DNA of 64,000 nucleotides from Candidatus Methanoliparum thermophilum. Lineage in GTDB: Archaea > Halobacteriota > Methanoliparia > Methanoliparales > Methanoliparaceae. Shown piece by piece: positions 1 through 64,000 of this stretch. How positions within the stretch are numbered: position 1 is the first letter of the stretch; the number at the start of each line of letters is the position of its first letter. Made by a program: the position numbers and the translations under genes. The stretch spans positions 248,001 through 312,000 of the forward strand of contig RXIF01000004.1 of NCBI GenBank assembly GCA_004212075.1, in the 5' to 3' direction. The notes under the pieces were generated by a model. It was not told the origin of the DNA. It searched no databases and saw only the letters and a program-made list of their open reading frames with translations.

Positions 1-121
1 CAGATCGAACGGCAAGAATAATCACCATAACTCTATAGCAAATATTAGAAACATTTATCTATCTTATTATTTATCTATTTTATTATATATTTATTTTGTT
101 ATTAATCAAGGTTTGCCCAAA

Positions 122-131
122 AGCTATAAAT
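122..131 (+). promoter_or_regulatory. Probable TATA box for mfnB-guaB
   Basis: The sequence GCTATAAATA is preceded by an A-rich BRE-like stretch. It lies about 55 bp upstream of the mfnB start, so transcription would begin near 150 and give a short leader. This is a match to the archaeal promoter consensus by eye only. Confidence 0.4.
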
Positions 132-184
132 ACAAGCTCTTTTAATCCCTTTTATTACTAAATAATAAAATTAAGGTGATTAAG

Positions 185-889
185 ATGAGACTTCTTGTCA
201 GTCCACGGGATATTGATGAAGCAAAATCTGCAATGGAGGGAGGGGCAGATATTATAGATGTAAAAAATCCGAAAGAGGGATCTTTAGGGGCTAATTTTCC
301 ATGGATCATAAAAGAGATAAGAAAGATCGTTCCAAAAGATATACCATTAAGTGCCGCTATCGGTGATTTTTGTTTTAAGCCTGGTACTGCATCACTGGCA
401 GCCTTGGGTGCTGCTACCTGTGGAGCTGACTATATCAAGACTGGGCTTTATGGCATAAAATCTAAAGATGAAGCTATAGAGATGGTTTATAGTGTAAGCC
501 GGTCTATAAAGGATTATGATCATGATAAAAAGGTGGTTATAGCAGCTTATTCTGATTTTGAACGAATTGGATCTGTCTCTCCTATGTTGCTTCCAAAAAT
601 TTGTATGGGTTACGATGTTGATGTCGTTATGATCGATACAGCTATAAAAGACGGTAGATCCACTCTGGAGTTTATGACGATCGATAGTATTAAAGCGTTT
701 ATAAAAGATTCGCATTCAAGTGGGTTCGAGGTTGCTATTGCAGGATCGCTTAATATGGACGATATCGAAAAATTAATTTTGTTAAATCCTGATATAATTG
801 GTGTACGGGGGATCGTGTGCGGTGGAGATAGAACTGCAAACATAGACAAGAATCTTGTAAGATTATTGAAAAATATAGTATATGTTTAA
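185..889 (+). CDS. mfnB: (5-formylfuran-3-yl)methyl phosphate synthase
   Basis: MfnB condenses two glyceraldehyde-3-phosphate molecules into the furan precursor of methanofuran, the C1 carrier used by formylmethanofuran dehydrogenase. The protein is a single TIM barrel of about 234 residues, the usual family length. The N-terminal MRLLVSPRDIDEA and the IDVKNPKEGSLGAN segment are characteristic; Lys27, counted from the ATG at 185, matches the Schiff-base lysine known from the Methanocaldococcus enzyme. I chose the ATG at 185 rather than the GTG at 176 because AAGGTGATT just upstream serves as its ribosome binding site. The 3' end overlaps guaB by 8 bp, implying co-transcription. The gene marks a methanofuran-using archaeon and fits the fwd genes 5 kb downstream. 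Confidence 0.9.
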   Translation: MRLLVSPRDIDEAKSAMEGGADIIDVKNPKEGSLGANFPWIIKEIRKIVPKDIPLSAAIGDFCFKPGTASLAALGAATCGADYIKTGLYGIKSKDEAIEMVYSVSRSIKDYDHDKKVVIAAYSDFERIGSVSPMLLPKICMGYDVDVVMIDTAIKDGRSTLEFMTIDSIKAFIKDSHSSGFEVAIAGSLNMDDIEKLILLNPDIIGVRGIVCGGDRTANIDKNLVRLLKNIVYV

Positions 890-2318
890 GGAAAAATTAA
901 ATGGGATGGAGGGATTGACGTTCAATGACGTATTGATCCTACCAGCTCGTTCTGAGGTCGAACCAAACCAGATAAGTTTGAATACAAGGTTTTCTAAGAA
1001 TATATCATTGAATATACCCATCGTTAGCAGCCCTATGGATACGGTTACGGAGTTTAAGATGGCTATATCCATGGCAAGGAGTGGTGGAATCGGGATCCTG
1101 CATAGAAATATGTCTATAGAAAAACAGGTGAAAATGGTTTATGCTATCAAGAGATCGGATGAATTTATCATAAGAAAGACGATAACCGCATCACCCGATG
1201 ATTCTGTATCACATATCTTAAGCCTGATGAGATCAGAAAACGTAAGTGGTATTCCCATACTTAAAGACAATAAATTGCTGGGTATTGTCAGTACAAGAGA
1301 TATAAGAGGCATATCTGGATCTAAACTTGCATCAGAAGTCATGACGAAAGATGTTATAGCTGCAAAAGAGAATGTTACTGTTGATGAAGCATTTAAAAAG
1401 ATGTATGATTCTAAAATAGAGAGACTACCCATTATCAACGATAAAAACGAGTTTATTGGAATGGTCACAATGCACAATATAATGGAGAGAGAGAAGTATA
1501 CCGACGCGGTAAGAGATATCGAGGGTAGACTTCTTGTTGGCGCTGCTATTGGTCCTTATGATTTAGAGCGGGCAAAAAAATTGGATGCAGAGAGCGTAGA
1601 TATAATCGTTATAGATTGTGCTCATGCCCATAATATGAATGTTATAAAGAGTGCTAAAAATATTAAGGATAATATAAGTGCAGATCTGGTAGTCGGAAAT
1701 ATAGCCACAGCAGAGGCTGCAGAAGATTTGGTAGATTTTGCAGATGGGTTAAGAGTAGGAATAGGTCCTGGATCTATATGTACTACCAGAATTGTCACTG
1801 GTGTGGGTGTTCCACAATTGACAGCTATTGCGACTGTTTCAGATCTTGCAAAGAGGTATAATGTGCCTGTAATAGCGGACGGTGGTATAAGATTCTCTGG
1901 TGATATTGCCAAAGCGATAGCAGCAGGGGCAGATACTGTTATGCTTGGCAACCTTCTAGCAGGAACTAAAGAGTCTCCGGGAAGGGAAGTAACTATCAAG
2001 GGAAGGCTTTATAAGAGTTATAGAGGTATGGGATCGTTAGGTGTGATGGGCGGAACGGATAGATATTCTCAAGTAGGACAAACAAAATTTGTACCAGAGG
2101 GTGTTGAAGGAGTAGTTCCATTTAAAGGGTCTGTAGAAGATGTTTTGTTCCAACTAACAGGAGGACTTAAATCGGCTATGGGTTATGTAGGTGCAAAAGA
2201 TATAGAGAGTATGCAACGGAAGGCAAGGTTCATGAAGATTACGAATAATAGCATCCTCGAGAGTCATCCTCATGATATCCTGATAACGGATGAGGCACCA
2301 AACTATCCGTTATACTAA
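882..2318 (+). CDS. guaB: IMP dehydrogenase
   Basis: Oxidises IMP to XMP with NAD+, the committed step to guanine nucleotides. The 478 residues match the family length. The N-terminal barrel begins with LTFNDVLILPARSEV. Two CBS repeats occupy roughly residues 95-205, and the catalytic loop with the nucleophilic cysteine is seen in GPGSICTTRIVTGVG near residue 300. The C-terminal flap carries YRGMGSLGVM. The ATG lies inside the end of mfnB (8-bp overlap), so the two are probably translated from one mRNA. It is followed closely by a tRNA-Ala gene. No oddities were seen. Confidence 0.96.
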   Translation: MFKEKLNGMEGLTFNDVLILPARSEVEPNQISLNTRFSKNISLNIPIVSSPMDTVTEFKMAISMARSGGIGILHRNMSIEKQVKMVYAIKRSDEFIIRKTITASPDDSVSHILSLMRSENVSGIPILKDNKLLGIVSTRDIRGISGSKLASEVMTKDVIAAKENVTVDEAFKKMYDSKIERLPIINDKNEFIGMVTMHNIMEREKYTDAVRDIEGRLLVGAAIGPYDLERAKKLDAESVDIIVIDCAHAHNMNVIKSAKNIKDNISADLVVGNIATAEAAEDLVDFADGLRVGIGPGSICTTRIVTGVGVPQLTAIATVSDLAKRYNVPVIADGGIRFSGDIAKAIAAGADTVMLGNLLAGTKESPGREVTIKGRLYKSYRGMGSLGVMGGTDRYSQVGQTKFVPEGVEGVVPFKGSVEDVLFQLTGGLKSAMGYVGAKDIESMQRKARFMKITNNSILESHPHDILITDEAPNYPLY

Positions 2319-2342
2319 TTTAATATATATTTAAACTACTAT

Positions 2343-2415
2343 GGGCCGGTAGATCAGCTGGAAGATCGCCACCTTGGCATGGTGGAGGCCTCGGGTTCAA
2401 ATCCCGACCGGTCCA
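2343..2415 (+). tRNA. tRNA-Ala (GGC)
   Basis: A full cloverleaf can be drawn. The acceptor arm GGGCCGG pairs with CCGGTCC and contains the G3:U70 wobble that marks alanine tRNAs. The anticodon stem CCACC/GGTGG encloses TTGGCAT, giving anticodon GGC, and the T-loop is GTTCAAATC. CCA is not encoded. The gene is 24 bp downstream of guaB on the same strand. Confidence 0.97.
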
Positions 2416-2512
2416 TCTTTCAATAACAACGATATTGCCATCTCTGCTTGTAATTAGACTTGATATACTTATAAAAGTTATGAGATATCTTATTAGAATT
2501 TTTAAGTAAATA

Positions 2513-2926
2513 TTATTTGTTTTTGGCTGCAATAGTAATTAATTTGACCTGTTCCACTCCTTTTTGAGCCATTATATCTTCAGTCATCTTTTTTATTCTT
2601 TTTCCATCGCCTTTTGTAATAATTATTTCTATGCAGAGATCTTTGTCTATATGTATATGTATCGACGAGTTGATAATGTCTATATACCTATGTTGGATTG
2701 TTATCAATTCTTCTGAGAGACCTTGCCTATGGTGATCGTACAATGAAGATATGATACCTATTCGCTCACCCTCTATATTACTCATCCATTCATAATGTAG
2801 TATATAGTTTCTTATTGCATCACGTATTCCTTCCGATCTGGATGAATAACCCCTTTGCTCTATTATTTTATCAAATTTGTTTAGTAGATCCAATGGAATG
2901 GATACACCAATTCTTGTCAAGTCCAT
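2513..2926 (-). CDS. nikR: NikR-type nickel-responsive regulator
   Basis: A ribbon-helix-helix repressor with a C-terminal ACT-like metal-binding domain. Residues 1-45 form the DNA-binding part (MDLTRIGVSIPLDLLNKFD and the following RSEGIRDAIRN). The metal domain keeps the pattern DHHR, then HIHID followed by LCIE, corresponding to the His-His-His-Cys nickel site known in NikR. The ATG at 2926 is preferred to an upstream TTG at 2950 because family members start with this strand. It is divergent from purE across about 130 bp. Nickel control makes sense next to a nickel CO dehydrogenase (cdhA at 29 kb) and larB (60 kb), but its targets cannot be read from this sequence. Confidence 0.82.
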   Translation of the reverse strand: MDLTRIGVSIPLDLLNKFDKIIEQRGYSSRSEGIRDAIRNYILHYEWMSNIEGERIGIISSLYDHHRQGLSEELITIQHRYIDIINSSIHIHIDKDLCIEIIITKGDGKRIKKMTEDIMAQKGVEQVKLITIAAKNK

Positions 2927-2990
2927 ATTATGTTTTAAAATAACTTGCAAATATTAAAAGGTTGTTAAATCATTAGTATGCTTATCGGCA

Positions 2991-3003
2991 TTTATTTATA
3001 TAA
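2991..3003 (+). promoter_or_regulatory. Probable TATA box for purE-mscS
   Basis: The sequence TTTATTTATATAA lies about 55 bp upstream of the purE ATG, in the divergent region shared with the NikR-type gene. The assignment is by eye from the archaeal TATA consensus. Confidence 0.4.
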
Positions 3004-3056
3004 CATCCTTCTTCTAAAGAAAATAAAAGAATAAAAATTGAAAAAAGGTATATGTT

Positions 3057-3443
3057 ATGGATATTGCTATTATTGCAGGATCAGAATCCGATAGAAAGAT
3101 TGTAGAAAAAGTATTGAGTATATTGGATAGAGAGCATGTTAGTTACGAATTTAAAGTGATCTCTGCGCATAGAGATCCAGATTTATTGGACGAATATATT
3201 AAAAATTCTGATGCAAAGATTTTTATAGCGATAGCAGGGCTTTCGGCTGCACTGCCTGGTATAATAGCATCTAAGACAGATAAACCAGTCATCGGGGTTC
3301 CAGTGGAGGGAAAACTCTTAGGATTGGATTCACTCTTCTCTATGGTTCAGATGCCTCGTGGAGTTCCAGTAGCTGTTGTAGGGATTGATAACGGTGAAAA
3401 TGCTGCATATTTAGCAATACGAATACTTAAATTAGTTAAATAA
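3057..3443 (+). CDS. purE: N5-carboxyaminoimidazole ribonucleotide mutase / AIR carboxylase (PurE)
   Basis: Carries out the carboxylation or carboxyl-transfer step giving CAIR in purine synthesis. At 128 residues it is at the short end for class I PurE. The N-terminal [15 protein letters not shown] holds the phosphate-binding loop. SAHRDPDLL carries the conserved histidine, and [12 protein letters not shown] and [20 protein letters not shown] correspond to conserved segments. The ATG follows a purine-rich AAAAAAGG. mscS follows 13 bp downstream. Whether it works with a PurK partner or as a class II-like enzyme cannot be told here. Confidence 0.92.
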
Positions 3444-3456
3444 TTGAGCTTAAATT

Positions 3457-4281
3457 ATGAATGAGACAGTTTATCTGATTGTTAAAATCCTAATAACAAT
3501 CCTTATAACTTTTGTAATCGGATCCATAGTCAACAGAATACTTCGTATTGGTTTTAAAGATATCAGTACGAGGATAAAAGTTGATGAGACGAGATATACC
3601 ATTATCAGAAGGTTAACAGTCGTTTTTATCTATTTTATAGGCTGTACTGTAATCATAAACATGATTCCACAGTTAGACTTGGCTGCAAAATCTTTATTGG
3701 CAGCAAGCGGGGTTGTAGGTATTATACTAGCTCTTGCTGCACAGGCTACTGTCTCAAACGTTATTTCAGGCATCTCTATTGCAATATCCCAGCCGTTTAG
3801 GGTTGGTGATATCGTAGATATAGACGATATCTATGGTACTATCGAGGATATAACTCTCAGGCATACCATAATAAAAACATGGCAGAATAAACGGGTGATA
3901 ATACCAAATTCTATCATAGGGAATAAGACGATAAACAATTGGTCGTTAAAAGAACTACCTGTATATTGGTATGTTGATTTTGGTATCTCTTATGATTCAG
4001 ATATAGATCTTGCAAGATCAATTATTTTGGAGGAAATGAGAAAGGATGAGAATATAGTATTCAATGACGAGGTAAGTGTGAAGCTAATAGACTTTAAAGA
4101 TTTTTCAATAATCTTAAGAGCGTCGTTTTGGGTACCAAGTAGAAGATATGCCTGGGATGCCTCATGTAAGTTAAGAGAGACCGTTAAAAAGAGATTTGAT
4201 GAGGAAGGTATAGAGATACCGTTCCCTTACAGAACGATTATCTTTAAAAAAGATCTTGAAAGAAAGATAAAAAATCAATAA
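3457..4281 (+). CDS. mscS: Small-conductance mechanosensitive channel (MscS family)
   Basis: An integral membrane channel that opens under membrane tension and releases solutes on osmotic downshift. The 274 residues contain an N-terminal hydrophobic helix (about residues 4-28), a second at about 50-68, and the pore-lining helix with the glycine/alanine-rich GVVGIILALAAQATVSN. This is followed by the SQPFRVGDIVDI beta domain and the cytoplasmic vestibule. The family fingerprint is clear and the length is typical of archaeal MscS. It is 13 bp from purE and probably co-transcribed. Confidence 0.92.
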   Translation: MNETVYLIVKILITILITFVIGSIVNRILRIGFKDISTRIKVDETRYTIIRRLTVVFIYFIGCTVIINMIPQLDLAAKSLLAASGVVGIILALAAQATVSNVISGISIAISQPFRVGDIVDIDDIYGTIEDITLRHTIIKTWQNKRVIIPNSIIGNKTINNWSLKELPVYWYVDFGISYDSDIDLARSIILEEMRKDENIVFNDEVSVKLIDFKDFSIILRASFWVPSRRYAWDASCKLRETVKKRFDEEGIEIPFPYRTIIFKKDLERKIKNQ

Positions 4282-4300
4282 GAATTATTTTTAATATTTT

Positions 4301-4320
4301 GAATTATGCAAGAATAATTC
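4301..4320. repeat. Inverted repeat between mscS and the zinc-ribbon gene
   Basis: GAATTAT and ATAATTC form a perfect 7-bp inverted repeat separated by GCAAGA. It lies 20 bp after the mscS stop and could be a weak terminator hairpin or an operator for the next gene. Nothing distinguishes these possibilities. Confidence 0.3.
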
Positions 4321-4389
4321 TATAAAAAGTATTATATGGTATCTATAAGATCGAAGGTTATTAATAGTATTAAAAAGGATGGATCAGTT

Positions 4390-4575
4390 ATGGTAAAGGT
4401 TACACCTCACAAGCATTGTATAGTATGTGGAAAAGCAGTAGAACCAGAAGAGGTTTTTTGTTCAGAAGAATGTAAACAGAAGTATGAGTCAGCAAGAAAG
4501 AGGCAGTGGATTCCTTTCGTGATATTCTTTGTTTTGATGATCATACTTATAGCGTATTCCTTTATGGCCGTCTGA
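4390..4575 (+). CDS. Small zinc-ribbon membrane protein (DUF2116-like)
   Basis: A 61-residue protein with an N-terminal zinc ribbon (HCIVCGKAVEPEEVFCSEEC, two CxxC-type pairs) and one C-terminal transmembrane helix, about residues 37-58 (WIPFVIFFVLMIILIAYSF). It matches the archaeal DUF2116 layout of a cytoplasmic zinc ribbon anchored by a single helix; no function is established for that family. I chose the ATG at 4390 because AAAGGATGG stands just upstream; an ORF extending to 4336 adds residues unlike the family. It lies between mscS and a decayed peptidase gene. Confidence 0.72.
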   Translation: MVKVTPHKHCIVCGKAVEPEEVFCSEECKQKYESARKRQWIPFVIFFVLMIILIAYSFMAV

Positions 4576-4632
4576 TCATTTGTTTGCCTCCTCGCCGAAG
4601 CTTTTCATCTGATTGCTTATAACATAATCAGC

Positions 4633-4860
4633 TTAAATCTCCACAATCTCTTTAGATCTTCCAGTTAGGCTTATTCCACCATTTTCTGTGATTACATACG
4701 TATTTTCAAACTCAACCATCCCAACATCTTTAATTGCTCGTTTTGGTTGGTCATATTGCTCTTTAATGGATTATTAAATCTCTTTTGGCTAATACAGGAT
4801 ATTCGTCGATCACCAATCCTATTCCATGACCAAGAAAGAATTACCCTATTTAACTCTGAT
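4633..4860 (-). pseudogene. Decayed M24-family Xaa-Pro dipeptidase, C-terminal remnant
   Basis: Reading the minus strand in shifting frames recovers the C-terminus of a metallopeptidase. LGHGIGLVIDEYPVLAKRD carries the conserved metal-ligand HGIG motif and ends at a stop. Another frame gives EFENTYVITENGGISLTG and continues to a TAA at 4633. The normal spacer between these blocks (the ...IEPK... segment) is mostly lost, and a frame change also precedes LGHGIG. At least two frameshifts and an internal deletion are visible, and the N-terminal two thirds of the gene is missing. The remnant overlaps the apparent 5' extension of the plus-strand Fe-S ORF, so that extension is unlikely to be coding. 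Confidence 0.7.
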
Positions 4861-4935
4861 GGAAGAAGAGGCAATATCATATATGCTTATTTGAGAGACG
4901 AAACATTTATTCGTAATACTTATGATATCTCTTAC

Positions 4936-5421
4936 GTGGCAAAAAACAATAAATTAAGCCCGATGGAGATATACAAGCTTCTACCACAGACCAATTGTAA
5001 GGAGTGTGGAGAGGAGACATGCATGGCATTTGCTTTCAAACTCTTAAATAAAGGGACCACTTTGGATAAATGTACTCCCTTATACGAAGAAGAGTACAAG
5101 GAAGAACGAAAAGAATTAGAAAAAATATTAAAGCCGATAATGGAAGCAGATGTAACCGAAACAGGGCTTGTAATACACGAAGATCTTTGTTTTGGATGTG
5201 GAAACTGTGTTGTTGCCTGTCCTGTAAATGTGGCGGAAGATCCAAAAGGTTGTGCCATTGGCAAAGGTGCATCATCAGATAAAGTTATATTGAAGGTAGA
5301 GAACGGTAAGGTCAAAGCGCAAAACATAGAAAGATGCAGAAGGTTTGGAGAGCATAAAATTCTATGCAACGCCTGTATCACGCCTTGTCCTACAAAGGCT
5401 ATAGAGTTTCCTGGGGGTTAG
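4936..5421 (+). CDS. Three-cluster Fe-S protein next to formylmethanofuran dehydrogenase genes
   Basis: Likely an electron-transfer subunit for the fwd genes immediately downstream. From the GTG at 4936, residues 20-46 form a four-cysteine FeS domain of the kind also found in the Cdh gamma subunit (TNCKECGEETC, then a fourth Cys 16 residues on). Residues of about 85-160 carry two ferredoxin-type clusters (CFGCGNCVVACP, and an isolated Cys followed by CNACITPCP). The GTG start gives MAKNNKLSPMEIYKLLPQTNC, a sensible N-terminus. The reading frame stays open upstream to 4747, but that part overlaps the decayed peptidase and has no Fe-S family character. fwdB follows 10 bp downstream. The exact subunit name is uncertain. 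Confidence 0.72.
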   Translation: MAKNNKLSPMEIYKLLPQTNCKECGEETCMAFAFKLLNKGTTLDKCTPLYEEEYKEERKELEKILKPIMEADVTETGLVIHEDLCFGCGNCVVACPVNVAEDPKGCAIGKGASSDKVILKVENGKVKAQNIERCRRFGEHKILCNACITPCPTKAIEFPGG

Positions 5422-5431
5422 GTGATTTAAA

Positions 5432-6622
5432 ATGATTTGTTTAGGCTGTTCCTGTTTATGTGACGATTTGGAGTTTAAAAACGAAGAGAATAAAATTACG
5501 GTAGGTAATGCCTGTTTAAAAGGTTTCAAACGAATAGACGCTTTTAATAAGAATAGGTTAATTTCATCCATAAATAAAAAGGAGGCAAGTATAGATGACG
5601 CAATTAACAAAACGATAGAAATATTAAAGAATTCAAAAAAATCTGCCATATTTGGATTGGAGAATTCTGTATTAGAAGCACAGAACGAATCGATCAAATT
5701 GGGTGAAAAGACTGGCTCGATCATAGATAATTTTTCATCTGTTTATGGCGGGTATCTCATAAATAGATTTTTGGATGGTAGTGTAAATACCTGTACTTTA
5801 GACGATGTGAGGGATAATTGTGACGTCTCTATCTATTGGGGTTGCGATCCGATGAGTACACATCCGCGATTAATGAGCAAATTTTCTTATTATCCCAGAG
5901 GGAAGAACCGGCAGAGAGGATGGGAAGAGGATAGATACACCATAGCTATAGATGCAAGAAAATCTTTGACGGCTAACATCACTAAAAAATTTATCAAAGT
6001 AAGTCCGGGTCGTGATTTTGAGTTATTTAAAGCATTTAAAGACGTTTTATCTGGAAAACTACCAAAGATTGGGGATAAAAAATTATTGATGAATGTTGGT
6101 ACGTCTATAAAAAAGGCTAAATATGGTGTAGTATTTGTTGGTGATGGTTTAGATTATTCCATGGGATATATGAACGATTTTATAGATTTGATAAATGATA
6201 TCGGCTTCAAATTACAGCCTGTTATGGATTGTATCGGATTTAACAAACTTTTGTTTGAGCGGTTTCGATATATAAACAGCATAGATCTAGAAGATAAGAG
6301 CTATGCCAAAGATAACAGCATATTCAATCTTTTGAAAGGCGACGATATAGATAGTATTCTGATTGTAGAGTCGGATATTGCATCGTATCTTCCTCATAAA
6401 ATTGCAAAAAAATTGAAGGATATTAATTCTATATATATAGGCCCACATAGTAATTTAACAGCTTATCTATCCAGAATAAATATTCCATCGTCTATTTCAG
6501 GGGTAGAATCAGGGGGTAATGCATATAGAATGGATCTAAAAGAAGAAACAGCTGAAAAAGTAATCGATTCGGAATTTTTATCACAGTATGAGATATTAAG
6601 CAGGATTGGTGAGGGATTATGA
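5432..6622 (+). CDS. fwdB: Formylmethanofuran dehydrogenase subunit B homologue, active-site Cys replaced
   Basis: FwdB is the molybdopterin subunit that interconverts CO2 and formate for formylmethanofuran. The N-terminal [4Fe-4S] site is intact (CLGCSCLCDD with a further Cys in VGNACLKGF). IYWGCDPMSTHPRLMSKF and the C-terminal GVESGGNAYRMD are strong family matches. In known homologues the segment after VIDN reads SVCHG, where Cys (or selenocysteine) binds the metal and His is catalytic. Here the corresponding stretch is IIDNFSSVYGGY, so Tyr-Gly replaces Cys-His. The codon is TAT, so this is not a hidden selenocysteine. At 396 residues it is slightly short. It overlaps fwdD by 4 bp; fwdA and fwdC are not in the window. 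It may be a divergent paralogue rather than the working catalytic subunit. Confidence 0.82.
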   Translation: MICLGCSCLCDDLEFKNEENKITVGNACLKGFKRIDAFNKNRLISSINKKEASIDDAINKTIEILKNSKKSAIFGLENSVLEAQNESIKLGEKTGSIIDNFSSVYGGYLINRFLDGSVNTCTLDDVRDNCDVSIYWGCDPMSTHPRLMSKFSYYPRGKNRQRGWEEDRYTIAIDARKSLTANITKKFIKVSPGRDFELFKAFKDVLSGKLPKIGDKKLLMNVGTSIKKAKYGVVFVGDGLDYSMGYMNDFIDLINDIGFKLQPVMDCIGFNKLLFERFRYINSIDLEDKSYAKDNSIFNLLKGDDIDSILIVESDIASYLPHKIAKKLKDINSIYIGPHSNLTAYLSRINIPSSISGVESGGNAYRMDLKEETAEKVIDSEFLSQYEILSRIGEGL

Positions 6623-6975
6623 GTGATAACGATCTTATAATTATATCTTATGAAGATAGAAACGTTTTTAAACAAGATAGCCCGTTTGATAACTCTTATA
6701 TCGAAAAGATGGCTATAATCGAGTTAACAGAAGAAGATATGAATAAGAATGATATTAAAGATGATGAAAACATTCTGGTTTATAATGATAACGGAGAAGT
6801 CGTAGTAAAAGCAAAAAAAATGGAAGAGGGTGATGTTGGAATTGCAAGCATGCCTAAAGGACCATGGTTTTCCGTTCTTTTACCAAATAATATAGAAGAT
6901 TTTTACAAGCATATAAATGCCAAGATCAAAAAAACTGAAGATCCAATAACGACGATAGAGTTTATATTCGATTAA
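6619..6975 (+). CDS. fwdD: Formylmethanofuran dehydrogenase subunit D
   Basis: The small molybdopterin-dinucleotide-binding subunit, equivalent to the C-terminal beta-barrel domain of formate dehydrogenase-type enzymes. It is 118 residues long, close to the usual 120-130. MAIIELTEEDMNKNDIKDDE and the cofactor-contacting MPKGPWFSVLLPN agree with the FwdD pattern. The start overlaps the fwdB stop (ATGA), implying translational coupling. Its partner FwdB lacks the metal-binding cysteine, so whether this pair forms an active enzyme is open. It is convergent with the remnants that follow. Confidence 0.8.
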   Translation: MSDNDLIIISYEDRNVFKQDSPFDNSYIEKMAIIELTEEDMNKNDIKDDENILVYNDNGEVVVKAKKMEEGDVGIASMPKGPWFSVLLPNNIEDFYKHINAKIKKTEDPITTIEFIFD

Positions 6976-6981
6976 AACCGA

Positions 6982-7113
6982 TTAAGTTCTATTTATATTG
7001 CTTACACACTTATTTTTTATAGAAAAGCCTACAGGATGGCTGTCTCCTGTAAAGTAGATTATCAATTTTGAACTTCTTAAGCTTTGAATCTGTTTGATTA
7101 AATCTTTTCTCAT
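6982..7113 (-). pseudogene. N-terminal fragment of a ClpP-like serine dehydrogenase-proteinase (SDH_sah type)
   Basis: A 43-codon minus-strand frame preceded by AAAGGAG reads MRKDLIKQIQSLRSSKLIIY followed by FTGDSHPVGFSI. This resembles the first 30 residues of SDH_sah-family membrane-associated ClpP-fold proteins. It then runs into unrelated sequence and stops; the catalytic Ser and Lys region is absent. The start codon lies about 37 bp beyond palindromic element A (7148-7215), the position expected for the first gene of a cassette. The family match is by eye on a short stretch. Confidence 0.5.
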
Positions 7114-7147
7114 ATTGATTATTATCTCCTTTCTTATTAATGAAACT

Positions 7148-7215
7148 TTCGCATAACGGTTCCAGCGTAAAAGAAGTTCCTCCGAAGGGCGAATCTTTTA
7201 TGCTGTGTTATATGA
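7148..7215 (-). repeat. attC-like palindromic element A
   Basis: This is a folded element with two paired regions. The outer pair is GCATAAC (7151-7157) with GTTATA (7208-7213). The inner pair is AGCGTAAAAG (7164-7173) with CTTTTATGCT (7195-7204). The two are separated by unpaired spacers, and the centre holds a variable loop. Read on the minus strand it ends in GTTATGC, one mismatch from the integron R' box GTTRRRY. It shares several blocks with element B (TTCGCAYAACGGTT, TAAAAGAAGTT, CCGAAGG, CTTTTAT) in the same orientation. This is the architecture of an integron attC site, but no covariance model was run. Confidence 0.55.
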
Positions 7216-7252
7216 AGTTCCGAACCCTTATTCTGTGCCTGTTCTATTTCCA

Positions 7253-7800
7253 TTACAACTCCTTCTCAAAACTATCAAAATCCTTAACAGGAGCAACAAA
7301 TTTCGAATCTCTTATAAGTTCAAATCTCTTTTTGGCACTTCTTATCTTAATTTTTTCTTCAGGCTTCAATTCATAAATATTATTAGTCCCTTTGGTTTCA
7401 ACCACAAAGTAAACTTTTTCGGAAGTTACACCATCCTGAACTTTTTCTATCACAATCGCCCAATCAGGTGTGTAGTTCCCTGCAGGTGTTTCTATTGCAT
7501 ACCAATCAGGTAGTTTTATAAATAACTTTATCCGGGAGTCTTTATCAAGTGCCTTAGCAAACTCTTCTTCTATATCTGATTCCTTAATTATTCCATCATA
7601 AATTGATTTCTGTACTTTTAGTACATACTTGCCATAACTTGCTACTTCCTCCCTTAAAAGACCAACATCATAACTTTCTTCCAAATTAATATATTTGATA
7701 CCCTCAACTTCAAGTGATTTTTTACACTCTTTAATAACTTCTATGACTTTTTCTGCATATTTTTGAGGATTTATTCCTTTTCCTTCACTTGAGCTGAAAG
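7253..7800 (-). pseudogene. C-terminal remnant of a type III restriction Res subunit
   Basis: The minus-strand reading frame ending at 7253 resembles only the C-terminal region of type III restriction endonuclease (Res) subunits. INPQKYAEKVIEVIKECK is followed by a KSIYDGII...DIEEEFAKAL stretch. The nuclease-like core DWYAIETPAGNYTPDWAIVI and VYFVVETKG carry the PD-(D/E)xK-type Asp and E-x-K residues. About 180 residues remain of a protein normally near 900-1000; all helicase motifs are missing. There is no start codon where homology begins. Instead the frame runs into the tail of a DUF6884-like gene near 7785-7800, so the two have been fused by a deletion. No mod gene is present. Confidence 0.65.
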
Positions 7801-7993
7801 TTCCTTTATAGCTATTGGGTTTGTCTTTCGGTCATTAAAACTTACATTGTAAGTGCCAGGAACTATATCGTTAGAGAATAGAAAACTATATTTTGCAGAT
7901 AGGATACACATATTCTGCTTTAGTGAGTCCCGCATTTAGGTTCTTATCCCATATCTTCCTATTTCCGCATGGAACTATACAAAGTGTTTTCAT
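7786..7993 (-). pseudogene. Broken DUF6884-like gene
   Basis: The start codon at 7993 overlaps the stop of the upstream gene (ATGA). The first frame reads MKTLCIVPCGNRKIWDKNLN with about 15 more residues, then hits TAG at 7886. A second frame continues the same family sequence (LSAKYSFLFSNDIVPGTYNV then SFNDRKTNPIAIKEL) and ends near 7786. As I remember the family, about 20 residues between the two blocks are missing. So there is one deletion and frameshift inside, and a fusion to the Res remnant at the end. DUF6884 proteins are found in defence and DNA-modification neighbourhoods; no activity is assumed here. Confidence 0.55.
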
Positions 7994-8898
7994 GTTTCCA
8001 ACTTCACTATGCTATTTTCTATCTCAATCCTACCTTTAATACAAAATTCTCTTGCTTCACATCTATTAGAGACTGGACAATAGCCTGTTATCTTATTTCG
8101 GTATGAACAACCATACTTAGATAAATGCCAAAGTGGTTCATCCACATCTAAAGCAATCATAGGTCTGTTCTTAACGCTCAACCCTTTTACACTTTCAAAC
8201 CAGGCTTTTCTTATATATTCAAACATTTTATTCGATCTGATTTCTATACTTCCTCTCACAACTCCAGTAGTTAATGTTGCTCTTGCTACGTGGATATCCA
8301 CGGGGATAGGAACCTTCTCTAAATTTCTTAATTGTGTTATGCCTACATTGTCCCTAAGCATCCTCAACCACAATGGCCCTATTTTAGAACCACGCAGGTA
8401 TGGATAATCTGGTACTAATCTTCCGTTATACAAGTGAGTATCTTTTCTTAGGCGCTCCAAAATAAGAGGCGAATCCCAGTTGCAGTTTTTAAGAAAGTTA
8501 CGTGGATCACCTTCCCACTTCGTATAAAAAGTAACGCCAACCGTTCGCCAAATATTAGCATCTTTTTGAGGTTTCTTTGACAGTTTATATTTTTGCATAT
8601 CATCAACAATTTTTCTGAATGGAGTTTCATGTAATAATTTTGGATCGAATAAATACCTCGTTTCTGGATTATCAAATGTTTTTCTCGAACTCTCCCATAA
8701 CGATAGGGCATCCCTTTGATAGTCAATAGAAACCGTGAGTGTTATAAAAAGTATATGATCAAGAGAGCCTCTTACTACACTATTGGGCGTTATATCTTCT
8801 GGCATATCAGTTCTTCCATGAATACCCATAGTAGAGAAAGAATTATAGAGGAGTTCCGCAACTTTCTTTCCTCTTTGATTATCAATTACAATTGACAT
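7990..8898 (-). CDS. HhH-GPD-like DNA glycosylase-type protein with a Cys cluster
   Basis: A 302-residue protein with features of the helix-hairpin-helix glycosylase fold. A hairpin-like LRGSKIGPLWLRMLRDNVG lies at residues 168-186. VPIPVDIHVARAT places Asp201 where such enzymes carry the catalytic Asp. Four cysteines (264, 274, 280, 286) near the C-terminus could hold a [4Fe-4S] cluster. The spacing differs from classical endonuclease III, so this is a distant member at best. It is the only intact gene of the island, begins 24 bp after palindromic element B, and overlaps the DUF6884-like remnant by ATGA. A role in restriction or modified-base defence is inferred from neighbours only. Confidence 0.6.
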   Translation of the reverse strand: MSIVIDNQRGKKVAELLYNSFSTMGIHGRTDMPEDITPNSVVRGSLDHILFITLTVSIDYQRDALSLWESSRKTFDNPETRYLFDPKLLHETPFRKIVDDMQKYKLSKKPQKDANIWRTVGVTFYTKWEGDPRNFLKNCNWDSPLILERLRKDTHLYNGRLVPDYPYLRGSKIGPLWLRMLRDNVGITQLRNLEKVPIPVDIHVARATLTTGVVRGSIEIRSNKMFEYIRKAWFESVKGLSVKNRPMIALDVDEPLWHLSKYGCSYRNKITGYCPVSNRCEAREFCIKGRIEIENSIVKLET

Positions 8899-8919
8899 AT
8901 TCTATACTCTCCTACGCAT

Positions 8920-9003
8920 TTCGCACAACGGTTTGCGGATAAAAGAAGTTGCCGAAGGTAATTTGGACGAACGAAGTGAGCCTTTTATCCGCTTTTTGTA
9001 TGA
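8920..9003 (-). repeat. attC-like palindromic element B
   Basis: The inner stem is perfect: GCGGATAAAAG (8935-8945) pairs with CTTTTATCCGC (8982-8992). An outer imperfect pair is GCACAAC (8923-8929) with TTGTATG (8996-9002). The loop is longer than in element A and includes TTGCC-GAA-GGTAA, a small hairpin. On the minus strand it ends in GTTGTGC, a near match to the integron R' box, 24 bp before the ATG of the 302-residue gene. It has the same orientation and shared blocks as element A. Confidence 0.55.
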
Positions 9004-9153
9004 CTCAAAGGGCGTGATTTCCAGTTTTCAAACCTTAAATCTTCGATTATGTCTTGAAAATATTTTTGGCATTTTTACCACCAGATTAAGGATTTAATAA
9101 GTTTATAATCTAATTTTTTTAAGTTTTTCTTTTTTTGCATCTCTTATTAAATT

Positions 9154-9297
9154 TTAATTTTCTTCTATTGTTTCATCAATTACTAGTTCTTTTATTCTTT
9201 TTATCAGCTTTTTCTCTTCTATTATTCCTTCGTCTTCTATCATTTTTAAGATTATTACTTCTATTAAATTCTCTATCTCTTTATCATATTCATCCAT
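9154..9297 (-). CDS. 47-residue charged helical small protein
   Basis: A short ORF reading MDEYDKEIENLIEVIILKMI and continuing as a highly charged, probably all-helical peptide ending IDETIEEN. TAAGGAGG lies 8 bp upstream of the ATG, a stronger ribosome binding site than most neighbours have. It begins 26 bp after the cbiE stop on the same strand, so it is probably the last gene of the cobalamin operon. I do not recognise the family; the acidic tail suggests a protein-protein adaptor or small antitoxin-like peptide, but that is a guess. Confidence 0.55.
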   Translation of the reverse strand: MDEYDKEIENLIEVIILKMIEDEGIIEEKKLIKRIKELVIDETIEEN

Positions 9298-9322
9298 TAT
9301 TAAAATCCTCCTTATTTGTTTT

Positions 9323-9907
9323 TCATTCATCTTTCTGTTTTACAACAAGTATTGCCAAATTAGAGGTTATCTTTTGAATGTTATTTTTATTTCCGTAAAT
9401 TATCTTCTCTGTTGGATAACCTATATTCTCTAACAAGACAAGATCGAGGTCTCTGTATCTTTCATCGCTCAAAATTTTTGCTATATCTATTTTAGGTCGT
9501 CCCACAATTATTGCAACCCGTTTTATCGATAATACTTTATCCAACTCATTTTTTACATAATATTCGTCCTTGGAATGCCCGTTTATTATACAGACATTAG
9601 ACATATCTATCTTTAATCTTGCACAGACTAATTGTACCGACGATATTCCTGGAACAACCTTATCACCTAGATAACCCAACCCTAAGACCATAGGATCGCC
9701 TGTGGATAAGATAACATCTTCGTCTGTCAGTTTTTTATTTTTTATCTCATCGTAATTGGTTAAGACTACTTTTTTGCCTTTTATTTGATTTTTTACCATA
9801 TCTATAGCCCGTTTGCTACCATATACCGTTTTAGCTCTCTCTATCTCTCTTAGAGCCTGATCTGTTAATAAGCCAGGAGCTGCACCTACGCCTATTACTT
9901 TAACCAT
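9323..9907 (-). CDS. cbiE: Cobalt-precorrin-7 (C5)-methyltransferase
   Basis: Methylates C5 of the corrin ring in the anaerobic B12 pathway, using S-adenosylmethionine. The 194-residue protein begins VKVIGVGAAPGLLTDQALRE, the tetrapyrrole methylase opening, and keeps STGDPMVLGLG and PGISSVQLVCARL. There is no fused CbiT domain, so the C15 methyltransferase/decarboxylase must be encoded elsewhere. It overlaps cbiD by 8 bp in a tightly packed minus-strand operon. Confidence 0.88.
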   Translation of the reverse strand: MVKVIGVGAAPGLLTDQALREIERAKTVYGSKRAIDMVKNQIKGKKVVLTNYDEIKNKKLTDEDVILSTGDPMVLGLGYLGDKVVPGISSVQLVCARLKIDMSNVCIINGHSKDEYYVKNELDKVLSIKRVAIIVGRPKIDIAKILSDERYRDLDLVLLENIGYPTEKIIYGNKNNIQKITSNLAILVVKQKDE

Positions 9908-10772
9908 AACTGATTACCCGATCTTTAAATATAATATACACAGAATTTAGGTTTTTTGCTATTTTTTTAGCCTTAAAATAGATTTGTCTTACCGCATCTT
10001 CCCTTTCTTTATCGTCTTTTTTAGTTTTAAAATCTATCCCAGCCCATCTGCCTATTAAAGATGGCATACCTACCAGACTGATCTCACCTGTACATGCCTT
10101 CAACCCTTCATCGATATGTATTCCAAATACTATAGGCTGATATTCTGTATTATCATACGCCCATCTCCATCCTTTCCTACCAGTAACTATCGCAACTCTT
10201 TTATAATCTTTTACCAACTCCGATTTCATATCTATCAATCTTTTACACCACGGTTCTACAAAACCCGTAGTTCCAAGCAGAGATATACCAGCTCTACCTA
10301 TCTCTGCACCTTTTTTTATACCATCAGGGATTTCTATCTCTACAGTTATATCATCCATATTATCCAGTAATTGACTCATTGCAGATCTGCTGATTGTATC
10401 TATACCGTATCCTTTCAGTATCTTCTTACCATCATAGCCGATCTTTTTTGCGATGATATCTATATTGTTAGTAATATCAAAAGCGTGATCACCAGCAAAT
10501 TTCTTTGCAACAGCAATGTTTTCGCCAACCAGTCTGACTTTTACGTCTACATCTATATTTACAGGAGTTTTAACAGTTACTTTGGTATAATTATTAAATA
10601 ATGCTTTAACAGCAGCAGATGCGGTAGTGCCTGTCGTCAATCCCCTTCTAAGCAATCTTCCATCGGGGCATACTATGTATAATCCACTTGTTATCATATC
10701 TTCCAATGCATTATCCGTTATCTTTTCTATCCACTCTGTGGGATACTCATATAGTTCTATAGGGTCTCTCAT
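9900..10772 (-). CDS. cbiD: Cobalt-precorrin-5B (C1)-methyltransferase
   Basis: Methylates C1 of the corrin ring in the cobalt-early pathway. The characteristic LRRGLTTGTTASAAVKALF lies near residue 42, and GTTGFVEPWC near residue 166. At 290 residues it is somewhat short of the usual 350. CbiD is specific to the anaerobic pathway, which identifies the route used here. It overlaps cbiC by 26 bp and cbiE by 8 bp. Confidence 0.9.
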   Translation of the reverse strand: MRDPIELYEYPTEWIEKITDNALEDMITSGLYIVCPDGRLLRRGLTTGTTASAAVKALFNNYTKVTVKTPVNIDVDVKVRLVGENIAVAKKFAGDHAFDITNNIDIIAKKIGYDGKKILKGYGIDTISRSAMSQLLDNMDDITVEIEIPDGIKKGAEIGRAGISLLGTTGFVEPWCKRLIDMKSELVKDYKRVAIVTGRKGWRWAYDNTEYQPIVFGIHIDEGLKACTGEISLVGMPSLIGRWAGIDFKTKKDDKEREDAVRQIYFKAKKIAKNLNSVYIIFKDRVISYG

Positions 10773-11364
10773 CTTCTATAGCCTGATCTATAAGACCGTT
10801 GAATATTGCCACAGCCATAGTACTACCGCCTCGAGTTCCCACCGTCGTGATAGATGGTATATCCAGACTTCTGATATATTCTTTCGATTCGGCAGCATTT
10901 ACAAATCCTACAGGGGTAGCAATTATCAACACTGGTTTAATAATACCCTCTTTTACCATATCAGATACTGCAATAGCTGCAGATGGTGCGTTTCCGATTA
11001 TAATAATAGAGCCATCTAATCTGTCTTTATTTTTGTAAAATCCGGAAGCCGTCCTTGTATTTTTATCGTCCTCAGAATAATCCGATGATAGGACGCATTT
11101 TACTTTATATCTATTGATGCCTGCTTTTATCATCTCCACATCACAGTAAGCCTTATATCCTCTTTTAATAGCATCTTTTCCTGCATTTATCGGATTATTC
11201 TTAAAAACTATCAGATCTTTTATGCTAAAATCTCCTGTTGCTATAACTGCTCTCTTAATTATTCTATCTTCAGGAAGATCGCCCGTGATTTTTTGGCTTA
11301 CAATCTTGTAACTTCTATCGGCTATCTCTTTTGCCCCTCTCGTATAATCTCCCATATCTCTCAT
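10747..11364 (-). CDS. cbiC: Cobalt-precorrin-8 methylmutase
   Basis: Moves the methyl group from C11 to C12 to give cobyrinate. MGDYTRGAKEIADRSYKIV at the N-terminus, the GNAPSAAIAV segment and IATPVGFVNAAESKEY are family hallmarks. The 205 residues match the usual length. The start overlaps the cbiH stop by ATGA. The 3' end overlaps cbiD, so the enzymes are probably made in fixed ratio. Confidence 0.92.
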   Translation of the reverse strand: MRDMGDYTRGAKEIADRSYKIVSQKITGDLPEDRIIKRAVIATGDFSIKDLIVFKNNPINAGKDAIKRGYKAYCDVEMIKAGINRYKVKCVLSSDYSEDDKNTRTASGFYKNKDRLDGSIIIIGNAPSAAIAVSDMVKEGIIKPVLIIATPVGFVNAAESKEYIRSLDIPSITTVGTRGGSTMAVAIFNGLIDQAIEDERPYRTI

Positions 11365-12107
11365 AGTTTATACCCTCTGGGTGTTATCAACATATCATTA
11401 TACTTCGTCTCAGAATTTCCCACGATCAGGATAGTACTCATATCTACAAAATCGATATACTTATCTAAATCTCGACATCTACATATTATATGTTCTTCGT
11501 TGCTTCTAGTAGCATTTTTTACTATTCCAACCCAACAATCTAGTCTATACTCTTTCAATACATCTATTGCTTCTTTTAATCTGTTAACTCTTCCTCTGCT
11601 TGAAGGGTTATATATAGATATTACAAAATCACCCGATACGGCATGTTTAATTCTCTTTTTGATAACCTCCCACGGGATCAATAGATCGCTCAGACTGATT
11701 ACTGCAAAATCGTTTGATATGGGACAACCTAATCTTATATTAGCAACACTAAACGCGGAGATTCCAGGAATAACCTCATAGTCGATGTCATTATTATTTT
11801 TCATTATCAATTCTATCACAAGACCTAATAATCCATAGATAGCAGGATCTCCTCCGCTGATCAGAGATACTGTATTATTCTTTGCCAACTCAAACGCCAT
11901 ATTTGTTCTTTCTATCTCTTTACCCATACCTTTGGATATCTTTTTTGCATCCGTCTCGATGCCTTCTATGAGTTTTATATATCGGTTATGTCCTATAATA
12001 TATTCAGACTCTTTCAGTGCTTTTAATGCCTTTAAAGTTAATAGTTCTTGATCCCCTGGACCAATCCCGATTATGTATAACTTCCCTTTTTTATCTTGCG
12101 ATTGCAA
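11361..12107 (-). CDS. cbiH: Cobalt-precorrin-3B (C17)-methyltransferase
   Basis: Methylates C17 with ring contraction in anaerobic corrin synthesis. LYIIGIGPGDQELLTLKALKAL is the tetrapyrrole methylase N-terminus. LISGGDPAIYGLLGLV, PGISAFSVANIRLGCP and the C-terminal STILIVGNSET are conserved. The predicted start is TTG at 12107, inside the end of cbiG (17-bp overlap). The 248 residues match CbiH without added domains. Confidence 0.9.
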   Translation of the reverse strand: MQSQDKKGKLYIIGIGPGDQELLTLKALKALKESEYIIGHNRYIKLIEGIETDAKKISKGMGKEIERTNMAFELAKNNTVSLISGGDPAIYGLLGLVIELIMKNNNDIDYEVIPGISAFSVANIRLGCPISNDFAVISLSDLLIPWEVIKKRIKHAVSGDFVISIYNPSSRGRVNRLKEAIDVLKEYRLDCWVGIVKNATRSNEEHIICRCRDLDKYIDFVDMSTILIVGNSETKYNDMLITPRGYKL

Positions 12108-12777
12108 TCGTTACCCTCCCATAAACTTTTTTAGGATAGATCAGCTCTTTACCAAAATACAATGCAGATGCATCCGCCACACTTTTTAATCCTATCAATC
12201 TTGCTTTACTCTCTTTTACATTCATCTTTTCTATCTTGTTTTTCTCTAAAAAGATTAAAGGTTTTTTAATCTCATCTACAGCATCGATCAATCCTTCTTC
12301 ATTTTTTTTAAGATCTGTAGTAACAATCACTCGAATATCTTTTAAATCTGCGTTGATATCATCCAATGCTTTTTTTAATGCGTTCAATATCTCCTCTTTA
12401 TTAACTCCTCGATCGCATCCTATTCCTATGCTTAATCCTTCAGAATATTCCATAGAAGTAGTAATTACAGGAATTAAACCAGATTTCGATAATATATATG
12501 CTATATCGTTCGCACCATGGTGTCCACCTATTAACGGTATAGCATAAGTCATCGTTTTATCTACAGCGATTACAGGTGTATCCGTCCATTTATTTTTGAG
12601 GAGAGGAGCGATCTCTCTGATAATGATTCCTGTCGGCATAAGAGCAACGATCCCTTTACATCCCCATATCTCTTTAAACAAGTTTTTTGACCAGAATAAG
12701 ACGGTACTATCCTTCATAATATTGGCAATCATATGAAGCTTCTCATAATCCTTTTTAAATCCAACTACGGCAATCAT
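12091..12777 (-). CDS. cbiG: Cobalt-precorrin-5A hydrolase, short form
   Basis: Opens the delta-lactone of cobalt-precorrin-5A, releasing acetaldehyde. The N-terminal domain is seen in GIIIREIAPLLKNKWTDTPV and IPLIGGHHGANDIAY. The C-terminal domain begins with IGIGCDRGVNKEEILNAL and contains FFGKEL-like FGKELIYPKK. At 228 residues it is about 100 shorter than typical CbiG; the linking middle domain appears absent or very short while both end domains remain. It overlaps cobY by 4 bp and cbiH by 17 bp. Confidence 0.85.
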   Translation of the reverse strand: MIAVVGFKKDYEKLHMIANIMKDSTVLFWSKNLFKEIWGCKGIVALMPTGIIIREIAPLLKNKWTDTPVIAVDKTMTYAIPLIGGHHGANDIAYILSKSGLIPVITTSMEYSEGLSIGIGCDRGVNKEEILNALKKALDDINADLKDIRVIVTTDLKKNEEGLIDAVDEIKKPLIFLEKNKIEKMNVKESKARLIGLKSVADASALYFGKELIYPKKVYGRVTIAIAR

Positions 12778-13454
12778 TTTGTTAATTTCCCCATTTTACA
12801 AGAATTTTGCTTATATAATTTTATAAACTTTATATAATTTTCAACATAATTGATATTGAATGCAAGGTATGCAAGAGTAGGTACCTTTCTGATATCTTTT
12901 AAACCTAATATAAGTTTGTACTCTTCCTGTTCTTCATCTATATACGACCCATCTATGATATTGATACCTGTTGGAACTATATTCTCGTTATTATACTCAA
13001 GAATTAAATCTGTTTTTATTTTATATTTATCGTATACTTCTTTTTGCATAAAGACAGCAAGTGCATCCTTCTCTACTTTTTTATATATAGAAATTATGTA
13101 CCTTAATATTTCTGAATCAAACAATGGAATATCTGCAGACATATACAAAAAAGGCTCTCTTAAAGATAGATAATTTATACATTCTTGTAAATCTTCAATG
13201 TATCCTTTCCCACTGGTCCTTATGATAGATAAATCTTCTCTTTTAGACGCCAGTCTTAGAACAAATCTCTCGGTAATCGGTGTATACGTCGTGGTACATA
13301 CGATTATTTTATCAATAGTATTATCAAGACTAAGATCGATCAATGAGTCTAAAATAATCTCTATTATCGGTCTTCCAGATATATTTAAAAAAGGTTTTTC
13401 TATATCTACTAAGAAACGTCTTCCTTTTCCACCTGCCATCAAAATGGTATGCAT
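12774..13454 (-). CDS. cobY: GTP:adenosylcobinamide-phosphate guanylyltransferase (archaeal type)
   Basis: Activates adenosylcobinamide phosphate with GTP before the lower ligand is added; archaea use CobY in place of bacterial CobU. The nucleotidyltransferase start MHTILMAGGKGRRFLVDIEK is clear, followed by YMSADIPLFD with the metal-binding Asp. The 226 residues are slightly longer than the archaeal norm near 200. It overlaps cobS by 16 bp and cbiG by 4 bp. A related MobA-like role is possible but unlikely in this operon. Confidence 0.85.
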   Translation of the reverse strand: MHTILMAGGKGRRFLVDIEKPFLNISGRPIIEIILDSLIDLSLDNTIDKIIVCTTTYTPITERFVLRLASKREDLSIIRTSGKGYIEDLQECINYLSLREPFLYMSADIPLFDSEILRYIISIYKKVEKDALAVFMQKEVYDKYKIKTDLILEYNNENIVPTGINIIDGSYIDEEQEEYKLILGLKDIRKVPTLAYLAFNINYVENYIKFIKLYKQNSCKMGKLTK

Positions 13455-14170
13455 CCTATCACCATCAGTACCAACAATCTTCCAATCTCGTTTCCTGCAC
13501 CGAGCACATCTCCGTTTATCCCACCAAAATTCTTGTTACATATCAGCAATATTACCAAATCGGCTAAGATAACAGGAGCGATATAAATTAATGTTTTTAC
13601 ACCCCATAGGTATAAAAAAGGTAGAATGAAGAGGTATGATAAGAAAATATCCCTGTATGATATCCTGTCTATAAATAACGATCCCATTCCTTCATGAATA
13701 CTTCTTCCGAGAGACGCTAGATTTACCATAGAGATTTTAGCTAAAATCTCGGCAAAAATGAATATAACAACTAAATTAAGCCCAATTATATTTTCAATAG
13801 AAACATATAACGCTAAAAGGTAAAAAATAAGAGAAAAGAGTGCACCAATCCCAATGTTTGTATCTTTCATAGCATCAATATTACCATGTGCCATCAATCC
13901 ATCGAATAGGTCGGCCAAACCATCTATATGAATTAAACCGGTTAGTATATACAAAAAAAATATAACAGCAAGTGGATATATCCCTTCCAATAGGGTTATC
14001 TGTGAAATAAACGTAGAGAACATCCCTACTAAAAACCCTATTAAAACACCTATTAAAGGAAAGACGAAGATATTCTCTGCCAATGCGTGAAACCCCTCTT
14101 TATCGGTCTTGACAGGAAACCTCGTAAATAATGCTATTCCTCCTATAACTGCTTTAAATATATCATTCAC
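13439..14170 (-). CDS. cobS: Adenosylcobinamide-GDP ribazoletransferase (cobalamin synthase)
   Basis: Joins the nucleotide loop to GDP-cobinamide at the membrane, the last step of cobalamin assembly. The 243 residues contain five to six transmembrane helices. The N-terminal IALFTRFPVK and the conserved GLIHIDGLADLFDGLMAH (acidic metal-binding motif) identify the family. It is the first gene of the minus-strand operon cobS-cobY-cbiG-cbiH-cbiC-cbiD-cbiE. Two tandem TATA-like repeats lie directly upstream. Confidence 0.92.
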   Translation of the reverse strand: MNDIFKAVIGGIALFTRFPVKTDKEGFHALAENIFVFPLIGVLIGFLVGMFSTFISQITLLEGIYPLAVIFFLYILTGLIHIDGLADLFDGLMAHGNIDAMKDTNIGIGALFSLIFYLLALYVSIENIIGLNLVVIFIFAEILAKISMVNLASLGRSIHEGMGSLFIDRISYRDIFLSYLFILPFLYLWGVKTLIYIAPVILADLVILLICNKNFGGINGDVLGAGNEIGRLLVLMVIGCIPF

Positions 14171-14176
14171 ATTCTT

Positions 14177-14208
14177 AATATATAAAATTCTATATATATA
14201 AAATTCTA
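14177..14208 (-). promoter_or_regulatory. Tandem TATA-like repeats upstream of cobS
   Basis: The unit ATATAAAATTCTAT occurs twice in tandem 7-38 bp before the cobS start. On the minus strand each copy reads as a TATA box (GAATTTTATATA). The close spacing would give a leaderless or nearly leaderless transcript. No cobalamin riboswitch features were seen in this interval. Confidence 0.35.
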
Positions 14209-14299
14209 TATTTAATTATAACTTTGGTGAAGATTTAATATAAAAATTATAAAATAATTGTAGTTTTATAAACTTGAGATTAAAACTCTGTTTTTCTGA

Positions 14300-14389
14300 T
14301 TAAATAGTACAGGTATTTAGTTCGGTACTACCTGTAGTTATACTAAGGATCAAGTTAAGTATTTCCATCAAATTTTCCAATAATGGCAT
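14300..14389 (-). CDS. Candidate 29-residue peptide gene
   Basis: A 29-codon minus-strand ORF sits in the 366-bp gap between cobS and the beta-oxidation operon. It starts MPLLENLMEILNLILSITTG and ends in a Ser/Thr-rich tail with one Cys. AAAGGAGGG lies 6 bp upstream of the ATG, and a TATA-like AAATATATATAG lies at about 14431-14443. The N-terminal half is an amphipathic hydrophobic helix. Such a layout fits a membrane-active, signalling or leader peptide, but I recognise no family. The rest of the gap holds AT-rich promoter sequence on both strands. Confidence 0.4.
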   Translation of the reverse strand: MPLLENLMEILNLILSITTGSTELNTCTI

Positions 14390-14488
14390 CTTTTATCCCT
14401 CCTTTTATTTTACGATACTGTAATATAATAATGCTATATATATTTATCCTTATTATTAATGATTACTTTATCTTACTATTAAGACAAA

Positions 14489-14500
14489 TTTTATATATAT
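14489..14500 (+). promoter_or_regulatory. TATA box of the beta-oxidation operon
   Basis: TTTTATATATAT lies 38-49 bp upstream of the 3-hydroxyacyl-CoA dehydrogenase ATG, with AAGGAGGT at 14522-14529 as ribosome binding site. Transcription would start near 14520, leaving a leader of under 20 nt. Confidence 0.5.
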
Positions 14501-14537
14501 CTATCTCTTTCCAATAAGATTAAGGAGGTAAAGTATA

Positions 14538-15722
14538 ATGAATGTAGATGATATAAAAAAGATAGCTGTATTGGGTGCAGGCGCAATGGGTCATGGTATA
14601 GCGATGGTAGCTTTAATGGCTGGTTACAATGTTGTATTAAGAGATATAAAGCAGGAGTTTGTTGATAAAGGCGTTAAAGCAATGCAAGAAGAATTTGATA
14701 AATTTTATGTCTCTAAAGGAAAATTAACTGAGGAAGAGGTAGCTAAAATGATGAACGAGCAATTAACTACTGCCGTAGATATGAAAGATGCTGCATCTGA
14801 TATCGATTTTTCTATAGAAGCAGTCCCGGAGATTATGAAGATTAAAAAAGAAGTATTCGGAGATTTAGATAAATATGCTCCGGAACATGCAATCTTGGCA
14901 TCTAATACATCGATGATGAGTATTACAGAGATTGCTAAGGCAACTAACAGACCGGATAAAGTAGTGGGCATGCATTGGTTCAATCCCCCAACCAGGATGC
15001 AACTCATCGAGGTAATAAAAGGAGAAAAGACGAGCGAAGAGACGATGCAGGTTACATACGATCTATCTAAAAAGCTTGGAAAGGTTCCGATACGTGTAGA
15101 AAAAGATGTTACGGGATTCATTGTAAACAGAATTTCAGCTCCTGCTAATGCGCTTCTTGGTGCGCTATTAGATAAAGGAGATGTATCTCCAGAGGCAGTA
15201 GATGCACTTTTGATGTCTGTAGGACAACCTATGGGTGCATATCTTCTAATGGACTATGTAGGTTTGGATATATCTTGCGAGACGCTAAAATACTGTGCAG
15301 AGACACTTTCATCCGATTATGAACCTTCAAAAGTTATATCAGATCTAATCAGTAAAGGCCAACTTGGAATGAAGACTGGAAAAGGAATATATGACTGGTC
15401 ACAAGGAAGGCCAAAGATAGACGAATCTAAATCTGCTGAGGCAGCAGAAAAGTTTGATCCGATGGAACCTGTTGCAGTTCAGATAAACGAAGCAGTAAAA
15501 CTTCTTGAACAAGATGTCGTTAAAAACCCAGATGATATAGATACTGCAGTTAAATTAGGATTGAACATGCCGATGGGACCGTTTGATATGCTTGGCATGT
15601 TCGAAGATTTAAAAGGTTTGTTGGAGAGTCTGGCAAAGAAGTATAATAAGAAGATATTCGAACCTACCAAGACGATTAAAGAGGGTAAACTTAAAGAATT
15701 ATTAGAAAGCCGTAGAAGATAA
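14538..15722 (+). CDS. 3-hydroxyacyl-CoA dehydrogenase
   Basis: Oxidises 3-hydroxyacyl-CoA to 3-ketoacyl-CoA with NAD+, the third step of beta-oxidation. The Rossmann fold begins IAVLGAGAMGHGIAMVALMA. The catalytic SIEAVPE and MHWFNPPTRMQLIEV segments and KDVTGFIVNRI are conserved. At 394 residues it has the NAD domain plus two copies of the helical C-terminal dimerisation domain (second copy about residues 310-390, with MPMGPFDMLG). This is longer than the 285-residue bacterial enzyme and shorter than archaeal hydratase fusions; the hydratase is the separate next gene, 15 bp downstream. A strong AAGGAGGT precedes the ATG. Confidence 0.93.
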   Translation: MNVDDIKKIAVLGAGAMGHGIAMVALMAGYNVVLRDIKQEFVDKGVKAMQEEFDKFYVSKGKLTEEEVAKMMNEQLTTAVDMKDAASDIDFSIEAVPEIMKIKKEVFGDLDKYAPEHAILASNTSMMSITEIAKATNRPDKVVGMHWFNPPTRMQLIEVIKGEKTSEETMQVTYDLSKKLGKVPIRVEKDVTGFIVNRISAPANALLGALLDKGDVSPEAVDALLMSVGQPMGAYLLMDYVGLDISCETLKYCAETLSSDYEPSKVISDLISKGQLGMKTGKGIYDWSQGRPKIDESKSAEAAEKFDPMEPVAVQINEAVKLLEQDVVKNPDDIDTAVKLGLNMPMGPFDMLGMFEDLKGLLESLAKKYNKKIFEPTKTIKEGKLKELLESRRR

Positions 15723-15737
15723 ATAAGGAGGAATTAT

Positions 15738-16535
15738 ATGGCAGAAGATCTTGAATTTTTTAAAATAGAAAAAGATAGCGAATCTAAGGTGACAAAAGTA
15801 ATCTTTGATCGTCCACCTGTTAATGCAGTTCATGATGGAGTCTTAAATGAGTTGAACAGAGTAATAGATATGCTTTGGAATGATACTGATACACGAGTGG
15901 TCGTTATAACCGGGGGCGGTGAAAAAGCGTTTTCTGCGGGTGCCGATGTTGCTGGTGGAACTATACCTACAAATCATTTTGAGTTTCTTGAGTTCAATAG
16001 GAAAGGCGAAAGGATATATAGACGGATTAGCGAGATGCCAAAACCAGTCATAGCTGCTATAAACGGTTATGCTCTTGGTGGAGGGCTTGAACTTGCTATG
16101 GCATGTGATCTAAGGCTTGCAAAGAAGAAAGTTCAGCTCGGTTTTCCGGAGGTTACTTTAGGTATAATTCCCGGTTGGGGTGGAACACAGAGGACGGTGA
16201 AGTTGGTCGGCATATCGAAAGCAATGGAGATGGTTCTTACAGGCGAGAGAATAACTGCCGAAGAGGCAGCAAAGTTTGGCTTGGTAAATAGAGTCTACGA
16301 TGATGAAAAATTTGATGAAGAAGTTATGAATTTTGCAAAGAATATGGCAAAGATGTGCGCACCTCTTTCTATGGCAATTGCGAAGAGATTGGTAAATAAA
16401 GGCGGAGAAGTTCCGATGGATATCGGATTAGAGATGGAATCTTTCGGTGCTGGACTAATGTATCCTACGGAGGATATGCAGGAAGGTATGATGGCACGTA
16501 TGGAGAAGCGACCACCAGACTTTAAGGGAATATAA
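15738..16535 (+). CDS. Enoyl-CoA hydratase
   Basis: Hydrates trans-2-enoyl-CoA, the second step of beta-oxidation. The crotonase fold is shown by AFSAGADVAGGT (oxyanion hole), INGYALGGGLELAMACDLRL, and FPEVTLGIIPGWGGTQR with the catalytic Glu region. The 265 residues match the family. AAGGAGG precedes the ATG. It lies between the dehydrogenase and acyl-CoA dehydrogenase genes of one operon. Substrate chain length cannot be read from sequence. Confidence 0.93.
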   Translation: MAEDLEFFKIEKDSESKVTKVIFDRPPVNAVHDGVLNELNRVIDMLWNDTDTRVVVITGGGEKAFSAGADVAGGTIPTNHFEFLEFNRKGERIYRRISEMPKPVIAAINGYALGGGLELAMACDLRLAKKKVQLGFPEVTLGIIPGWGGTQRTVKLVGISKAMEMVLTGERITAEEAAKFGLVNRVYDDEKFDEEVMNFAKNMAKMCAPLSMAIAKRLVNKGGEVPMDIGLEMESFGAGLMYPTEDMQEGMMARMEKRPPDFKGI

Positions 16536-16583
16536 AACAAACTTTCATTAACGAGTCTTTATTTTTTAGAACGGGTGAGAAAA

Positions 16584-17738
16584 TTGGATTTTGGATTGAC
16601 AGAAGAACAAGAGGATATTAAAAATGCTGCTAAAGAATTCGCAGAGGGTGAATTTGATATAGAATTTGCGAGAAAATGTGAAGAAGAACACATCTATCCA
16701 ATCGATTTGGTAAAAAAAGCCGCAAAAGAAGGATTTATCGGAATGGCGTTTCCTGAAGAATACGGTGGTCAAGGACTTGGTATATTGGAGACCTGTTTGG
16801 TTTCTGAAGAGTTTGCAAAGGTAGATTCTACTCTTTCTCTACCTATATTGGCTGCCACTTTTGGATCGGAACAGATACTTTTGTTTGGTTCTGAAGAACA
16901 GAAAGAGAAGTACCTTCCAAAGATAGCAGCAGGTGAATATATATCATGCGGCATGTATACAGAACCGGATGCAGGGAGTGATGCTGCCAGTTATAAAACA
17001 ACGGCATTAAGAGATGGGGATGATTTTGTAATCAATGGAACAAAGACGTTTATAACGAACGGTGGTGTTGCAAACGGTGGAGCTTTATGTGCCGTTACCG
17101 ATCCGGATGCTCCAAAGTTTTCCAATATGAGTGTTGTCTGGATAGATGACTTACAGACAAGGGAAGGAGTGACTATCTCTGATCTTGGTAAAAAGATGGG
17201 AATTAACTCCACCAGTACATGTGAGATTGCCTTTGATAACTGTAGAGTGCCACAATCAAACCTTGTAGGAAACGAAGGTATGGGGTTCATGCAAGCTATG
17301 ATGTTCTTCGATACTACAAGGGTTGGTGTTGGTGCGATGTCCGTAGGTATGGCACAAGGTGCGTTCGATAAAGCACTGGCTTATGCAAGAGAGAGGAAAG
17401 CGTTTGGGATACCTATAGCAAAATTCGAAGTGACGATGTTCAAGTTTGCAGAGATGGCAACATATATAGAGGCGGCTAGAAATCTCGTTTATAAAGCTGC
17501 TTGGCTTATAGATCACGATCAGGCAGATCCTACACTTTCTTCGATGGCTAAATGGTACGCTGCGAAAGTGGGCGTCTATGTATGTGACGAGGCTATACAG
17601 ATTCATGGCGGTTATGGATACATGGCAGAGTATGACGTCGAGAGGTGGTACAGAAATGCAAAGATTCAAGAGATTTACGAAGGTACAAAAGAAATAGAGA
17701 AGTATACGATTGGAAGAGAGTTAATAGGAAGAATATAA
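16584..17738 (+). CDS. Acyl-CoA dehydrogenase
   Basis: FAD enzyme that introduces the 2,3-double bond in acyl-CoA, passing electrons to an electron-transfer flavoprotein or similar acceptor. LTEEQEDIKNAAKEFAEGEF starts the N-terminal domain. GMYTEPDAGSDAASYKTTA is the flavin/substrate loop, ERKAFGIPIAKFE starts the C-terminal helical domain, and IQEIYEGTKEIEKYTIGREL holds the catalytic glutamate. I chose the TTG at 16584: it gives the standard MDFGLTEEQ start and has GGTGA at 16573-16577, whereas the GTG at 16575 has no site upstream. No etfAB genes are in the window. Confidence 0.93.
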   Translation: MDFGLTEEQEDIKNAAKEFAEGEFDIEFARKCEEEHIYPIDLVKKAAKEGFIGMAFPEEYGGQGLGILETCLVSEEFAKVDSTLSLPILAATFGSEQILLFGSEEQKEKYLPKIAAGEYISCGMYTEPDAGSDAASYKTTALRDGDDFVINGTKTFITNGGVANGGALCAVTDPDAPKFSNMSVVWIDDLQTREGVTISDLGKKMGINSTSTCEIAFDNCRVPQSNLVGNEGMGFMQAMMFFDTTRVGVGAMSVGMAQGAFDKALAYARERKAFGIPIAKFEVTMFKFAEMATYIEAARNLVYKAAWLIDHDQADPTLSSMAKWYAAKVGVYVCDEAIQIHGGYGYMAEYDVERWYRNAKIQEIYEGTKEIEKYTIGRELIGRI

Positions 17739-17767
17739 AAAAGTGAAAAAATAAAAAGGTGAAAAAA

Positions 17768-18985
17768 ATGCCAAAATTGAATAAGATTGTTATAGTAGAT
17801 TATTTAAGGTCTCCTTTTTCGAGATCTAGACCTAACAAACCAGAGAAAGATGTCTTTAACAATTTATATATGACGGATGTAGCGGCTTTGCTGATAAAGG
17901 AGATGATCAAGAGAAAAGGAATAAATCCTGAAGAGATAAATGATGTATTGACTGGTTGTACTATGCAGCAGGCGGAACAAATGTTGTTGGGCGGAAGAGT
18001 AGTTCCTATGTTGGCAGAACTTCCTATGAACGTTCCTGCGGAAGGTATAGATCGTGTATGCTGCAGTGGTATGTCTGCTATGCATAAAGGAGCAATGGAG
18101 ATAGAATTAGGATTCTCAGATGTATGTATTGCAGGTGGTATCGAGCATATGACTCATCTACCGATGCAACCAGAATTTAACCCGCATATGGGTCTATCCC
18201 CTACCTTGATGGGCGAACCTTATTTTGATAAATACGATATGATGACAACGATGAGCATGGGATTAACCGCAGAAAAACTATTCGAAGAGGCTAATAAAGA
18301 AGGATTGAATATCACAAAAGAAGACATGGATAGATGGGGAGTAAGAGCTCATAATTTGGCTGAAAAAGCGTTGGACGAGGGTTATTTTAAAGGAGAAATC
18401 TTGCCTATTGAAGTAACACTCGATGATGGTAGCAAGAAAGTGATAGATGAAGATCAATCTATAAGGAGAGGAGCTACATATGAGGAGACTTCTGCATTAC
18501 CACCGGCTTTTAAACCTGATGGAGTTATAACTGCTGGTAACTCTTCTCCATTGAACGCAGGCGCTGCATATATGATCTTAATGTCTGAAGAAAAAGCTAA
18601 AGAGTACGGATTTGAACCATTAGCAAGGATCGTCTCACTGGGTTGGGCTGGTGTAGATCCGAGCGTTATGGGTAAAGGTCCTGTTCCTGCGACAGAGATG
18701 GCTCTTAAATATGCTGGGATTAAAGCCGATGATATCGATTATTGGGAGATTAACGAAGCTTTCTGTATCGTTGCTCTATATGCTATAAAAAAATTGGGTT
18801 TAGATCCGGATAAAGTAAATATAAAAGGTGGGGCTACTGCGATAGGTCATCCTCTTGCTGCATCAGGGCCAAGATTAATAGGAACGTTGGCACGTATTTT
18901 AAAAGAGAAAAATGCTACTTACGGTTGTGCAACCCTTTGTGGTGGTGGCGGTCAAGGAGCTACAACGATTATAGAGCGTTTATAA
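17768..18985 (+). CDS. Acetyl-CoA acyltransferase (thiolase)
   Basis: Cleaves 3-ketoacyl-CoA with CoA, the last step of beta-oxidation. The nucleophilic cysteine lies in GIDRVCCSGMSAMHKGAM. NEAFCIVALYA, KGGATAIGHPLAASGPR with the catalytic His, and TLCGGGGQGATTIIE with the second Cys are conserved. From the ATG at 17768 (AAAGGTGA upstream) it is 405 residues. This is degradative or ketothiolase-type thiolase size, without the partner OB-fold protein common for archaeal acetoacetyl-CoA thiolases. It closes the four-gene operon. Confidence 0.92.
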   Translation: MPKLNKIVIVDYLRSPFSRSRPNKPEKDVFNNLYMTDVAALLIKEMIKRKGINPEEINDVLTGCTMQQAEQMLLGGRVVPMLAELPMNVPAEGIDRVCCSGMSAMHKGAMEIELGFSDVCIAGGIEHMTHLPMQPEFNPHMGLSPTLMGEPYFDKYDMMTTMSMGLTAEKLFEEANKEGLNITKEDMDRWGVRAHNLAEKALDEGYFKGEILPIEVTLDDGSKKVIDEDQSIRRGATYEETSALPPAFKPDGVITAGNSSPLNAGAAYMILMSEEKAKEYGFEPLARIVSLGWAGVDPSVMGKGPVPATEMALKYAGIKADDIDYWEINEAFCIVALYAIKKLGLDPDKVNIKGGATAIGHPLAASGPRLIGTLARILKEKNATYGCATLCGGGGQGATTIIERL

Positions 18986-19063
18986 ATAAAGAATAACAAA
19001 ATGGAATAAGGATTATTTTTTTTATTATTTTTATTTTTACAATAAAATTTAAAAAACTTAAAT

Positions 19064-19957
19064 ATGGTGAAGAGAGCAGTAACATCAACGATCGTATTTC
19101 TTCTCTTGGTCTTATCTATATTAAATTACCCGAGCTGCGCAGAAGAAAAGAATGTCGAAATTGAAAAGATAGTCTCTCTTGCACCGTCTAATACTGAGAT
19201 ACTCTTTGCTCTTGGGCTTGGAGAAAAAGTAGTAGGCGTAACCGATTATTGTAATTACCCAGAAGAAGCAAAGAGAAAGGAGAAGATCGGTGGTTATAGC
19301 ACCGTTGATATTGAGAAGGTTGTCTTATTAAAGCCGGATCTTGTTTTAGCTGCCTATGGGAATGGAGAGGAAGTTGTTAAAAGATTGAAAGAATTAGGGC
19401 TAAATGTTGCTGTTGTAAGTTCTAAACCTGAAACATGTATTGAGGATACATTAAAAGAGATAAAATACGTTGGAAAGATAACCGGAAAGGAAAAAGAGGC
19501 ATTATCTCTATACGAAGAGATGGAAAATAAAATAAAAGAAATAACGGATAGAACGAGAGATGCAAAGAAGGTAAGGGTGACACATATCTGTTGGCATGAA
19601 CCTATATATGTTGCAGGGGCAGAATCTCTTCAAGAAGATATACTTGAAAAAGCTGGCGGAGAAAATGTTTTCTCAGATAAAAAAGGTTGGCATACGGTGA
19701 GCTTAGAGGAGTTGATAACAAAGAACCCAGAAGTGATAATCGTCAGTAGCGGTGCAGGAATGGGGGGAGAAGAAGATGTTGCATACAATTACATACTTGA
19801 AGAGGAGAGGTTGAAAAGTATAGATGCGGTGAAGAATAATCGGGTTTATCTGATCGATGCAGACATAATAGATAGATCTGGTCCGAGAATCGTCGATGCA
19901 CTTGAAGATGTTGCAAAATTTATTCATCCTGAGATCTATTCCGAAAATGCCCAATGA
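19064..19957 (+). CDS. btuF: Cobalamin-type ABC transporter substrate-binding protein
   Basis: Extracytoplasmic binding protein for a corrinoid or related metal-chelate importer. Residues 1-25 are a signal peptide (VFLLLVLSILNYPSCAEE). The mature part keeps IVSLAPSNTEILFALGLGEKVVG and VDIEKVVLLKPDLVLA, typical of the BtuF/FecB fold with a long linking helix. It overlaps the permease gene by ATGA. The nearby corrin synthesis operon favours corrinoid over haem or siderophore as substrate, but sequence alone does not exclude the others. Confidence 0.85.
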   Translation: MVKRAVTSTIVFLLLVLSILNYPSCAEEKNVEIEKIVSLAPSNTEILFALGLGEKVVGVTDYCNYPEEAKRKEKIGGYSTVDIEKVVLLKPDLVLAAYGNGEEVVKRLKELGLNVAVVSSKPETCIEDTLKEIKYVGKITGKEKEALSLYEEMENKIKEITDRTRDAKKVRVTHICWHEPIYVAGAESLQEDILEKAGGENVFSDKKGWHTVSLEELITKNPEVIIVSSGAGMGGEEDVAYNYILEEERLKSIDAVKNNRVYLIDADIIDRSGPRIVDALEDVAKFIHPEIYSENAQ

Positions 19958-20931
19958 AACGCAGGTTATTATTAATCCTGATTGCCTTGGTATTTACGTT
20001 AACAGCTTCTATTCTCATTTCAATCGCTGTTGGATCGGCAGATATACCTTTGAAAACAATTGCAAAGATAATTATAAATCACAATCATGTATCTTTGTCA
20101 GCCGAAGAAGTAATAATTTTACAAATCAGATTACCAAGAGTTTTTTTAGGTGTTTTAATCGGTATGGCATTATCTGTTTCAGGAACAACAATGCAAGCTT
20201 TATTTAAAAATCCTATGGGCGATCCTTACATTATCGGAATATCTTCTGGTGCTGCATTTGGGGCTGTTCTTGCTATGCAATTTTCTTATACGTTAGTTCC
20301 GTTAATGGCAGTTATTTGTGCAATATCAACAGCTTTTGTCGTTTATAATCTTGCAAAGGTTGGAGGAAAGATTCCTGTTAATACATTATTACTTTCAGGT
20401 ATAGCGGTCGGTTATTTTCTCTCTGCAATCACCTCTTTTATGATGTTTAAATCTGGAGAAAATCTGAACCAAATCGTTTTCTGGATTATGGGCGGGTTAT
20501 GGAACGCAAATTGGAATCAGGTTAAAATTATAATACTCCCTATCTTCATCGGTATGCTGGCATTATATATATTCTCCAGAGATATGAACGTGATGCTTCT
20601 TGGAGAAGAGTCTGCAGAAACTCTTGGAATTGATGTTGAAACGCTAAAAAAGATCTTATTGATCATATCTTCGATCATTACCGCTACTGCTGTCTCTATG
20701 AGCGGTATTATCGGGTTTGTTGGTCTGATTGTTCCTCATATTATGCGAATAGTAGTCGGTCCAGACCACAGGATACTCCTACCAACATCTGCATTTACTG
20801 GCGGGACTATTTTGCTTATTGCCGATACTATAGCTAGAACAATGGGAGAGATTCCTGTTGGAGTTGTTACAGCATTATTCGGTACACCATTCTTTATCTA
20901 TCTGTTACGTTCAAGAAAGAGTTCGTATTAA
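19954..20931 (+). CDS. btuC: Cobalamin-type ABC transporter permease
   Basis: Membrane permease of the FecCD/BtuC family, 325 residues with about ten predicted helices. Recognisable segments are IRLPRVFLGVLIGMALSVSG, MQALFKNPMGDPYIIGISSG, the coupling GEESAETLGIDV, and GFVGLIVPHIMRIVVGPDHR. The start overlaps the btuF stop and the ATPase gene follows 18 bp downstream, so the three form one importer operon. Confidence 0.92.
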   Translation: MKRRLLLILIALVFTLTASILISIAVGSADIPLKTIAKIIINHNHVSLSAEEVIILQIRLPRVFLGVLIGMALSVSGTTMQALFKNPMGDPYIIGISSGAAFGAVLAMQFSYTLVPLMAVICAISTAFVVYNLAKVGGKIPVNTLLLSGIAVGYFLSAITSFMMFKSGENLNQIVFWIMGGLWNANWNQVKIIILPIFIGMLALYIFSRDMNVMLLGEESAETLGIDVETLKKILLIISSIITATAVSMSGIIGFVGLIVPHIMRIVVGPDHRILLPTSAFTGGTILLIADTIARTMGEIPVGVVTALFGTPFFIYLLRSRKSSY

Positions 20932-20949
20932 GAACCGAGGTAAGAAGAT

Positions 20950-22218
20950 ATGTTAAACGTAAAAGAGATCGACGTGTATTATGGAGATGTAAAAATCTTA
21001 GAAAAGATAAATTTTTCAACAAAAGAGGGGAAATTACTAGGGATAATTGGTCCAAACGGATCTGGCAAGACAACTTTGCTTAAAGTAATTAGTAGGATCT
21101 TAAAGCCAAGAGTTGGAACAGTTCTCTTGGATGAATCTGATATTTCAAAGATGAGAAGAGATGAGATTGCAAGAAAGATGGCAGTTGTGCCTCAAGAAAC
21201 TTCAATAAGTTTTCCTTTTACTGCAATGGAGATCGTCTTAATGGGACGAACACCACATCTGAAAAGATTTGAAAATGAAGGTTCAAAAGACTTTGATATA
21301 GCAAAAAAGTGTATGAAGTTGACAAATTGCTTAGAACTTGCAGAAAGGCGGATAGATGAATTGAGCGGCGGAGAATTACAGAAGGTAGTCATAGCGAGGG
21401 CACTGGCGCAAGAACCAAAGGTCTTGTTGATGGATGAGCCTACATCTCATCTGGATATTAAAAATCAGATAGAAATAATGGAATTGATGAAGAGACTGAC
21501 AAAAGAAGATAGGATGATCGTGATAGCTGTAATTCATGACCTAAGCATGGCTTACATATACTGCGATGAAGTAATGCTCCTGAAAGATGGGAATATATTC
21601 TCATTTGGAGTGCCAGATGAAGTATTAACATCAGAGAACATAAGAGAAGCATTTTGTGTCCAAGCGTCGGTAAAAAAAGATCCTTTGACAAATTCGCTAT
21701 CCCTTGTGATTCCAAGAAAGGAAAAAAAGAGAAAGATAAAAGAAAAAGGTCTTTTAAAGATACATATAATCTGCGGAGGAGGTAGCGGTAGCACCTTGAT
21801 GCATTCTTTGAATGAGAAATATGAGGTTACTGCAGGTGTCATACACAAGTTTGATACAGATTTTGAAGTTGCTAAATCCTTTGATATCGATGTTGTAAGT
21901 GAGTTGCCATTCTCTCCGATCAGTGATGAAAAATTTAAGGAAAATTTGAATATGATCAAAAGATCAGATATTGTGATAATGACAGATATGCCAATTGGAT
22001 TTGGAAATATAAAAAATCTATATTCTGCTATATATGCAATAGAGAATAAAAAAGAGGTTTTAATTATTGATGAAACACCGATAGAAGAGCGAGATTTTAC
22101 AAATGGAGAGGCTACAGAAATTTTTAAACGTTTAAGGGAAAATGGAGGTATATTTTTAAAAGATACGCACAAGCTCTTGAATTTCTTAAAAGATTTTTTC
22201 GAAAAAAATAAAAAATAG
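20950..22218 (+). CDS. btuD: Cobalamin-type ABC transporter ATPase with extra C-terminal domain
   Basis: ATPase of the importer. Walker A is GPNGSGKTT (about residue 34), the signature is LSGGELQKVVIARAL, and Walker B is VLLMDEPTSHLD. The ABC part ends near residue 255. It is followed by a linker rich in Lys and a separate domain of about 155 residues (LLKIHIICGGGSGSTLMHSL to the end) with a small glycine-rich loop and alternating strand/helix pattern. Extended BtuD proteins occur in archaea, but the role of this domain is not known to me; a P-loop-like or nucleotide-sensing fold is possible. It ends the btuFCD operon. Confidence 0.88.
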   Translation: MLNVKEIDVYYGDVKILEKINFSTKEGKLLGIIGPNGSGKTTLLKVISRILKPRVGTVLLDESDISKMRRDEIARKMAVVPQETSISFPFTAMEIVLMGRTPHLKRFENEGSKDFDIAKKCMKLTNCLELAERRIDELSGGELQKVVIARALAQEPKVLLMDEPTSHLDIKNQIEIMELMKRLTKEDRMIVIAVIHDLSMAYIYCDEVMLLKDGNIFSFGVPDEVLTSENIREAFCVQASVKKDPLTNSLSLVIPRKEKKRKIKEKGLLKIHIICGGGSGSTLMHSLNEKYEVTAGVIHKFDTDFEVAKSFDIDVVSELPFSPISDEKFKENLNMIKRSDIVIMTDMPIGFGNIKNLYSAIYAIENKKEVLIIDETPIEERDFTNGEATEIFKRLRENGGIFLKDTHKLLNFLKDFFEKNKK

Positions 22219-22349
22219 ATCAGAGTTCTCGAGATATTTAAGATAATTCAAAACATATTGTAGAGTCAATAAGTAACTTGATATTTTATATAAATATATT
22301 TATATGTTTATAAATTTATATGTTTATAAGTATAATAACAAAGAGTATT

Positions 22350-23651
22350 ATGGTAGAGACAATATTGGATCATGCTAAAAAAGGAGAGATCATCGATCCT
22401 ATTAGAATTGTTGCAGAAGCCGAAAAGATCGATGAGAAGAGATTACTCTATCTGATTGCAAATGGTAGAGCAGTTATTACAAAAAATTTTAATCACGATA
22501 TAATGCCTATCGGAATAGGAGAACTGTTGAGTACTAAGATAAATGCCAACATTGGCACCTCCAGAGATTTTGTCGATTTACATTATGAGATAGAAAAAGC
22601 TCGAACTGCGCTAAAATATGGTGCAGATTCGATAATGGATCTTTCTACAGGTGGGGATCTCGATCTAATAAGAAGAACTATAATAAAAGAATTAGCCATG
22701 CCTATAGGCACAGTTCCTATATATCAAGCAGGATTGGATAACAAAGGAAAAGCCGTTGTGGAGATGTCTTCCGATGATCTCTTTAATACGATCAGGAAGC
22801 ATGCCAAGGATGGTGTTGATTTTATAACAGTCCATGTTGGAATAAACAAAAACTCTGTAGAACGATTGATAAATGGAAAGAGAATATTGGGCGTTGTCAG
22901 TAGAGGTGGGGCGTTCACGATAGCATGGATGGTGCACAACGACGAAGAAAATCCTCTATATAAAGAGTTCGACTACCTTTGTGAGATTGCAAGAGAATAC
23001 GATTTGATACTGAGTTTGGGTGATGGGATGAGGTCTGGATGCATAGAAGATTCGACAGATAGACCAACTTTTTCAGAATACATAACCCTTGGCGAGCTTG
23101 TAAAGAAGGCAAGAGAGTATGGTGTCCAGACGATAGTGGAGGGTCCAGGACATGTTCCTCTTGATGAGATCGATATAAACGTTAGGACTATCAAAAAATT
23201 GACAAATAACGCTCCTTTATATCTATTAGGCCCATTACCAACGGATATAGCTCCTGGTTACGATCATATCGTCGGTGCTGTCGGTGGGAGCCTGGCAGGT
23301 TTTTTTGGTGCGGATTTTCTATGTATGGTTACGCCCTCCGAGCATCTTGCGTTGCCTTCTATAGATGACATCAAAGAAGGGACGATAGTGGCCAAGATCG
23401 CGGCTCATATAGCAGATACTGTCAAAGACGGTGTTAAGGATAGAGCAAGACTATGGGATAGAGAGATGGCTGAAGCACGGGAGAACCTGGATTGGAAGAG
23501 ACAGTTTGATCTTTCAATCGATAGAGATAAAGCTGAGTTGATCAAGAATAAAAGAAGATCTAAGAGTGATGCTTGTTCTATGTGCGGTGATCTCTGTGCT
23601 ATAAAGATGGTTAAATATGTATTATGCAAGAATAATCAAAAAGGGATATGA
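22350..23651 (+). CDS. thiC: Phosphomethylpyrimidine synthase
   Basis: Radical SAM enzyme converting aminoimidazole ribotide to the thiamine pyrimidine. [46 protein letters not shown] and [13 protein letters not shown] are strong ThiC matches. The C-terminal cluster reads CSMCGDLCA, that is C-x2-C-x3-C rather than the bacterial C-x2-C-x4-C. I believe archaeal ThiC proteins can show this shorter spacing. The ATG at 22350 gives [14 protein letters not shown], a normal start; the frame opens at 22320. No TPP riboswitch was seen upstream. A ThiC-like benzimidazole (BzaF) role is a less likely alternative. Confidence 0.9.
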
Positions 23652-23671
23652 AGTAGGTTGTTTATGATAGA

Positions 23672-24475
23672 ATGGTATTGAAAAGAATATTGGAAACGGT
23701 ATCAAGAGCCGGGATTGTAGATAATATCATATTCTTTGCTGAGAATAAAGAAGATTTAAAATATATTGATAGTCTCGATATTCCTGGAAAGATAGTCTGT
23801 ATCGATAAAGATATAAATAATATCACCTCTCCTGTAATAAAATTACCGTTTAGAGTAAATAATATAACTGAGGTAATAAATCTTGCAATTTTATTAGGAT
23901 GTGATGATCATATTTTAGATAAAGATAAGACCATTTTATGCGTTTTTAAGATTAATTCAGACAAATTTGATACGATATTTATTAATAGCTCCAACGATAT
24001 TAATAGCAAGATATATAATCTCTTAAAATTTGATTGTGTAAATACGGAAGTCTTGAGTTATATCATAGACTTGGCTATAGAATTTGGATACGAAGGAGTT
24101 GATGATAAATCTATAGGTGCCATCTTCATGATAGGTGATTCCGAAAAAGTTATGGAGCTATCAAGAAGTATCTCATACTATCCGTTCGAGAATAATTATG
24201 CCAGTATCATGGATGAGAATGCCAGAGATGTAATAAAAGCTCTTGCTAAATTAGATGGTGCATTTGTCATAAACAATGATGGACGGATTGTTGGAGTATC
24301 TAGATATCTTGATGTGCCTACCCAAGGGATAGATATACCCAAAGGATTGGGAGCGAGACATATCTCTGCTGCATCAATGACAAAAAATACTAATGCTATC
24401 GCAATTGTACTTTCAGAGACTGATAAAAAGGTGAGATTATTTAAAGATGGTAAATTGCTGGCGGAAATTACTTGA
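23672..24475 (+). CDS. dacZ: Diadenylate cyclase, DacZ type
   Basis: Makes the second messenger c-di-AMP from two ATP. The C-terminal DAC domain spans about residues 140-267. It shows DGAFVINNDGRIVGVSRYL and KGLGARHISAASMTKNTNA. The DGA motif is intact, while the second motif reads RHI rather than the bacterial RHR. The N-terminal part (about 130 residues) resembles the helical or nucleotide-binding region of archaeal DacZ only loosely. c-di-AMP controls potassium and osmotic balance in other archaea; no such target is next to it. A presenilin-type protease gene follows. Confidence 0.8.
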   Translation: MVLKRILETVSRAGIVDNIIFFAENKEDLKYIDSLDIPGKIVCIDKDINNITSPVIKLPFRVNNITEVINLAILLGCDDHILDKDKTILCVFKINSDKFDTIFINSSNDINSKIYNLLKFDCVNTEVLSYIIDLAIEFGYEGVDDKSIGAIFMIGDSEKVMELSRSISYYPFENNYASIMDENARDVIKALAKLDGAFVINNDGRIVGVSRYLDVPTQGIDIPKGLGARHISAASMTKNTNAIAIVLSETDKKVRLFKDGKLLAEIT

Positions 24476-24550
24476 TCATGTGATTGGTTTTTGTATTCCT
24501 CACTCATAAATATTATAAATGGCTATTATAAACGTTGTATTAAAAAGGAT

Positions 24551-25435
24551 GTGCAATTATTGGATAATTACCGCTCAATTATAGCTATAATATGTATCTT
24601 CTTGCTGATACAGGTCCTATCTTTGTGTATGGCACCTTATCATCATATTAAAACATTTGAAGACCCAACATCGTTATTAAACGCCATATACTTTGTAATT
24701 ATAATAGTATTTGCAACCGTAATAATACTCTTGCTATCAAAGTATAATATGAAGAGAGTTATTTATGCATTGTTGATCTTTTCAATCTTTCTAACTCTTT
24801 ATATCGCTATTGACGCTTTCTTACTTGGATTTATAGCAAAATCTACCGTATCTATTTTTTTACATGCGATCTCGATAATGATAGCAATTTTCTTGACAGT
24901 TATTCTTTTTAAATTTAAGAGATGGTATATTATAGATTTTGTTGGTATAATATTGGCGGTAACTATAGGAACACTCTTCGGCATATCTCTCATACCTATC
25001 GTATCTATAGTCTTGCTCTTATTGTTAGCAATATACGATTATATATCTGTATACAAGACCAAGCATATGATAACATTGGCAGACGATCTGATAGATTATA
25101 ACCTGCCGTTGTTATTGGTTATACCGAAAGATAAGAATTTTTCAATGGCGGATTATAAATTAAAGGAAAACAGGAATAAAAATGCAAAAAAAGATAGAAA
25201 AGCTCTTATAATAGGTTTGGGTGACCTGATCATACCTACAATTCTTATTGTATCTTCGAACGTCTACGTAGGACTGCTTCCATCGATAGGTGCTATAATT
25301 GGGGGAGTTATTGGACTTTTCTTTCTTTTAAGAGATATAAATAATTCAAAGCCCAAAGCAGGGTTGCCTTTCTTAAACGGAGGCGTCATCTTGGGTTTTC
25401 TGATAACGTTATTCTTGATAAGCATAATTCAATAA
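24551..25435 (+). CDS. Presenilin-like A22 family membrane aspartyl protease
   Basis: Intramembrane protease with about nine predicted helices in 294 residues. The first catalytic Asp lies in LLAIYDYISVYKTKHM (YD motif) and the second in IIGLGDLIIPTI (GLGD motif). The C-terminal PAL-like motif reads AGLPFLNGG. This is the archaeal presenilin-homologue layout. The frame stays open to a TTG at 24491, but the GTG at 24551, preceded by AAAAAGGAT, is preferred. TTG at 24560 is equally possible. It is 75 bp downstream of dacZ and its 3' end meets the convergent NAD-kinase-like gene at 5 bp. Confidence 0.83.
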   Translation: MQLLDNYRSIIAIICIFLLIQVLSLCMAPYHHIKTFEDPTSLLNAIYFVIIIVFATVIILLLSKYNMKRVIYALLIFSIFLTLYIAIDAFLLGFIAKSTVSIFLHAISIMIAIFLTVILFKFKRWYIIDFVGIILAVTIGTLFGISLIPIVSIVLLLLLAIYDYISVYKTKHMITLADDLIDYNLPLLLVIPKDKNFSMADYKLKENRNKNAKKDRKALIIGLGDLIIPTILIVSSNVYVGLLPSIGAIIGGVIGLFFLLRDINNSKPKAGLPFLNGGVILGFLITLFLISIIQ

Positions 25436-25439
25436 CGGA

Positions 25440-26600
25440 TTACAATAACCTGGGTGATACTACTCTTTTACGCTCTGCCATTCTATACCCGCTTATAACA
25501 CTTATGTAACCTGCCAATTCTTTATCTAGATCCGTATCTCCGGTGTCGACGAATAGATAAGGAGTCTCTCTCAGCTTTTGCGGCGTGGCTATTACTATTA
25601 TATTATCTATACCAACTTTTCTTATCACTTTTGAACTAATCTGCTGATTTCCTCTTCCGAATATAAACCCCTGGGTGCCTATCGGACTTACAATTATCTT
25701 TGCTATACCACTCAAATTTAATCTTTCCTGTTTTTCTAAAATATCCAATATTTCCCTCTCGTTAACGTCTTTTCCTACTAATCTTCCATCTTTTATTATA
25801 TCGACGCCCAACATAGTTTTTTTTATGTTTAATTCATCAGTAACAGATTTTGTGGTGTTTCCAGGTCCTATTATGTATAATATGCCATCCAGCATAACCT
25901 CTGAGATAAATTTCGCTATATCTCTCCTGCACCTCTCTTCATTATTGCCATAAAAGATGGTCTTTCGGTCTTGCACAAAAAAGGGTTTATATATGGTCGT
26001 TGCATATCCTATGATATCGATGCTTATATCTCCCCTCGTTCTATATTCTTCTTCGTCTATATCTACAATCTCTGCATCTCTTAATACTATATCATTATCC
26101 TTACGACAAAACTCGCTCAACAGATCGCCTGCTACTGTAGGATCTATAGCAAAAACGGATGAGTACATCTTGACTCCAGATGGTATCCCCAATATAGGCA
26201 AATCTTTTTTAGTTACACTATAAACGTCTTTTGCTGTGCCGTCCCCTCCACAGAAGAGTATGATATCTACTTTTTTGTCCATAAAACGTCGGCATGCCTC
26301 ACATGTATCTTTATAGGTAGTTTTTTCGCTTTTAACCGTATAAACAACCTTATAATCAAATCCAACCTTTTTAAGAATATTCTCTCCCATTACGTCAGAA
26401 CATGTAAAAAATTTAAAAGATATCCCCTCTTTTGTCTTTTTTTTATCGCTTAAACGCTGTAAAGCAATACCAGCTCTTCTCTCGGCTATATATATCCCGC
26501 CCATAGCGATTGCTCTATCCAATGCATCATCGTCAGTTCCTTTTAGTCCAAGACTACCACCCATACCCGCGATAGGGTTTACCAGAAAGCCGATATTCAT
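25440..26600 (-). CDS. ATP-NAD kinase-like protein (COG3199 type)
   Basis: A 386-residue protein of the diacylglycerol-kinase/NAD-kinase fold. The N-terminal MNIGFLVNPIAGMGGSLGLKGTD is typical of the COG3199 group. The nucleotide-binding motif is FCGGDGTAKDVYSV, and ILGIPSGVKMYSSVFAIDP follows. Members are predicted polyphosphate- or ATP-dependent NAD kinases, but several act on other substrates. A canonical NAD kinase is also encoded at 58645-59424, so this one may have a different target. It follows trpB2 by 51 bp on the same strand. Confidence 0.8.
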   Translation of the reverse strand: MNIGFLVNPIAGMGGSLGLKGTDDDALDRAIAMGGIYIAERRAGIALQRLSDKKKTKEGISFKFFTCSDVMGENILKKVGFDYKVVYTVKSEKTTYKDTCEACRRFMDKKVDIILFCGGDGTAKDVYSVTKKDLPILGIPSGVKMYSSVFAIDPTVAGDLLSEFCRKDNDIVLRDAEIVDIDEEEYRTRGDISIDIIGYATTIYKPFFVQDRKTIFYGNNEERCRRDIAKFISEVMLDGILYIIGPGNTTKSVTDELNIKKTMLGVDIIKDGRLVGKDVNEREILDILEKQERLNLSGIAKIIVSPIGTQGFIFGRGNQQISSKVIRKVGIDNIIVIATPQKLRETPYLFVDTGDTDLDKELAGYISVISGYRMAERKRVVSPRLL

Positions 26601-26651
26601 AATATCTTTTTATAATCATAAATTAAAAAATTAAGAGTTTTAAAATTTTGA

Positions 26652-28016
26652 TCAGATCTTAGGTAGGCGTTCCAAAGACTGTTTTACCAGTTCAGCAGGA
26701 TATTCGTAATCTACCAATCTCCCATCAAAGTATGCTTCATACGACGATAAATCAAAATATCCGTGACCTGAGTTATTAAACAGTATCGTCTTTGGTGTAT
26801 TATCTTTTTTGCATCTCAATGCCTCATCTATTACCGCTTTTATAGCATGAGCAGATTCTGGAGCCACAATGAACCCCTCTGTGTTTGCAAACGTTATTGC
26901 CGCATTGAATACCTCCGTCTGATAGTACGCAACGGCATCGATCAGCTTATCGTTGTAGAGATTACATAGCAGCGGGGCGTTACCATGATATCTTAATCCA
27001 CCAGCATGGATTGGTGGTGGTACAAAGTCATGACCTAGAGTAAACATCTTCAATAGAGGTGTTAACCCTGCTTGATCACCGAAATCGTAAGTATAAAGTC
27101 CACTTTTGAGTTTAGGACAAGCCATCGATTCACATGCTACCACTCTTAAATCGGGTTTTTTGCCTTTTATCTTATCGTATAAAAAAGGGAATACGGTACC
27201 TGAAAAATTCGACCCTCCGCCCACACATCCAAAGATTACATCAGGATACTCATCGATCTGTTCAAACTGCCTTTTTGCTTCTAGTCCTATGATCGTCTGA
27301 TGAAGACAGACATGGTTAAGAACGGAACCCAAGGCATAATGTGTATTATCATCAGATAATGCATCTTCTACAGCCTCTGATATTGCAATTCCAAGACTTC
27401 CTGGTGTGTTTGGATCTTTTTCCAATATAGCTCGTCCGGATTTTGTTCTATCGGTTGGACTGGATAGGCATTCTGCACCCCATACTTGCATCATACTTTT
27501 ACGATACGGTTTCTGTTCGTAACTAGCACGAACCATATAAACTCTGCATTTGATACCGAATAACTTCGTACCGAATGCTAACGCGGATCCCCATTGTCCC
27601 GCACCAGTCTCGGTAGTTATCACCTCAATACCCTCTTCAAGATTATAGTACGTCTGAGGAACCGATGTATTAGATTTATGGCTGCCCGGCGGAGATACGC
27701 CCTCCCATTTGTAATATATTTTTGCAGGGGTTTTTAGATATTTTTCCAATCGTCGGGCACGATAAAGAGGAGTAGGTCTCCATATTCTATAAATATCTCT
27801 CACATCCTCAGGTATAGTGATCCATCTCTCCGTGCTCATCTCCTGTCTTATGAGTCCCATAGGGAATATCGCCTTAAGATCGTCTGATTTTAATGGTTTT
27901 AACGTAGCAGGGTTTAAAGGCGGATCTAACGGCGTAGGTAAGTCTGCCTGGATGTTATACCACTCTTTAGGTATATCTTCCTCGTCCAATAAAATTTTTG
28001 TTGTCTTATCGTTCAT
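26652..28016 (-). CDS. trpB2: Tryptophan synthase beta-like protein, TrpB2 type
   Basis: PLP enzyme joining indole and serine. The 454 residues match the longer TrpB2 class. Residues 1-30 carry the TrpB2-specific extension ([21 protein letters not shown]), the PLP lysine is in [17 protein letters not shown], and [16 protein letters not shown] and [11 protein letters not shown] bind substrate and phosphate. TrpB2 enzymes usually work without TrpA. No other trp genes are adjacent; it sits between an NadR-like kinase and the NAD-kinase-like gene. Confidence 0.92.
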
Positions 28017-28017
28017 T

Positions 28018-28623
28018 TTATTGATCTCTCCATTCTTTGAATTCTGTGTTAAAATTTTCTCTATCTATCAGCACCTCAATAATCTTTGCAAATATACTCT
28101 CATCGTTATTCAACACTTTTATATTATGATTAATCTTAAGGTTTTCCAACCTTTCTTTTATCTCCTCGTCTATCATGAATCTGAACAACTCGTTAACATC
28201 TCTGAACCCATCGGATGATGCTTTCGTTTGTATAGGAATATATACAATTATATCGTAAGATCGGTTATTCTCTTCTATCGTTTCCATAAGATTTTTATTT
28301 ATTATCTTCTCTTTATGCCCATATAACTCAAGATATACAAAATTATCTATTGTAGTCCTATCGGTTATAAGCACATACTGGCCACCTTTGATTAGATAAT
28401 CAGACTTTATCTTCTCTTTTATCTCACGTTCCTTTCTTATCTGTTCCTCAATTATCATTTTTTGAACATGAAACTCTTTTAATGAACTTTTTCTGCCTCG
28501 TCTTGCCAATTCTTCTATTATATAAACTGTAAATCCTTCTTTGCTTAAATATTCTTTTAATTTTCTGACGAATGTTGTTTTTCCTGTAGAGTGTGCCCCA
28601 ACGACACCTATTTTTGTTATCAT
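28018..28623 (-). CDS. NadR/AAA_28-like P-loop kinase
   Basis: A 201-residue ATPase starting [20 protein letters not shown], with a clear Walker A at residues 9-17. [13 protein letters not shown] and [19 protein letters not shown] are the substrate and DR motifs of the AAA_28 group, which includes the ribosylnicotinamide kinase domain of NadR. The true substrate is unknown. Its stop lies one base before the trpB2 start, so the genes are co-transcribed. With the downstream NAD-kinase-like gene it may hint at a nucleotide-cofactor theme. Confidence 0.7.
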
Positions 28624-28687
28624 AATGTCGATCTAATCAAATTAGAAATGTTTATCTTACCAAATGATTCTAACGATATTAATAAAT

Positions 28688-29251
28688 ATGTTTCCAAAGA
28701 TTAAAAAATACTTGATATTTACTATAATCATTTTTTTTTGTTCGACGATTATAGGTATAACATACGCTAGTACATCCCTATCAGAGCCTGATCTTATAGA
28801 GTTAATAGACGATCAGATCTCTGGATTTATAAAAGATCAGCCAGATTACATCTTAGCACTTTTTATATTTTTCAATAATGCATCTACCTGTTTTTTATCT
28901 ATAATTTTTGGTTTATTCTTCGGCATATTTCCTTTCATCGTTTTAATCTTGAATGGCTTCTTAATGGGTTATTTGGCATATTTTGCCTATTTAGAGAGAG
29001 GAGTAGCTTATTCAATATTAGCATTGTTCCCTCACGGTGTAATTGAACTAACAGCTGTTTTTATATGTTGTGCGCTTGGTTTAAGGATAGGAGCATCTTT
29101 TTTTAAAAAAATAACTGATCTTTATACTCCAATCTTTCCCGAAATCATAAACGCTCTTAAAATTTTTATATACGTATCGATACCTCTTCTCTTAATAGCA
29201 GCATTTATAGAGATATATATAACACCTTTGCTAATTAAGATGTTTTTATAA
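28688..29251 (+). CDS. SpoIIM/stage II sporulation M-like membrane protein
   Basis: An integral membrane protein of about 187 residues and four to five helices. The conserved ALFIFFNNASTCFLSIIFG and LFPHGVIELTAVFICCALG segments are those of the SpoIIM (DUF95) family, common in archaea with unknown function. The second in-frame ATG (28688) is preferred because it leads directly into the hydrophobic N-terminus. The codons from 28664 have no ribosome binding site. A TATA-like TTTATCTTA lies near 28650. Confidence 0.75.
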   Translation: MFPKIKKYLIFTIIIFFCSTIIGITYASTSLSEPDLIELIDDQISGFIKDQPDYILALFIFFNNASTCFLSIIFGLFFGIFPFIVLILNGFLMGYLAYFAYLERGVAYSILALFPHGVIELTAVFICCALGLRIGASFFKKITDLYTPIFPEIINALKIFIYVSIPLLLIAAFIEIYITPLLIKMFL

Positions 29252-29280
29252 AGCAATAATTTTTTTTAAAGGAGTGTAAC

Positions 29281-29292
29281 TTTTATATATTA
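29281..29292 (+). promoter_or_regulatory. TATA box of the cdhAB operon
   Basis: TTTTATATATTA lies about 40-50 bp upstream of the cdhA ATG, with AAAAAAGGAG at about 29312-29321 as ribosome binding site. Spacing fits a transcription start near 29312. Confidence 0.45.
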
Positions 29293-29330
29293 TAACCTTT
29301 TTGTTACCTGTAAAAAAGGAGTTTTAGAAT

Positions 29331-31721
29331 ATGGTAAAATTAAAACCAGGAATATTCGATATTGAAGATTTGGAAAATGTTAAAATCGAGATCAAGGAGA
29401 TTATGGGCGAGAAGATGCCTGAAGAGGAATGGGCGCCGATGGGTCCGACACCAAAACCGAAAATTCCAGATTTGAGATATTGGGATAGAATTTTATTGAA
29501 GAGATATCCACCGTTTTATGCACCACAGTGTGACACCTGTATACTTTGCACGATGGGAAAATGCGATCTTACGGGAAACAAAAGAGGTGCATGTGGTATA
29601 AGCTTAGAAGCGATGCAGGGAAGGATCGTCCTTCTAGCATGCTTGGCAGGATGCAGTGCCCACGCTGCACACGGGAGACATATGCTGCACGACATAGAGC
29701 ATATGAAAGGAGAGTTAGACAAGATCCCGATCGACTTCGGAACAGAGATAAATGTTGAGGCTCCGTTAACACGATTGATAACCGGAATAAAACCCAAAAC
29801 GGTTGCAGATCTGAAAGAGGTCTTCTCTTATATAGAGGAGAATATTGTTCAGTTAGGAGACGCGCTTCACACAGGACAAGAAGGTTCTGCTTTAGATTTT
29901 GAGTCTAAGGCATACCAGATGGGTATGCTTGATTCTTTGGGAAAGGAGGCCGCAGATATAGCACAGATAGCAGCATTCAACTTCCCAATTGGACCTGATC
30001 GCCCGTTGTTGGATGTAGGGATGGGAACTTTAGATACTAACAAGGCAGTCATCCTTGTGATAGGGCACAACGCTCCGCCTGCAACGAATATATGTGATTA
30101 CATTCAAGATCACAATCTGGAGGATGAGGTGGATATTGGGGGTGTCTGTTGTACGGCTCTCGACTCTTCCAGATACTCCACAATTGTTAAACTTGCCAGC
30201 TCGCTCGGAAGGCAGTTGAGGGTTATACGGGCAGGTTTAGTTGATTGTATCGTCGTAGATGAGCAGTGCATACGAGCGGATATAATCGAGCAGGCTCAGA
30301 AGGTCGGAACACCAGTGATATTCGCGAACGACAAGAAAATGCATAACTTGGAGATCAGGGATGGAGATGACCCCGATGAGATCGTGAAGGATCTTGTCTC
30401 TGGAAACGTTCCAGGCGTTGTTTTACTGGATCCGCTCAACGTGGGTGAGGTTGCCGTGAAGGTTGCTCAGCAGATAAAGCCGATCAGGAGAAAGAAGGGC
30501 TGGATCCTCTCGGACGAAGAATTCAAGAAACAGGTGGAAGCCTGTACGAATTGTGGAAACTGTACGATAGCATGTCCAAATGGAATAAGGATCGGTGATG
30601 GACATAAACTTGCCGCTGAAGGAGATAGCTCTCTGTTGGCATCGCAATTCGATATCTGTATCGGTTGCGGAAGGTGTGAACAGGTATGCCCGCAGAACAT
30701 ACCGATCGTCAGCACGATGATAAAGGCTGCATGGCCTCTGATACAGGAGGAGAAAGGAAAGATAAGACAGGCAAGAGGCCCTATATTTGATACAGAGATA
30801 AGAACTGTTGGAGCACCGCTCGTTCTTGGGACGATACCAGGAATAATAGCCCCAATCGGATGTGGGAACTATCCAAACGGGACCAAAGACGTATACACCA
30901 TTGCGAAAGAGTTTGGTGATCGGGGTTACATCGTCTGTTTGACGGGATGCATGTTGATCGACACCGGGTTATACAAGGACGAGGATGGAAAAACGCTCTT
31001 TGAGACACATCCAGACGTCTTCGATAAAGGTGGGATCATAAACGTGGGTTCCTGCGTCTCGAATGCACACATACACGATGCAGCGATCAAGGTCGCGAAT
31101 ATCTTCGCCCAGAGAAATATAAGAGGAAACTACGCAGAGATCGCCGATTATATATTAAACAGGGTCGGAGCATGTGGAGTTGCCTGGGGAGCAATGTCAC
31201 AGAAGGCAGCATCAATCGCTGCAGGATTCAACAGACTTGGAGTTCCTGCTGTTGTAGGCCCGCACAGTATAAAATATAGAAGATCTTTCTTAGGTAGAAA
31301 AGATAAAGAGGAAGATTGGTATGTTTATGATGCAAGGAACGGCGAACGTGTCTATGTAGGACCTGTACCTGAGCATCTACTAGTCGTAGCCGAGACGATA
31401 GAAGAGTGCATACCCTTAACAGCTAAACTTTGTATGAGAGCTGCAGATACTCCTGCGGGTAGATCTATAAAATTGACCCATTATATAGACTTAAACCAGA
31501 AATATTTGGGTGATTATCCAGATGATTGGCATCTCTTCGTAAGATCCGAGGCAGATCTTCCTATAGCTAAGAGAACGGAGTTATTGCAGAAATTAGAGGC
31601 AGAACAGGGATGGAAGATAGATTGGAAATCGAAAAAGATTGTTGAGGGACCAAAGGTTTATTACAATCCATCATTTGATCCTACAAACATAAAAGATTTA
31701 ATTAGAACAAAGAAGGAGTAA
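29331..31721 (+). CDS. cdhA: CO dehydrogenase/acetyl-CoA synthase complex, alpha subunit
   Basis: The nickel CO dehydrogenase of the archaeal ACDS complex; it interconverts CO2 and CO during acetyl-CoA synthesis or cleavage. The 796 residues match the family. An N-terminal cysteine set (QCDTCILCTMGKCD, then GACG) binds the B and D clusters. Two ferredoxin-type clusters follow at CTNCGNCTIACPNG (about residue 405) and CIGCGRCEQVCPQN (about residue 443). C-cluster ligands are in the C-terminal part (GCGNYPNG, GSCVSNAHI, GACGVAWGAMS). cdhB follows 5 bp downstream, but the beta, gamma and delta subunits are not here. A TATA box and AAAAAAGGAG precede it. Confidence 0.95.
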   Translation: MVKLKPGIFDIEDLENVKIEIKEIMGEKMPEEEWAPMGPTPKPKIPDLRYWDRILLKRYPPFYAPQCDTCILCTMGKCDLTGNKRGACGISLEAMQGRIVLLACLAGCSAHAAHGRHMLHDIEHMKGELDKIPIDFGTEINVEAPLTRLITGIKPKTVADLKEVFSYIEENIVQLGDALHTGQEGSALDFESKAYQMGMLDSLGKEAADIAQIAAFNFPIGPDRPLLDVGMGTLDTNKAVILVIGHNAPPATNICDYIQDHNLEDEVDIGGVCCTALDSSRYSTIVKLASSLGRQLRVIRAGLVDCIVVDEQCIRADIIEQAQKVGTPVIFANDKKMHNLEIRDGDDPDEIVKDLVSGNVPGVVLLDPLNVGEVAVKVAQQIKPIRRKKGWILSDEEFKKQVEACTNCGNCTIACPNGIRIGDGHKLAAEGDSSLLASQFDICIGCGRCEQVCPQNIPIVSTMIKAAWPLIQEEKGKIRQARGPIFDTEIRTVGAPLVLGTIPGIIAPIGCGNYPNGTKDVYTIAKEFGDRGYIVCLTGCMLIDTGLYKDEDGKTLFETHPDVFDKGGIINVGSCVSNAHIHDAAIKVANIFAQRNIRGNYAEIADYILNRVGACGVAWGAMSQKAASIAAGFNRLGVPAVVGPHSIKYRRSFLGRKDKEEDWYVYDARNGERVYVGPVPEHLLVVAETIEECIPLTAKLCMRAADTPAGRSIKLTHYIDLNQKYLGDYPDDWHLFVRSEADLPIAKRTELLQKLEAEQGWKIDWKSKKIVEGPKVYYNPSFDPTNIKDLIRTKKE

Positions 31722-31726
31722 AAAAA

Positions 31727-32254
31727 ATGGCAGAACTTAAAATGTTACCTTTTGATGCAGGGAACATACCCGGACCAAAGATGGGCCGGGTTACTGCACC
31801 CAAAATTATCGGAAAGATGATAAAAAGGGCAAAAAAGCCTCTTTTAATCTGTGGATCTAATATAGAGGAACATGGATCGATAGATAAGGCTATAGAGATC
31901 GGAAAGAAAGGGATACCCATTGCTGCAAGTGGTAATGCCATAGTCGCTTTCAGGAATAAAGGATATATGGATAATGTAAAATATGTCTTATTAAATGACT
32001 TGGCAAACTGTTTAAGGGATCCTGAATGGAAGGGACTCGATGGTAAAGGAAATTATGATACGGTAATCTTTATAGGATCGCTTTATTATCTGACTTCTGG
32101 AATACTCGCTTCATTAAAGAATTTTGTACCGCATATAAAGGCATTGGCTATAGATCCTTATTATCAGCCAAACGCAGATATGACTTTTGGTGATATTTGG
32201 AGAAAAAAAGACGAGTATTTAGCTATGCTTGATGAGGTTATAGGCGAACTTTAA
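31727..32254 (+). CDS. cdhB: CO dehydrogenase/acetyl-CoA synthase complex, epsilon subunit
   Basis: Partner of CdhA in the alpha2-epsilon2 CO dehydrogenase core, with a DHS-like NAD/FAD-binding fold thought to aid electron transfer. The 175 residues begin MAELKMLPFDAGNIPGPKMG, and the KPLLICGSNIEEHGSIDKAI and FIGSLYYLTSGILASLKNF segments are typical. It is 5 bp from cdhA. A large hairpin starts 9 bp after its stop. Confidence 0.92.
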   Translation: MAELKMLPFDAGNIPGPKMGRVTAPKIIGKMIKRAKKPLLICGSNIEEHGSIDKAIEIGKKGIPIAASGNAIVAFRNKGYMDNVKYVLLNDLANCLRDPEWKGLDGKGNYDTVIFIGSLYYLTSGILASLKNFVPHIKALAIDPYYQPNADMTFGDIWRKKDEYLAMLDEVIGEL

Positions 32255-32263
32255 AACCCACAG

Positions 32264-32326
32264 GTTCTTCACTCCCATCCATTGCAAATCTTCGATTTGA
32301 AACTGGATTGCACAGGAGTGAAGAAC
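32264..32326 (+). terminator. Nested long hairpin after cdhB
   Basis: The outer arms GTTCTTCACTCC (32264-32275) and GGAGTGAAGAAC (32315-32326) are perfect 12-bp complements. Inside, ATCCA pairs with TGGAT, and the apex is CAAATC-TTC-GATTTG. This gives about 23 paired bases over 63 nt, immediately after cdhB. It could terminate or stabilise the cdhAB transcript ahead of rpoK. There is no U tract, so RNA processing or an inserted palindrome is equally possible. Confidence 0.45.
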
Positions 32327-32394
32327 ATCTATTTTCAAAGGGAGGTGCAGGAACCGTAGGTTCTGCAAGAGCATCTGTTTTCAGCAAGAGGTGG
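32326..32394. repeat. Imperfect direct repeats flanking a palindrome upstream of rpoK
   Basis: CATCTATTTTCAAAGGGAGGTG (from 32327) recurs as CATCTGTTTTCAGCAAGAGGTG (from 32372). Both end in a Shine-Dalgarno-like AGGTG. Between them lies GGAACCGTAGGTTCTGC (32350-32366), a GAACC-GTA-GGTTC hairpin. The arrangement suggests a local duplication or a short inserted element in the rpoK leader. Confidence 0.45.
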
Positions 32395-32398
32395 TTTT

Positions 32399-32590
32399 TT
32401 GGAATTAGAATATACAAAATTTGAACGGGCAAGGATACTATCCGCACGGGCTTTACAGATAGCAAATGGAGCCCGGATCTTTATAGATCCAAAAGGTGAG
32501 ACAGATCCTATTTTGATCGCAAAAATGGAGTATGAGGCAGGACAAATACCAATAAAGGTATTAAAAACATCACAAATCTTTGATTCGTAA
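32399..32590 (+). CDS. rpoK: DNA-directed RNA polymerase subunit K
   Basis: The archaeal Rpb6/omega homologue that stabilises polymerase assembly. The 63-residue protein begins at TTG (32399) as MELEYTKFERARILSARALQ and contains NGARIFIDPKGETDPILIAK, the family core. AGAGGTGG at 32387-32394 serves as ribosome binding site. It follows cdhB after a 144-bp leader filled with palindromes. Confidence 0.9.
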   Translation: MELEYTKFERARILSARALQIANGARIFIDPKGETDPILIAKMEYEAGQIPIKVLKTSQIFDS

Positions 32591-32648
32591 CAAAAAAAAG
32601 AATAAACAGATAAACAATCCTTGGATTGGATGAATAACGATCAATTAA

Positions 32649-33674
32649 TCAAGAAGATACTATATTTATCTTTATCTCCTCGACATCCTGTATATATTCT
32701 GCTATCCTGATCAAGCTATCTACTATAGATAACTTATAAACGCCATACATAACATCATCGTAGCTGCTTTTCAGTATTTTTTCGTAGAGATCCGAGCTTC
32801 CTTCATCTATTATCTTTTTGGCATTTTTTATAATTCTATTAGACTCGTTAATATTCATTTTATCTGCTGTTAAAGAGCTTAACGATGCGGATAATATATC
32901 CTGTATCTCATTACAAACATTTAATAAACCATCCGGCGTGTTGTTCAACAAGATAAGATTTTTTGCTATATTTTTTATATGGTCACAGATTCGTTCTATA
33001 CTTTTTATTAGTACTCTATACTCTACGATAACTTTTATTTTTAAGATACCAACCTTTTTTCCAATTTCTGGTATGTCTAATGCCTCTTTAAGTTGTCTCA
33101 CTATCAATAGATAGAATCTATTAATCTCTTTATCTCTTTGAATTATATCCTCTAAAAATCGAGTTTTTCTCTCTTTTAAACTATACATCATATCTCTAAA
33201 CATAGATTCTGTCATATCTTTCAGTCCGTTTATTACTTTATCCAGAGAAAAATCTTCATGATTTATAAAACATCTTAAAACTATCTCTTTACTGGACTCT
33301 TCGATTACCTCTAATCCCATAATCTGTTCCCTGATTTTATCTTTCAATCCTTTTTTATAATTATTCGTTAATTTTTTTTTGAATACGATTCTTATAATAT
33401 CAATACCAGCCAGATAATATGCTACAATTTTTCTATATATATTATCAATGAGCAAGTCTTCATCCTTACTTAATTCGATCTTTGATTCAGAGATACTTTT
33501 TTTACCTATATTATCAACTAATATCGTATTATCGTCCCTCAAAACTAAGTTTACTTCATCTCCTTTCCTCAACCCCATCTTCTTTACCCATTCTATTGGA
33601 ATAGAGAGTACATAAGTAGAGCCGCCTGTAATTTGCAATTTCCGTTTTATTATATCTCTTACCACTTTTTGCAC
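32649..33674 (-). CDS. AbrB-PhoU fusion regulator, copy 2
   Basis: A 341-residue protein with an N-terminal SpoVT/AbrB-type swapped-hairpin domain (LQITGGSTYVLSIPIEWVKK, residues 12-60) and two PhoU-like three-helix repeats (about residues 115-335). It is a close paralogue of the neighbour at 33681-34715, 6 bp upstream, so the pair arose by tandem duplication. Such fusions are found in archaeal phosphate loci and are thought to link a PhoU sensor to DNA binding. Its operon is divergent from pstS, which supports a role controlling the phosphate genes. Confidence 0.8.
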   Translation of the reverse strand: MQKVVRDIIKRKLQITGGSTYVLSIPIEWVKKMGLRKGDEVNLVLRDDNTILVDNIGKKSISESKIELSKDEDLLIDNIYRKIVAYYLAGIDIIRIVFKKKLTNNYKKGLKDKIREQIMGLEVIEESSKEIVLRCFINHEDFSLDKVINGLKDMTESMFRDMMYSLKERKTRFLEDIIQRDKEINRFYLLIVRQLKEALDIPEIGKKVGILKIKVIVEYRVLIKSIERICDHIKNIAKNLILLNNTPDGLLNVCNEIQDILSASLSSLTADKMNINESNRIIKNAKKIIDEGSSDLYEKILKSSYDDVMYGVYKLSIVDSLIRIAEYIQDVEEIKINIVSS

Positions 33675-33680
33675 CTCATT

Positions 33681-34715
33681 TTAATTATTACCATATGTAT
33701 TTGATTTTTCTATATTCATGTTGATAATAAGCTCGTTGATATCTGCAAGATATCCAGATATCCTTTCTAAACTGTTCAGTATCGTTATGAACAGTATCTT
33801 CTTAGAAAAAGCAACCTCTTCTGTTAATATATCTTTTTTTAATAAATTAACCTCTTCAATCAATTCTTTTGCCTTATTTATATTTATGTTTACCTCATCT
33901 ACTCTGTTCTTGAATAGAATATTCAACGAATCGATGTATAATTTTTTTATATTATCGGTTATACCAAAAAACTGTGGTGGATAATCGATACTATCATTTT
34001 CGGTTTGTATGACACTGTCTCCTATTTTTTTTATATGATCGCTTATCCTCTCTATATTTTTAACGATAAGCCTATAATTAAAAATTTGAGTAGTATCTTT
34101 GATACCAATCTTTTTTCTTATAGAGTTATACTCTGCCGCCTCGATCAACTGTCTTATTGCAAAAAGATAAAACCTGTTCACTTCTCTATCTCTCTGCACG
34201 ACCTCTCGAGCTAGATTTGTATCTCCTTTTTTTAATGATAAAACGGTATCCTCGTACATTATCTCTACTATATTACCCATAGTATTCAGAATGTTCGAAA
34301 ATGAAAAATCTTCATAGTTTATAAAACACCGTAGGATCATCTCTTTATTTGACTCGCTTACCACATCCAATCCGATGAGCAATTTTCTGGCGGTATTTTT
34401 AAACCATTTTTTATAAATCTTGTCAAATCCTTCTTCCGGAGCGATAATTTTTATAAAATCATAACCTACAAGATAGTAAGCAACTACTAATCGGTAAATA
34501 TCCTCTATACTGTCTTTCTCATCCACTGTTATAGATATATCAAGACTTTCTCTCTTCTTCTCTTCTCCGATTAATATTGTCTTGTCTTCTCTTAAAAATA
34601 GATGGACATGATCTCCTTTCTTTAATCCCATCTTCTTTACCCATTCTATCGGCAAGGATACGATATGGGTAAATCCCCCTGTTACCTGAATCTTTCGTTT
34701 TGCCTCTTTTATCAC
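33681..34715 (-). CDS. AbrB-PhoU fusion regulator, copy 1
   Basis: Same domain order as its neighbour: an AbrB-like N-terminus (IQVTGGFTHIVSLPIEWVKK, LKKGDHVHLFLREDKTILIG) and two PhoU repeats with the RDREVNRFYLFAIRQLIEA acidic/basic pattern. It has 344 residues. It starts 174 bp from the divergent pstS gene; that interval holds TATA-like sequences on both strands and is the likely binding region. Candidate repressor of the pst cluster, by inference from domains and position. Confidence 0.8.
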   Translation of the reverse strand: MIKEAKRKIQVTGGFTHIVSLPIEWVKKMGLKKGDHVHLFLREDKTILIGEEKKRESLDISITVDEKDSIEDIYRLVVAYYLVGYDFIKIIAPEEGFDKIYKKWFKNTARKLLIGLDVVSESNKEMILRCFINYEDFSFSNILNTMGNIVEIMYEDTVLSLKKGDTNLAREVVQRDREVNRFYLFAIRQLIEAAEYNSIRKKIGIKDTTQIFNYRLIVKNIERISDHIKKIGDSVIQTENDSIDYPPQFFGITDNIKKLYIDSLNILFKNRVDEVNININKAKELIEEVNLLKKDILTEEVAFSKKILFITILNSLERISGYLADINELIINMNIEKSNTYGNN

Positions 34716-34898
34716 TCGATCACCACTTTTAGATATTATTTACATATTATTAATTATATATACTGCTATATATATTTTACTATGATGTATAAATAATTAA
34801 TATTAATTTATTTATACCAGTTTAAATATATTTGTGGATAAATAGATTTATCTAAGTAAAATTGATAGAGGGAATAATTACTATTAAAGGTGGTATGT

Positions 34899-35741
34899 TT
34901 GAAGGCAAATCAGATTGAATGGATGATAATATTACTGATAATTTTATCAGTCTTAATATTTGCAGATTATTTTTTAACAGATCAATCAGAAAAAGAATTA
35001 ATTATTGCTGGGTCTACTACTATCTTTCCTATTATCGAAGGAGTTGCGGATAATTATATATTAGAAGATCCAGATAAAGAGGTAACTGTTATTGGAGGTA
35101 GCTCAGAATATGGTCTTTCTCTCTTGAACGATGGTGATATAGATATTGCCACCGTTTCTAGGGATCTTACTATCTATGAGATAGAGCAATATTGCACGTT
35201 AAGATATCCGCCATTATCTGTAGCTACTATTGCAAAAGGTGGGACTCTTTTCATAGTTAATCCTAAAAACAATATAGATAACTTAACTTCCAGTCAAATA
35301 AGTGATATTTATACAGGAAAAATAAAAAACTGGAAGGATGTGGGAGGAGAAAATAAGGAGATCACTTTTTTGGGTAGAGTATCTTCATCAGGAACTAGAC
35401 AGACAGTTGAATCTATTTTAAATATAGAAGAGGTAAGGAACGATATGGTCCCATTACCTACAAACAGCAGTGTGGTAATCGGCGTATCAGAGGATGAGAA
35501 CGCTATAGGCTATATAGGGCACGGATATCTCGATCCAAGTAGAGTAAAAGCACTATCTGTTGATAATGTGGAAGGAAGCATTGAGCATATCTCAAGAGAT
35601 GTTTATCCTTTGGTTAGAAACCTAAATCTTGTCACCAGAGGAGGACCAAAAGGAATGGTAAAAGACTTTATAGATTTTATATTTAGTAAAGAAGGAGAGA
35701 ATGTTATTAGAACGAACGGATGTATCCCCGTTCGGTGTTAA
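34899..35741 (+). CDS. pstS: Phosphate ABC transporter substrate-binding protein, copy 1
   Basis: Extracytoplasmic phosphate-binding protein. An N-terminal hydrophobic helix (MIILLIILSVLIFADYFL) anchors or exports it. IIAGSTTIFPIIEGVADNY and the SSGTRQTVESIL phosphate-contact loop match PstS. I start it at TTG 34899 because AGGTGG (34888-34893) is correctly placed; GTG at 34890 would fall inside that site. It is shorter than bacterial PstS (280 residues), as in many archaea. A second PstS is encoded at 36560. Confidence 0.86.
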   Translation: MKANQIEWMIILLIILSVLIFADYFLTDQSEKELIIAGSTTIFPIIEGVADNYILEDPDKEVTVIGGSSEYGLSLLNDGDIDIATVSRDLTIYEIEQYCTLRYPPLSVATIAKGGTLFIVNPKNNIDNLTSSQISDIYTGKIKNWKDVGGENKEITFLGRVSSSGTRQTVESILNIEEVRNDMVPLPTNSSVVIGVSEDENAIGYIGHGYLDPSRVKALSVDNVEGSIEHISRDVYPLVRNLNLVTRGGPKGMVKDFIDFIFSKEGENVIRTNGCIPVRC

Positions 35742-35752
35742 GAGGTGTAACA

Positions 35753-36496
35753 ATGCCCATAAAAATTATACATCTGTCAGATATCCATATAGCATCTCCA
35801 TACTTCATTCCAGATATGTATGACGATGTAGTGAGAGAGATAAATGATATAGAACCTGACATAGTTGTTATTACAGGAGATTTAACAAATGAGGGGAGGC
35901 TCTCCGAATATGAGGAGGCGAGTAGATATATTAAAAAAATAAAATGCAAAAACATGGTTATCTTGCCTGGAAATCATGATACACGAAATGCAGGGTATCT
36001 ACTTTTTGAAGAATATTTTGGAGAACGGATTAAGACGTTACGCTATAAAAATATAACGGTTGTCGGTGTAGATTCTTCAGAACCGGATATAGACGATGGA
36101 CATATTGGTAGAGATAAGTATCCATATATAATAGACAGTTTTAACCAGAATAAAGACGATTTTAAGATTTTTGCACTTCATCATCATGTGATCCCTGTAC
36201 CATTATGTGGCAGAGAAAGGAATGTACCTACAGACGCAGGAGACCTGCTAGATGTTTTGGATAGATTAAAGATAGATATGATTCTTTGCGGCCACAGGCA
36301 CGTTCCATGGCTCTGGAATTTAAATGATATGATCGTTCTTAACGCTGGAACAGCAAGTACAAGTCGAACAAAAGGCAAAATCAGCCAGTCTTATAATTAT
36401 ATAGAGATCGATGATTTCCTTAAAATATATAGAATATCTTCTAATGGTGAAAAATATATATTACTTAATAGAAAGATATATAAAGACGAATTATAA
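35753..36496 (+). CDS. Calcineurin-like metallophosphoesterase in the pst cluster
   Basis: A 247-residue two-metal phosphoesterase. IIHLSDIHIA, DIVVITGDLTNEG, LPGNHD, FALHHH and LCGHRHVP are the five motifs of the fold, resembling CpdA/Icc-type cyclic-nucleotide or phospholipid phosphodiesterases. Start at ATG 35753 after AAGAGGTG. It lies between two pstS genes, 11 bp from the first, suggesting phosphate scavenging or signalling. No signal peptide is visible, so it is probably cytoplasmic. Confidence 0.85.
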   Translation: MPIKIIHLSDIHIASPYFIPDMYDDVVREINDIEPDIVVITGDLTNEGRLSEYEEASRYIKKIKCKNMVILPGNHDTRNAGYLLFEEYFGERIKTLRYKNITVVGVDSSEPDIDDGHIGRDKYPYIIDSFNQNKDDFKIFALHHHVIPVPLCGRERNVPTDAGDLLDVLDRLKIDMILCGHRHVPWLWNLNDMIVLNAGTASTSRTKGKISQSYNYIEIDDFLKIYRISSNGEKYILLNRKIYKDEL

Positions 36497-36559
36497 GAAA
36501 AAAAATGATGATACATTATTTATTAACACTACGTATATTGCAAATGTAGGGATCTCAGC

Positions 36560-37381
36560 ATGAAGTTTGTTATTAAATATCTAGCTATAGTATTGGTTAT
36601 TGTACTAACTATAATACCCTTTGGATCTGCTTTAGAGATTGTTCAAGTTACGGGATCTTCTACAGTTATGCCAATTGCAGCAAGGTGTGCAGAAGTATTT
36701 AACAAACAACAGAACGAAATAAGAGTTACTGTAACTGGTGGTGGATCGGGACACGGTATTGAGGCTGTTGCGACTGGAAAAGCAGATATTGGAATGGCAT
36801 CACGTGATATAAAGGAGTCAGAGATAGAACGTTTTGGGGATAAATTTGTGGAACATACAATTGCAAAGGATGCCGTTGCCGTAGTCGTCAGTTCTGATAT
36901 ATATAATGCAGGTGTTACCGACCTTACCAAAGAGGAGATAAGAAAGATATTCAATGGGGAGATAAATAATTGGAGTGAAGTTGGTGGACCTAACAAATGG
37001 ATCGCTGTTATAGTCAGGAAAACAGGATCTGGAACGAGGAATACATTTATGGATGCCATATTTGGAACTGCAGATGCAGAAGCTAATGGGAAAGATGTAG
37101 AAGTTAGCGAGAATGCAGAAATGCTGATGAAAATCGTAAATAAGGACAATGCGATAGGATATCTTTCAGTAGGATATCTTAACGAGAATGTTAAAGCAAT
37201 CGCGATAGATGGTGTGTTACCTACGAAAGAGAATATCTACAATGGTCGTTATCCTATCTCTAGAAGCTTGTATTTTTATACTTTTGGGAAACCATCACCA
37301 AAAACGCAAAGATTTATAGATTTTGTATTGAGCAGTGAGGGACAAAAAATTGTTGAAGAAGAGGGGTATCTTCCACTATAA
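36560..37381 (+). CDS. pstS: Phosphate ABC transporter substrate-binding protein, copy 2
   Basis: A second phosphate-binding protein, 273 residues, with a signal peptide (VIKYLAIVLVIVLTIIPFGS, cleaved near Ala25). QVTGSSTVMPIAARCAEVF and KTGSGTRNTFMDAIFG form the phosphate site. The sequence is clearly related to but distinct from copy 1, suggesting different affinities. It directly precedes pstC and is probably the main partner of PstCA. Confidence 0.9.
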   Translation: MKFVIKYLAIVLVIVLTIIPFGSALEIVQVTGSSTVMPIAARCAEVFNKQQNEIRVTVTGGGSGHGIEAVATGKADIGMASRDIKESEIERFGDKFVEHTIAKDAVAVVVSSDIYNAGVTDLTKEEIRKIFNGEINNWSEVGGPNKWIAVIVRKTGSGTRNTFMDAIFGTADAEANGKDVEVSENAEMLMKIVNKDNAIGYLSVGYLNENVKAIAIDGVLPTKENIYNGRYPISRSLYFYTFGKPSPKTQRFIDFVLSSEGQKIVEEEGYLPL

Positions 37382-37416
37382 AAATACCGTATATTTAAAG
37401 AGTTAAGTTGAGATTT

Positions 37417-38322
37417 ATGGATGACACAAAATCAAAGATTAGTTTTAAGATGTTTAAAGAGAAAGCGATCGAAAAATTTCTGCTTATCATGTCTCTGATC
37501 TCTATCTCGATCGTTTTTATTATATTTCTGTATCTTATATTGGAAGGAGTTCCAGCATTTTCAACGATTGGTTTTTTTAATTTTATATTTGGAACAGAGT
37601 GGTTTTTTCCTACTGATACATACGGCATAATGCCACTATTGATAGGATCTTTTTACGTAACTATCATTGCAACAGTTATAGCTGTTATTCTCGGTATACC
37701 ATCTGCTATTGTGTTATCTGAAATGATGCCGCCTTCCATCGCGTCAATCATAAAACCGATCATTGAGATCTTAAACGATATTCCTTCCATCGTATACGGG
37801 TTTATAGGGATGATAATCTTGATCCCATTCATGGAGTCTAGCCTTTCTATGGTTGTAGGCGAATCATATATTACAGCTGGAATTGTGTTGGGCATTATGG
37901 CACTTCCTACAATAGTAACTATCTCGGATGATGCCATCAGATCTGTTCCTAAAGATATCAAAGAAGGTAGTTTAGCACTTGGCGCATCACATTGGGAGAC
38001 TATAAAAAACATTGTTATTCCCAGTGCGATATCAGGCATTATTGCCTCTATCATTCTAGCAATGGGCCGAGTATTAGGTGAGACTATGGCTGTTATGTTT
38101 TTGATAGGATGCATACCACGAATACCAACCCCCTTTTATAACATCTTTCAAAGTGGTAGCACAATGACGACAGGAATAGTAAGCGAGATGGGAGAAGCCG
38201 CACGAGGATCGCTTCATTATCATTCTCTGGTTGGTATAGGCGTAATTCTATTAATAATAGTTACTATTTTAAATTTTGTCGCGGATTATGCACGTATTAG
38301 AGTTCAAAAGAAGTTTGGGTGA
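37417..38322 (+). CDS. pstC: Phosphate ABC transporter permease PstC
   Basis: One of two membrane permeases for phosphate, 301 residues with six predicted helices. MPLLIGSFYVTIIATVIAVILG, EILNDIPSIVYGFIGM and the EAA loop KEGSLALGASHWETIKNIVIP are typical. ATG 37417 is used; a TTG at 37408 is possible. pstA follows 3 bp downstream. Confidence 0.92.
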   Translation: MDDTKSKISFKMFKEKAIEKFLLIMSLISISIVFIIFLYLILEGVPAFSTIGFFNFIFGTEWFFPTDTYGIMPLLIGSFYVTIIATVIAVILGIPSAIVLSEMMPPSIASIIKPIIEILNDIPSIVYGFIGMIILIPFMESSLSMVVGESYITAGIVLGIMALPTIVTISDDAIRSVPKDIKEGSLALGASHWETIKNIVIPSAISGIIASIILAMGRVLGETMAVMFLIGCIPRIPTPFYNIFQSGSTMTTGIVSEMGEAARGSLHYHSLVGIGVILLIIVTILNFVADYARIRVQKKFG

Positions 38323-38325
38323 ATT

Positions 38326-39633
38326 ATGGATCGCTTAAAGATCAAAGATTTTGATATAATCAGACGAATTACGAGAATAGATAGATGGGCATACTCGATC
38401 GGTTTTATCGTCTTGATTTTCGGTTTTATTACTCTTCTTACAGGCTCCTTCAACAAATCTTTTATATCTGATTATACTATTATCTTTTCGTGGATCATTC
38501 CAGCAATTCTCTTAATTCCAGCCTTGATATCATTATTTCTCTTTTTAAAGATTATAATATCGGATGAAAAAGATGATAATTCATCTTTTAGAAGAAAAAG
38601 ATCGATCTTTTTCGTATATTTTATTGTATTGATTATTCTGTCTTTGACCGTTCATTCGATCGATCCTTCTCTATCGATAATATTTGATGATTTGATGATA
38701 GGTGTTGATAGTAGCATTATTATCTCTATATTACTGTTGATTGTGGGTATAATCATAATAAAGTTGGCTACGAATCTACAGCACGGCTTTAAAAAACAAG
38801 CAAATCAATTATTTGTATTTATTTTATTTGGTTTGGCCGCTTCCATCGTTTTATTGATCCTTGGATACATATTATTTATACTTTTTGTGAATGGCGGTGG
38901 TGCAATAAATTTAGAATTTCTAACGGGAGACGTAATTAATTATGGTGCCGATGGAGGTATATTTCCATGTATTGTAGGGACTATATATCTTGTCGCAGGT
39001 ACTGTAATAATAGCACTTATTCTGGGTGTGCCTACCGCGATATATATGGTAGAATATGCTAATACCAGCAAGCTAACGCGAGCAATAAATATAGCAGTAA
39101 ATAGCCTAAATGGTATTCCTTCGATTATATTTGGTCTATTTGGTTACGCATTCTTGGTATCTTTTTTCGGCAGGCCGACTCTCTTGGCAGGTTGGATACT
39201 TCTCGGTATCATGACCGTTCCAACAGTAATAGTGACCACAGAAGAAGCATTGAAGAACGTGCCTAAATCGGTAAGAGAGGGAAGTCTTGCTATGGGTGCG
39301 ACCAAATGGCAGACTATAAGAAGAGTTGTCTTACCTGCAGCCGTCCCTGGTATTATTACCGGTGCGGTACTTTCTATAGGTAGAGCAGCAGGTGAGACTG
39401 CACCTATAATGTTCACTGCTACCGTATTTTTCCCGGCGGATATTCCGTCTTCCGTGTTAGAGCCTACACCTGTGTTGACCTATCACCTCTATGAACTTAT
39501 GATGCGTCTATCGTCTCCTGAGATGTTTACGAATGCGTGGGGAACTGCTCTTGTCTTGATTGTTCTGGTTTTAGGAATAGATATTATTGCAATAATTATA
39601 AGAGATAGGTATAGAAAGAGGATACAATGGTAG
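38326..39633 (+). CDS. pstA: Phosphate ABC transporter permease PstA, N-terminally extended
   Basis: Second phosphate permease. The core (about residues 160-435) has LNGIPSIIFGLFGYAFLV and the EAA loop REGSLAMGATKWQTIRRVVLP. At 435 residues it exceeds the usual 280-300 because of an extra N-terminal region of about 150 residues with four predicted helices. Extended PstA proteins occur elsewhere. It overlaps the small frameshifted gene that follows by 7 bp. Confidence 0.9.
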   Translation: MDRLKIKDFDIIRRITRIDRWAYSIGFIVLIFGFITLLTGSFNKSFISDYTIIFSWIIPAILLIPALISLFLFLKIIISDEKDDNSSFRRKRSIFFVYFIVLIILSLTVHSIDPSLSIIFDDLMIGVDSSIIISILLLIVGIIIIKLATNLQHGFKKQANQLFVFILFGLAASIVLLILGYILFILFVNGGGAINLEFLTGDVINYGADGGIFPCIVGTIYLVAGTVIIALILGVPTAIYMVEYANTSKLTRAINIAVNSLNGIPSIIFGLFGYAFLVSFFGRPTLLAGWILLGIMTVPTVIVTTEEALKNVPKSVREGSLAMGATKWQTIRRVVLPAAVPGIITGAVLSIGRAAGETAPIMFTATVFFPADIPSSVLEPTPVLTYHLYELMMRLSSPEMFTNAWGTALVLIVLVLGIDIIAIIIRDRYRKRIQW

Positions 39634-39832
39634 ATTTACCAAAAGATCAGTTGAAAAAATTAAGTAAAGAGACGCTTATAAACTTGCATTATCTGAAAAG
39701 ATAGATTTAGAATTTAGGATAAAGTGTTACGAAGAGCTTAATTTTAGAAACAAGATGGAAGAGATTAAAGATATGCTTAATATCGAGATAGCACTTGATA
39801 AATTGGATAAAATACTTGGTGATGGGATATGA
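39627..39832 (+). pseudogene. Small frameshifted gene coupled to the downstream ATPase
   Basis: The ATG at 39627 gives MVDLPKDQLKKLSKETLINL and a stop after 25 codons. A shift of one frame near 39675 instead continues as DAYKLALSEKIDLEFRIKCY, then through KMEEIKDMLNIEIALDKLDK to a TGA at 39830-39832. That TGA overlaps the ATG of the next gene. The restored product would be about 68 residues, charged and helical. The shift could be a true disruption, a programmed frameshift, or a sequencing error in the A-rich run before it. The retained coding character and ATGA coupling favour error or recoding over long decay. Confidence 0.5.
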
Positions 39833-40926
39833 TCTGCCCAAAAGAGATTATAAACGCGTTAGATAAAAAATCTGGATTTTCACTCATTGTGAGAGGCTCA
39901 CCTGGTACAGGAAAAACCACGTTTGCACTCGAGTTATTGAAGAGGTATAAAGATAGTGGATTATATTTTTCGACGAGAACAAGTGTAGATTTGCTTTATG
40001 AACAATTTCCATGGCTGGTAGATGTGGTGGATAGAAACAAATTTTTTGAAAAGATACCAGAAGAAATATCATCTATTTTAGAGGATTCTGTACGATTTGA
40101 GTATGCTAACAAGATTGAATTTATAAAAGAGCTTTATGATCATGTTAGTTTGATAAAAGGGATGCCGCTCATTGTGTTAGATAGTTGGGAGGGAATTATT
40201 GGACAGATAGGCGAAAGAGAGACAAGTGCATTGGATATGGAATTATTAAATGTTTTTAAAGGAATGAAAGCAAATACTGTGCTTGTTTTAGAGCGGTCAA
40301 TCCAAACACCGTTAGATTACCTTGTAGATAGAGTAATAGAGATTAAAGACGACGAGATTGAAGGTAGAAAGATAAGAGAGATGTACATACACAAGATGAG
40401 AGGAATACGTATAAATCAGTTTAAATATCTAATCACATTGGAAAATGGAGAATTCAACTATTTTGAGGAATTTACGAAGAATTACAAGAAAATAAAAGAT
40501 TATTCAAGCGATAGTGGCGGATTAACAAATATTATTGGTGAATATAAGAAAAGGTCACACATCTTTTTGGAGTTTGATGAGGAGACAGATCCGCTGGATT
40601 ATAATCTCTTAATATTAAAGATCATTAACGATTATATTGCCAAAAAGGGAAATATAATACTGATTGAGCCAAAAGACTTAGATATAGACGAACAAAAATA
40701 TCCAGTGGAATTGATAAGGTTGGCAGAGATATCAGAGAAAAAAACAGATAATACAGCACTAATAAACAGATTAAAAGAAGTTGTTAAGACAAGAAAAGAG
40801 CCGATGCTTCTTATAAATTATTACGATGCAATAGAACGATTTTTTGGTAGAGATTCGGAAAGATGGATGAATATATTTTTAGGCGATTTAAAGGAGTATT
40901 TTTTAAAATCCTGTATAGTAAACTAA
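39829..40926 (+). CDS. RecA-fold ATPase of the RAD55/GvpD-like group
   Basis: A 365-residue P-loop protein. Walker A is VRGSPGTGKTTFALELLKRY (residues 22-41) and the Walker B-like strand is PLIVLDSWEGIIG. It resembles archaeal RAD55/KaiC-like and GvpD-type regulators, with a C-terminal part of about 150 residues that I cannot assign. It lies between pstA and pstB, normally adjacent genes, and is translationally coupled to the small frameshifted gene before it. Its insertion in the operon suggests a regulatory link to phosphate uptake, which is inference. Confidence 0.68.
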   Translation: MICPKEIINALDKKSGFSLIVRGSPGTGKTTFALELLKRYKDSGLYFSTRTSVDLLYEQFPWLVDVVDRNKFFEKIPEEISSILEDSVRFEYANKIEFIKELYDHVSLIKGMPLIVLDSWEGIIGQIGERETSALDMELLNVFKGMKANTVLVLERSIQTPLDYLVDRVIEIKDDEIEGRKIREMYIHKMRGIRINQFKYLITLENGEFNYFEEFTKNYKKIKDYSSDSGGLTNIIGEYKKRSHIFLEFDEETDPLDYNLLILKIINDYIAKKGNIILIEPKDLDIDEQKYPVELIRLAEISEKKTDNTALINRLKEVVKTRKEPMLLINYYDAIERFFGRDSERWMNIFLGDLKEYFLKSCIVN

Positions 40927-40944
40927 CTGTTCAAGGAGGTTGAA

Positions 40945-40961
40945 GGAACCGTAGGTTCTGC
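40945..40961 (+). repeat. 17-nt palindromic element between the pstB Shine-Dalgarno and ATG
   Basis: GGAACCGTAGGTTCTGC, identical to the copy at 32350-32366, forms a GAACC-GTA-GGTTC hairpin. It starts 4 nt after AAGGAGGT (40933-40940) and ends 5 nt before the pstB ATG. Without it the ribosome binding site would be at normal spacing. The copy near rpoK also follows GGAGGT, by 3 nt. Confidence 0.6.
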
Positions 40962-40966
40962 TTAAA

Positions 40967-41725
40967 ATGAGAGATATAATTGTTGTCAAAGAATTCAATC
41001 TATGGTTTGGTAAGGATCATATATTAAAAAATATCAATATGAATATCGAAAAAAATAAAGTTACTGCGATTATAGGCCCTTCCGGTTGTGGAAAATCTAC
41101 TTTCATAAAATCTATCAATAGGATGAACGATCTTGTTCCAAATTGTACAACTGATGGAGAGATCTTATTTGATGGATTCGATAACATCTATAAAAAAGAT
41201 GTAGATGTTTATGAATTAAGGAAGCGGATAGGGATGGTATTTCAAAATCCGAATCCATTTCCTATGTCTATTAAGGATAATATAACTTATGGTCCTAAAA
41301 TTCATGGCATAAAAGATAAAAAAAAGCTTAATGAGATAGTTGAATCATCATTAAAGTCTGCAGCATTGTTTGATGAGGTTAAAGATAGATTGGATGATAT
41401 GGCTCTTGGATTGAGCGGGGGCCAACAACAGCGGCTATGTATCGCTAGAGCTTTATCTATTCATCCGGAGATAATTTTGTTTGATGAGCCTTGTTCTGCT
41501 CTTGATCCAATATCTACTTCGAAGATAGAAGACCTTATATTAGACCTTGTAGAAAAATATACAATAATTATTGTAACACATAATATGCAACAGGCTGCAA
41601 GAATCTCGGATAATACCGCTTTTTTCTTGTCAGGTGAGCTTATAGAATATGGAAATACATCCGATATATTCGAAACACCAAAAGATAAAAGAACGGAGGC
41701 CTATATAACTGGTAAATTTGGATGA
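40967..41725 (+). CDS. pstB: Phosphate ABC transporter ATPase PstB
   Basis: ATPase driving phosphate import, 252 residues. Walker A is [20 protein letters not shown], the Q-loop is [12 protein letters not shown], the signature is [15 protein letters not shown], and Walker B is [12 protein letters not shown]. The Shine-Dalgarno is separated from the ATG by a 17-nt palindrome, which may lower or regulate translation. It is convergent with the FmdE-like/phoU pair. Confidence 0.95.
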
Positions 41726-41764
41726 TTCGTTTATATTTACCAATACGCGAAAATTAACAGGTCA

Positions 41765-41805
41765 TCACAAACCTTTGGTTTGTGAGCCGCAAATCTTCGA
41801 TTTGC
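41765..41805. repeat. Pair of 3-nt-loop hairpins between convergent genes
   Basis: TCACAAACC-TTT-GGTTTGTGA (41765-41785) and GCAAATC-TTC-GATTTGC (41789-41805) are perfect back-to-back palindromes in the gap between pstB and the FmdE-like gene. The 15-mer CAAATCTTCGATTTG also occurs at the apex of the hairpin after cdhB. They may act as bidirectional terminators or belong to a dispersed repeat family. Confidence 0.55.
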
Positions 41806-41818
41806 AACATCTCAAATC

Positions 41819-42370
41819 TTATTTATCGATACAATCCTTGCATATCTTTCTTATATCATCTTTATCATCCATAAAGTATGCAAAAGGTTCTCTACATATC
41901 TCACAGATAGCTATTGCCTTCTTTTTTTTATCGGGAATTTTTAAATCGTTTACTTCGTAAGATAATATATCGGTCCATGCTTTAAGTATCTCAGGCACCA
42001 CTTTCTCATGTGAGATATCTTTTGTATTCATAAACCAATCGTAGATAATAGGATATTTTTTTAATTTATTTATATCGACAAAGACTCTTACACTTTTATC
42101 CCCCCATTTTTTAGATACGGTTATCGCGAACTTACCCACATCCTTAATAATTACCGTTTTGTTTCCTATAGTACTCTTTGTTAATGCCATCATAGTATCT
42201 GGCAGACAGTTTACCGATTCTACCGTAAAGAATAACTTGCTATCCAGATTACATCCTAAAATCTCGCATGCATAGTTTAACATCGGGATTCCCAAAGCGG
42301 CACCTGAACTTAAATATCCATGAAACTCTCTTACCTTGTCTATCTGCCTCTTTAAATCTTCCTCGTTCAT
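41819..42370 (-). CDS. FmdE-domain protein
   Basis: A 183-residue protein of the FmdE (formylmethanofuran dehydrogenase subunit E) family. The domain spans about residues 8-145 (FHGYLSSGAALGIPMLNYAC, then VESVNCLPDTMMALTKSTIG). A C-terminal zinc finger follows (CEICREPFAYFMDDKDDIRK with CKDC). FmdE homologues co-occur with formylmethanofuran dehydrogenase and molybdenum-type enzymes, but a catalytic role is not established. Here it is far from fwdBD and overlaps the phoU stop by 4 bp. Confidence 0.8.
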   Translation of the reverse strand: MNEEDLKRQIDKVREFHGYLSSGAALGIPMLNYACEILGCNLDSKLFFTVESVNCLPDTMMALTKSTIGNKTVIIKDVGKFAITVSKKWGDKSVRVFVDINKLKKYPIIYDWFMNTKDISHEKVVPEILKAWTDILSYEVNDLKIPDKKKKAIAICEICREPFAYFMDDKDDIRKICKDCIDK

Positions 42371-43053
42371 AATATATCACGCATCAATTTTGAAGCATCT
42401 TCATGATCAAGAATTATATTTCCAGTAACCATATATATAGTTCTATTAAAGATATTATAAGCATGTGCAACAATTCTCTTTAGAAACCTTGCAATAATTA
42501 AAAGATCGGACGCGTTCTTGAGTTTTTTTGGGTCTTCGATGATAAAAGTGAGTAATTCTCTCCTAACCTGTTCATATAATCCATATGCTAAATCGGCTTG
42601 ATTCTTCATTATTTTATAATCGGATAAATCTTCATTCTTGAATGCACTAAGCGCTTTATCCAACATATCTTTTCCAATATCAATCATCCTTGGAATATCG
42701 ATTAATGGTTTAATAAACGGTTCATCACCTATAGCAACGGTAGTCTCGGCAATGTTTCCTGCAAGATGTATTAACCGATTAAAATCAGTTATAACCTTCA
42801 TACATGTGCTGATTATTCTTAAATCTTTTGCAACAGGCTGTTGGAGAGCAATAATCTGAATACATTTATTCTCTATATTTAATTCAAGTTTGTTGCTATT
42901 TTTTGCTTTATCTAAGACTGATTTGGCCAATTCTATATCTTTTGTAATAAATGATTTTGTCGATGCCTCGATCAATTCTTTTGCTAACAGCCCCATCTTA
43001 TATACTTCATCTTTTAGCAAGGAGATCTCTTTTTTATATCTTTCTCTTGTCAT
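42367..43053 (-). CDS. phoU: Phosphate signalling protein PhoU
   Basis: A stand-alone PhoU of 228 residues, two three-helix bundles with the conserved E/DxxxD metal-binding pattern (NRLIHLAGNIAETTVAIGDE, IARFLKRIVAHAYNIFNRTI). It modulates PstSCAB activity and signals phosphate status in other organisms. It faces pstB across the convergent gap and is followed by the overlapping FmdE-like gene. With the two AbrB fusions there are three PhoU-type proteins in this cluster. Confidence 0.88.
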   Translation of the reverse strand: MTRERYKKEISLLKDEVYKMGLLAKELIEASTKSFITKDIELAKSVLDKAKNSNKLELNIENKCIQIIALQQPVAKDLRIISTCMKVITDFNRLIHLAGNIAETTVAIGDEPFIKPLIDIPRMIDIGKDMLDKALSAFKNEDLSDYKIMKNQADLAYGLYEQVRRELLTFIIEDPKKLKNASDLLIIARFLKRIVAHAYNIFNRTIYMVTGNIILDHEDASKLMRDIL

Positions 43054-43081
43054 TTTTATACCTCTTTAAAATCATCATTCA

Positions 43082-45742
43082 TCAATCTTCTATTTGTGAT
43101 ATTTCTTTAACGTATGATACTCCGTTCTTTTTTTCAACTCTGTATATTGTATCTGCGATGTTCTCCAGTTCTTCCTGATGTGTTACTATTATAAGTTGTA
43201 CTACTGGAACATTTGAAGATATACTGGTCGAAAAATTACTCAGTATCTCTGCTAGCTCATTTATTCTTTCACCATCCAGATTGGTCGTCGGTTCGTCCAT
43301 AATTATAGTTGAGATTTTACTGGAAAGAACGTTTGCTATCGCCAACCTTATCGCTATCGCAACAGCTACTTTTTCACCGCCACTAATAGAAGCGATTGGT
43401 ACCTTGCCGCTCTGTTTCCATAATTCTATATCGAAATCCTCATTTATATCTATAGATTCTATATCGAGATTAAACCGATCAAGATAAGATAACGCAACCT
43501 CTGATATCAAAGGAGCTATCCTCTTTCTAATCACCTTCTGCATACCATCTCGTGAGAATGCATTTTTAATCTGTTCCAGATCCTGACAGAACGATTTAAT
43601 CTTATCTGCCTCTTTTACTTTCTCTTCAATCTTGCTTATCTGGTCATTCTTCTCATCTAAATCTTTAGTGTAAGTGTCTAACTGTTTTTCTAACTGTTTA
43701 ATCGACCCTTCCAGCTCAGATATCTCACTAGAGATCTCGTTATACGTCTTTTCTACTCTCTTAAACTCTTCATCAGAAAATGCTAACTTCTTTATCTCAT
43801 CTTCTATCGACTTTGATTTAACAATAAGATCTTCTTTCTCATCTTTATATCTCTGTAGTTCTTCTTTAATGGCAGGTATATCTTCTACCTTACTTGATAG
43901 TCTATCATACTCCTCTTTACTTTTTCTTAATCTTTTTAATTCTTCTTCCCCATCTTTTGGCTCATATCCAATGATACTTATAGTTGAAGAGATATCTGCT
44001 TCTATGTCCGTAATATTTTGGATCATAAGATCAATATCTGCTTTTACATCTTCTATATTCCGATATCTTAAAGACGTCTTTGCCGCATTATACCGATCAT
44101 AAAAATCTTTCAAGCATTCAATCTCCGAATCGACCTCTTTTAATCTCTCGTTTGTTTTTTCAATCTCGATTAGAACAGGTTTTAATATATCCTTATCCCT
44201 TTCAAGGTATTTTATTTCATTTTTTATCTCTTCAATCCTCTCTATCTCGATATTTTTTATCTCTTCCAGACTTCTGTTAATATCATCTCTTTGTATAATT
44301 AATCCGTCTTTTTTTCTTTTATAATCTTCTATATCGATAGATAAACGATCTCTTTCTATCTCAAGATCATTCTTTACTTTATCTCTCTCTTTATCTGTTT
44401 GAAACGGCCTTTTACATACTGGACAGGCTTCTTTATCTCCCAATATCTCTAAATATTCATTAATTTCGTGTAATCTACCTTTGATCTCCCCTTCTCTTGT
44501 TTTTATATAGTTAAGGCTTGATTCGATATCATCTAATATCTCTCTCAATTCTTTGATTTTTTCCTTTTTGCGTTCAATAGTCACAATAGGAAGAATACTA
44601 GCAGCTTTAGACTCTAAATTTATATTCTCTTTGATTTTATTCTCTAACTCTTTATTAAGATATTCGATCTTTGTATCAATCTCAGTAATTTTTTTATAAT
44701 CCTCGTTTAATCTATCTTTTTTAGATAATAATTCATTCTTGGACTTGTTTAATATCTCAAATTTATCATGAGCATCTTTCGTCTCATCAATTTCAGTTTT
44801 AAGCGATTTTATCTCTTTTAAATCTTTTTCAAGCCGTTCTTTATCACGAATTAGTTTTACATATCTTTCAACATATTCTATCTTCCAAATATCTTTTTCA
44901 AGCCTTTCTACATCTTTCTTTGCATTTTCTGCCTTGCTTAATTCTTTTTTCAATTTTTCGATCTGATCGTCTCTCTCATCCATCCTGATATTTAACTCTT
45001 TTAATGATGCATTCAGCTCTTGATATCGATCTCTATCTTGTTTTAAACTATCATATTTGTTTTTTATCACAACAAGCTCGTTTTTTTTATCCGATCTATC
45101 TTTTTTCATCCTTTCTCTCTCATCGCATCTCTCTTTAATTCTTTCTTCGATGCTTTTTATCTCTCTTGTTAGATCATCAAGTTTTACTTTGAAATTGTCA
45201 TATCTTCTAGATACATCATCAAAATAGCTAATTATCGATTTAATATTTTCCCACGATCGTTCAAGCTTATCCAATCCTACTAATCGTCCTATAAGATTTT
45301 TTCTCTCTTTAGGCTGATCATCAAGCAGTTTAGATATCTCACCTTGCCTGATAAATATGGAAGATATTGCTATATTCTTATCTAGTCCTGTTATCCTCCT
45401 AACTTCGGATGTTACCTCTTTATCCGTAGCGAGATGATTATCTCCTTTCAGCAAACGAGCATAATTTCCTTTTAAATCTCTTGTTCTTATCACCCTATAC
45501 TCCTGACCACTCTCCTGAAAGATCAGATCAACTTCAGTAGAGTTTTTTCCTATTCTTATGATATCCTTAACACTATCACCTCTTGGTTTTTCACCAAATA
45601 GTGAATAGAGAATAGCATCAATGATAGAAGTTTTACCAGCACCGTTAGGACCGACTATAACTGCCGTCTCGTAAGGATTAAAATTTAGCTCCGTATCTAC
45701 GTGAGAGATAAAATCTTTAATCTTAATCGATTTTATTATCAT
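43082..45742 (-). CDS. rad50: DNA double-strand break repair ATPase Rad50
   Basis: SMC-like ATPase that tethers and processes DNA ends with Mre11. Walker A is VGPNGAGKTSIIDAILYSLF near residue 32. Long coiled coils run on either side of the zinc hook CPVCKRPF near residue 440. The signature ISGGEKVAVAIAIRLA and Walker B IIMDEPTTNLD are near the C-terminus. The ATG at 45742 gives MIIKSIKIKDFISH, the standard start. The frame extends to 45808 inside mre11, but those residues are not family-like. It overlaps the mre11 end by 20 bp. Length about 886 residues. Confidence 0.95.
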   Translation of the reverse strand: MIIKSIKIKDFISHVDTELNFNPYETAVIVGPNGAGKTSIIDAILYSLFGEKPRGDSVKDIIRIGKNSTEVDLIFQESGQEYRVIRTRDLKGNYARLLKGDNHLATDKEVTSEVRRITGLDKNIAISSIFIRQGEISKLLDDQPKERKNLIGRLVGLDKLERSWENIKSIISYFDDVSRRYDNFKVKLDDLTREIKSIEERIKERCDERERMKKDRSDKKNELVVIKNKYDSLKQDRDRYQELNASLKELNIRMDERDDQIEKLKKELSKAENAKKDVERLEKDIWKIEYVERYVKLIRDKERLEKDLKEIKSLKTEIDETKDAHDKFEILNKSKNELLSKKDRLNEDYKKITEIDTKIEYLNKELENKIKENINLESKAASILPIVTIERKKEKIKELREILDDIESSLNYIKTREGEIKGRLHEINEYLEILGDKEACPVCKRPFQTDKERDKVKNDLEIERDRLSIDIEDYKRKKDGLIIQRDDINRSLEEIKNIEIERIEEIKNEIKYLERDKDILKPVLIEIEKTNERLKEVDSEIECLKDFYDRYNAAKTSLRYRNIEDVKADIDLMIQNITDIEADISSTISIIGYEPKDGEEELKRLRKSKEEYDRLSSKVEDIPAIKEELQRYKDEKEDLIVKSKSIEDEIKKLAFSDEEFKRVEKTYNEISSEISELEGSIKQLEKQLDTYTKDLDEKNDQISKIEEKVKEADKIKSFCQDLEQIKNAFSRDGMQKVIRKRIAPLISEVALSYLDRFNLDIESIDINEDFDIELWKQSGKVPIASISGGEKVAVAIAIRLAIANVLSSKISTIIMDEPTTNLDGERINELAEILSNFSTSISSNVPVVQLIIVTHQEELENIADTIYRVEKKNGVSYVKEISQIED

Positions 45743-46874
45743 TTTGAAAACCTTCGTTTTTAACCCCGTATCTTTTAGCAAGATAATCACGCGCCGTCCC
45801 TTTTGCATTATCTATGTCAATGTTATCGAGGTATAACTCGTTATAAAGGTCGTATGCCAAACCAGAAAGATAATTGTCCTTGAAATATTCGTCAAATATT
45901 TTTTTCATATCAAAGGATTTTTGGATCTCTACATTCTTATTCTCTTTAGCAGGTTCGTACCTACATTTATACCAGAATATCTTGTCTTTTAGCAATTCAT
46001 TTAAAGATTTCTCTATCTCTCTCCTATTGGCCAATCCATCGATTATATTTATATGGAGCAATGGTTTTTTATTATTGTAGATTGGTATCTCTTTCAATAC
46101 TTCCTTTACTCTTTCCAATCTATTATCCGTATCAATCTCATACTGAGCCCTTATATCTAAATCTACTGGGTAAATCTCTGTATCATCATCTGTAAGATCT
46201 ATAATATAGATACCTTTACCATTCTCTCTCCAAGGACTTATTTCAGATGTGGAACAGATATCGGTAGAACCGCTGTATGCCAACCAGCCGTTTCCAAACC
46301 GTTCCAAAGATCTTGAATGAATATGACCTAGTGCATAGTATCTAGCGGTTCTCGGCAAGTCGTCCTCGGTCAATTCATAGTTGAACGGAAGAAATTTTTT
46401 AATGCCTTGATGTGCCATGAATATAGATTTTTTATAACCTTTAGATATAGTATCAAACCTCTTTATCTCTTCTTTCAATACCTCGGTTGCAGCCCCCTTC
46501 ATATTGGATATTCCTGATATCAATACTCCATCTACCACCACTTTTTCTAACTTTCCAAATGCACCTAATACAGGTATATCAAAGACATTATGAGGGATCA
46601 TCGCTCTTCTCTTTGGTTTATCATGATCTCCCAATATGGTAAATATCTTTATCTTACCTTTTATCTTATCTAAAACGCTTTTAAGCGAGAATAACGCTTT
46701 TATTGGAGGAGTAGGAGAATGAAACAGATCACCTGAATGAAGTATTACATCCACCCGTTCTTCGATCGCTTTATCTATCGCTTGGTTTAATGAGTTATAA
46801 AAATCATCTTCTCTCTCGTAAAGATTATACTGTCTATATCCAAGATGAGTATCAGAGATATGTGCTATTCTCAT
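45723..46874 (-). CDS. mre11: DNA double-strand break repair nuclease Mre11
   Basis: Mn-dependent nuclease of the Mre11-Rad50 complex. Metal motifs are MRIAHISDTHLGYRQ, ILHSGDLFHS, LGDHDKP, FMAHQG and YALGHIHSRS. The 383 residues include a capping domain and a C-terminal Rad50-binding region. mre11 and rad50 overlap; no herA or nurA genes are next to them, unlike in many thermophilic archaea. Confidence 0.94.
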   Translation of the reverse strand: MRIAHISDTHLGYRQYNLYEREDDFYNSLNQAIDKAIEERVDVILHSGDLFHSPTPPIKALFSLKSVLDKIKGKIKIFTILGDHDKPKRRAMIPHNVFDIPVLGAFGKLEKVVVDGVLISGISNMKGAATEVLKEEIKRFDTISKGYKKSIFMAHQGIKKFLPFNYELTEDDLPRTARYYALGHIHSRSLERFGNGWLAYSGSTDICSTSEISPWRENGKGIYIIDLTDDDTEIYPVDLDIRAQYEIDTDNRLERVKEVLKEIPIYNNKKPLLHINIIDGLANRREIEKSLNELLKDKIFWYKCRYEPAKENKNVEIQKSFDMKKIFDEYFKDNYLSGLAYDLYNELYLDNIDIDNAKGTARDYLAKRYGVKNEGFQNDNKID

Positions 46875-46926
46875 TATTAAAACCTTTTTTAACAGTTTGA
46901 TATATAATCCTTTGGATATAACTATC

Positions 46927-48177
46927 TCATTTTAAATGGTTTGTAAGCGTTATCTGTTGACTATGGGATATCCTAGTTATCGATTTTATCCTATCATCAT
47001 CCTGTATTGCCCGTTCTACTGTATCCGTATCGACTGCTAACGATATATTTTTGGTTCTACCGTATCTTCCTTTGCTTATCAAGACGGTGTTGATTAATCC
47101 TATTATCTCAAGTTCGGATATTAGATCTGAAATTCGTCGATAGGTAAGCCTTTCTATCTGAACAAGACCGCATAGTCTTTCATATAACGAATAAACCTCG
47201 CTTGTAATTATGCCTCGTGTCTTGCATTTTTCAAGTAGAAGGATAGAATAGATCAATATTTTTGAATGGACAGGAAGGGTCTTTATAACTTCGGTCGTTC
47301 CATCTATTTCCAACTTTTCTTTACCTTTTCGAACATGTTCTTCGGTAATTTTAACATCATTATTCCTCTCAGCTATTTCTCCAGCCATTCTAAGTAAATT
47401 CAATGCTTTTCTTGCATCACCATGCTCTTGAGCAGCAAAAGCTGCACAAAGTGGGACGACCTCTTCTAACAATACTTCCTTATCAAATGCTATTTTTGCT
47501 CTATTATCCAATATGTCTCTTAATTGTTCTGCATTATAAGGTGGAAAGACTATCTCTTCATGTCCTAGAGAGCTTAACGTTCTGGAATCTAAATACTTGA
47601 TGAATTTTAAATCGTTTGATATACCTATAATAACAACTTTTGAATTGGTTAAATCTCCGTTAATTCTGGATAGATTATATAATAGATCATCTCCACCCTT
47701 TTTAACAAGTTTATCGATCTCATCCAGTCCTATTATCACGATCTGCTTTTTCTTCTCAATACATTCTATGAATTTGTTATACAATTTATCGGTAGGCCAT
47801 CCTGCCAATGGGACATTCTCTCCATAATAAGATAACAGGTTAGAGAGCACTCTATACTGTGTATCTACCATCTCACAATTAATATATAAAAATGATGGCG
47901 ATAGATCTTTTTTAATAGATAGAGAGTTTAATTCTTTACCAATATGTTTTACACATGCTGTTTTGCCAGTTCCTGGTTTACCAAATATAAAGATATTAGA
48001 AGGCACCTCCTGCCTTATTGTAGGTATAATTATGGATACAATATCCTCCAATTCTCTATCTCTATGAAGTAGATTTTCTGGTATATAGGCGTGGCTAAGC
48101 ACCTCTTTATTCTTAAATAATGACTTATTATACAGATATTTATTGAACATATCTTTAATAAACTCGTTACCCATCAA
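46927..48177 (-). CDS. orc1: Orc1/Cdc6 replication initiator
   Basis: AAA+ initiator that binds replication origins and loads MCM. Walker A is FIFGKPGTGKTACVKHIG (about residues 62-79), Walker B is IVIIGLDEIDKL, sensor 1 lies in VVIIGISNDLKFI, and the C-terminal winged helix starts near residue 330 (ILIYSILLLEKCKTRGIITS). The 416 residues match the family. The start has two adjacent ATG codons. The 143-bp upstream region to thi4 is too short and lacks recognisable origin boxes, so an adjacent origin is not supported. Confidence 0.93.
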   Translation of the reverse strand: MMGNEFIKDMFNKYLYNKSLFKNKEVLSHAYIPENLLHRDRELEDIVSIIIPTIRQEVPSNIFIFGKPGTGKTACVKHIGKELNSLSIKKDLSPSFLYINCEMVDTQYRVLSNLLSYYGENVPLAGWPTDKLYNKFIECIEKKKQIVIIGLDEIDKLVKKGGDDLLYNLSRINGDLTNSKVVIIGISNDLKFIKYLDSRTLSSLGHEEIVFPPYNAEQLRDILDNRAKIAFDKEVLLEEVVPLCAAFAAQEHGDARKALNLLRMAGEIAERNNDVKITEEHVRKGKEKLEIDGTTEVIKTLPVHSKILIYSILLLEKCKTRGIITSEVYSLYERLCGLVQIERLTYRRISDLISELEIIGLINTVLISKGRYGRTKNISLAVDTDTVERAIQDDDRIKSITRISHSQQITLTNHLK

Positions 48178-48275
48178 GATGCTCCTTTAATCCGGTTTTC
48201 GTATTTAAAAATAGAAAATGTAGGATAACGTATCTTACTTTTCAACATTAATAAAAATTACGAACAATATTTTTT

Positions 48276-48290
48276 TTAAAAGAAATATAT
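48276..48290 (+). promoter_or_regulatory. Probable TATA box for thi4
   Basis: GAAATATATAAATAG lies about 30-45 bp upstream of the thi4 start codons. The spacing predicts transcription starting close to 48312, giving a leaderless or very short leader mRNA. Confidence 0.45.
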
Positions 48291-48320
48291 AAATAGCCGT
48301 TTTATATTAATGTGGATAAT

Positions 48321-49112
48321 ATGATCGATGAGATAGATATTACTCGTACAATAATCGAAGGTTATGTAGAAGATTTTTTGAAAAATATTGATATAGATGT
48401 TGCTATTGCCGGTGCAGGACCATCTGGTATGGTGGCTGCATATTATTTGGCAAAAAACGGATACCACGTTGTAGTATTCGAGGGAAAATTAAGCATCGGC
48501 GGAGGAATGCTCGGTGGCGGAATGATGTTTTCAAAGATTGTTATTCAAGAAGAAGTTATACCAGTAATAGACGAATTTGGTATAAAATATACTAAACATA
48601 AAAATCTATATTTATTAGATGCATTAGAAACCGCATCATCGTTATGTTTATCGGCTATAAGATCTGGTGCTAAGATATTTAATCTGATAACTGTAGTAGA
48701 TGTCTTAATAAGAGATACCAAAATAGAAGGCTTAGTCCTAAATTGGAGTCCTATAGATATGATAAACCTGCATATAGATCCTTTATCAATTAGAGCAAAG
48801 ATGGTGATAGATGCTACAGGGCATACTGCAGATATAGCACGGATTATTGAGAAGAAGATAGGTAAGTGTCTTGCAACAGAAACAGGTGGTCTTATTGGTG
48901 AAAAAAGTATGTGGGCTGAAAAAGGGGAGAGAGAGATTATCGGCAATACAAAAGAGGTTTATCCTGGACTCGTCGTAACAGGCATGGCGGCAAACGCAGT
49001 CTTTGGTTCACCAAGAATGGGAGCAATATTTGGCGGGATGTTGTTATCAGGTAAAAAGGCTGCAGAAGTGGTGATAGATAAATTAAAAAGCGCAGAAAAT
49101 AGTTCGTTTTAG
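48321..49112 (+). CDS. thi4: Thi4-type thiazole synthase (sulfide-dependent form)
   Basis: Makes the adenylated thiazole moiety of thiamine from NAD, glycine and a sulfur source. The FAD-like dinucleotide fold is seen in VAIAGAGPSGMVAAYYLAKN, followed by IGGGMLGGGMMFSKIV. The position of the yeast sulfur-donating cysteine appears to be His (NLHIDPLSI), as in methanogen Thi4 proteins that use free sulfide. ATG 48321 matches family N-termini (MIDEIDITRTIIEGY); GTG 48312 is possible if leaderless. It complements thiC at 22 kb. Its stop overlaps the convergent trm5 stop by 4 bp. Confidence 0.9.
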   Translation: MIDEIDITRTIIEGYVEDFLKNIDIDVAIAGAGPSGMVAAYYLAKNGYHVVVFEGKLSIGGGMLGGGMMFSKIVIQEEVIPVIDEFGIKYTKHKNLYLLDALETASSLCLSAIRSGAKIFNLITVVDVLIRDTKIEGLVLNWSPIDMINLHIDPLSIRAKMVIDATGHTADIARIIEKKIGKCLATETGGLIGEKSMWAEKGEREIIGNTKEVYPGLVVTGMAANAVFGSPRMGAIFGGMLLSGKKAAEVVIDKLKSAENSSF

Positions 49113-50110
49113 ATTTTATTATTTACCTTTGATTCATCTCTATTTTTTGTTTTTTCGTTAGAGATACTGAACTCTATACATAGATGGTAACAATGAGGCG
49201 AATAAGATCTGACGATCCTTTTATTATGGATAAATATATCTCCAGCGATCTCTTCAATTTTTTTAATATGCTCTTTAAACAGATCTTCTTTATTATTCTC
49301 TTTACCAAAAGTATAAAAATAAACGATTCCATCTTTCTTGATCAAGTTTGTAGCTTTTTCTAAAAAATTGTAAGTATTGAACGGTAGATTCATTATAATA
49401 TGATCGGCAACATTATACTTGGATAAGACGGATCCTGAATCTCCTACTATTATATTTAAATTGCTTCCTATATTGTTCAATTTTTTATTCTCGATCAAAT
49501 ACTTTATAGCATAACGATTGCAATCTACTGCAACGACCGTACAATTTTTTTTTGCTGCTGGAATTGAGAAAGGGCCCACACCAGCAAACATGTCTATAAC
49601 AAAATCGTTGTTATTTATCTTTTCTATAACCCGTCTCCGTTCTGTAGACAATCTTGGATTAAAATATGCCTTTTCTATATCTAATTTGTATAGACAACCA
49701 TTCTCCTTATGTATCGTCTCAGTCCTCTTCTCTCCTGCTATATATTCGTATTCTCTCGTTCTAAATATGCCCTCTACAGATGATGCCTTCCTCAATACTA
49801 CTCTTATATTCTTCCTTTTAAGCAAAACTTCTGCCACTCTTTCAGCATCTTCCAAACCTAATGGGAGGATGGCAATATCTCCCACTATATCATACGGAAT
49901 ACGAGGAATATCAGATCTCTTTTCCTGTTCTTTAAAATCCATCTTAACAAACGTAAGACTGTTTTTGTAATCCATTATCGAGTGTTGAACTGGAAAATAG
50001 ATATAAAAATCGTCTTTTAAGATGGTAAGATCCTCTCTAATAAATTCTTTAATCTCTCTCCTCAATATTTCTGCTCTCTTTTTATTAACCTTTACCGCAA
50101 GACTCCTCAT
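49109..50110 (-). CDS. trm5: tRNA (guanine-37-N1)-methyltransferase Trm5
   Basis: Methylates G37 next to the anticodon, preventing frameshifting. The SAM-binding motif is VIDMFAGVGPFSIPAAKKN, the catalytic/substrate loop is HIIMNLPFNTYNFL, and the N-terminal D1/D2 regions include YDIVGDIAILPLG. The 333 residues match archaeal Trm5. It overlaps the upstream winged-helix gene by ATGA, so a local regulator and trm5 share one transcript. Confidence 0.92.
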   Translation of the reverse strand: MRSLAVKVNKKRAEILRREIKEFIREDLTILKDDFYIYFPVQHSIMDYKNSLTFVKMDFKEQEKRSDIPRIPYDIVGDIAILPLGLEDAERVAEVLLKRKNIRVVLRKASSVEGIFRTREYEYIAGEKRTETIHKENGCLYKLDIEKAYFNPRLSTERRRVIEKINNNDFVIDMFAGVGPFSIPAAKKNCTVVAVDCNRYAIKYLIENKKLNNIGSNLNIIVGDSGSVLSKYNVADHIIMNLPFNTYNFLEKATNLIKKDGIVYFYTFGKENNKEDLFKEHIKKIEEIAGDIFIHNKRIVRSYSPHCYHLCIEFSISNEKTKNRDESKVNNKI

Positions 50111-50577
50111 AATCTACAAAATCTTCTCTCTTTTTTATCTACTAATAAAAAAGTATCAGGTGCTGTAGAATTTATCTCTTTTTCACCTAGTATAACCCTA
50201 TATTCCCTGTTGTTTCTATCTCCACGCCACTCCAATATATTTTCTTTGCACATTCTCGATAGATACGTAGATACTGTACTCATCTTTATTTTATCGTTAT
50301 ACTCTTTGTCAAACCTCTCTTTAACCTCTTTGGATGTAAACCATCTATCCGAAAATTCAAAGACAACGAACCGTTTAAACCGGTCTATAAGCGAAGACTT
50401 AAAACGTGGCACCTCTTGATAAGAATAAGATGCATCACTGATTGAAGATGATGGCAATTTCAATCCTTCAATAAATAATCCTATCAATTTATAGATCTCA
50501 CTAAGATCTTTATCAGATGTAACCTCTATACACGATTTATTCCCATCTTCTTCAATCTCGATGCATATTTTTTTCAC
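50107..50577 (-). CDS. Winged-helix-type protein of unknown function
   Basis: A 156-residue protein starting at GTG 50577. Residues 60-130 resemble a winged helix (SDRWFTSKEVKERFDKEYND, then TVSTYLSRMCKENILEWRGD and NREYRVI). The N-terminal 55 residues and the C-terminal tail (DTFLLVDKKERRFCRL) are not recognised. Three phased palindromes lie 18-57 bp upstream, next to a TATA-like TTTATATTA near 50660, as expected for an autoregulated repressor. It overlaps trm5 by 4 bp. DNA binding is inferred from the fold and the upstream sites. Confidence 0.6.
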   Translation of the reverse strand: MKKICIEIEEDGNKSCIEVTSDKDLSEIYKLIGLFIEGLKLPSSSISDASYSYQEVPRFKSSLIDRFKRFVVFEFSDRWFTSKEVKERFDKEYNDKIKMSTVSTYLSRMCKENILEWRGDRNNREYRVILGEKEINSTAPDTFLLVDKKERRFCRL

Positions 50578-50594
50578 GGCATCCCATCCCTTTG

Positions 50595-50634
50595 TGTGAA
50601 TTTACAAGATGTGATCACAATCTGTGAATTCACA
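50595..50634. promoter_or_regulatory. Three operator-like palindromes spaced 14 bp apart
   Basis: TGTGAATTTACA (50595-50606), TGTGATCACA (50610-50619) and TGTGAATTCACA (50623-50634) share TGTGA/TCACA arms; the second and third are perfect palindromes. Their centres are exactly 14 bp apart. They lie just upstream of the GTG of the winged-helix gene and, judged from the TATA-like sequence near 50660, at the predicted transcription start. A related half-site, TGTGAATTGTG, lies near 50768-50778 on the minus strand. Confidence 0.65.
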
Positions 50635-50779
50635 AGTTAATCTTGAGTTTCTCATAATATAAATCTTTTGGTTTGTTCGGTATAAGATGCTATGTTGTAT
50701 AAGGATTAACACAATTTGATATCATCTACTAGATGTAATAAGCTTGATTAGCATTTTTTTATCTATACACAATTCACAT

Positions 50780-51316
50780 TTATCTATCCCAAACCATATA
50801 GTATTCCTCTTTTATATCGCTCAAAGTCAAATCCAGATATTTCTGAGTAGTAGCAAGATCAGAATGTCCCAGTATCTTCTGCAATGCTCTTAAATTACCC
50901 CCACGTTTTAAAAAATAAACGGCAAAAGAATGCCTGAACGTGTGCGGATGGATATTCTTATAGTCTAATCCGCTTTTTTTGGCATACATCTTGACTATCT
51001 GGAAGATCCTAACTCGTGTTATATTGAAGATGTAATCCGATCTCGTTTTTTTATCTATCAGATATTTTTTGATCCTGTTTAGTAGATCTTCAGTAATAGG
51101 GACGTATCTATCTTTGTTACCCTTGGACTGTTCTATCTTTATTATACTATCATCCCAAAAAATGTTCCTCTCTTTTAAAGAGCATACCTCGGATACACGT
51201 AGACCACATCGCCACATCAATAAGAGTATTAGATAATTTCGCTCGTTATTCTCTGCATGTTTAAGAATTGTTTCAACCTCGTTCTCATTTAAGTAAGATG
51301 GTAATCGGTATTTCAT
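50780..51316 (-). CDS. xerA: Short XerA-like tyrosine recombinase
   Basis: A 178-residue tyrosine recombinase consisting almost only of the catalytic domain. The first catalytic Arg is Arg40 in WRCGLRVSEVCSLKE. HPHTFRHSFAVYFL carries His-x-x-Arg, and LGHSDLATTQKYLDLT carries the second His and the nucleophilic Tyr. The N-terminal SAM-like core-binding domain, about 90-100 residues in the Pyrococcus XerA, is missing: the protein starts at LPSYLNENEVETIL, where the catalytic domain begins. A perfect dif-like 28-mer ends 1 bp before the start codon. This may be a chromosome-dimer resolution enzyme or a domesticated integrase. Confidence 0.85.
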   Translation of the reverse strand: MKYRLPSYLNENEVETILKHAENNERNYLILLLMWRCGLRVSEVCSLKERNIFWDDSIIKIEQSKGNKDRYVPITEDLLNRIKKYLIDKKTRSDYIFNITRVRIFQIVKMYAKKSGLDYKNIHPHTFRHSFAVYFLKRGGNLRALQKILGHSDLATTQKYLDLTLSDIKEEYYMVWDR

Positions 51317-51317
51317 A

Positions 51318-51345
51318 ATTTAACAAAATGTGTCTTTTGTTAAAT
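51318..51345. other. dif-like 28-bp recombination site
   Basis: Two perfect 11-bp inverted arms, ATTTAACAAAA (51318-51328) and TTTTGTTAAAT (51335-51345), flank a 6-bp centre TGTGTC. The 11-6-11 layout is that of Xer dif sites, and the right arm differs from the Escherichia coli XerD arm (TTATGTTAAAT) at one position. It sits 1 bp upstream of the xerA ATG and overlaps the likely TATA element (CTTATATTTAAC on the minus strand), so binding by XerA could also repress its own gene. Confidence 0.72.
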
Positions 51346-51445
51346 ATAAGCTTATTCATACATCACTAATAAACACATTCTACGATCAAGGTATTAAAAA
51401 TTATAGGATTAGTTGACTATCGAGCGTTATTTATGCTGATATGTA

Positions 51446-54220
51446 TTAGTTCCAAAAGATCCTAGTTCTCGCAAAATCTCTTTCCGTATCAAGGATATTT
51501 TTATAAAAATCCTCCTCGGTAATAGGACGACTAAGTATTTTAGCCGCTGTTTTTGGTCCTATTCCATGTGCAGCCAATACGATAACCGCTTTTTTGCCAT
51601 AAGAAAGAACAAGGTTTGCATTTTTATATATCTTAATGATCTCTTTATTATCTGAGGGAGATCTACTCTTCTTAATAAGTCCTATCTTATCTGCATCCCA
51701 TGGTTTGAGAGCGGCTATAAGCTTGGCTCCACAGACCGGACAGATGATCTCATCCTGGATAAACCTAATCCTAATCTTTCTATTCCATTTTAGACAATTA
51801 AGACAGAATAATACTATATAATCATCCATTATTCTCTCCTTTACTCTTTTTATGACTAGATCATCTATATTATCAGACGAGATCACTGATCTGAACGAGA
51901 AATATTTTTCTAAACTTAACGGAGTCAATCCAGGCATAGTCAATACTTTTATATCTCCGTTTTTTATCCTCTCAAGTATCAATTTAGAGTTTTTAAAATC
52001 CATTCTATCAAAAAAAACTTCGTTGACAGCTTCATCATAGATTAGATTATCTTTGAATAACTGTAATAATTTTTTAGAGGATATTTTATCATAATTAAAA
52101 TCTTTCGATAAAGCACCAATCCTTTTTGCTACTACTATAATCTTCCATTTTAGTATAGAAGTATTCTTTAATGAGAGTTTAATAATGCCTTCTAGATGAG
52201 AAGGATCTATATTGGTAAATGTATCATATATAATATTAAGAGGCACATGCTTCGGGAATTCAAGCTTTATCCTGTACGGATCTATTCCCATACTGACATT
52301 AATCCCGAGACGCGCGGATAATAAAGCACTTAACCCCGATCCGATGGTCTCGTTTACCTTATGGCCTGCACAGATGTTTATAACAGCTGTATCTCCATCA
52401 CCCTCAATAGTTATTACCTCGTCGTTAGGTATAACCCCTTTCTTCTTCTGATGCTCTAATAGATTAGAGACTTTAAGATAAGATCCTTCATCAGTGAGGT
52501 AGAGAAGATCTTCAACCTTACCTGCAGCAAATACCCTACGAATCTTGCCAACCTCCCTTGCAACATCAAAAGGTACAGGAATCTCCTCACCAGACCAGTT
52601 CGGTACATCTCCTTCATTACTGGTTGCAGGTACAACCTCTACCGTCTTATTGTCTATTGTTACAACCCTCCATAGCTCTCCTTTTATGATAAAAGTAGAC
52701 CCTTCTCTTAGAAAAGATGCTACAAAACTCTCATCTAACGTTCCTAAATTCCTTCTACTTACGAAATCTATAACATAAAACTTTCTTTCGTCAGGAATCA
52801 TAGAGATATTATCATAATAATGCCGATAGGTCCTTCTCCTTAGCTTAATCAACATATTATCTCTCTCGGATCGGTCGAGAAATATCTGTCCTAAATCGTT
52901 TAACTCGTTTAAAAGCCTAAAAAATTCTTCAGCCGTCAAAGTTTTATACGGATAGGCTTTTTTTACCATATTAAAAAAATCGATCGCATCAATGGTTTTA
53001 TTTTCTATCAAAGATCCGTATATCTGGTTGGCTAATACATCGTACGAATTTTTTATGATATCGACATCTTCTAACTCATTATGTAACCCTTTTCTTGCTA
53101 TAACCCAAGATTCTGTTATATCATCAGGGAATGTAGCAATTATCAATCCACGCGATACTTTATGTATAGAATGTCCTGCCCGTCCAATCCTTTGTAAAAG
53201 CCTATTAACCCGTCTGGGCGAGGAATATTGGATGACAACATCTATATCACCTACATCGATCCCCAATTCCATCGAAGAAGTGCATACCAACGCTTTGATA
53301 TCGCCTTTTTTAAAACTTTCCTCTATGCTTATCCTTACATCTTTTGATAGAGATCCGTGATGCACCTCGCAGGAGAGACCGAGCATCTTTAATCTTGATC
53401 CTATAATCTCTGCAACTTGCCTTGTGTTGACAAAAATAAGAGTAGATCTACTCTTTTTAGCAATATCACAAATCTTCTTTAAACATGCAAATAATTCAAG
53501 ATCGATAGATAATTCTTTTGCCTTTTCTGCATCCTTTTCGTCTGGCATACCGGTAGAAACATCAATCTCTAAAGATTTGTCTGATTGCACCTCCACTATT
53601 TCACAAGCCCTATCGTTACCAACTAGAAACATACCCACTTCTTCCTTATTCTTGATCGTCGCAGATAGACCTATACGCTGTATATTGTTATTACATATCC
53701 TTTCAAGGCGTTCAAGAGCAATAGATAATTGTATGCCTCGCTTAGATGAGGCTAACTCATGTATCTCATCTAAAATTACGAATTTAACATCAATCAATAA
53801 TTTTTTTAAATTTTTGCCGAGAAACAACAATTGAAACGTTTCTGGTGTGGTTATGAGGATGTCAGGAGGATCTATGGTCTGTTTTCTTCGTTCAGACTCA
53901 GGTGTATCCCCATGTCTTACCATGACCTTTATCCCGAGTTTTTTACCCCACTCTTCCAGCCTTTTCAAGATATCCCTATTCAACGCTCTAAGAGGCGTGA
54001 TGTATATCGCAAAGATACCGTCCCTTCTATCTTCGTTCAAAAATTTATGAAATATCGGCAAGATAGCCGCCTCGGTCTTTCCCGTTCCGGTAGGAGAGAT
54101 CAAAAGAACATTCTTTCCATCCAATATTAATGGTATTGACCTTATCTGTATATCCGTCGGGTTTAAATCGGTAATTATAGACTTTATCCTCTCATCCAAT
54201 ATATCAAAAACATTATTCAT
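51446..54220 (-). CDS. lhr: Lhr-type superfamily 2 DNA helicase
   Basis: A 924-residue ATP-dependent helicase. Walker A is LLISPTGTGKTEAAILP (about residue 40), motif II is VILDEIHELASSKRG, motif III is IGLSATI, and motif VI is RLLQRIGRAGHS. The long C-terminal half contains the Lhr winged-helix and core regions, and a four-cysteine zinc knuckle (CLNCLKWN and CPVCGAKL) near residue 815. Lhr helicases act in DNA repair and fork restart. A COG1407-type phosphoesterase gene lies immediately upstream, an association common in archaea. Confidence 0.93.
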   Translation of the reverse strand: MNNVFDILDERIKSIITDLNPTDIQIRSIPLILDGKNVLLISPTGTGKTEAAILPIFHKFLNEDRRDGIFAIYITPLRALNRDILKRLEEWGKKLGIKVMVRHGDTPESERRKQTIDPPDILITTPETFQLLFLGKNLKKLLIDVKFVILDEIHELASSKRGIQLSIALERLERICNNNIQRIGLSATIKNKEEVGMFLVGNDRACEIVEVQSDKSLEIDVSTGMPDEKDAEKAKELSIDLELFACLKKICDIAKKSRSTLIFVNTRQVAEIIGSRLKMLGLSCEVHHGSLSKDVRISIEESFKKGDIKALVCTSSMELGIDVGDIDVVIQYSSPRRVNRLLQRIGRAGHSIHKVSRGLIIATFPDDITESWVIARKGLHNELEDVDIIKNSYDVLANQIYGSLIENKTIDAIDFFNMVKKAYPYKTLTAEEFFRLLNELNDLGQIFLDRSERDNMLIKLRRRTYRHYYDNISMIPDERKFYVIDFVSRRNLGTLDESFVASFLREGSTFIIKGELWRVVTIDNKTVEVVPATSNEGDVPNWSGEEIPVPFDVAREVGKIRRVFAAGKVEDLLYLTDEGSYLKVSNLLEHQKKKGVIPNDEVITIEGDGDTAVINICAGHKVNETIGSGLSALLSARLGINVSMGIDPYRIKLEFPKHVPLNIIYDTFTNIDPSHLEGIIKLSLKNTSILKWKIIVVAKRIGALSKDFNYDKISSKKLLQLFKDNLIYDEAVNEVFFDRMDFKNSKLILERIKNGDIKVLTMPGLTPLSLEKYFSFRSVISSDNIDDLVIKRVKERIMDDYIVLFCLNCLKWNRKIRIRFIQDEIICPVCGAKLIAALKPWDADKIGLIKKSRSPSDNKEIIKIYKNANLVLSYGKKAVIVLAAHGIGPKTAAKILSRPITEEDFYKNILDTERDFARTRIFWN

Positions 54221-54253
54221 CTATACACAACAATAAATTTAAAATCGTATAAA

Positions 54254-54967
54254 TTATATAATAAAACCAAGATCGGTACCATCTAAAAGATACGCTCTTA
54301 CTTTTTTAATGGAAAATATACTCTCAATAAATCCAAAGGATCGACTTTTCATAATATTTATAGCCAAACCACCACATAGGTCGTTAAATGCTGGAATAAC
54401 TACTAGTTCGTTCATAGCAAATTTATCTTTTTTATTGATAGGAACTCTTAGCCAGATAGGTAAGATGTTTGATATTCCTAAATCATCCGTTAATCTTATC
54501 ATAGGATGAATATGTGCCATTATTCCTGTTTTACAATCTAATACATCATTAAATGGGTATGCATGCCCATGAAATAATCCAAATCCATGATATGAGAAAC
54601 CTCTCCCATCGTATAAAAAAATATTTTCTCTATTTGGAATTAAATCTTCTAGGTTTCCATCATGGTTTCCTTTCACGATATATACATCAGAATAATTTGA
54701 TATTTCTAAAAAGAAGTCTGGTATCTCTTTTTTTTCTTGTTTGCTGGTATAGGGAACGTTATGTTTTATATCTCCCAAAAATATTACATCTTTCGGGGCA
54801 AAATCATCGATTATAGTTATAATCTTCTTTAATAACCTCTCTGTCTGGCTTGATATATTGATCCCGTTTTTCATCAGTTCGTACTCAATACCTAGATGAA
54901 GATCGGCCAGAACGATCGTTTTTCTATTTAAAAAGAGTATAGGTATGTCTGGTAAAGGTTCTAACAT
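54254..54967 (-). CDS. Lhr-associated metallophosphoesterase (COG1407 type)
   Basis: Calcineurin-like phosphoesterase of 237 residues. ILFLNRKTIVLADLHLGIE, IFLGDIKHN, IVKGNHDGN and LFHGHAYP are its metal motifs. Proteins of this group are usually encoded beside Lhr helicases and are predicted nucleases or phosphoesterases in repair. The ATG at 54967 (MLEPLPDIPILF) is preferred over the open frame to 55033, which overlaps the glycosyltransferase gene. It is 33 bp upstream of lhr on the same strand. Confidence 0.85.
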   Translation of the reverse strand: MLEPLPDIPILFLNRKTIVLADLHLGIEYELMKNGINISSQTERLLKKIITIIDDFAPKDVIFLGDIKHNVPYTSKQEKKEIPDFFLEISNYSDVYIVKGNHDGNLEDLIPNRENIFLYDGRGFSYHGFGLFHGHAYPFNDVLDCKTGIMAHIHPMIRLTDDLGISNILPIWLRVPINKKDKFAMNELVVIPAFNDLCGGLAINIMKSRSFGFIESIFSIKKVRAYLLDGTDLGFII

Positions 54968-54968
54968 A

Positions 54969-56027
54969 TCAAACAAATTCTCTTTCCAATTGTTCCCACC
55001 TTTTATCGTTCTTGATATACCTGAATATTGCATTGAAACTGGAAAACTCCATAAGGTAAGGATAAACCATCAATGCTACAAATTTCTCTAGCAAACTCCG
55101 TATGTTTCTTAATCCATTCTTTTTTATAGAGTCCTGTATAACTCTACAATAATACATCATAAAAAAAGGCTGTAATGCCACTATATTAAAAGGCAAAAAA
55201 ACAAATAATAGCCACGAGATCTTAATTGATCTATTCTTAATATATAAAAAATCGTTAAGATGAGCATTTATCCCCTCAAGATGCCCTATCATCCACCTAA
55301 TACGCTGTTTATAAAAATCGTTCAAAGTTAACGGTGCTTGCTCTTTTACTATCGCTTTATCTGTATATACAATTTTTAGAGAATTTATATAGATCCTTTC
55401 ACATATATCGAGATCCTCACATATCTTATTTTCATCAAAAAACCCTATCTTATCGAATAAATCTCCTCTTACAAGCCCGATTAATCCATTAAAATGTTTG
55501 TAAGAATAAAAAAAATCCGAAAATCTATATAGATCGTTGATTAATAGATATTCCACCCCGACCAATTTCTGGATAAAACTCTCTTCGTTAATTATAAACC
55601 TAGGACCACTAACCAGCGCTATATTGTCGTTGAGATTGGTCTCGAATACATCGATGCATCTGTCTATAAAATCCTCCTTTGGTCTGCTATCCACATCAAA
55701 AAAAGCTAAAAAATCCGGCTTTGTATCACTGCTGTAAATTTTTTCAAGAGCATCGTTTAATGCGGCAGCCTTTTTACCTTGAGACGGCAGTCTAAAGATA
55801 AATTCTATAGATTCATCTTTTTTCGCATTAGCTATATCTTCAAGATAAACCCTCTTCTTACTATCGTCTATCACATAAATTATCTTCAGATCTACTTTTT
55901 TATTATAATCGGAATATTTTTTGACCGATTCCATTGATTCTATTGACTTTTTTACCAGCTCAACCGGTTCGGATGATGATACAGGGATTATTGCGATAGT
56001 TTTGTATAGAGGCTTTTTTTCTAACAT
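54969..56027 (-). CDS. Family 2 glycosyltransferase, membrane-associated
   Basis: A 352-residue GT-A fold enzyme. IAIIPVSSSEPVELVKKSIE opens the fold, PDFLAFFDVDSRPKEDFIDR holds the DxD-type metal motif, and ICEDLDICERIYINSLK and QRIRWMIGHLEG match the ED and Q/RxxRW motifs of processive GT2 enzymes. One or two hydrophobic helices (LFVFLPFNIVALQPFFMMYY) lie near residue 280. The substrate is unknown; surface polysaccharide or glycolipid synthesis is likely. Confidence 0.78.
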   Translation of the reverse strand: MLEKKPLYKTIAIIPVSSSEPVELVKKSIESMESVKKYSDYNKKVDLKIIYVIDDSKKRVYLEDIANAKKDESIEFIFRLPSQGKKAAALNDALEKIYSSDTKPDFLAFFDVDSRPKEDFIDRCIDVFETNLNDNIALVSGPRFIINEESFIQKLVGVEYLLINDLYRFSDFFYSYKHFNGLIGLVRGDLFDKIGFFDENKICEDLDICERIYINSLKIVYTDKAIVKEQAPLTLNDFYKQRIRWMIGHLEGINAHLNDFLYIKNRSIKISWLLFVFLPFNIVALQPFFMMYYCRVIQDSIKKNGLRNIRSLLEKFVALMVYPYLMEFSSFNAIFRYIKNDKRWEQLEREFV

Positions 56028-56077
56028 CTTTTCATCTTATAGATTTATGGTTAATAAAATTAATCAATAAAAATAGG

Positions 56078-56521
56078 TTAAAACGAACTATCTATGTATC
56101 TATGCGCATCTATTAAAGCCATCAGAATCTTTTTTTTGGAAGGTGAGTAATGTAGATGAGTATAACAATTGCAATCTGAACAACCAAAACCTTCTATACC
56201 ATCAAATTCATCCGATAATAAATTTGCAATCATACATTCCATCTTTTTATCTGTTTTTCTCAATAAAAATCCTATAATAGTCATATAGTCATTTAAATAA
56301 TCTATATGCCACCATCTTTTATAGTTCTTTGGACCTCTACAGATATTATCGTAATTAAAATTTATTAGGTGCCGATGGATACGATGATAACTATTTATTC
56401 CAAAAGCAGATCCTGTATAAACAAAATATCCTTTTTTAAAATGAATAGTTTCTAAAGATCCGACATTAATCTTATTTTCGGTTTTATTCTCTAACAAAAG
56501 ATTGTATATGGTACCATACAT
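56078..56521 (-). CDS. DUF123 family protein (GIY-YIG-like)
   Basis: A 147-residue DUF123 protein. The YVYTGSAFG-type motif (KGYFVYTGSAFG) and RIHRHL resemble the GIY-YIG nuclease core. RWWHIDYL and FGCSDCNCYTHLHYS are DUF123 hallmarks. The domain is found fused to endonuclease III in some archaea, suggesting a DNA repair role; here it stands alone. It lies 31 bp downstream... of tyrA on the same strand. Confidence 0.78.
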   Translation of the reverse strand: MYGTIYNLLLENKTENKINVGSLETIHFKKGYFVYTGSAFGINSYHRIHRHLINFNYDNICRGPKNYKRWWHIDYLNDYMTIIGFLLRKTDKKMECMIANLLSDEFDGIEGFGCSDCNCYTHLHYSPSKKKILMALIDAHRYIDSSF

Positions 56522-56551
56522 ACTATAATTCTTATATTTTTAACGTTATAA

Positions 56552-57841
56552 TTATCTTATCTTACCACCGACTCCCGATAAAAATGTTTTAATCTTCTTT
56601 TCTATCTCTAAAATATTCTTATCTTCGCAAACAAAGATCCTAAAAGTAAAACTTTTCTTCTCTTTGAATACATCTATCAATTCTACCTCATCCGCTCCGT
56701 ACATGCTTATTACTCTAGATAGAGTATCGGGGGATATATTATCAAAATTTTCAAACTGGACGGATATGTCCCTTTTTAATCTTTTTAAATTTTTTAATCT
56801 CCAATCGTTCAACTCCTGATCCGACAACAATCTTAAATTCTCTACTTTAAGTCTCGTCATCTTTGAATTATTTTTATTCTTTATCAAGACATCAATTGGA
56901 GATATTTTTTCAACGATGCCATAATGTATTTTTTTAGAATAAATATGTTCGAAAGCTACCTTATCACCAATATTTATATCATTAATATCAAGAATTCTGC
57001 TTTTGAGAACTTTTTCAGATTTTTGTATAGATCTTTCTGCATCTCCAAACATTGTTGAGGTACTTACCATCTTTGATATAAAATAATCTAGATCACCAGA
57101 ACGTATCGCATCATTCAGCTTTTGAGATATATCTAAAAATTTCTCTTTAACATCCATTGCAAATGGATTTTTTTGGATATATGCATAGAGATTTGGATCC
57201 TGAGCAAAAATTCTAGCCGTTATATCTAACATTACCTCATAAATAGGTGTTGCAAATCTTCTTGATCTGTTAATATCAAATCCAATCTCTTTTAAAGTAA
57301 TTCCAAACGAGATTATCAGCCAATGAATCAAAGCCTGAATAACAGACATCATATAATCGTGTTCTTCGCTACTAACTATCTCAACATAAGCACCATGTTC
57401 TTCTAAAAATCTTTTTATTTTTTCTAACCACCCGTTATTTTTAACAGGGGTTAAGATGACAATTTGTCCTTTAAAATCCTGTACTGTTGGAGAAAACAAA
57501 GGATGAACTGGTATAAAATAAATTTTGTCGTTTTTAATGGCAGATACTACATCCATCTTGACAGAAGAGGTATCGAGCAGAAGAGCATCATTCCTCATTT
57601 TTTGACTAACTTCAGATATGACATCCGGGGCAACCTTCAACGGAACGGATACTATCACTATATCAAAATCTTTTATTTTATCTTTATTTGAAAAATCTAC
57701 CCCAAGAGATACCGCTATTCTCTTACTATCCGGATTTGTATCGTATATTGATACATAAAAATCATCTTTTAAAATCTTGGCCAAAAATCGCCCCATTCCT
57801 CCCGCCCCACCAATTATCAGGATTTTTATTTGTTCGCACAT
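56552..57841 (-). CDS. tyrA: Prephenate dehydrogenase
   Basis: Converts prephenate to 4-hydroxyphenylpyruvate for tyrosine synthesis. The NAD fold starts ILIIGGAGGMGRFLAKILKD, and IPVHPLFSPTVQDFKGQIVI carries the catalytic histidine region. The 429 residues comprise a dehydrogenase core (to about 275) and a C-terminal region of about 150 residues that ends in an ACT-like segment (VELIDVFKEKKSFTFRIFVC), a probable tyrosine sensor, as in other archaeal TyrA proteins. It is 3 bp downstream of aroE in a nadK-aroE-tyrA run. Confidence 0.85.
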   Translation of the reverse strand: MCEQIKILIIGGAGGMGRFLAKILKDDFYVSIYDTNPDSKRIAVSLGVDFSNKDKIKDFDIVIVSVPLKVAPDVISEVSQKMRNDALLLDTSSVKMDVVSAIKNDKIYFIPVHPLFSPTVQDFKGQIVILTPVKNNGWLEKIKRFLEEHGAYVEIVSSEEHDYMMSVIQALIHWLIISFGITLKEIGFDINRSRRFATPIYEVMLDITARIFAQDPNLYAYIQKNPFAMDVKEKFLDISQKLNDAIRSGDLDYFISKMVSTSTMFGDAERSIQKSEKVLKSRILDINDINIGDKVAFEHIYSKKIHYGIVEKISPIDVLIKNKNNSKMTRLKVENLRLLSDQELNDWRLKNLKRLKRDISVQFENFDNISPDTLSRVISMYGADEVELIDVFKEKKSFTFRIFVCEDKNILEIEKKIKTFLSGVGGKIR

Positions 57842-57844
57842 TTT

Positions 57845-58645
57845 TTAATATACTGGATCAAAGAATCGAGAGATCGCGTCCTCCATAATACTGATCGGTG
57901 CTTTAATACCGGTCCATATCTCAAAAGATGCAGCACCTTGATATAAAAGCATTTTAATCCCATTTAGTGTCTTTGCTCCAACCATCTCTGCCTCTTTTAA
58001 CAGCCTTGTTTTTACAGGACTATATACAAGATCAAAAACAATAAGGTCTTTATGGAGATCTTCATGATACAACAACGATTTGTCTTCATTTAAACCAACA
58101 GTAGTGGCGTTTATAAGAATATCAACGGATTTTATAATGTTAAAAACCTCTTCTAGTTTTATAGATTCTCCTCCTACTTTTTTTGCCAGATCAGATCCTT
58201 TTTTAAAAGTTCTATTTGCGATAAAGATTCTTGCATATTTGGATAAAGCGTAAGCAATCGCTTTAGCAGCACCACCAGCACCTAATATCAATATATTACG
58301 GTCTTTAATCTCGGTTATTTCTTTTAATGCCATAAATGCTCCAATTGCATCTGTATTAAATCCTTCTATCTTTTTACCAAATTTGATAGTATTTATTGCA
58401 CCTATCTGTTCCGCAAGCTTATCAGGATTTGTATAATTAATTGCTTCCTCTTTAAAAGGAACCGTTACATTTAATCCACAAAAACCAAGCGAGTCAGCTC
58501 CTAATACTGCATATTTTAGTTTTTCAAAATCTACTTTAAATTTAAAATAAGTTGCATCTATATTCAAATATTTAAAAGCAGAATTATGCATTAATGGAGA
58601 TAAGGAGTGTTCTACAGGATTTCCTATTATACCAAATATCTTCAT
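57845..58645 (-). CDS. aroE: Shikimate dehydrogenase
   Basis: Reduces 3-dehydroshikimate with NADPH in aromatic amino acid synthesis. FGIIGNPVEHSLSPLMHNSA is the substrate site, GLNVTVPFKEEA holds the catalytic Lys, and NILILGAGGAAKAIAYALSK binds the cofactor. The ATG at 58645 overlaps the nadK stop (TGATG); three extra codons to a GTG at 58654 are possible. NADP from the neighbouring NAD kinase is the cofactor of this enzyme. Confidence 0.93.
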   Translation of the reverse strand: MKIFGIIGNPVEHSLSPLMHNSAFKYLNIDATYFKFKVDFEKLKYAVLGADSLGFCGLNVTVPFKEEAINYTNPDKLAEQIGAINTIKFGKKIEGFNTDAIGAFMALKEITEIKDRNILILGAGGAAKAIAYALSKYARIFIANRTFKKGSDLAKKVGGESIKLEEVFNIIKSVDILINATTVGLNEDKSLLYHEDLHKDLIVFDLVYSPVKTRLLKEAEMVGAKTLNGIKMLLYQGAASFEIWTGIKAPISIMEDAISRFFDPVY

Positions 58646-59424
58646 CAACAACACTCTCTTAAGAATTCTTTTAATTTTGAATAGAAAGACTCTTGATCGA
58701 ACGATATCAATTTTAGAGGATCGCCCTCCATTATAATAAATTCTTCCTCTTTTTTAAAGTTAGTAATACAATGTCCATCTATAATAATGATCCCATTCTT
58801 TAATGGGGTTACTTTTATTTTTGTCTCAATTGGAACGATAAGAGCCCCTATCTTTTTAGAGATAGGCGATATAGGAACCATATTGATGATATCAAGAGAA
58901 GGATAAATGATCGATCCACCCGCAGAATGTGCATACGCTGTCGATCCCATCATGGTTGAGAATATCAATCCATCTCCTCTTATTTCAAAGTCTATTCCAT
59001 CTATCATGACGATTAGATCAAAAATCTTAGACGGATCCAACCGGGTTATCACGATCTCGTTCAATGCAGGTGGATAATCGTTACATCTTATGCGTCTAAC
59101 CTCTTTTAAATGATAATTTTCCTCTTTCAGATCGTCGATATGATTTAAAAAATCAGAATAATTTAAAGAGCATAAAAACCCAATACCGCCTGTTTTTACT
59201 GGTAAAATAGGTACTTTTGCATATAAAGCTGATAATAACAGAGTCCCATCACCGCCCAATGTTATAATAATACCATCTTTGAAATCTTTAAAATCACAGC
59301 TATTTGCATTTAATTTTTTAGCTGTATTTACATCATAGACGACATCATCGAAGTATCTGCCTATTTGTTCAGCTTTTATGATATTCTCTTTATCTTGTTT
59401 TGATATAATCATTACCTTTAACAT
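58645..59424 (-). CDS. nadK: NAD kinase
   Basis: Phosphorylates NAD to NADP. The 259-residue protein has ITLGGDGTLLLSALYA with the catalytic GGDG, PVKTGGIGFLCSL, and the C-terminal substrate loop GSTAYAHSAGGSIIYPS. This is the canonical enzyme, distinct from the COG3199-type gene at 25440. It is the first gene of the nadK-aroE-tyrA run. Confidence 0.92.
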   Translation of the reverse strand: MLKVMIISKQDKENIIKAEQIGRYFDDVVYDVNTAKKLNANSCDFKDFKDGIIITLGGDGTLLLSALYAKVPILPVKTGGIGFLCSLNYSDFLNHIDDLKEENYHLKEVRRIRCNDYPPALNEIVITRLDPSKIFDLIVMIDGIDFEIRGDGLIFSTMMGSTAYAHSAGGSIIYPSLDIINMVPISPISKKIGALIVPIETKIKVTPLKNGIIIIDGHCITNFKKEEEFIIMEGDPLKLISFDQESFYSKLKEFLRECC

Positions 59425-59485
59425 CTATATATAAAAAAAAAGGAAGGGTTATAAATCATTTGTGATTTTTTAGAGGTTTTAAATT

Positions 59486-59998
59486 ATGAAACTGATCGAT
59501 ATGATAAAAAGATCAAATGCATTGAAGGTTGGAGATTTCACACTTAGTTCGGGAAGAAAAAGCCGATATTACATGGATAAATATCTCTTCGAAACATCTC
59601 CAAAAATCCTTAAAGAGATAGTTAAAGAGATTATTTCAAGAACCACCGGAGAGTATGATAAGATAGCAGGATTGGAACTAGGCGGGGTACCACTGGCTAC
59701 TGCTTTATCCTTGTTCACGGATAAACCTTTTATTATAATACGAAAAAAAGAGAAAGAATATGGAACGAAAGCTCTTATAGAGGGAAGTATGAATGAAGGA
59801 GATAAAGTTTTGATTATAGAGGATGTCACGACTACAGGACATACTTTAATCCAAGGAATAAATATTATCGAAGAGAATGGTGGGATTATCAAAGAGATCA
59901 TTATAGTTGTAGATAGAGAAGAAGGGGCAATCGAGAGATTGAGAGAGATGGGATATATCAATGTAAAAGTTTTAGTAAGACTGAACGAGATAATATGA
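59486..59998 (+). CDS. pyrE: Orotate phosphoribosyltransferase
   Basis: Joins orotate to PRPP in pyrimidine synthesis. LSSGRKSRYYMDKYLF binds orotate, EKEYGTKALIEG is the flexible catalytic loop, and VLIIEDVTTTGHTLIQGINI is the PRPP-binding motif. The 170 residues match archaeal PyrE. It overlaps larB by 4 bp and is divergent from nadK. Confidence 0.94.
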   Translation: MKLIDMIKRSNALKVGDFTLSSGRKSRYYMDKYLFETSPKILKEIVKEIISRTTGEYDKIAGLELGGVPLATALSLFTDKPFIIIRKKEKEYGTKALIEGSMNEGDKVLIIEDVTTTGHTLIQGINIIEENGGIIKEIIIVVDREEGAIERLREMGYINVKVLVRLNEII

Positions 59999-60756
59999 GA
60001 GATATCTTAGAAAAATTGCAAAGTGGAAAAATTTCGATAGAAAATGCTGAAAAAGAGATATTAAACGATTTCTTTGCCATCCAACCGTTTGCATCGTTGG
60101 ATATCTATAGAGAAGAGAGATGTGGGATTCCAGAGATTATTTTTGCAGAAAATAAACCTGCCGGTATATTTTTACACATTGTAGAAGAATACATGAAAAA
60201 AAAAGATATTCTTTTGGCCACAAGATTAAAAGAAGAACATTATAAAATTTTAGATGATTTGAGGAATAAATACGAACTTGATGAGAGAAAAATGGCAAGA
60301 TCAATAATAATTAAACGAAAAGATTTCAGAGTTGAGGATAGTGGCCGATATGTAGGTATCATTACTGCTGGAACAAGCGATATACATGTAGCGGAGGAGG
60401 CAAAATGCGTTTTAGATATAACAGGAGTGAGGTCTATATCCTGCCACGATGTAGGCATCGCTGGTATACATCGAATAGTAGAACCTTTAAAAAAGATGCA
60501 GATAAGGAAGGTGAGATGTATAATAGTGGCAGCAGGAATGGACGGAGCGTTGCCAAGTTTTATATCAGGTCTTGTCAAATGTCCAGTAATAGGCGTACCT
60601 GTATCCACAGGGTATGGATTTGGCAAAAACGGAGTTGGTGCATTGATCGGAATGCTTCAAAGCTGTTCGCCAGGACTTGCGGTGGTTAATATCGATGCAG
60701 GAGTAAACGCTGGTGCTATCGCGTCCCTTATCGCACGAGGAATAGCATACGAATAA
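59995..60756 (+). CDS. larB: Nickel-pincer cofactor biosynthesis protein LarB
   Basis: LarB carboxylates and hydrolyses nicotinic acid adenine dinucleotide as the first step to the nickel-pincer nucleotide of lactate racemase. The PurE-like C-terminal domain is clear: VGIITAGTSDIHVAEEAKCV, CHDVGIAGIHRI, VAAGMDGALPSFISGL and GFGKNGVGALIGMLQSCSPG. The N-terminal 90 residues are the LarB-specific part. larC and larE are not in view, so full cofactor synthesis cannot be judged. It overlaps pyrE by ATGA. Confidence 0.88.
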   Translation: MRDILEKLQSGKISIENAEKEILNDFFAIQPFASLDIYREERCGIPEIIFAENKPAGIFLHIVEEYMKKKDILLATRLKEEHYKILDDLRNKYELDERKMARSIIIKRKDFRVEDSGRYVGIITAGTSDIHVAEEAKCVLDITGVRSISCHDVGIAGIHRIVEPLKKMQIRKVRCIIVAAGMDGALPSFISGLVKCPVIGVPVSTGYGFGKNGVGALIGMLQSCSPGLAVVNIDAGVNAGAIASLIARGIAYE

Positions 60757-60769
60757 ACAAAAATTAGAT

Positions 60770-60851
60770 GCGGAGGTTGCCGAGTGGAAAAGGCGCTAGA
60801 TTCAGGGTCTAGTTCCGTAGGGATCCGTGGGTTCAAATCCCACCCTCCGCA
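60770..60851 (+). tRNA. tRNA-Leu (CAG)
   Basis: The acceptor arms are GCGGAGG/CCTCCGC and the anticodon stem CTAGA/TCTAG encloses TTCAGGG, giving anticodon CAG. A long variable arm (TTCCGTAGGGATCC) marks a class II tRNA, and the T-loop is GTTCAAATC. CCA is not encoded. The 3' end overlaps the last 19 bp of the convergent truA gene. Confidence 0.96.
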
Positions 60852-61657
60852 TTAAAATAACTGTTAATCTCGCTTATGACCGACAATCGTCTTAAATGGT
60901 ATGTATATTGCATATTCAAATGGTTTAAAAACCGTTTTTTTGAATAATCATCCTCATCGAATTTTATCTCTTTGTCGTATTTTATATCCATAAGAATCAA
61001 CCCGTAGGACGATAATGGGGGTACTCCTTCGTTTTTTTTATTGTTCAATATCTCTTTAAACCAACGTAAATCTCTAAATCCATCTGATATCATTAATAAA
61101 GCATTGGATATTCTCCGTACCATATTCCAGGTGAAACTATCGGCAAAGATATCTATCGTCGAATAATAATCAAAACTTCTTATCTTTACATCATCTATCC
61201 GCCTAACGTTATTTTTTTTATATCGATCCTTCCTTGTAAAGTTGGTAAAATCATGTGTCCCGATCAATAATTCTACCGCATCATTTATTGCGGAAACATC
61301 GATACTTTTAGGAATAATTTGCCTATAATGTCTCTGTATAGCATCCCTTCGTGGGTTAAAAAGAGAATCTACGGTAGAATATGCCCAAAAACAGATATCT
61401 GCATCTAGTTTAGAATTAAGAATACTCGGCCGGCATAGATATGCTTTTTCATCATCGACGTTAAAAGAGACAACCTGCCCGATTGCATCTACTCCTCGAT
61501 CCGTCCTTCCGCCATATCGAATCGAATCCGTCTCGTCTAATATTCCAAATTTTCGTAACGCTTTCTCTACCTCTCCCTGAATTGTCGGCTTATCATTTTG
61601 TTTTTGCATTCCAAAATAATTTTTTCCAATATATGAAAGTTTAAAAGCTACCTGCAT
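60833..61657 (-). CDS. truA: tRNA pseudouridine synthase A
   Basis: Isomerises uridines 38-40 of the anticodon stem. VAFKLSYIGKNYFGMQKQND starts the fold, IRYGGRTDRGVDAIGQVVSF holds the catalytic Asp, and IFADSFTWNMVRRISNALL is the C-terminal motif. The ATG at 61657 gives a typical start; the frame extends to 61675. The final codons are encoded by the antisense strand of the tRNA-Leu 3' end, so the C-terminal AEGGI is constrained by the tRNA. Confidence 0.92.
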   Translation of the reverse strand: MQVAFKLSYIGKNYFGMQKQNDKPTIQGEVEKALRKFGILDETDSIRYGGRTDRGVDAIGQVVSFNVDDEKAYLCRPSILNSKLDADICFWAYSTVDSLFNPRRDAIQRHYRQIIPKSIDVSAINDAVELLIGTHDFTNFTRKDRYKKNNVRRIDDVKIRSFDYYSTIDIFADSFTWNMVRRISNALLMISDGFRDLRWFKEILNNKKNEGVPPLSSYGLILMDIKYDKEIKFDEDDYSKKRFLNHLNMQYTYHLRRLSVISEINSYFNAEGGI

Positions 61658-61798
61658 AGAGAATATGGTGAACAATAGTATTATTACTATCTTTATTATT
61701 ATTACTATTTTTATATTACTATTCCTATTTTAATTTAATTTTGTCTTTCTCTTATAACAAGAGATATTAAAAAATGGGACAGGATAGGATAGATCTCT

Positions 61799-62881
61799 AT
61801 GATTGGAAAGATTCTTATTATCGGATCGAGTGTCAGGCATATAGTCTGTTCTGCCAAAAAAGCGGGGTATGATGTGATATCCATAGATTTTTTTGACGAT
61901 TTAGATCTTGTTAGGTGCGATAAAAATCATGTTAAAATAGAAGATAACTACCTTGATAAAGCAATAGCAAAACTATCTTTCGATCATGTCGTCTTATCAT
62001 CTCATATAGAATCTTTCGATATTCCTGATACTATAAAAGCTAAGATATTAGGAAACCCCATAGACAAGATGAGAGAGGTAAATAACAAATTAAAATTGGC
62101 AGAAAGATTAGACAATCTCGGGTATACACAGCCAAAATTTTACGAGGATGCAAAAATTTCCACGGTTATGAAACCTATAGAAGGTGGAGGAGGCATAAAA
62201 AATAGACTTATTAAACGGATAGAAGATATTCCTGAAGATTATGAAGGATTCTTCTTTCAAGAATATATCAAAAAAGGAGAAGATATTAGTGTGTCCTGTA
62301 TCTCAAACGGGATTGATACAATATCGTTAACAGCAAATGAGCAACTAATAGGAGAAAAATTTTTAAACGCCCCCTCTCCTTTTACGTATTGCGGGAATAT
62401 TGTGCCATATGTTGGGAAAAATTCAAAAAAAATAAAAAAGATTGCTTCAAATCTTATATCTGATCTAGAATTAAAAGGATTTAATGGTGTTGATTTTAAA
62501 GTAAGTAAGGATAAGGTATATGTAATAGAGGTAAATCCTAGGATTTGTGGCAGTCTGGACGCAATAGAACTTTCAACAGGGATAAACATCTTTGATATGC
62601 ATGTTAAATCTTCCATAGGCATATTACCAAAGGAAGAGCCTATATCAAAAAATTTCTCAGCTCGTTCTATCGTCTTTGCTGGAGAGAATGTAAGGATAAA
62701 AGATGAATTGGATCATCGGTTCTTTAGAGACATCCCCAAAGTTGGTAGTGTCATCCAGAAGAATAGACCTATTACCAGTATAACTGTGAGTGATACATCC
62801 AGACGAAAGGTATTAAATAGAATAAAATTCATAAATAAAAAGATGCTTCCAAGATATCTCGGGATAGAAAAGGAGAGATAA
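61799..62881 (+). CDS. ATP-grasp ligase-like protein (COG2232 type)
   Basis: A 360-residue ATP-grasp protein. The N-terminal pre-ATP-grasp domain starts ILIIGSSVRHIVCSAKKAGY. The ATP site includes VMKPIEGGGGIKNR and FFFQEYIKKGEDISVSCISN, and the metal motif is VIEVNPRICGSLDAIELS. The group lies next to tfe in several euryarchaea and its substrate is unknown. A tyramine-glutamate ligase (MfnD) role, attractive because mfnB is in the window, is possible but not supported by specific motifs. tfe follows with no gap. Confidence 0.72.
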   Translation: MIGKILIIGSSVRHIVCSAKKAGYDVISIDFFDDLDLVRCDKNHVKIEDNYLDKAIAKLSFDHVVLSSHIESFDIPDTIKAKILGNPIDKMREVNNKLKLAERLDNLGYTQPKFYEDAKISTVMKPIEGGGGIKNRLIKRIEDIPEDYEGFFFQEYIKKGEDISVSCISNGIDTISLTANEQLIGEKFLNAPSPFTYCGNIVPYVGKNSKKIKKIASNLISDLELKGFNGVDFKVSKDKVYVIEVNPRICGSLDAIELSTGINIFDMHVKSSIGILPKEEPISKNFSARSIVFAGENVRIKDELDHRFFRDIPKVGSVIQKNRPITSITVSDTSRRKVLNRIKFINKKMLPRYLGIEKER

Positions 62882-63391
62882 ATGGTAAAGATAAAAGATG
62901 AAGTATTTAAAAAATATTTAAAAAAATTGGTTGGGGATGATGGATTAGAGATAATAGAATCGATGCCAGAAAAAGAATTTACCGATATGATGATAGTGGA
63001 AAAAAGCGGATATAACCTAAATCTTGTTCGTAAAGTTCTTTCAATACTATATGAAAATAATATTGCAAGATACAGGAGAGTAAGAGATAAAGAAAGCAAT
63101 TGGCTCAGTTATTATTGGAGGATAGATACAGAAAACATACAGAGAAATCTTAAAGATGAGTTAAGCCGTTTATATAGAATATTAAGCGAAAGATTAGAGT
63201 TTGAGGAGAATAACGTCTTCTTTGTCTGTTCGTCAAAAATTCCGTGTGGTAGGTATACGTTCGATTTTGCAAGCGATCATCATTTTATGTGTCCTGTATG
63301 CAGGAGTGATCTTAAAGCTGAGGATAATACAGATATCATTAAAAAATTAAAAAAAAGATTGGACGAGATCGAAAAATTAAAAATAATATAA
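62882..63391 (+). CDS. tfe: Transcription factor E (TFIIE alpha homologue)
   Basis: Stabilises promoter opening by archaeal RNA polymerase. The N-terminal extended winged helix covers about residues 10-95 (MIVEKSGYNLNLVRKVLSIL). The C-terminal zinc ribbon reads FFVCSSKIPCGRYTFDFASD followed by CPVC. The first cysteine pair is spaced C-x5-C, wider than the usual C-x2-C. The 169 residues match the family. The ATG directly follows the stop of the ATP-grasp gene. Confidence 0.9.
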   Translation: MVKIKDEVFKKYLKKLVGDDGLEIIESMPEKEFTDMMIVEKSGYNLNLVRKVLSILYENNIARYRRVRDKESNWLSYYWRIDTENIQRNLKDELSRLYRILSERLEFEENNVFFVCSSKIPCGRYTFDFASDHHFMCPVCRSDLKAEDNTDIIKKLKKRLDEIEKLKII

Positions 63392-63409
63392 ATAAAAAGT
63401 ATCGGTATC

Positions 63410-64000
63410 ATGAAATTAGAACATAAAATTGGTATTAATCTAACAAACCTACCTTATTCATTGATCATCGTCTTTTTATGTATACTTGTTGCATTGTTTC
63501 AGGTTTTAATCCCGTTATTTACAGACATAAATATAGAGTTTATTAATCTCTTTGGATTGAGCAGATACGTCCTCTTCGTTCAACACAACATCTGGACTAT
63601 CGTTACTTATATGTTTCTTCATGGGAATTTCGGTCATCTTTTCTTTAATATGATAGCACTATTCTTTTTAGGTCCAGAATTGGAGAGAAGAATAGGAAGA
63701 AAGTTATTCTTAATCGTTTATTTCGTGTCAGGCATCCTTTCGGGGGTAGGACATATCTTGTTTATCTCAAATCCTATGATCCCTGTAATAGGTGCGAGCG
63801 GCGCAATATTTGGTGTATTGGCGTGCCTTGCAATCATTGCTCCTCGTATGACAATATATATCTATTTCTTTCCTATAAAGATGATATACGCTCTATTATT
63901 CTTTATTCTTATCAATCTGATAATGCTGCCTTTAGACACAGATGTGGCGTACTTTGCACACCTGATTGGATTGATTGTAGGGTCGATCTTTGGGGTAATA
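63410..64000 (+). CDS. Rhomboid-family intramembrane serine protease (partial)
   Basis: The ATG at 63410 opens a frame that runs off the window after 197 codons. MFLHGNFGHLFFNMIALFFL is the first-loop/H-x3-N motif, IPVIGASGAIFGVLACLAII contains the catalytic GASG serine, and VAYFAHLIGLIVGSIFGVI carries the catalytic His. Six helices are visible or begun. The window cuts the extreme C-terminus. It follows tfe by 18 bp and may be co-transcribed. Confidence 0.88.
   Translation, partial: MKLEHKIGINLTNLPYSLIIVFLCILVALFQVLIPLFTDINIEFINLFGLSRYVLFVQHNIWTIVTYMFLHGNFGHLFFNMIALFFLGPELERRIGRKLFLIVYFVSGILSGVGHILFISNPMIPVIGASGAIFGVLACLAIIAPRMTIYIYFFPIKMIYALLFFILINLIMLPLDTDVAYFAHLIGLIVGSIFGVI

Follow-up and report, generated by a model that had tools for sequence, protein, structure and literature searches.

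A catalytic-domain-only XerA gene adjoining a dif-like site in an archaeal genome, with relatives in two archaeal classes

Among the closest described counterparts of the locus studied here are the archaeal XerA/dif systems of Pyrococcus abyssi and Thermoplasma acidophilum, with which it shares an XerA-family catalytic domain, an 11-6-11 site and a single recombinase. In Pyrococcus, XerA/dif has an 11-6-11 layout and works with no partner proteins (PMC2958812, PMC5357621), and in the Thermococcales dif does not adjoin xerA (PMC2958812). Known archaeal XerA has an N-terminal core-binding domain, whereas the 178-aa XerA of our locus is without one.

The locus lies in a window of 64,000 nucleotides, i.e., the whole stretch of DNA analysed, which belongs to the draft genome G000 (1.257 Mb, 12 contigs, 86% complete). 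G000 has two mcrA genes, and beta-oxidation-type genes, as read from sequence, are present in the window; the organism probably belongs to Ca. Methanoliparia. The features of interest are as follows.

50780 to 51316, minus strand: xer gene, 178 aa, archaeal XerA family, catalytic domain only
51318 to 51345, minus strand: dif-like site, an inverted repeat of perfect 11-6-11 layout that reads ATTTAACAAAA-GACACA-TTTTGTTAAAT on the xer strand
51329 to 51334, minus strand: central 6 bp of the site, GACACA, the reverse complement of the spacer TGTGTC of relative G001
51342 to 51349, minus strand: putative promoter element, the TATA-like box TTATATTT, which shares bases with the left arm at its outer end

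The coding sequence (51316..50780) encodes a 178-aa tyrosine recombinase in which Pfam recognizes PF00589 (Phage_integrase) alone (residues 8-163, E 2e-39). The NCBIfam archaeal XerA model NF040815 aligned over model positions 92-263 only, its first domain being absent, and scored 173.5 bits, the model's cut-off of 220 being meant for full-length proteins. As an in-frame TAA lies two codons 5' of the ATG, no N-terminal domain can be added 5' of the gene. The protein thus lacks the N-terminal core-binding (SAM-like) domain of archaeal XerA, as a sequence-only reading of this DNA had already proposed, and its R-K-HxxR-H-Y set of an XerA-type catalytic domain is complete (R40, K65, H125, R128, H151 and Y160), these residues being invariant in the eight minimal Xers aligned. 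Archaeal XerA proteins are its closest matches in both sequence and fold, and a fold search with the AlphaFold2 model (pLDDT 85) returned archaeal XerA structures 5hxy and 4a8e as top matches. A stand-alone core-binding protein (PF02899) was sought in the G000 genome and none was found, nor were other PF00589 genes found in this 86% complete draft, from which a second recombinase could be missing. The best explanation is that the enzyme would descend from an archaeal XerA that lost its core-binding domain, and we consider the reading to which this belongs probable. Its grip on DNA must differ from that of usual Xers because the usual C-clamp is impossible without a core-binding domain.

Read directly, the plus strand at 51318-51345 is ATTTAACAAAA-TGTGTC-TTTTGTTAAAT, and on the xer strand a single T separates the site from the ATG at 51316. 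The perfect 28-bp site described earlier as lying 1 bp from xerA is therefore real. When up to three mismatches were allowed, the two-arm pattern matched once in the window and in none of 100 window shuffles, and a search of the genome at the same threshold gave a single copy, although a further copy could be missing from a draft of this completeness; the search for other 28-mers thus returned none at unrelated loci. On contig C1 (319 kb) there are two perfect 11-6-11 repeats: one is the xer site, and the other, made up of A and T only, sits at the end of the contig. A perfect AT-only palindrome (L271, 8-41) opens C1 and possibly marks an assembly end at a hairpin. Another candidate, GATACAAAA-N6-TTTTGTATG at C1:163453, lies inside a reading frame and was discarded as chance. 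The right arm was also said to differ at one base from an E. coli arm, which is correct (TTTTGTTAAAT versus TTATGTTAAAT; PMC2410131); the resemblance is probably a coincidence because the outer arm bases vary freely among relatives. As to a replication terminus, the curve of cumulative GC skew is noisy and peaks about 9 kb from the site, and an orc1/cdc6 gene 3 kb from the site would, if anything, point to an origin.

Conservation was assessed in G001, a relative from the same genus in which one site and one tyrosine recombinase were found. The gene order Thi4-Trm5-winged-helix (HTH)-xer-Lhr-phosphoesterase is the same in both genomes. For xer, dN is 0.063, the lowest among the five neighbours compared, and dS is 1.08 and saturated; these rates indicate strong purifying selection on xer. 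All 22 arm bases are identical in G000 and G001, compared with 71% of the 100 bp outside the site, an identity that at 71% per base has a probability of 5e-4 (computed after the pattern was seen). The arms next to xerA, on whose conservation in close relatives the sequence-only reading depended, are thus retained.

The spacer behaves differently from the arms, as GACACA in G000 and TGTGTC in G001 differ at all six positions and are exact reverse complements. A random 6-mer of the same composition would be an exact inversion with a probability of 1.8e-4, also computed after the pattern was seen, and the flip is a single event observed between two draft genomes. Because the arms are palindromic, spacer polarity alone orients the site. 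As both copies in a dimer are identical and parallel, dimer resolution would not be affected by a flip if no partner protein reads this polarity. The two spacer forms have about equal hairpin folding energies (-6.8 and -6.5 kcal/mol), the loops of stem-loops are often flipped in plastomes (PMC6824564), and a hairpin-type micro-inversion, as the simplest cause, is most likely. An exactly inverted spacer could also be the product of a FimB/FimE-type DNA invertase, which would agree with a minimal enzyme of FimB/FimE size and with weak matches to invertase models. However, the genome search gave no second site with which an inversion could take place, the invertase models reach 56.2 bits against the 173.5 bits of archaeal XerA, and plastomes show loop flips of this kind to be common, so that we consider an invertase very improbable and keep to a hairpin-type flip as the likely cause. 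The spacer GACACA also occurs at a site in G046:C145 (L252) with different arms and a different enzyme, which may be chance.

The sequence-only reading had further claimed that the site overlaps the likely TATA box of xer, which suggested autorepression. TTATAT is indeed located at -33 to -28, with a 2-bp overlap with the left arm, and TATATA-type motifs peak 25-35 bp before the ATG among 92 genes of contig C1, which makes this the usual TATA distance in the genome. The box is kept in G001 as TTTATATTT. The dif-like site occupies the whole stretch from TATA box to start codon, and since it fills this space we infer that xer may be autoregulated: XerA bound at the predicted site could plausibly repress its own transcription. 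The palindrome might even be an operator only, by which XerA or another protein controls xer, with recombination taking place at another dif in the genome. Its position, which takes up the core promoter, would suit such an operator, and operators of this kind are often palindromic, but G000 has no other dif-like copy at up to three mismatches, and every copy in genera g1 and g3 has the exact 11-6-11 geometry of an Xer site. The left and right arms co-vary as well (see below), though operator arms would do the same. We regard a mere operator as unlikely and favor a recombination site placed in the promoter of its recombinase gene. Elsewhere in the window, the winged-helix gene (50577..50107) is preceded upstream, at 50595-50640, by clustered palindromes of TGTGA type (TGTGAATTTACA, TGTGATCACA and TGTGAATTCACA), which are conserved in G001 and look like an operator of that gene.

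The class of G000 is represented by five genomes, all from a single family with two genera. In a survey of 394 genomes of the phylum, most of the families that gave matches had full-length XerA, about 270-330 aa long. Catalytic-domain-only Xers close to the G000 protein occurred in families f1 and f2, the latter consisting of one genus in a separate class. An 11-6-11 repeat with 0-3 mismatches lies 1-10 bp before the start codon of all 14 minimal xer genes from g1 and g3; the set includes every minimal xer of these genera whose 5' region was read, second and decayed copies included, presence of the repeat was not a criterion, and several g3 starts were set as the nearest ATG/GTG or by alignment. 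The g3 count comes from direct reading of the 5' regions, as the automatic upstream scan ended at the start of the catalytic domain and missed most g3 sites, which extend beyond it.

Arms diverge widely among the g1 and g3 sites (ATTTAACAAAA, AAGATACAAAA, ATTAAACAAAA, ATTACCCAAAA, ATTGCCGATAA), and yet left and right arms change together. Eighty-nine percent of the cells are paired versus 71% in shuffles, a percentage inflated by the choice of the 15 aligned sites as dif-like, among them an orphan and some that belong to decayed genes. Cells in which both arms changed number 28, whereas shuffling gave 10.0 +/- 2.2 and none of 500 shuffles reached that number, although related copies are counted separately and independent changes are fewer. 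Such co-variation, in which different bases are kept complementary, is less affected by site choice than the paired percentage, and the signal vanishes when the arms are slid by 1-3 bases.

Genus g2 has a repeat with imperfect arms about 75 bp upstream of the minimal xer, and its minimal Xers are found on contigs with Prim-Pol and TFIIB genes; some members of the group may thus serve mobile elements. The unit could also be an integration module of a plasmid or virus, consisting of an att site and an integrase, that has become fixed in g1. Tandem and decayed copies in g3 genomes, the Prim-Pol and TFIIB neighbours in g2 and the tandem C-terminal xer fragments in G004 are in line with such an origin. 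The g1 gene, however, stands alone in a conserved gene order with no element genes adjoining it and is under strong purifying selection, and an exact-match scan of IMG/VR for viruses with the same two-arm site gave no match, which makes an integration module quite unlikely for g1 compared with a chromosomal resolution system.

Several further arrangements were seen in these genomes. Tandem and decayed site-plus-xer units are present in g3 (L247 5586-6800, L248 5567-7240, L270 and L267), one of them an orphan site next to which only a 5' fragment of xer is left, and resemble repeated insertion or duplication at the site. Two different tandem dif-like sites, 6 bp apart and with no adjoining xer, were noted in L288 (G040:C122, contig coordinates 5137-5194) and L257, inside sequence repeated on two contigs, the second site being shortened in L257. 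In g2, L240 (1425-2389) carries two extra tandem copies of the minimal xer 3' end on a contig with a Prim-Pol gene. In L243-L248, CTCTCACTTTT lies upstream and AAAAGTGAGAG downstream of several g3 xer genes, as terminal repeats or neighbouring promoters.

Minimal Xers from the two archaeal classes form one clade (support 90/94) in a tree from which ten long-branch, distant or partial loci were removed and in which bacterial rows were thinned; the support rests on that choice, and the minimal group was broken up in a first tree that kept the long-branch rows. A single loss of the core-binding domain would be the simplest reading of this moderately supported clade, though not a conclusive one. 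Full-length xerA genes of the phylum also have sites nearby: in 12 of 30, the 700 bp before the catalytic domain contain an 11-6-11 repeat with no more than one mismatch, mostly near the likely gene start, against a control of one in 26 kb, and dif beside xerA is thus common in the phylum.

The sequence itself, the conservation and uniqueness of the site, its co-varying arms, the purifying selection on xer and the missing core-binding domain support a chromosomal single-recombinase module. We think it probable that this is a slimmed-down variant of known Xer/dif serving dimer resolution. XerA would bind the two symmetric arms and cut where they border the 6-bp spacer; in a chromosome dimer left by homologous recombination, it would recombine the two directly repeated site copies to give monomers. 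Bound between TATA box and start codon, it would also block xer transcription, and the flipped spacer, most likely born of a hairpin-type micro-inversion, would be of no consequence for resolution. As a more tentative extension, possible but in our view doubtful, the minimal Xer would resolve dimers at an orientation-free dif within its own core promoter, making site occupancy and enzyme supply one switch, while gene and site would change specificity together and would have multiplied to several units per genome in the second archaeal class.

If the module is what it appears to be, it would be the smallest Xer dimer-resolution module known to us, with an enzyme of half size, a 28-bp site and a shared promoter, and it raises the question of whether Xer recombination can do without the core-binding domain. 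Pairs of diverged enzymes and adjacent, co-varying sites form a natural data set on how tyrosine recombinases change specificity. Since the spacer is inverted from one species to the other, the polarity of the site may be irrelevant in this single-recombinase system; were the orientation-free reading true, the flip would show that no partner reads it.

A search of the literature outside subscription journals gave no paper that names a minimal XerA. The locus had been proposed to be an unusual self-contained unit, and what stands of this is a conserved joining of a site to a catalytic-domain-only Xer. A dif beside its recombinase is already known and is not rare, given XerS/difSL, the Sulfolobales, XerL of Coxiella and the 12 of 30 full-length xerA genes above. 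In streptococci and lactococci, XerS/difSL is a single module of one recombinase and an adjacent site (PMC5357621), as here where the site is 1 bp from the gene, but XerS has 356 aa and depends on FtsK, and difSL is 31 bp long, its arms being unequal and its centre 11 bp, compared with 178 aa, 28 bp and a 6-bp centre in G000. XerL/dif of Legionella and Coxiella likewise uses a single recombinase, and on a Coxiella plasmid the site is directly beside xerL (PMC9765430), but these systems are bacterial and the Legionella site is near the terminus. In the Sulfolobales, dif is close to xerA (PMC2958812); the published passage places it near the gene, versus within 1 bp of the start codon in G000. 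FimB/FimE-type invertases are of similar length and have only a catalytic domain, like the 178-aa XerA, but they invert a segment between two repeats, whereas the genome search gave one site only. What is new in the locus described here is that the core-binding domain has been lost, that gene and site change jointly, and that the spacer is flipped.
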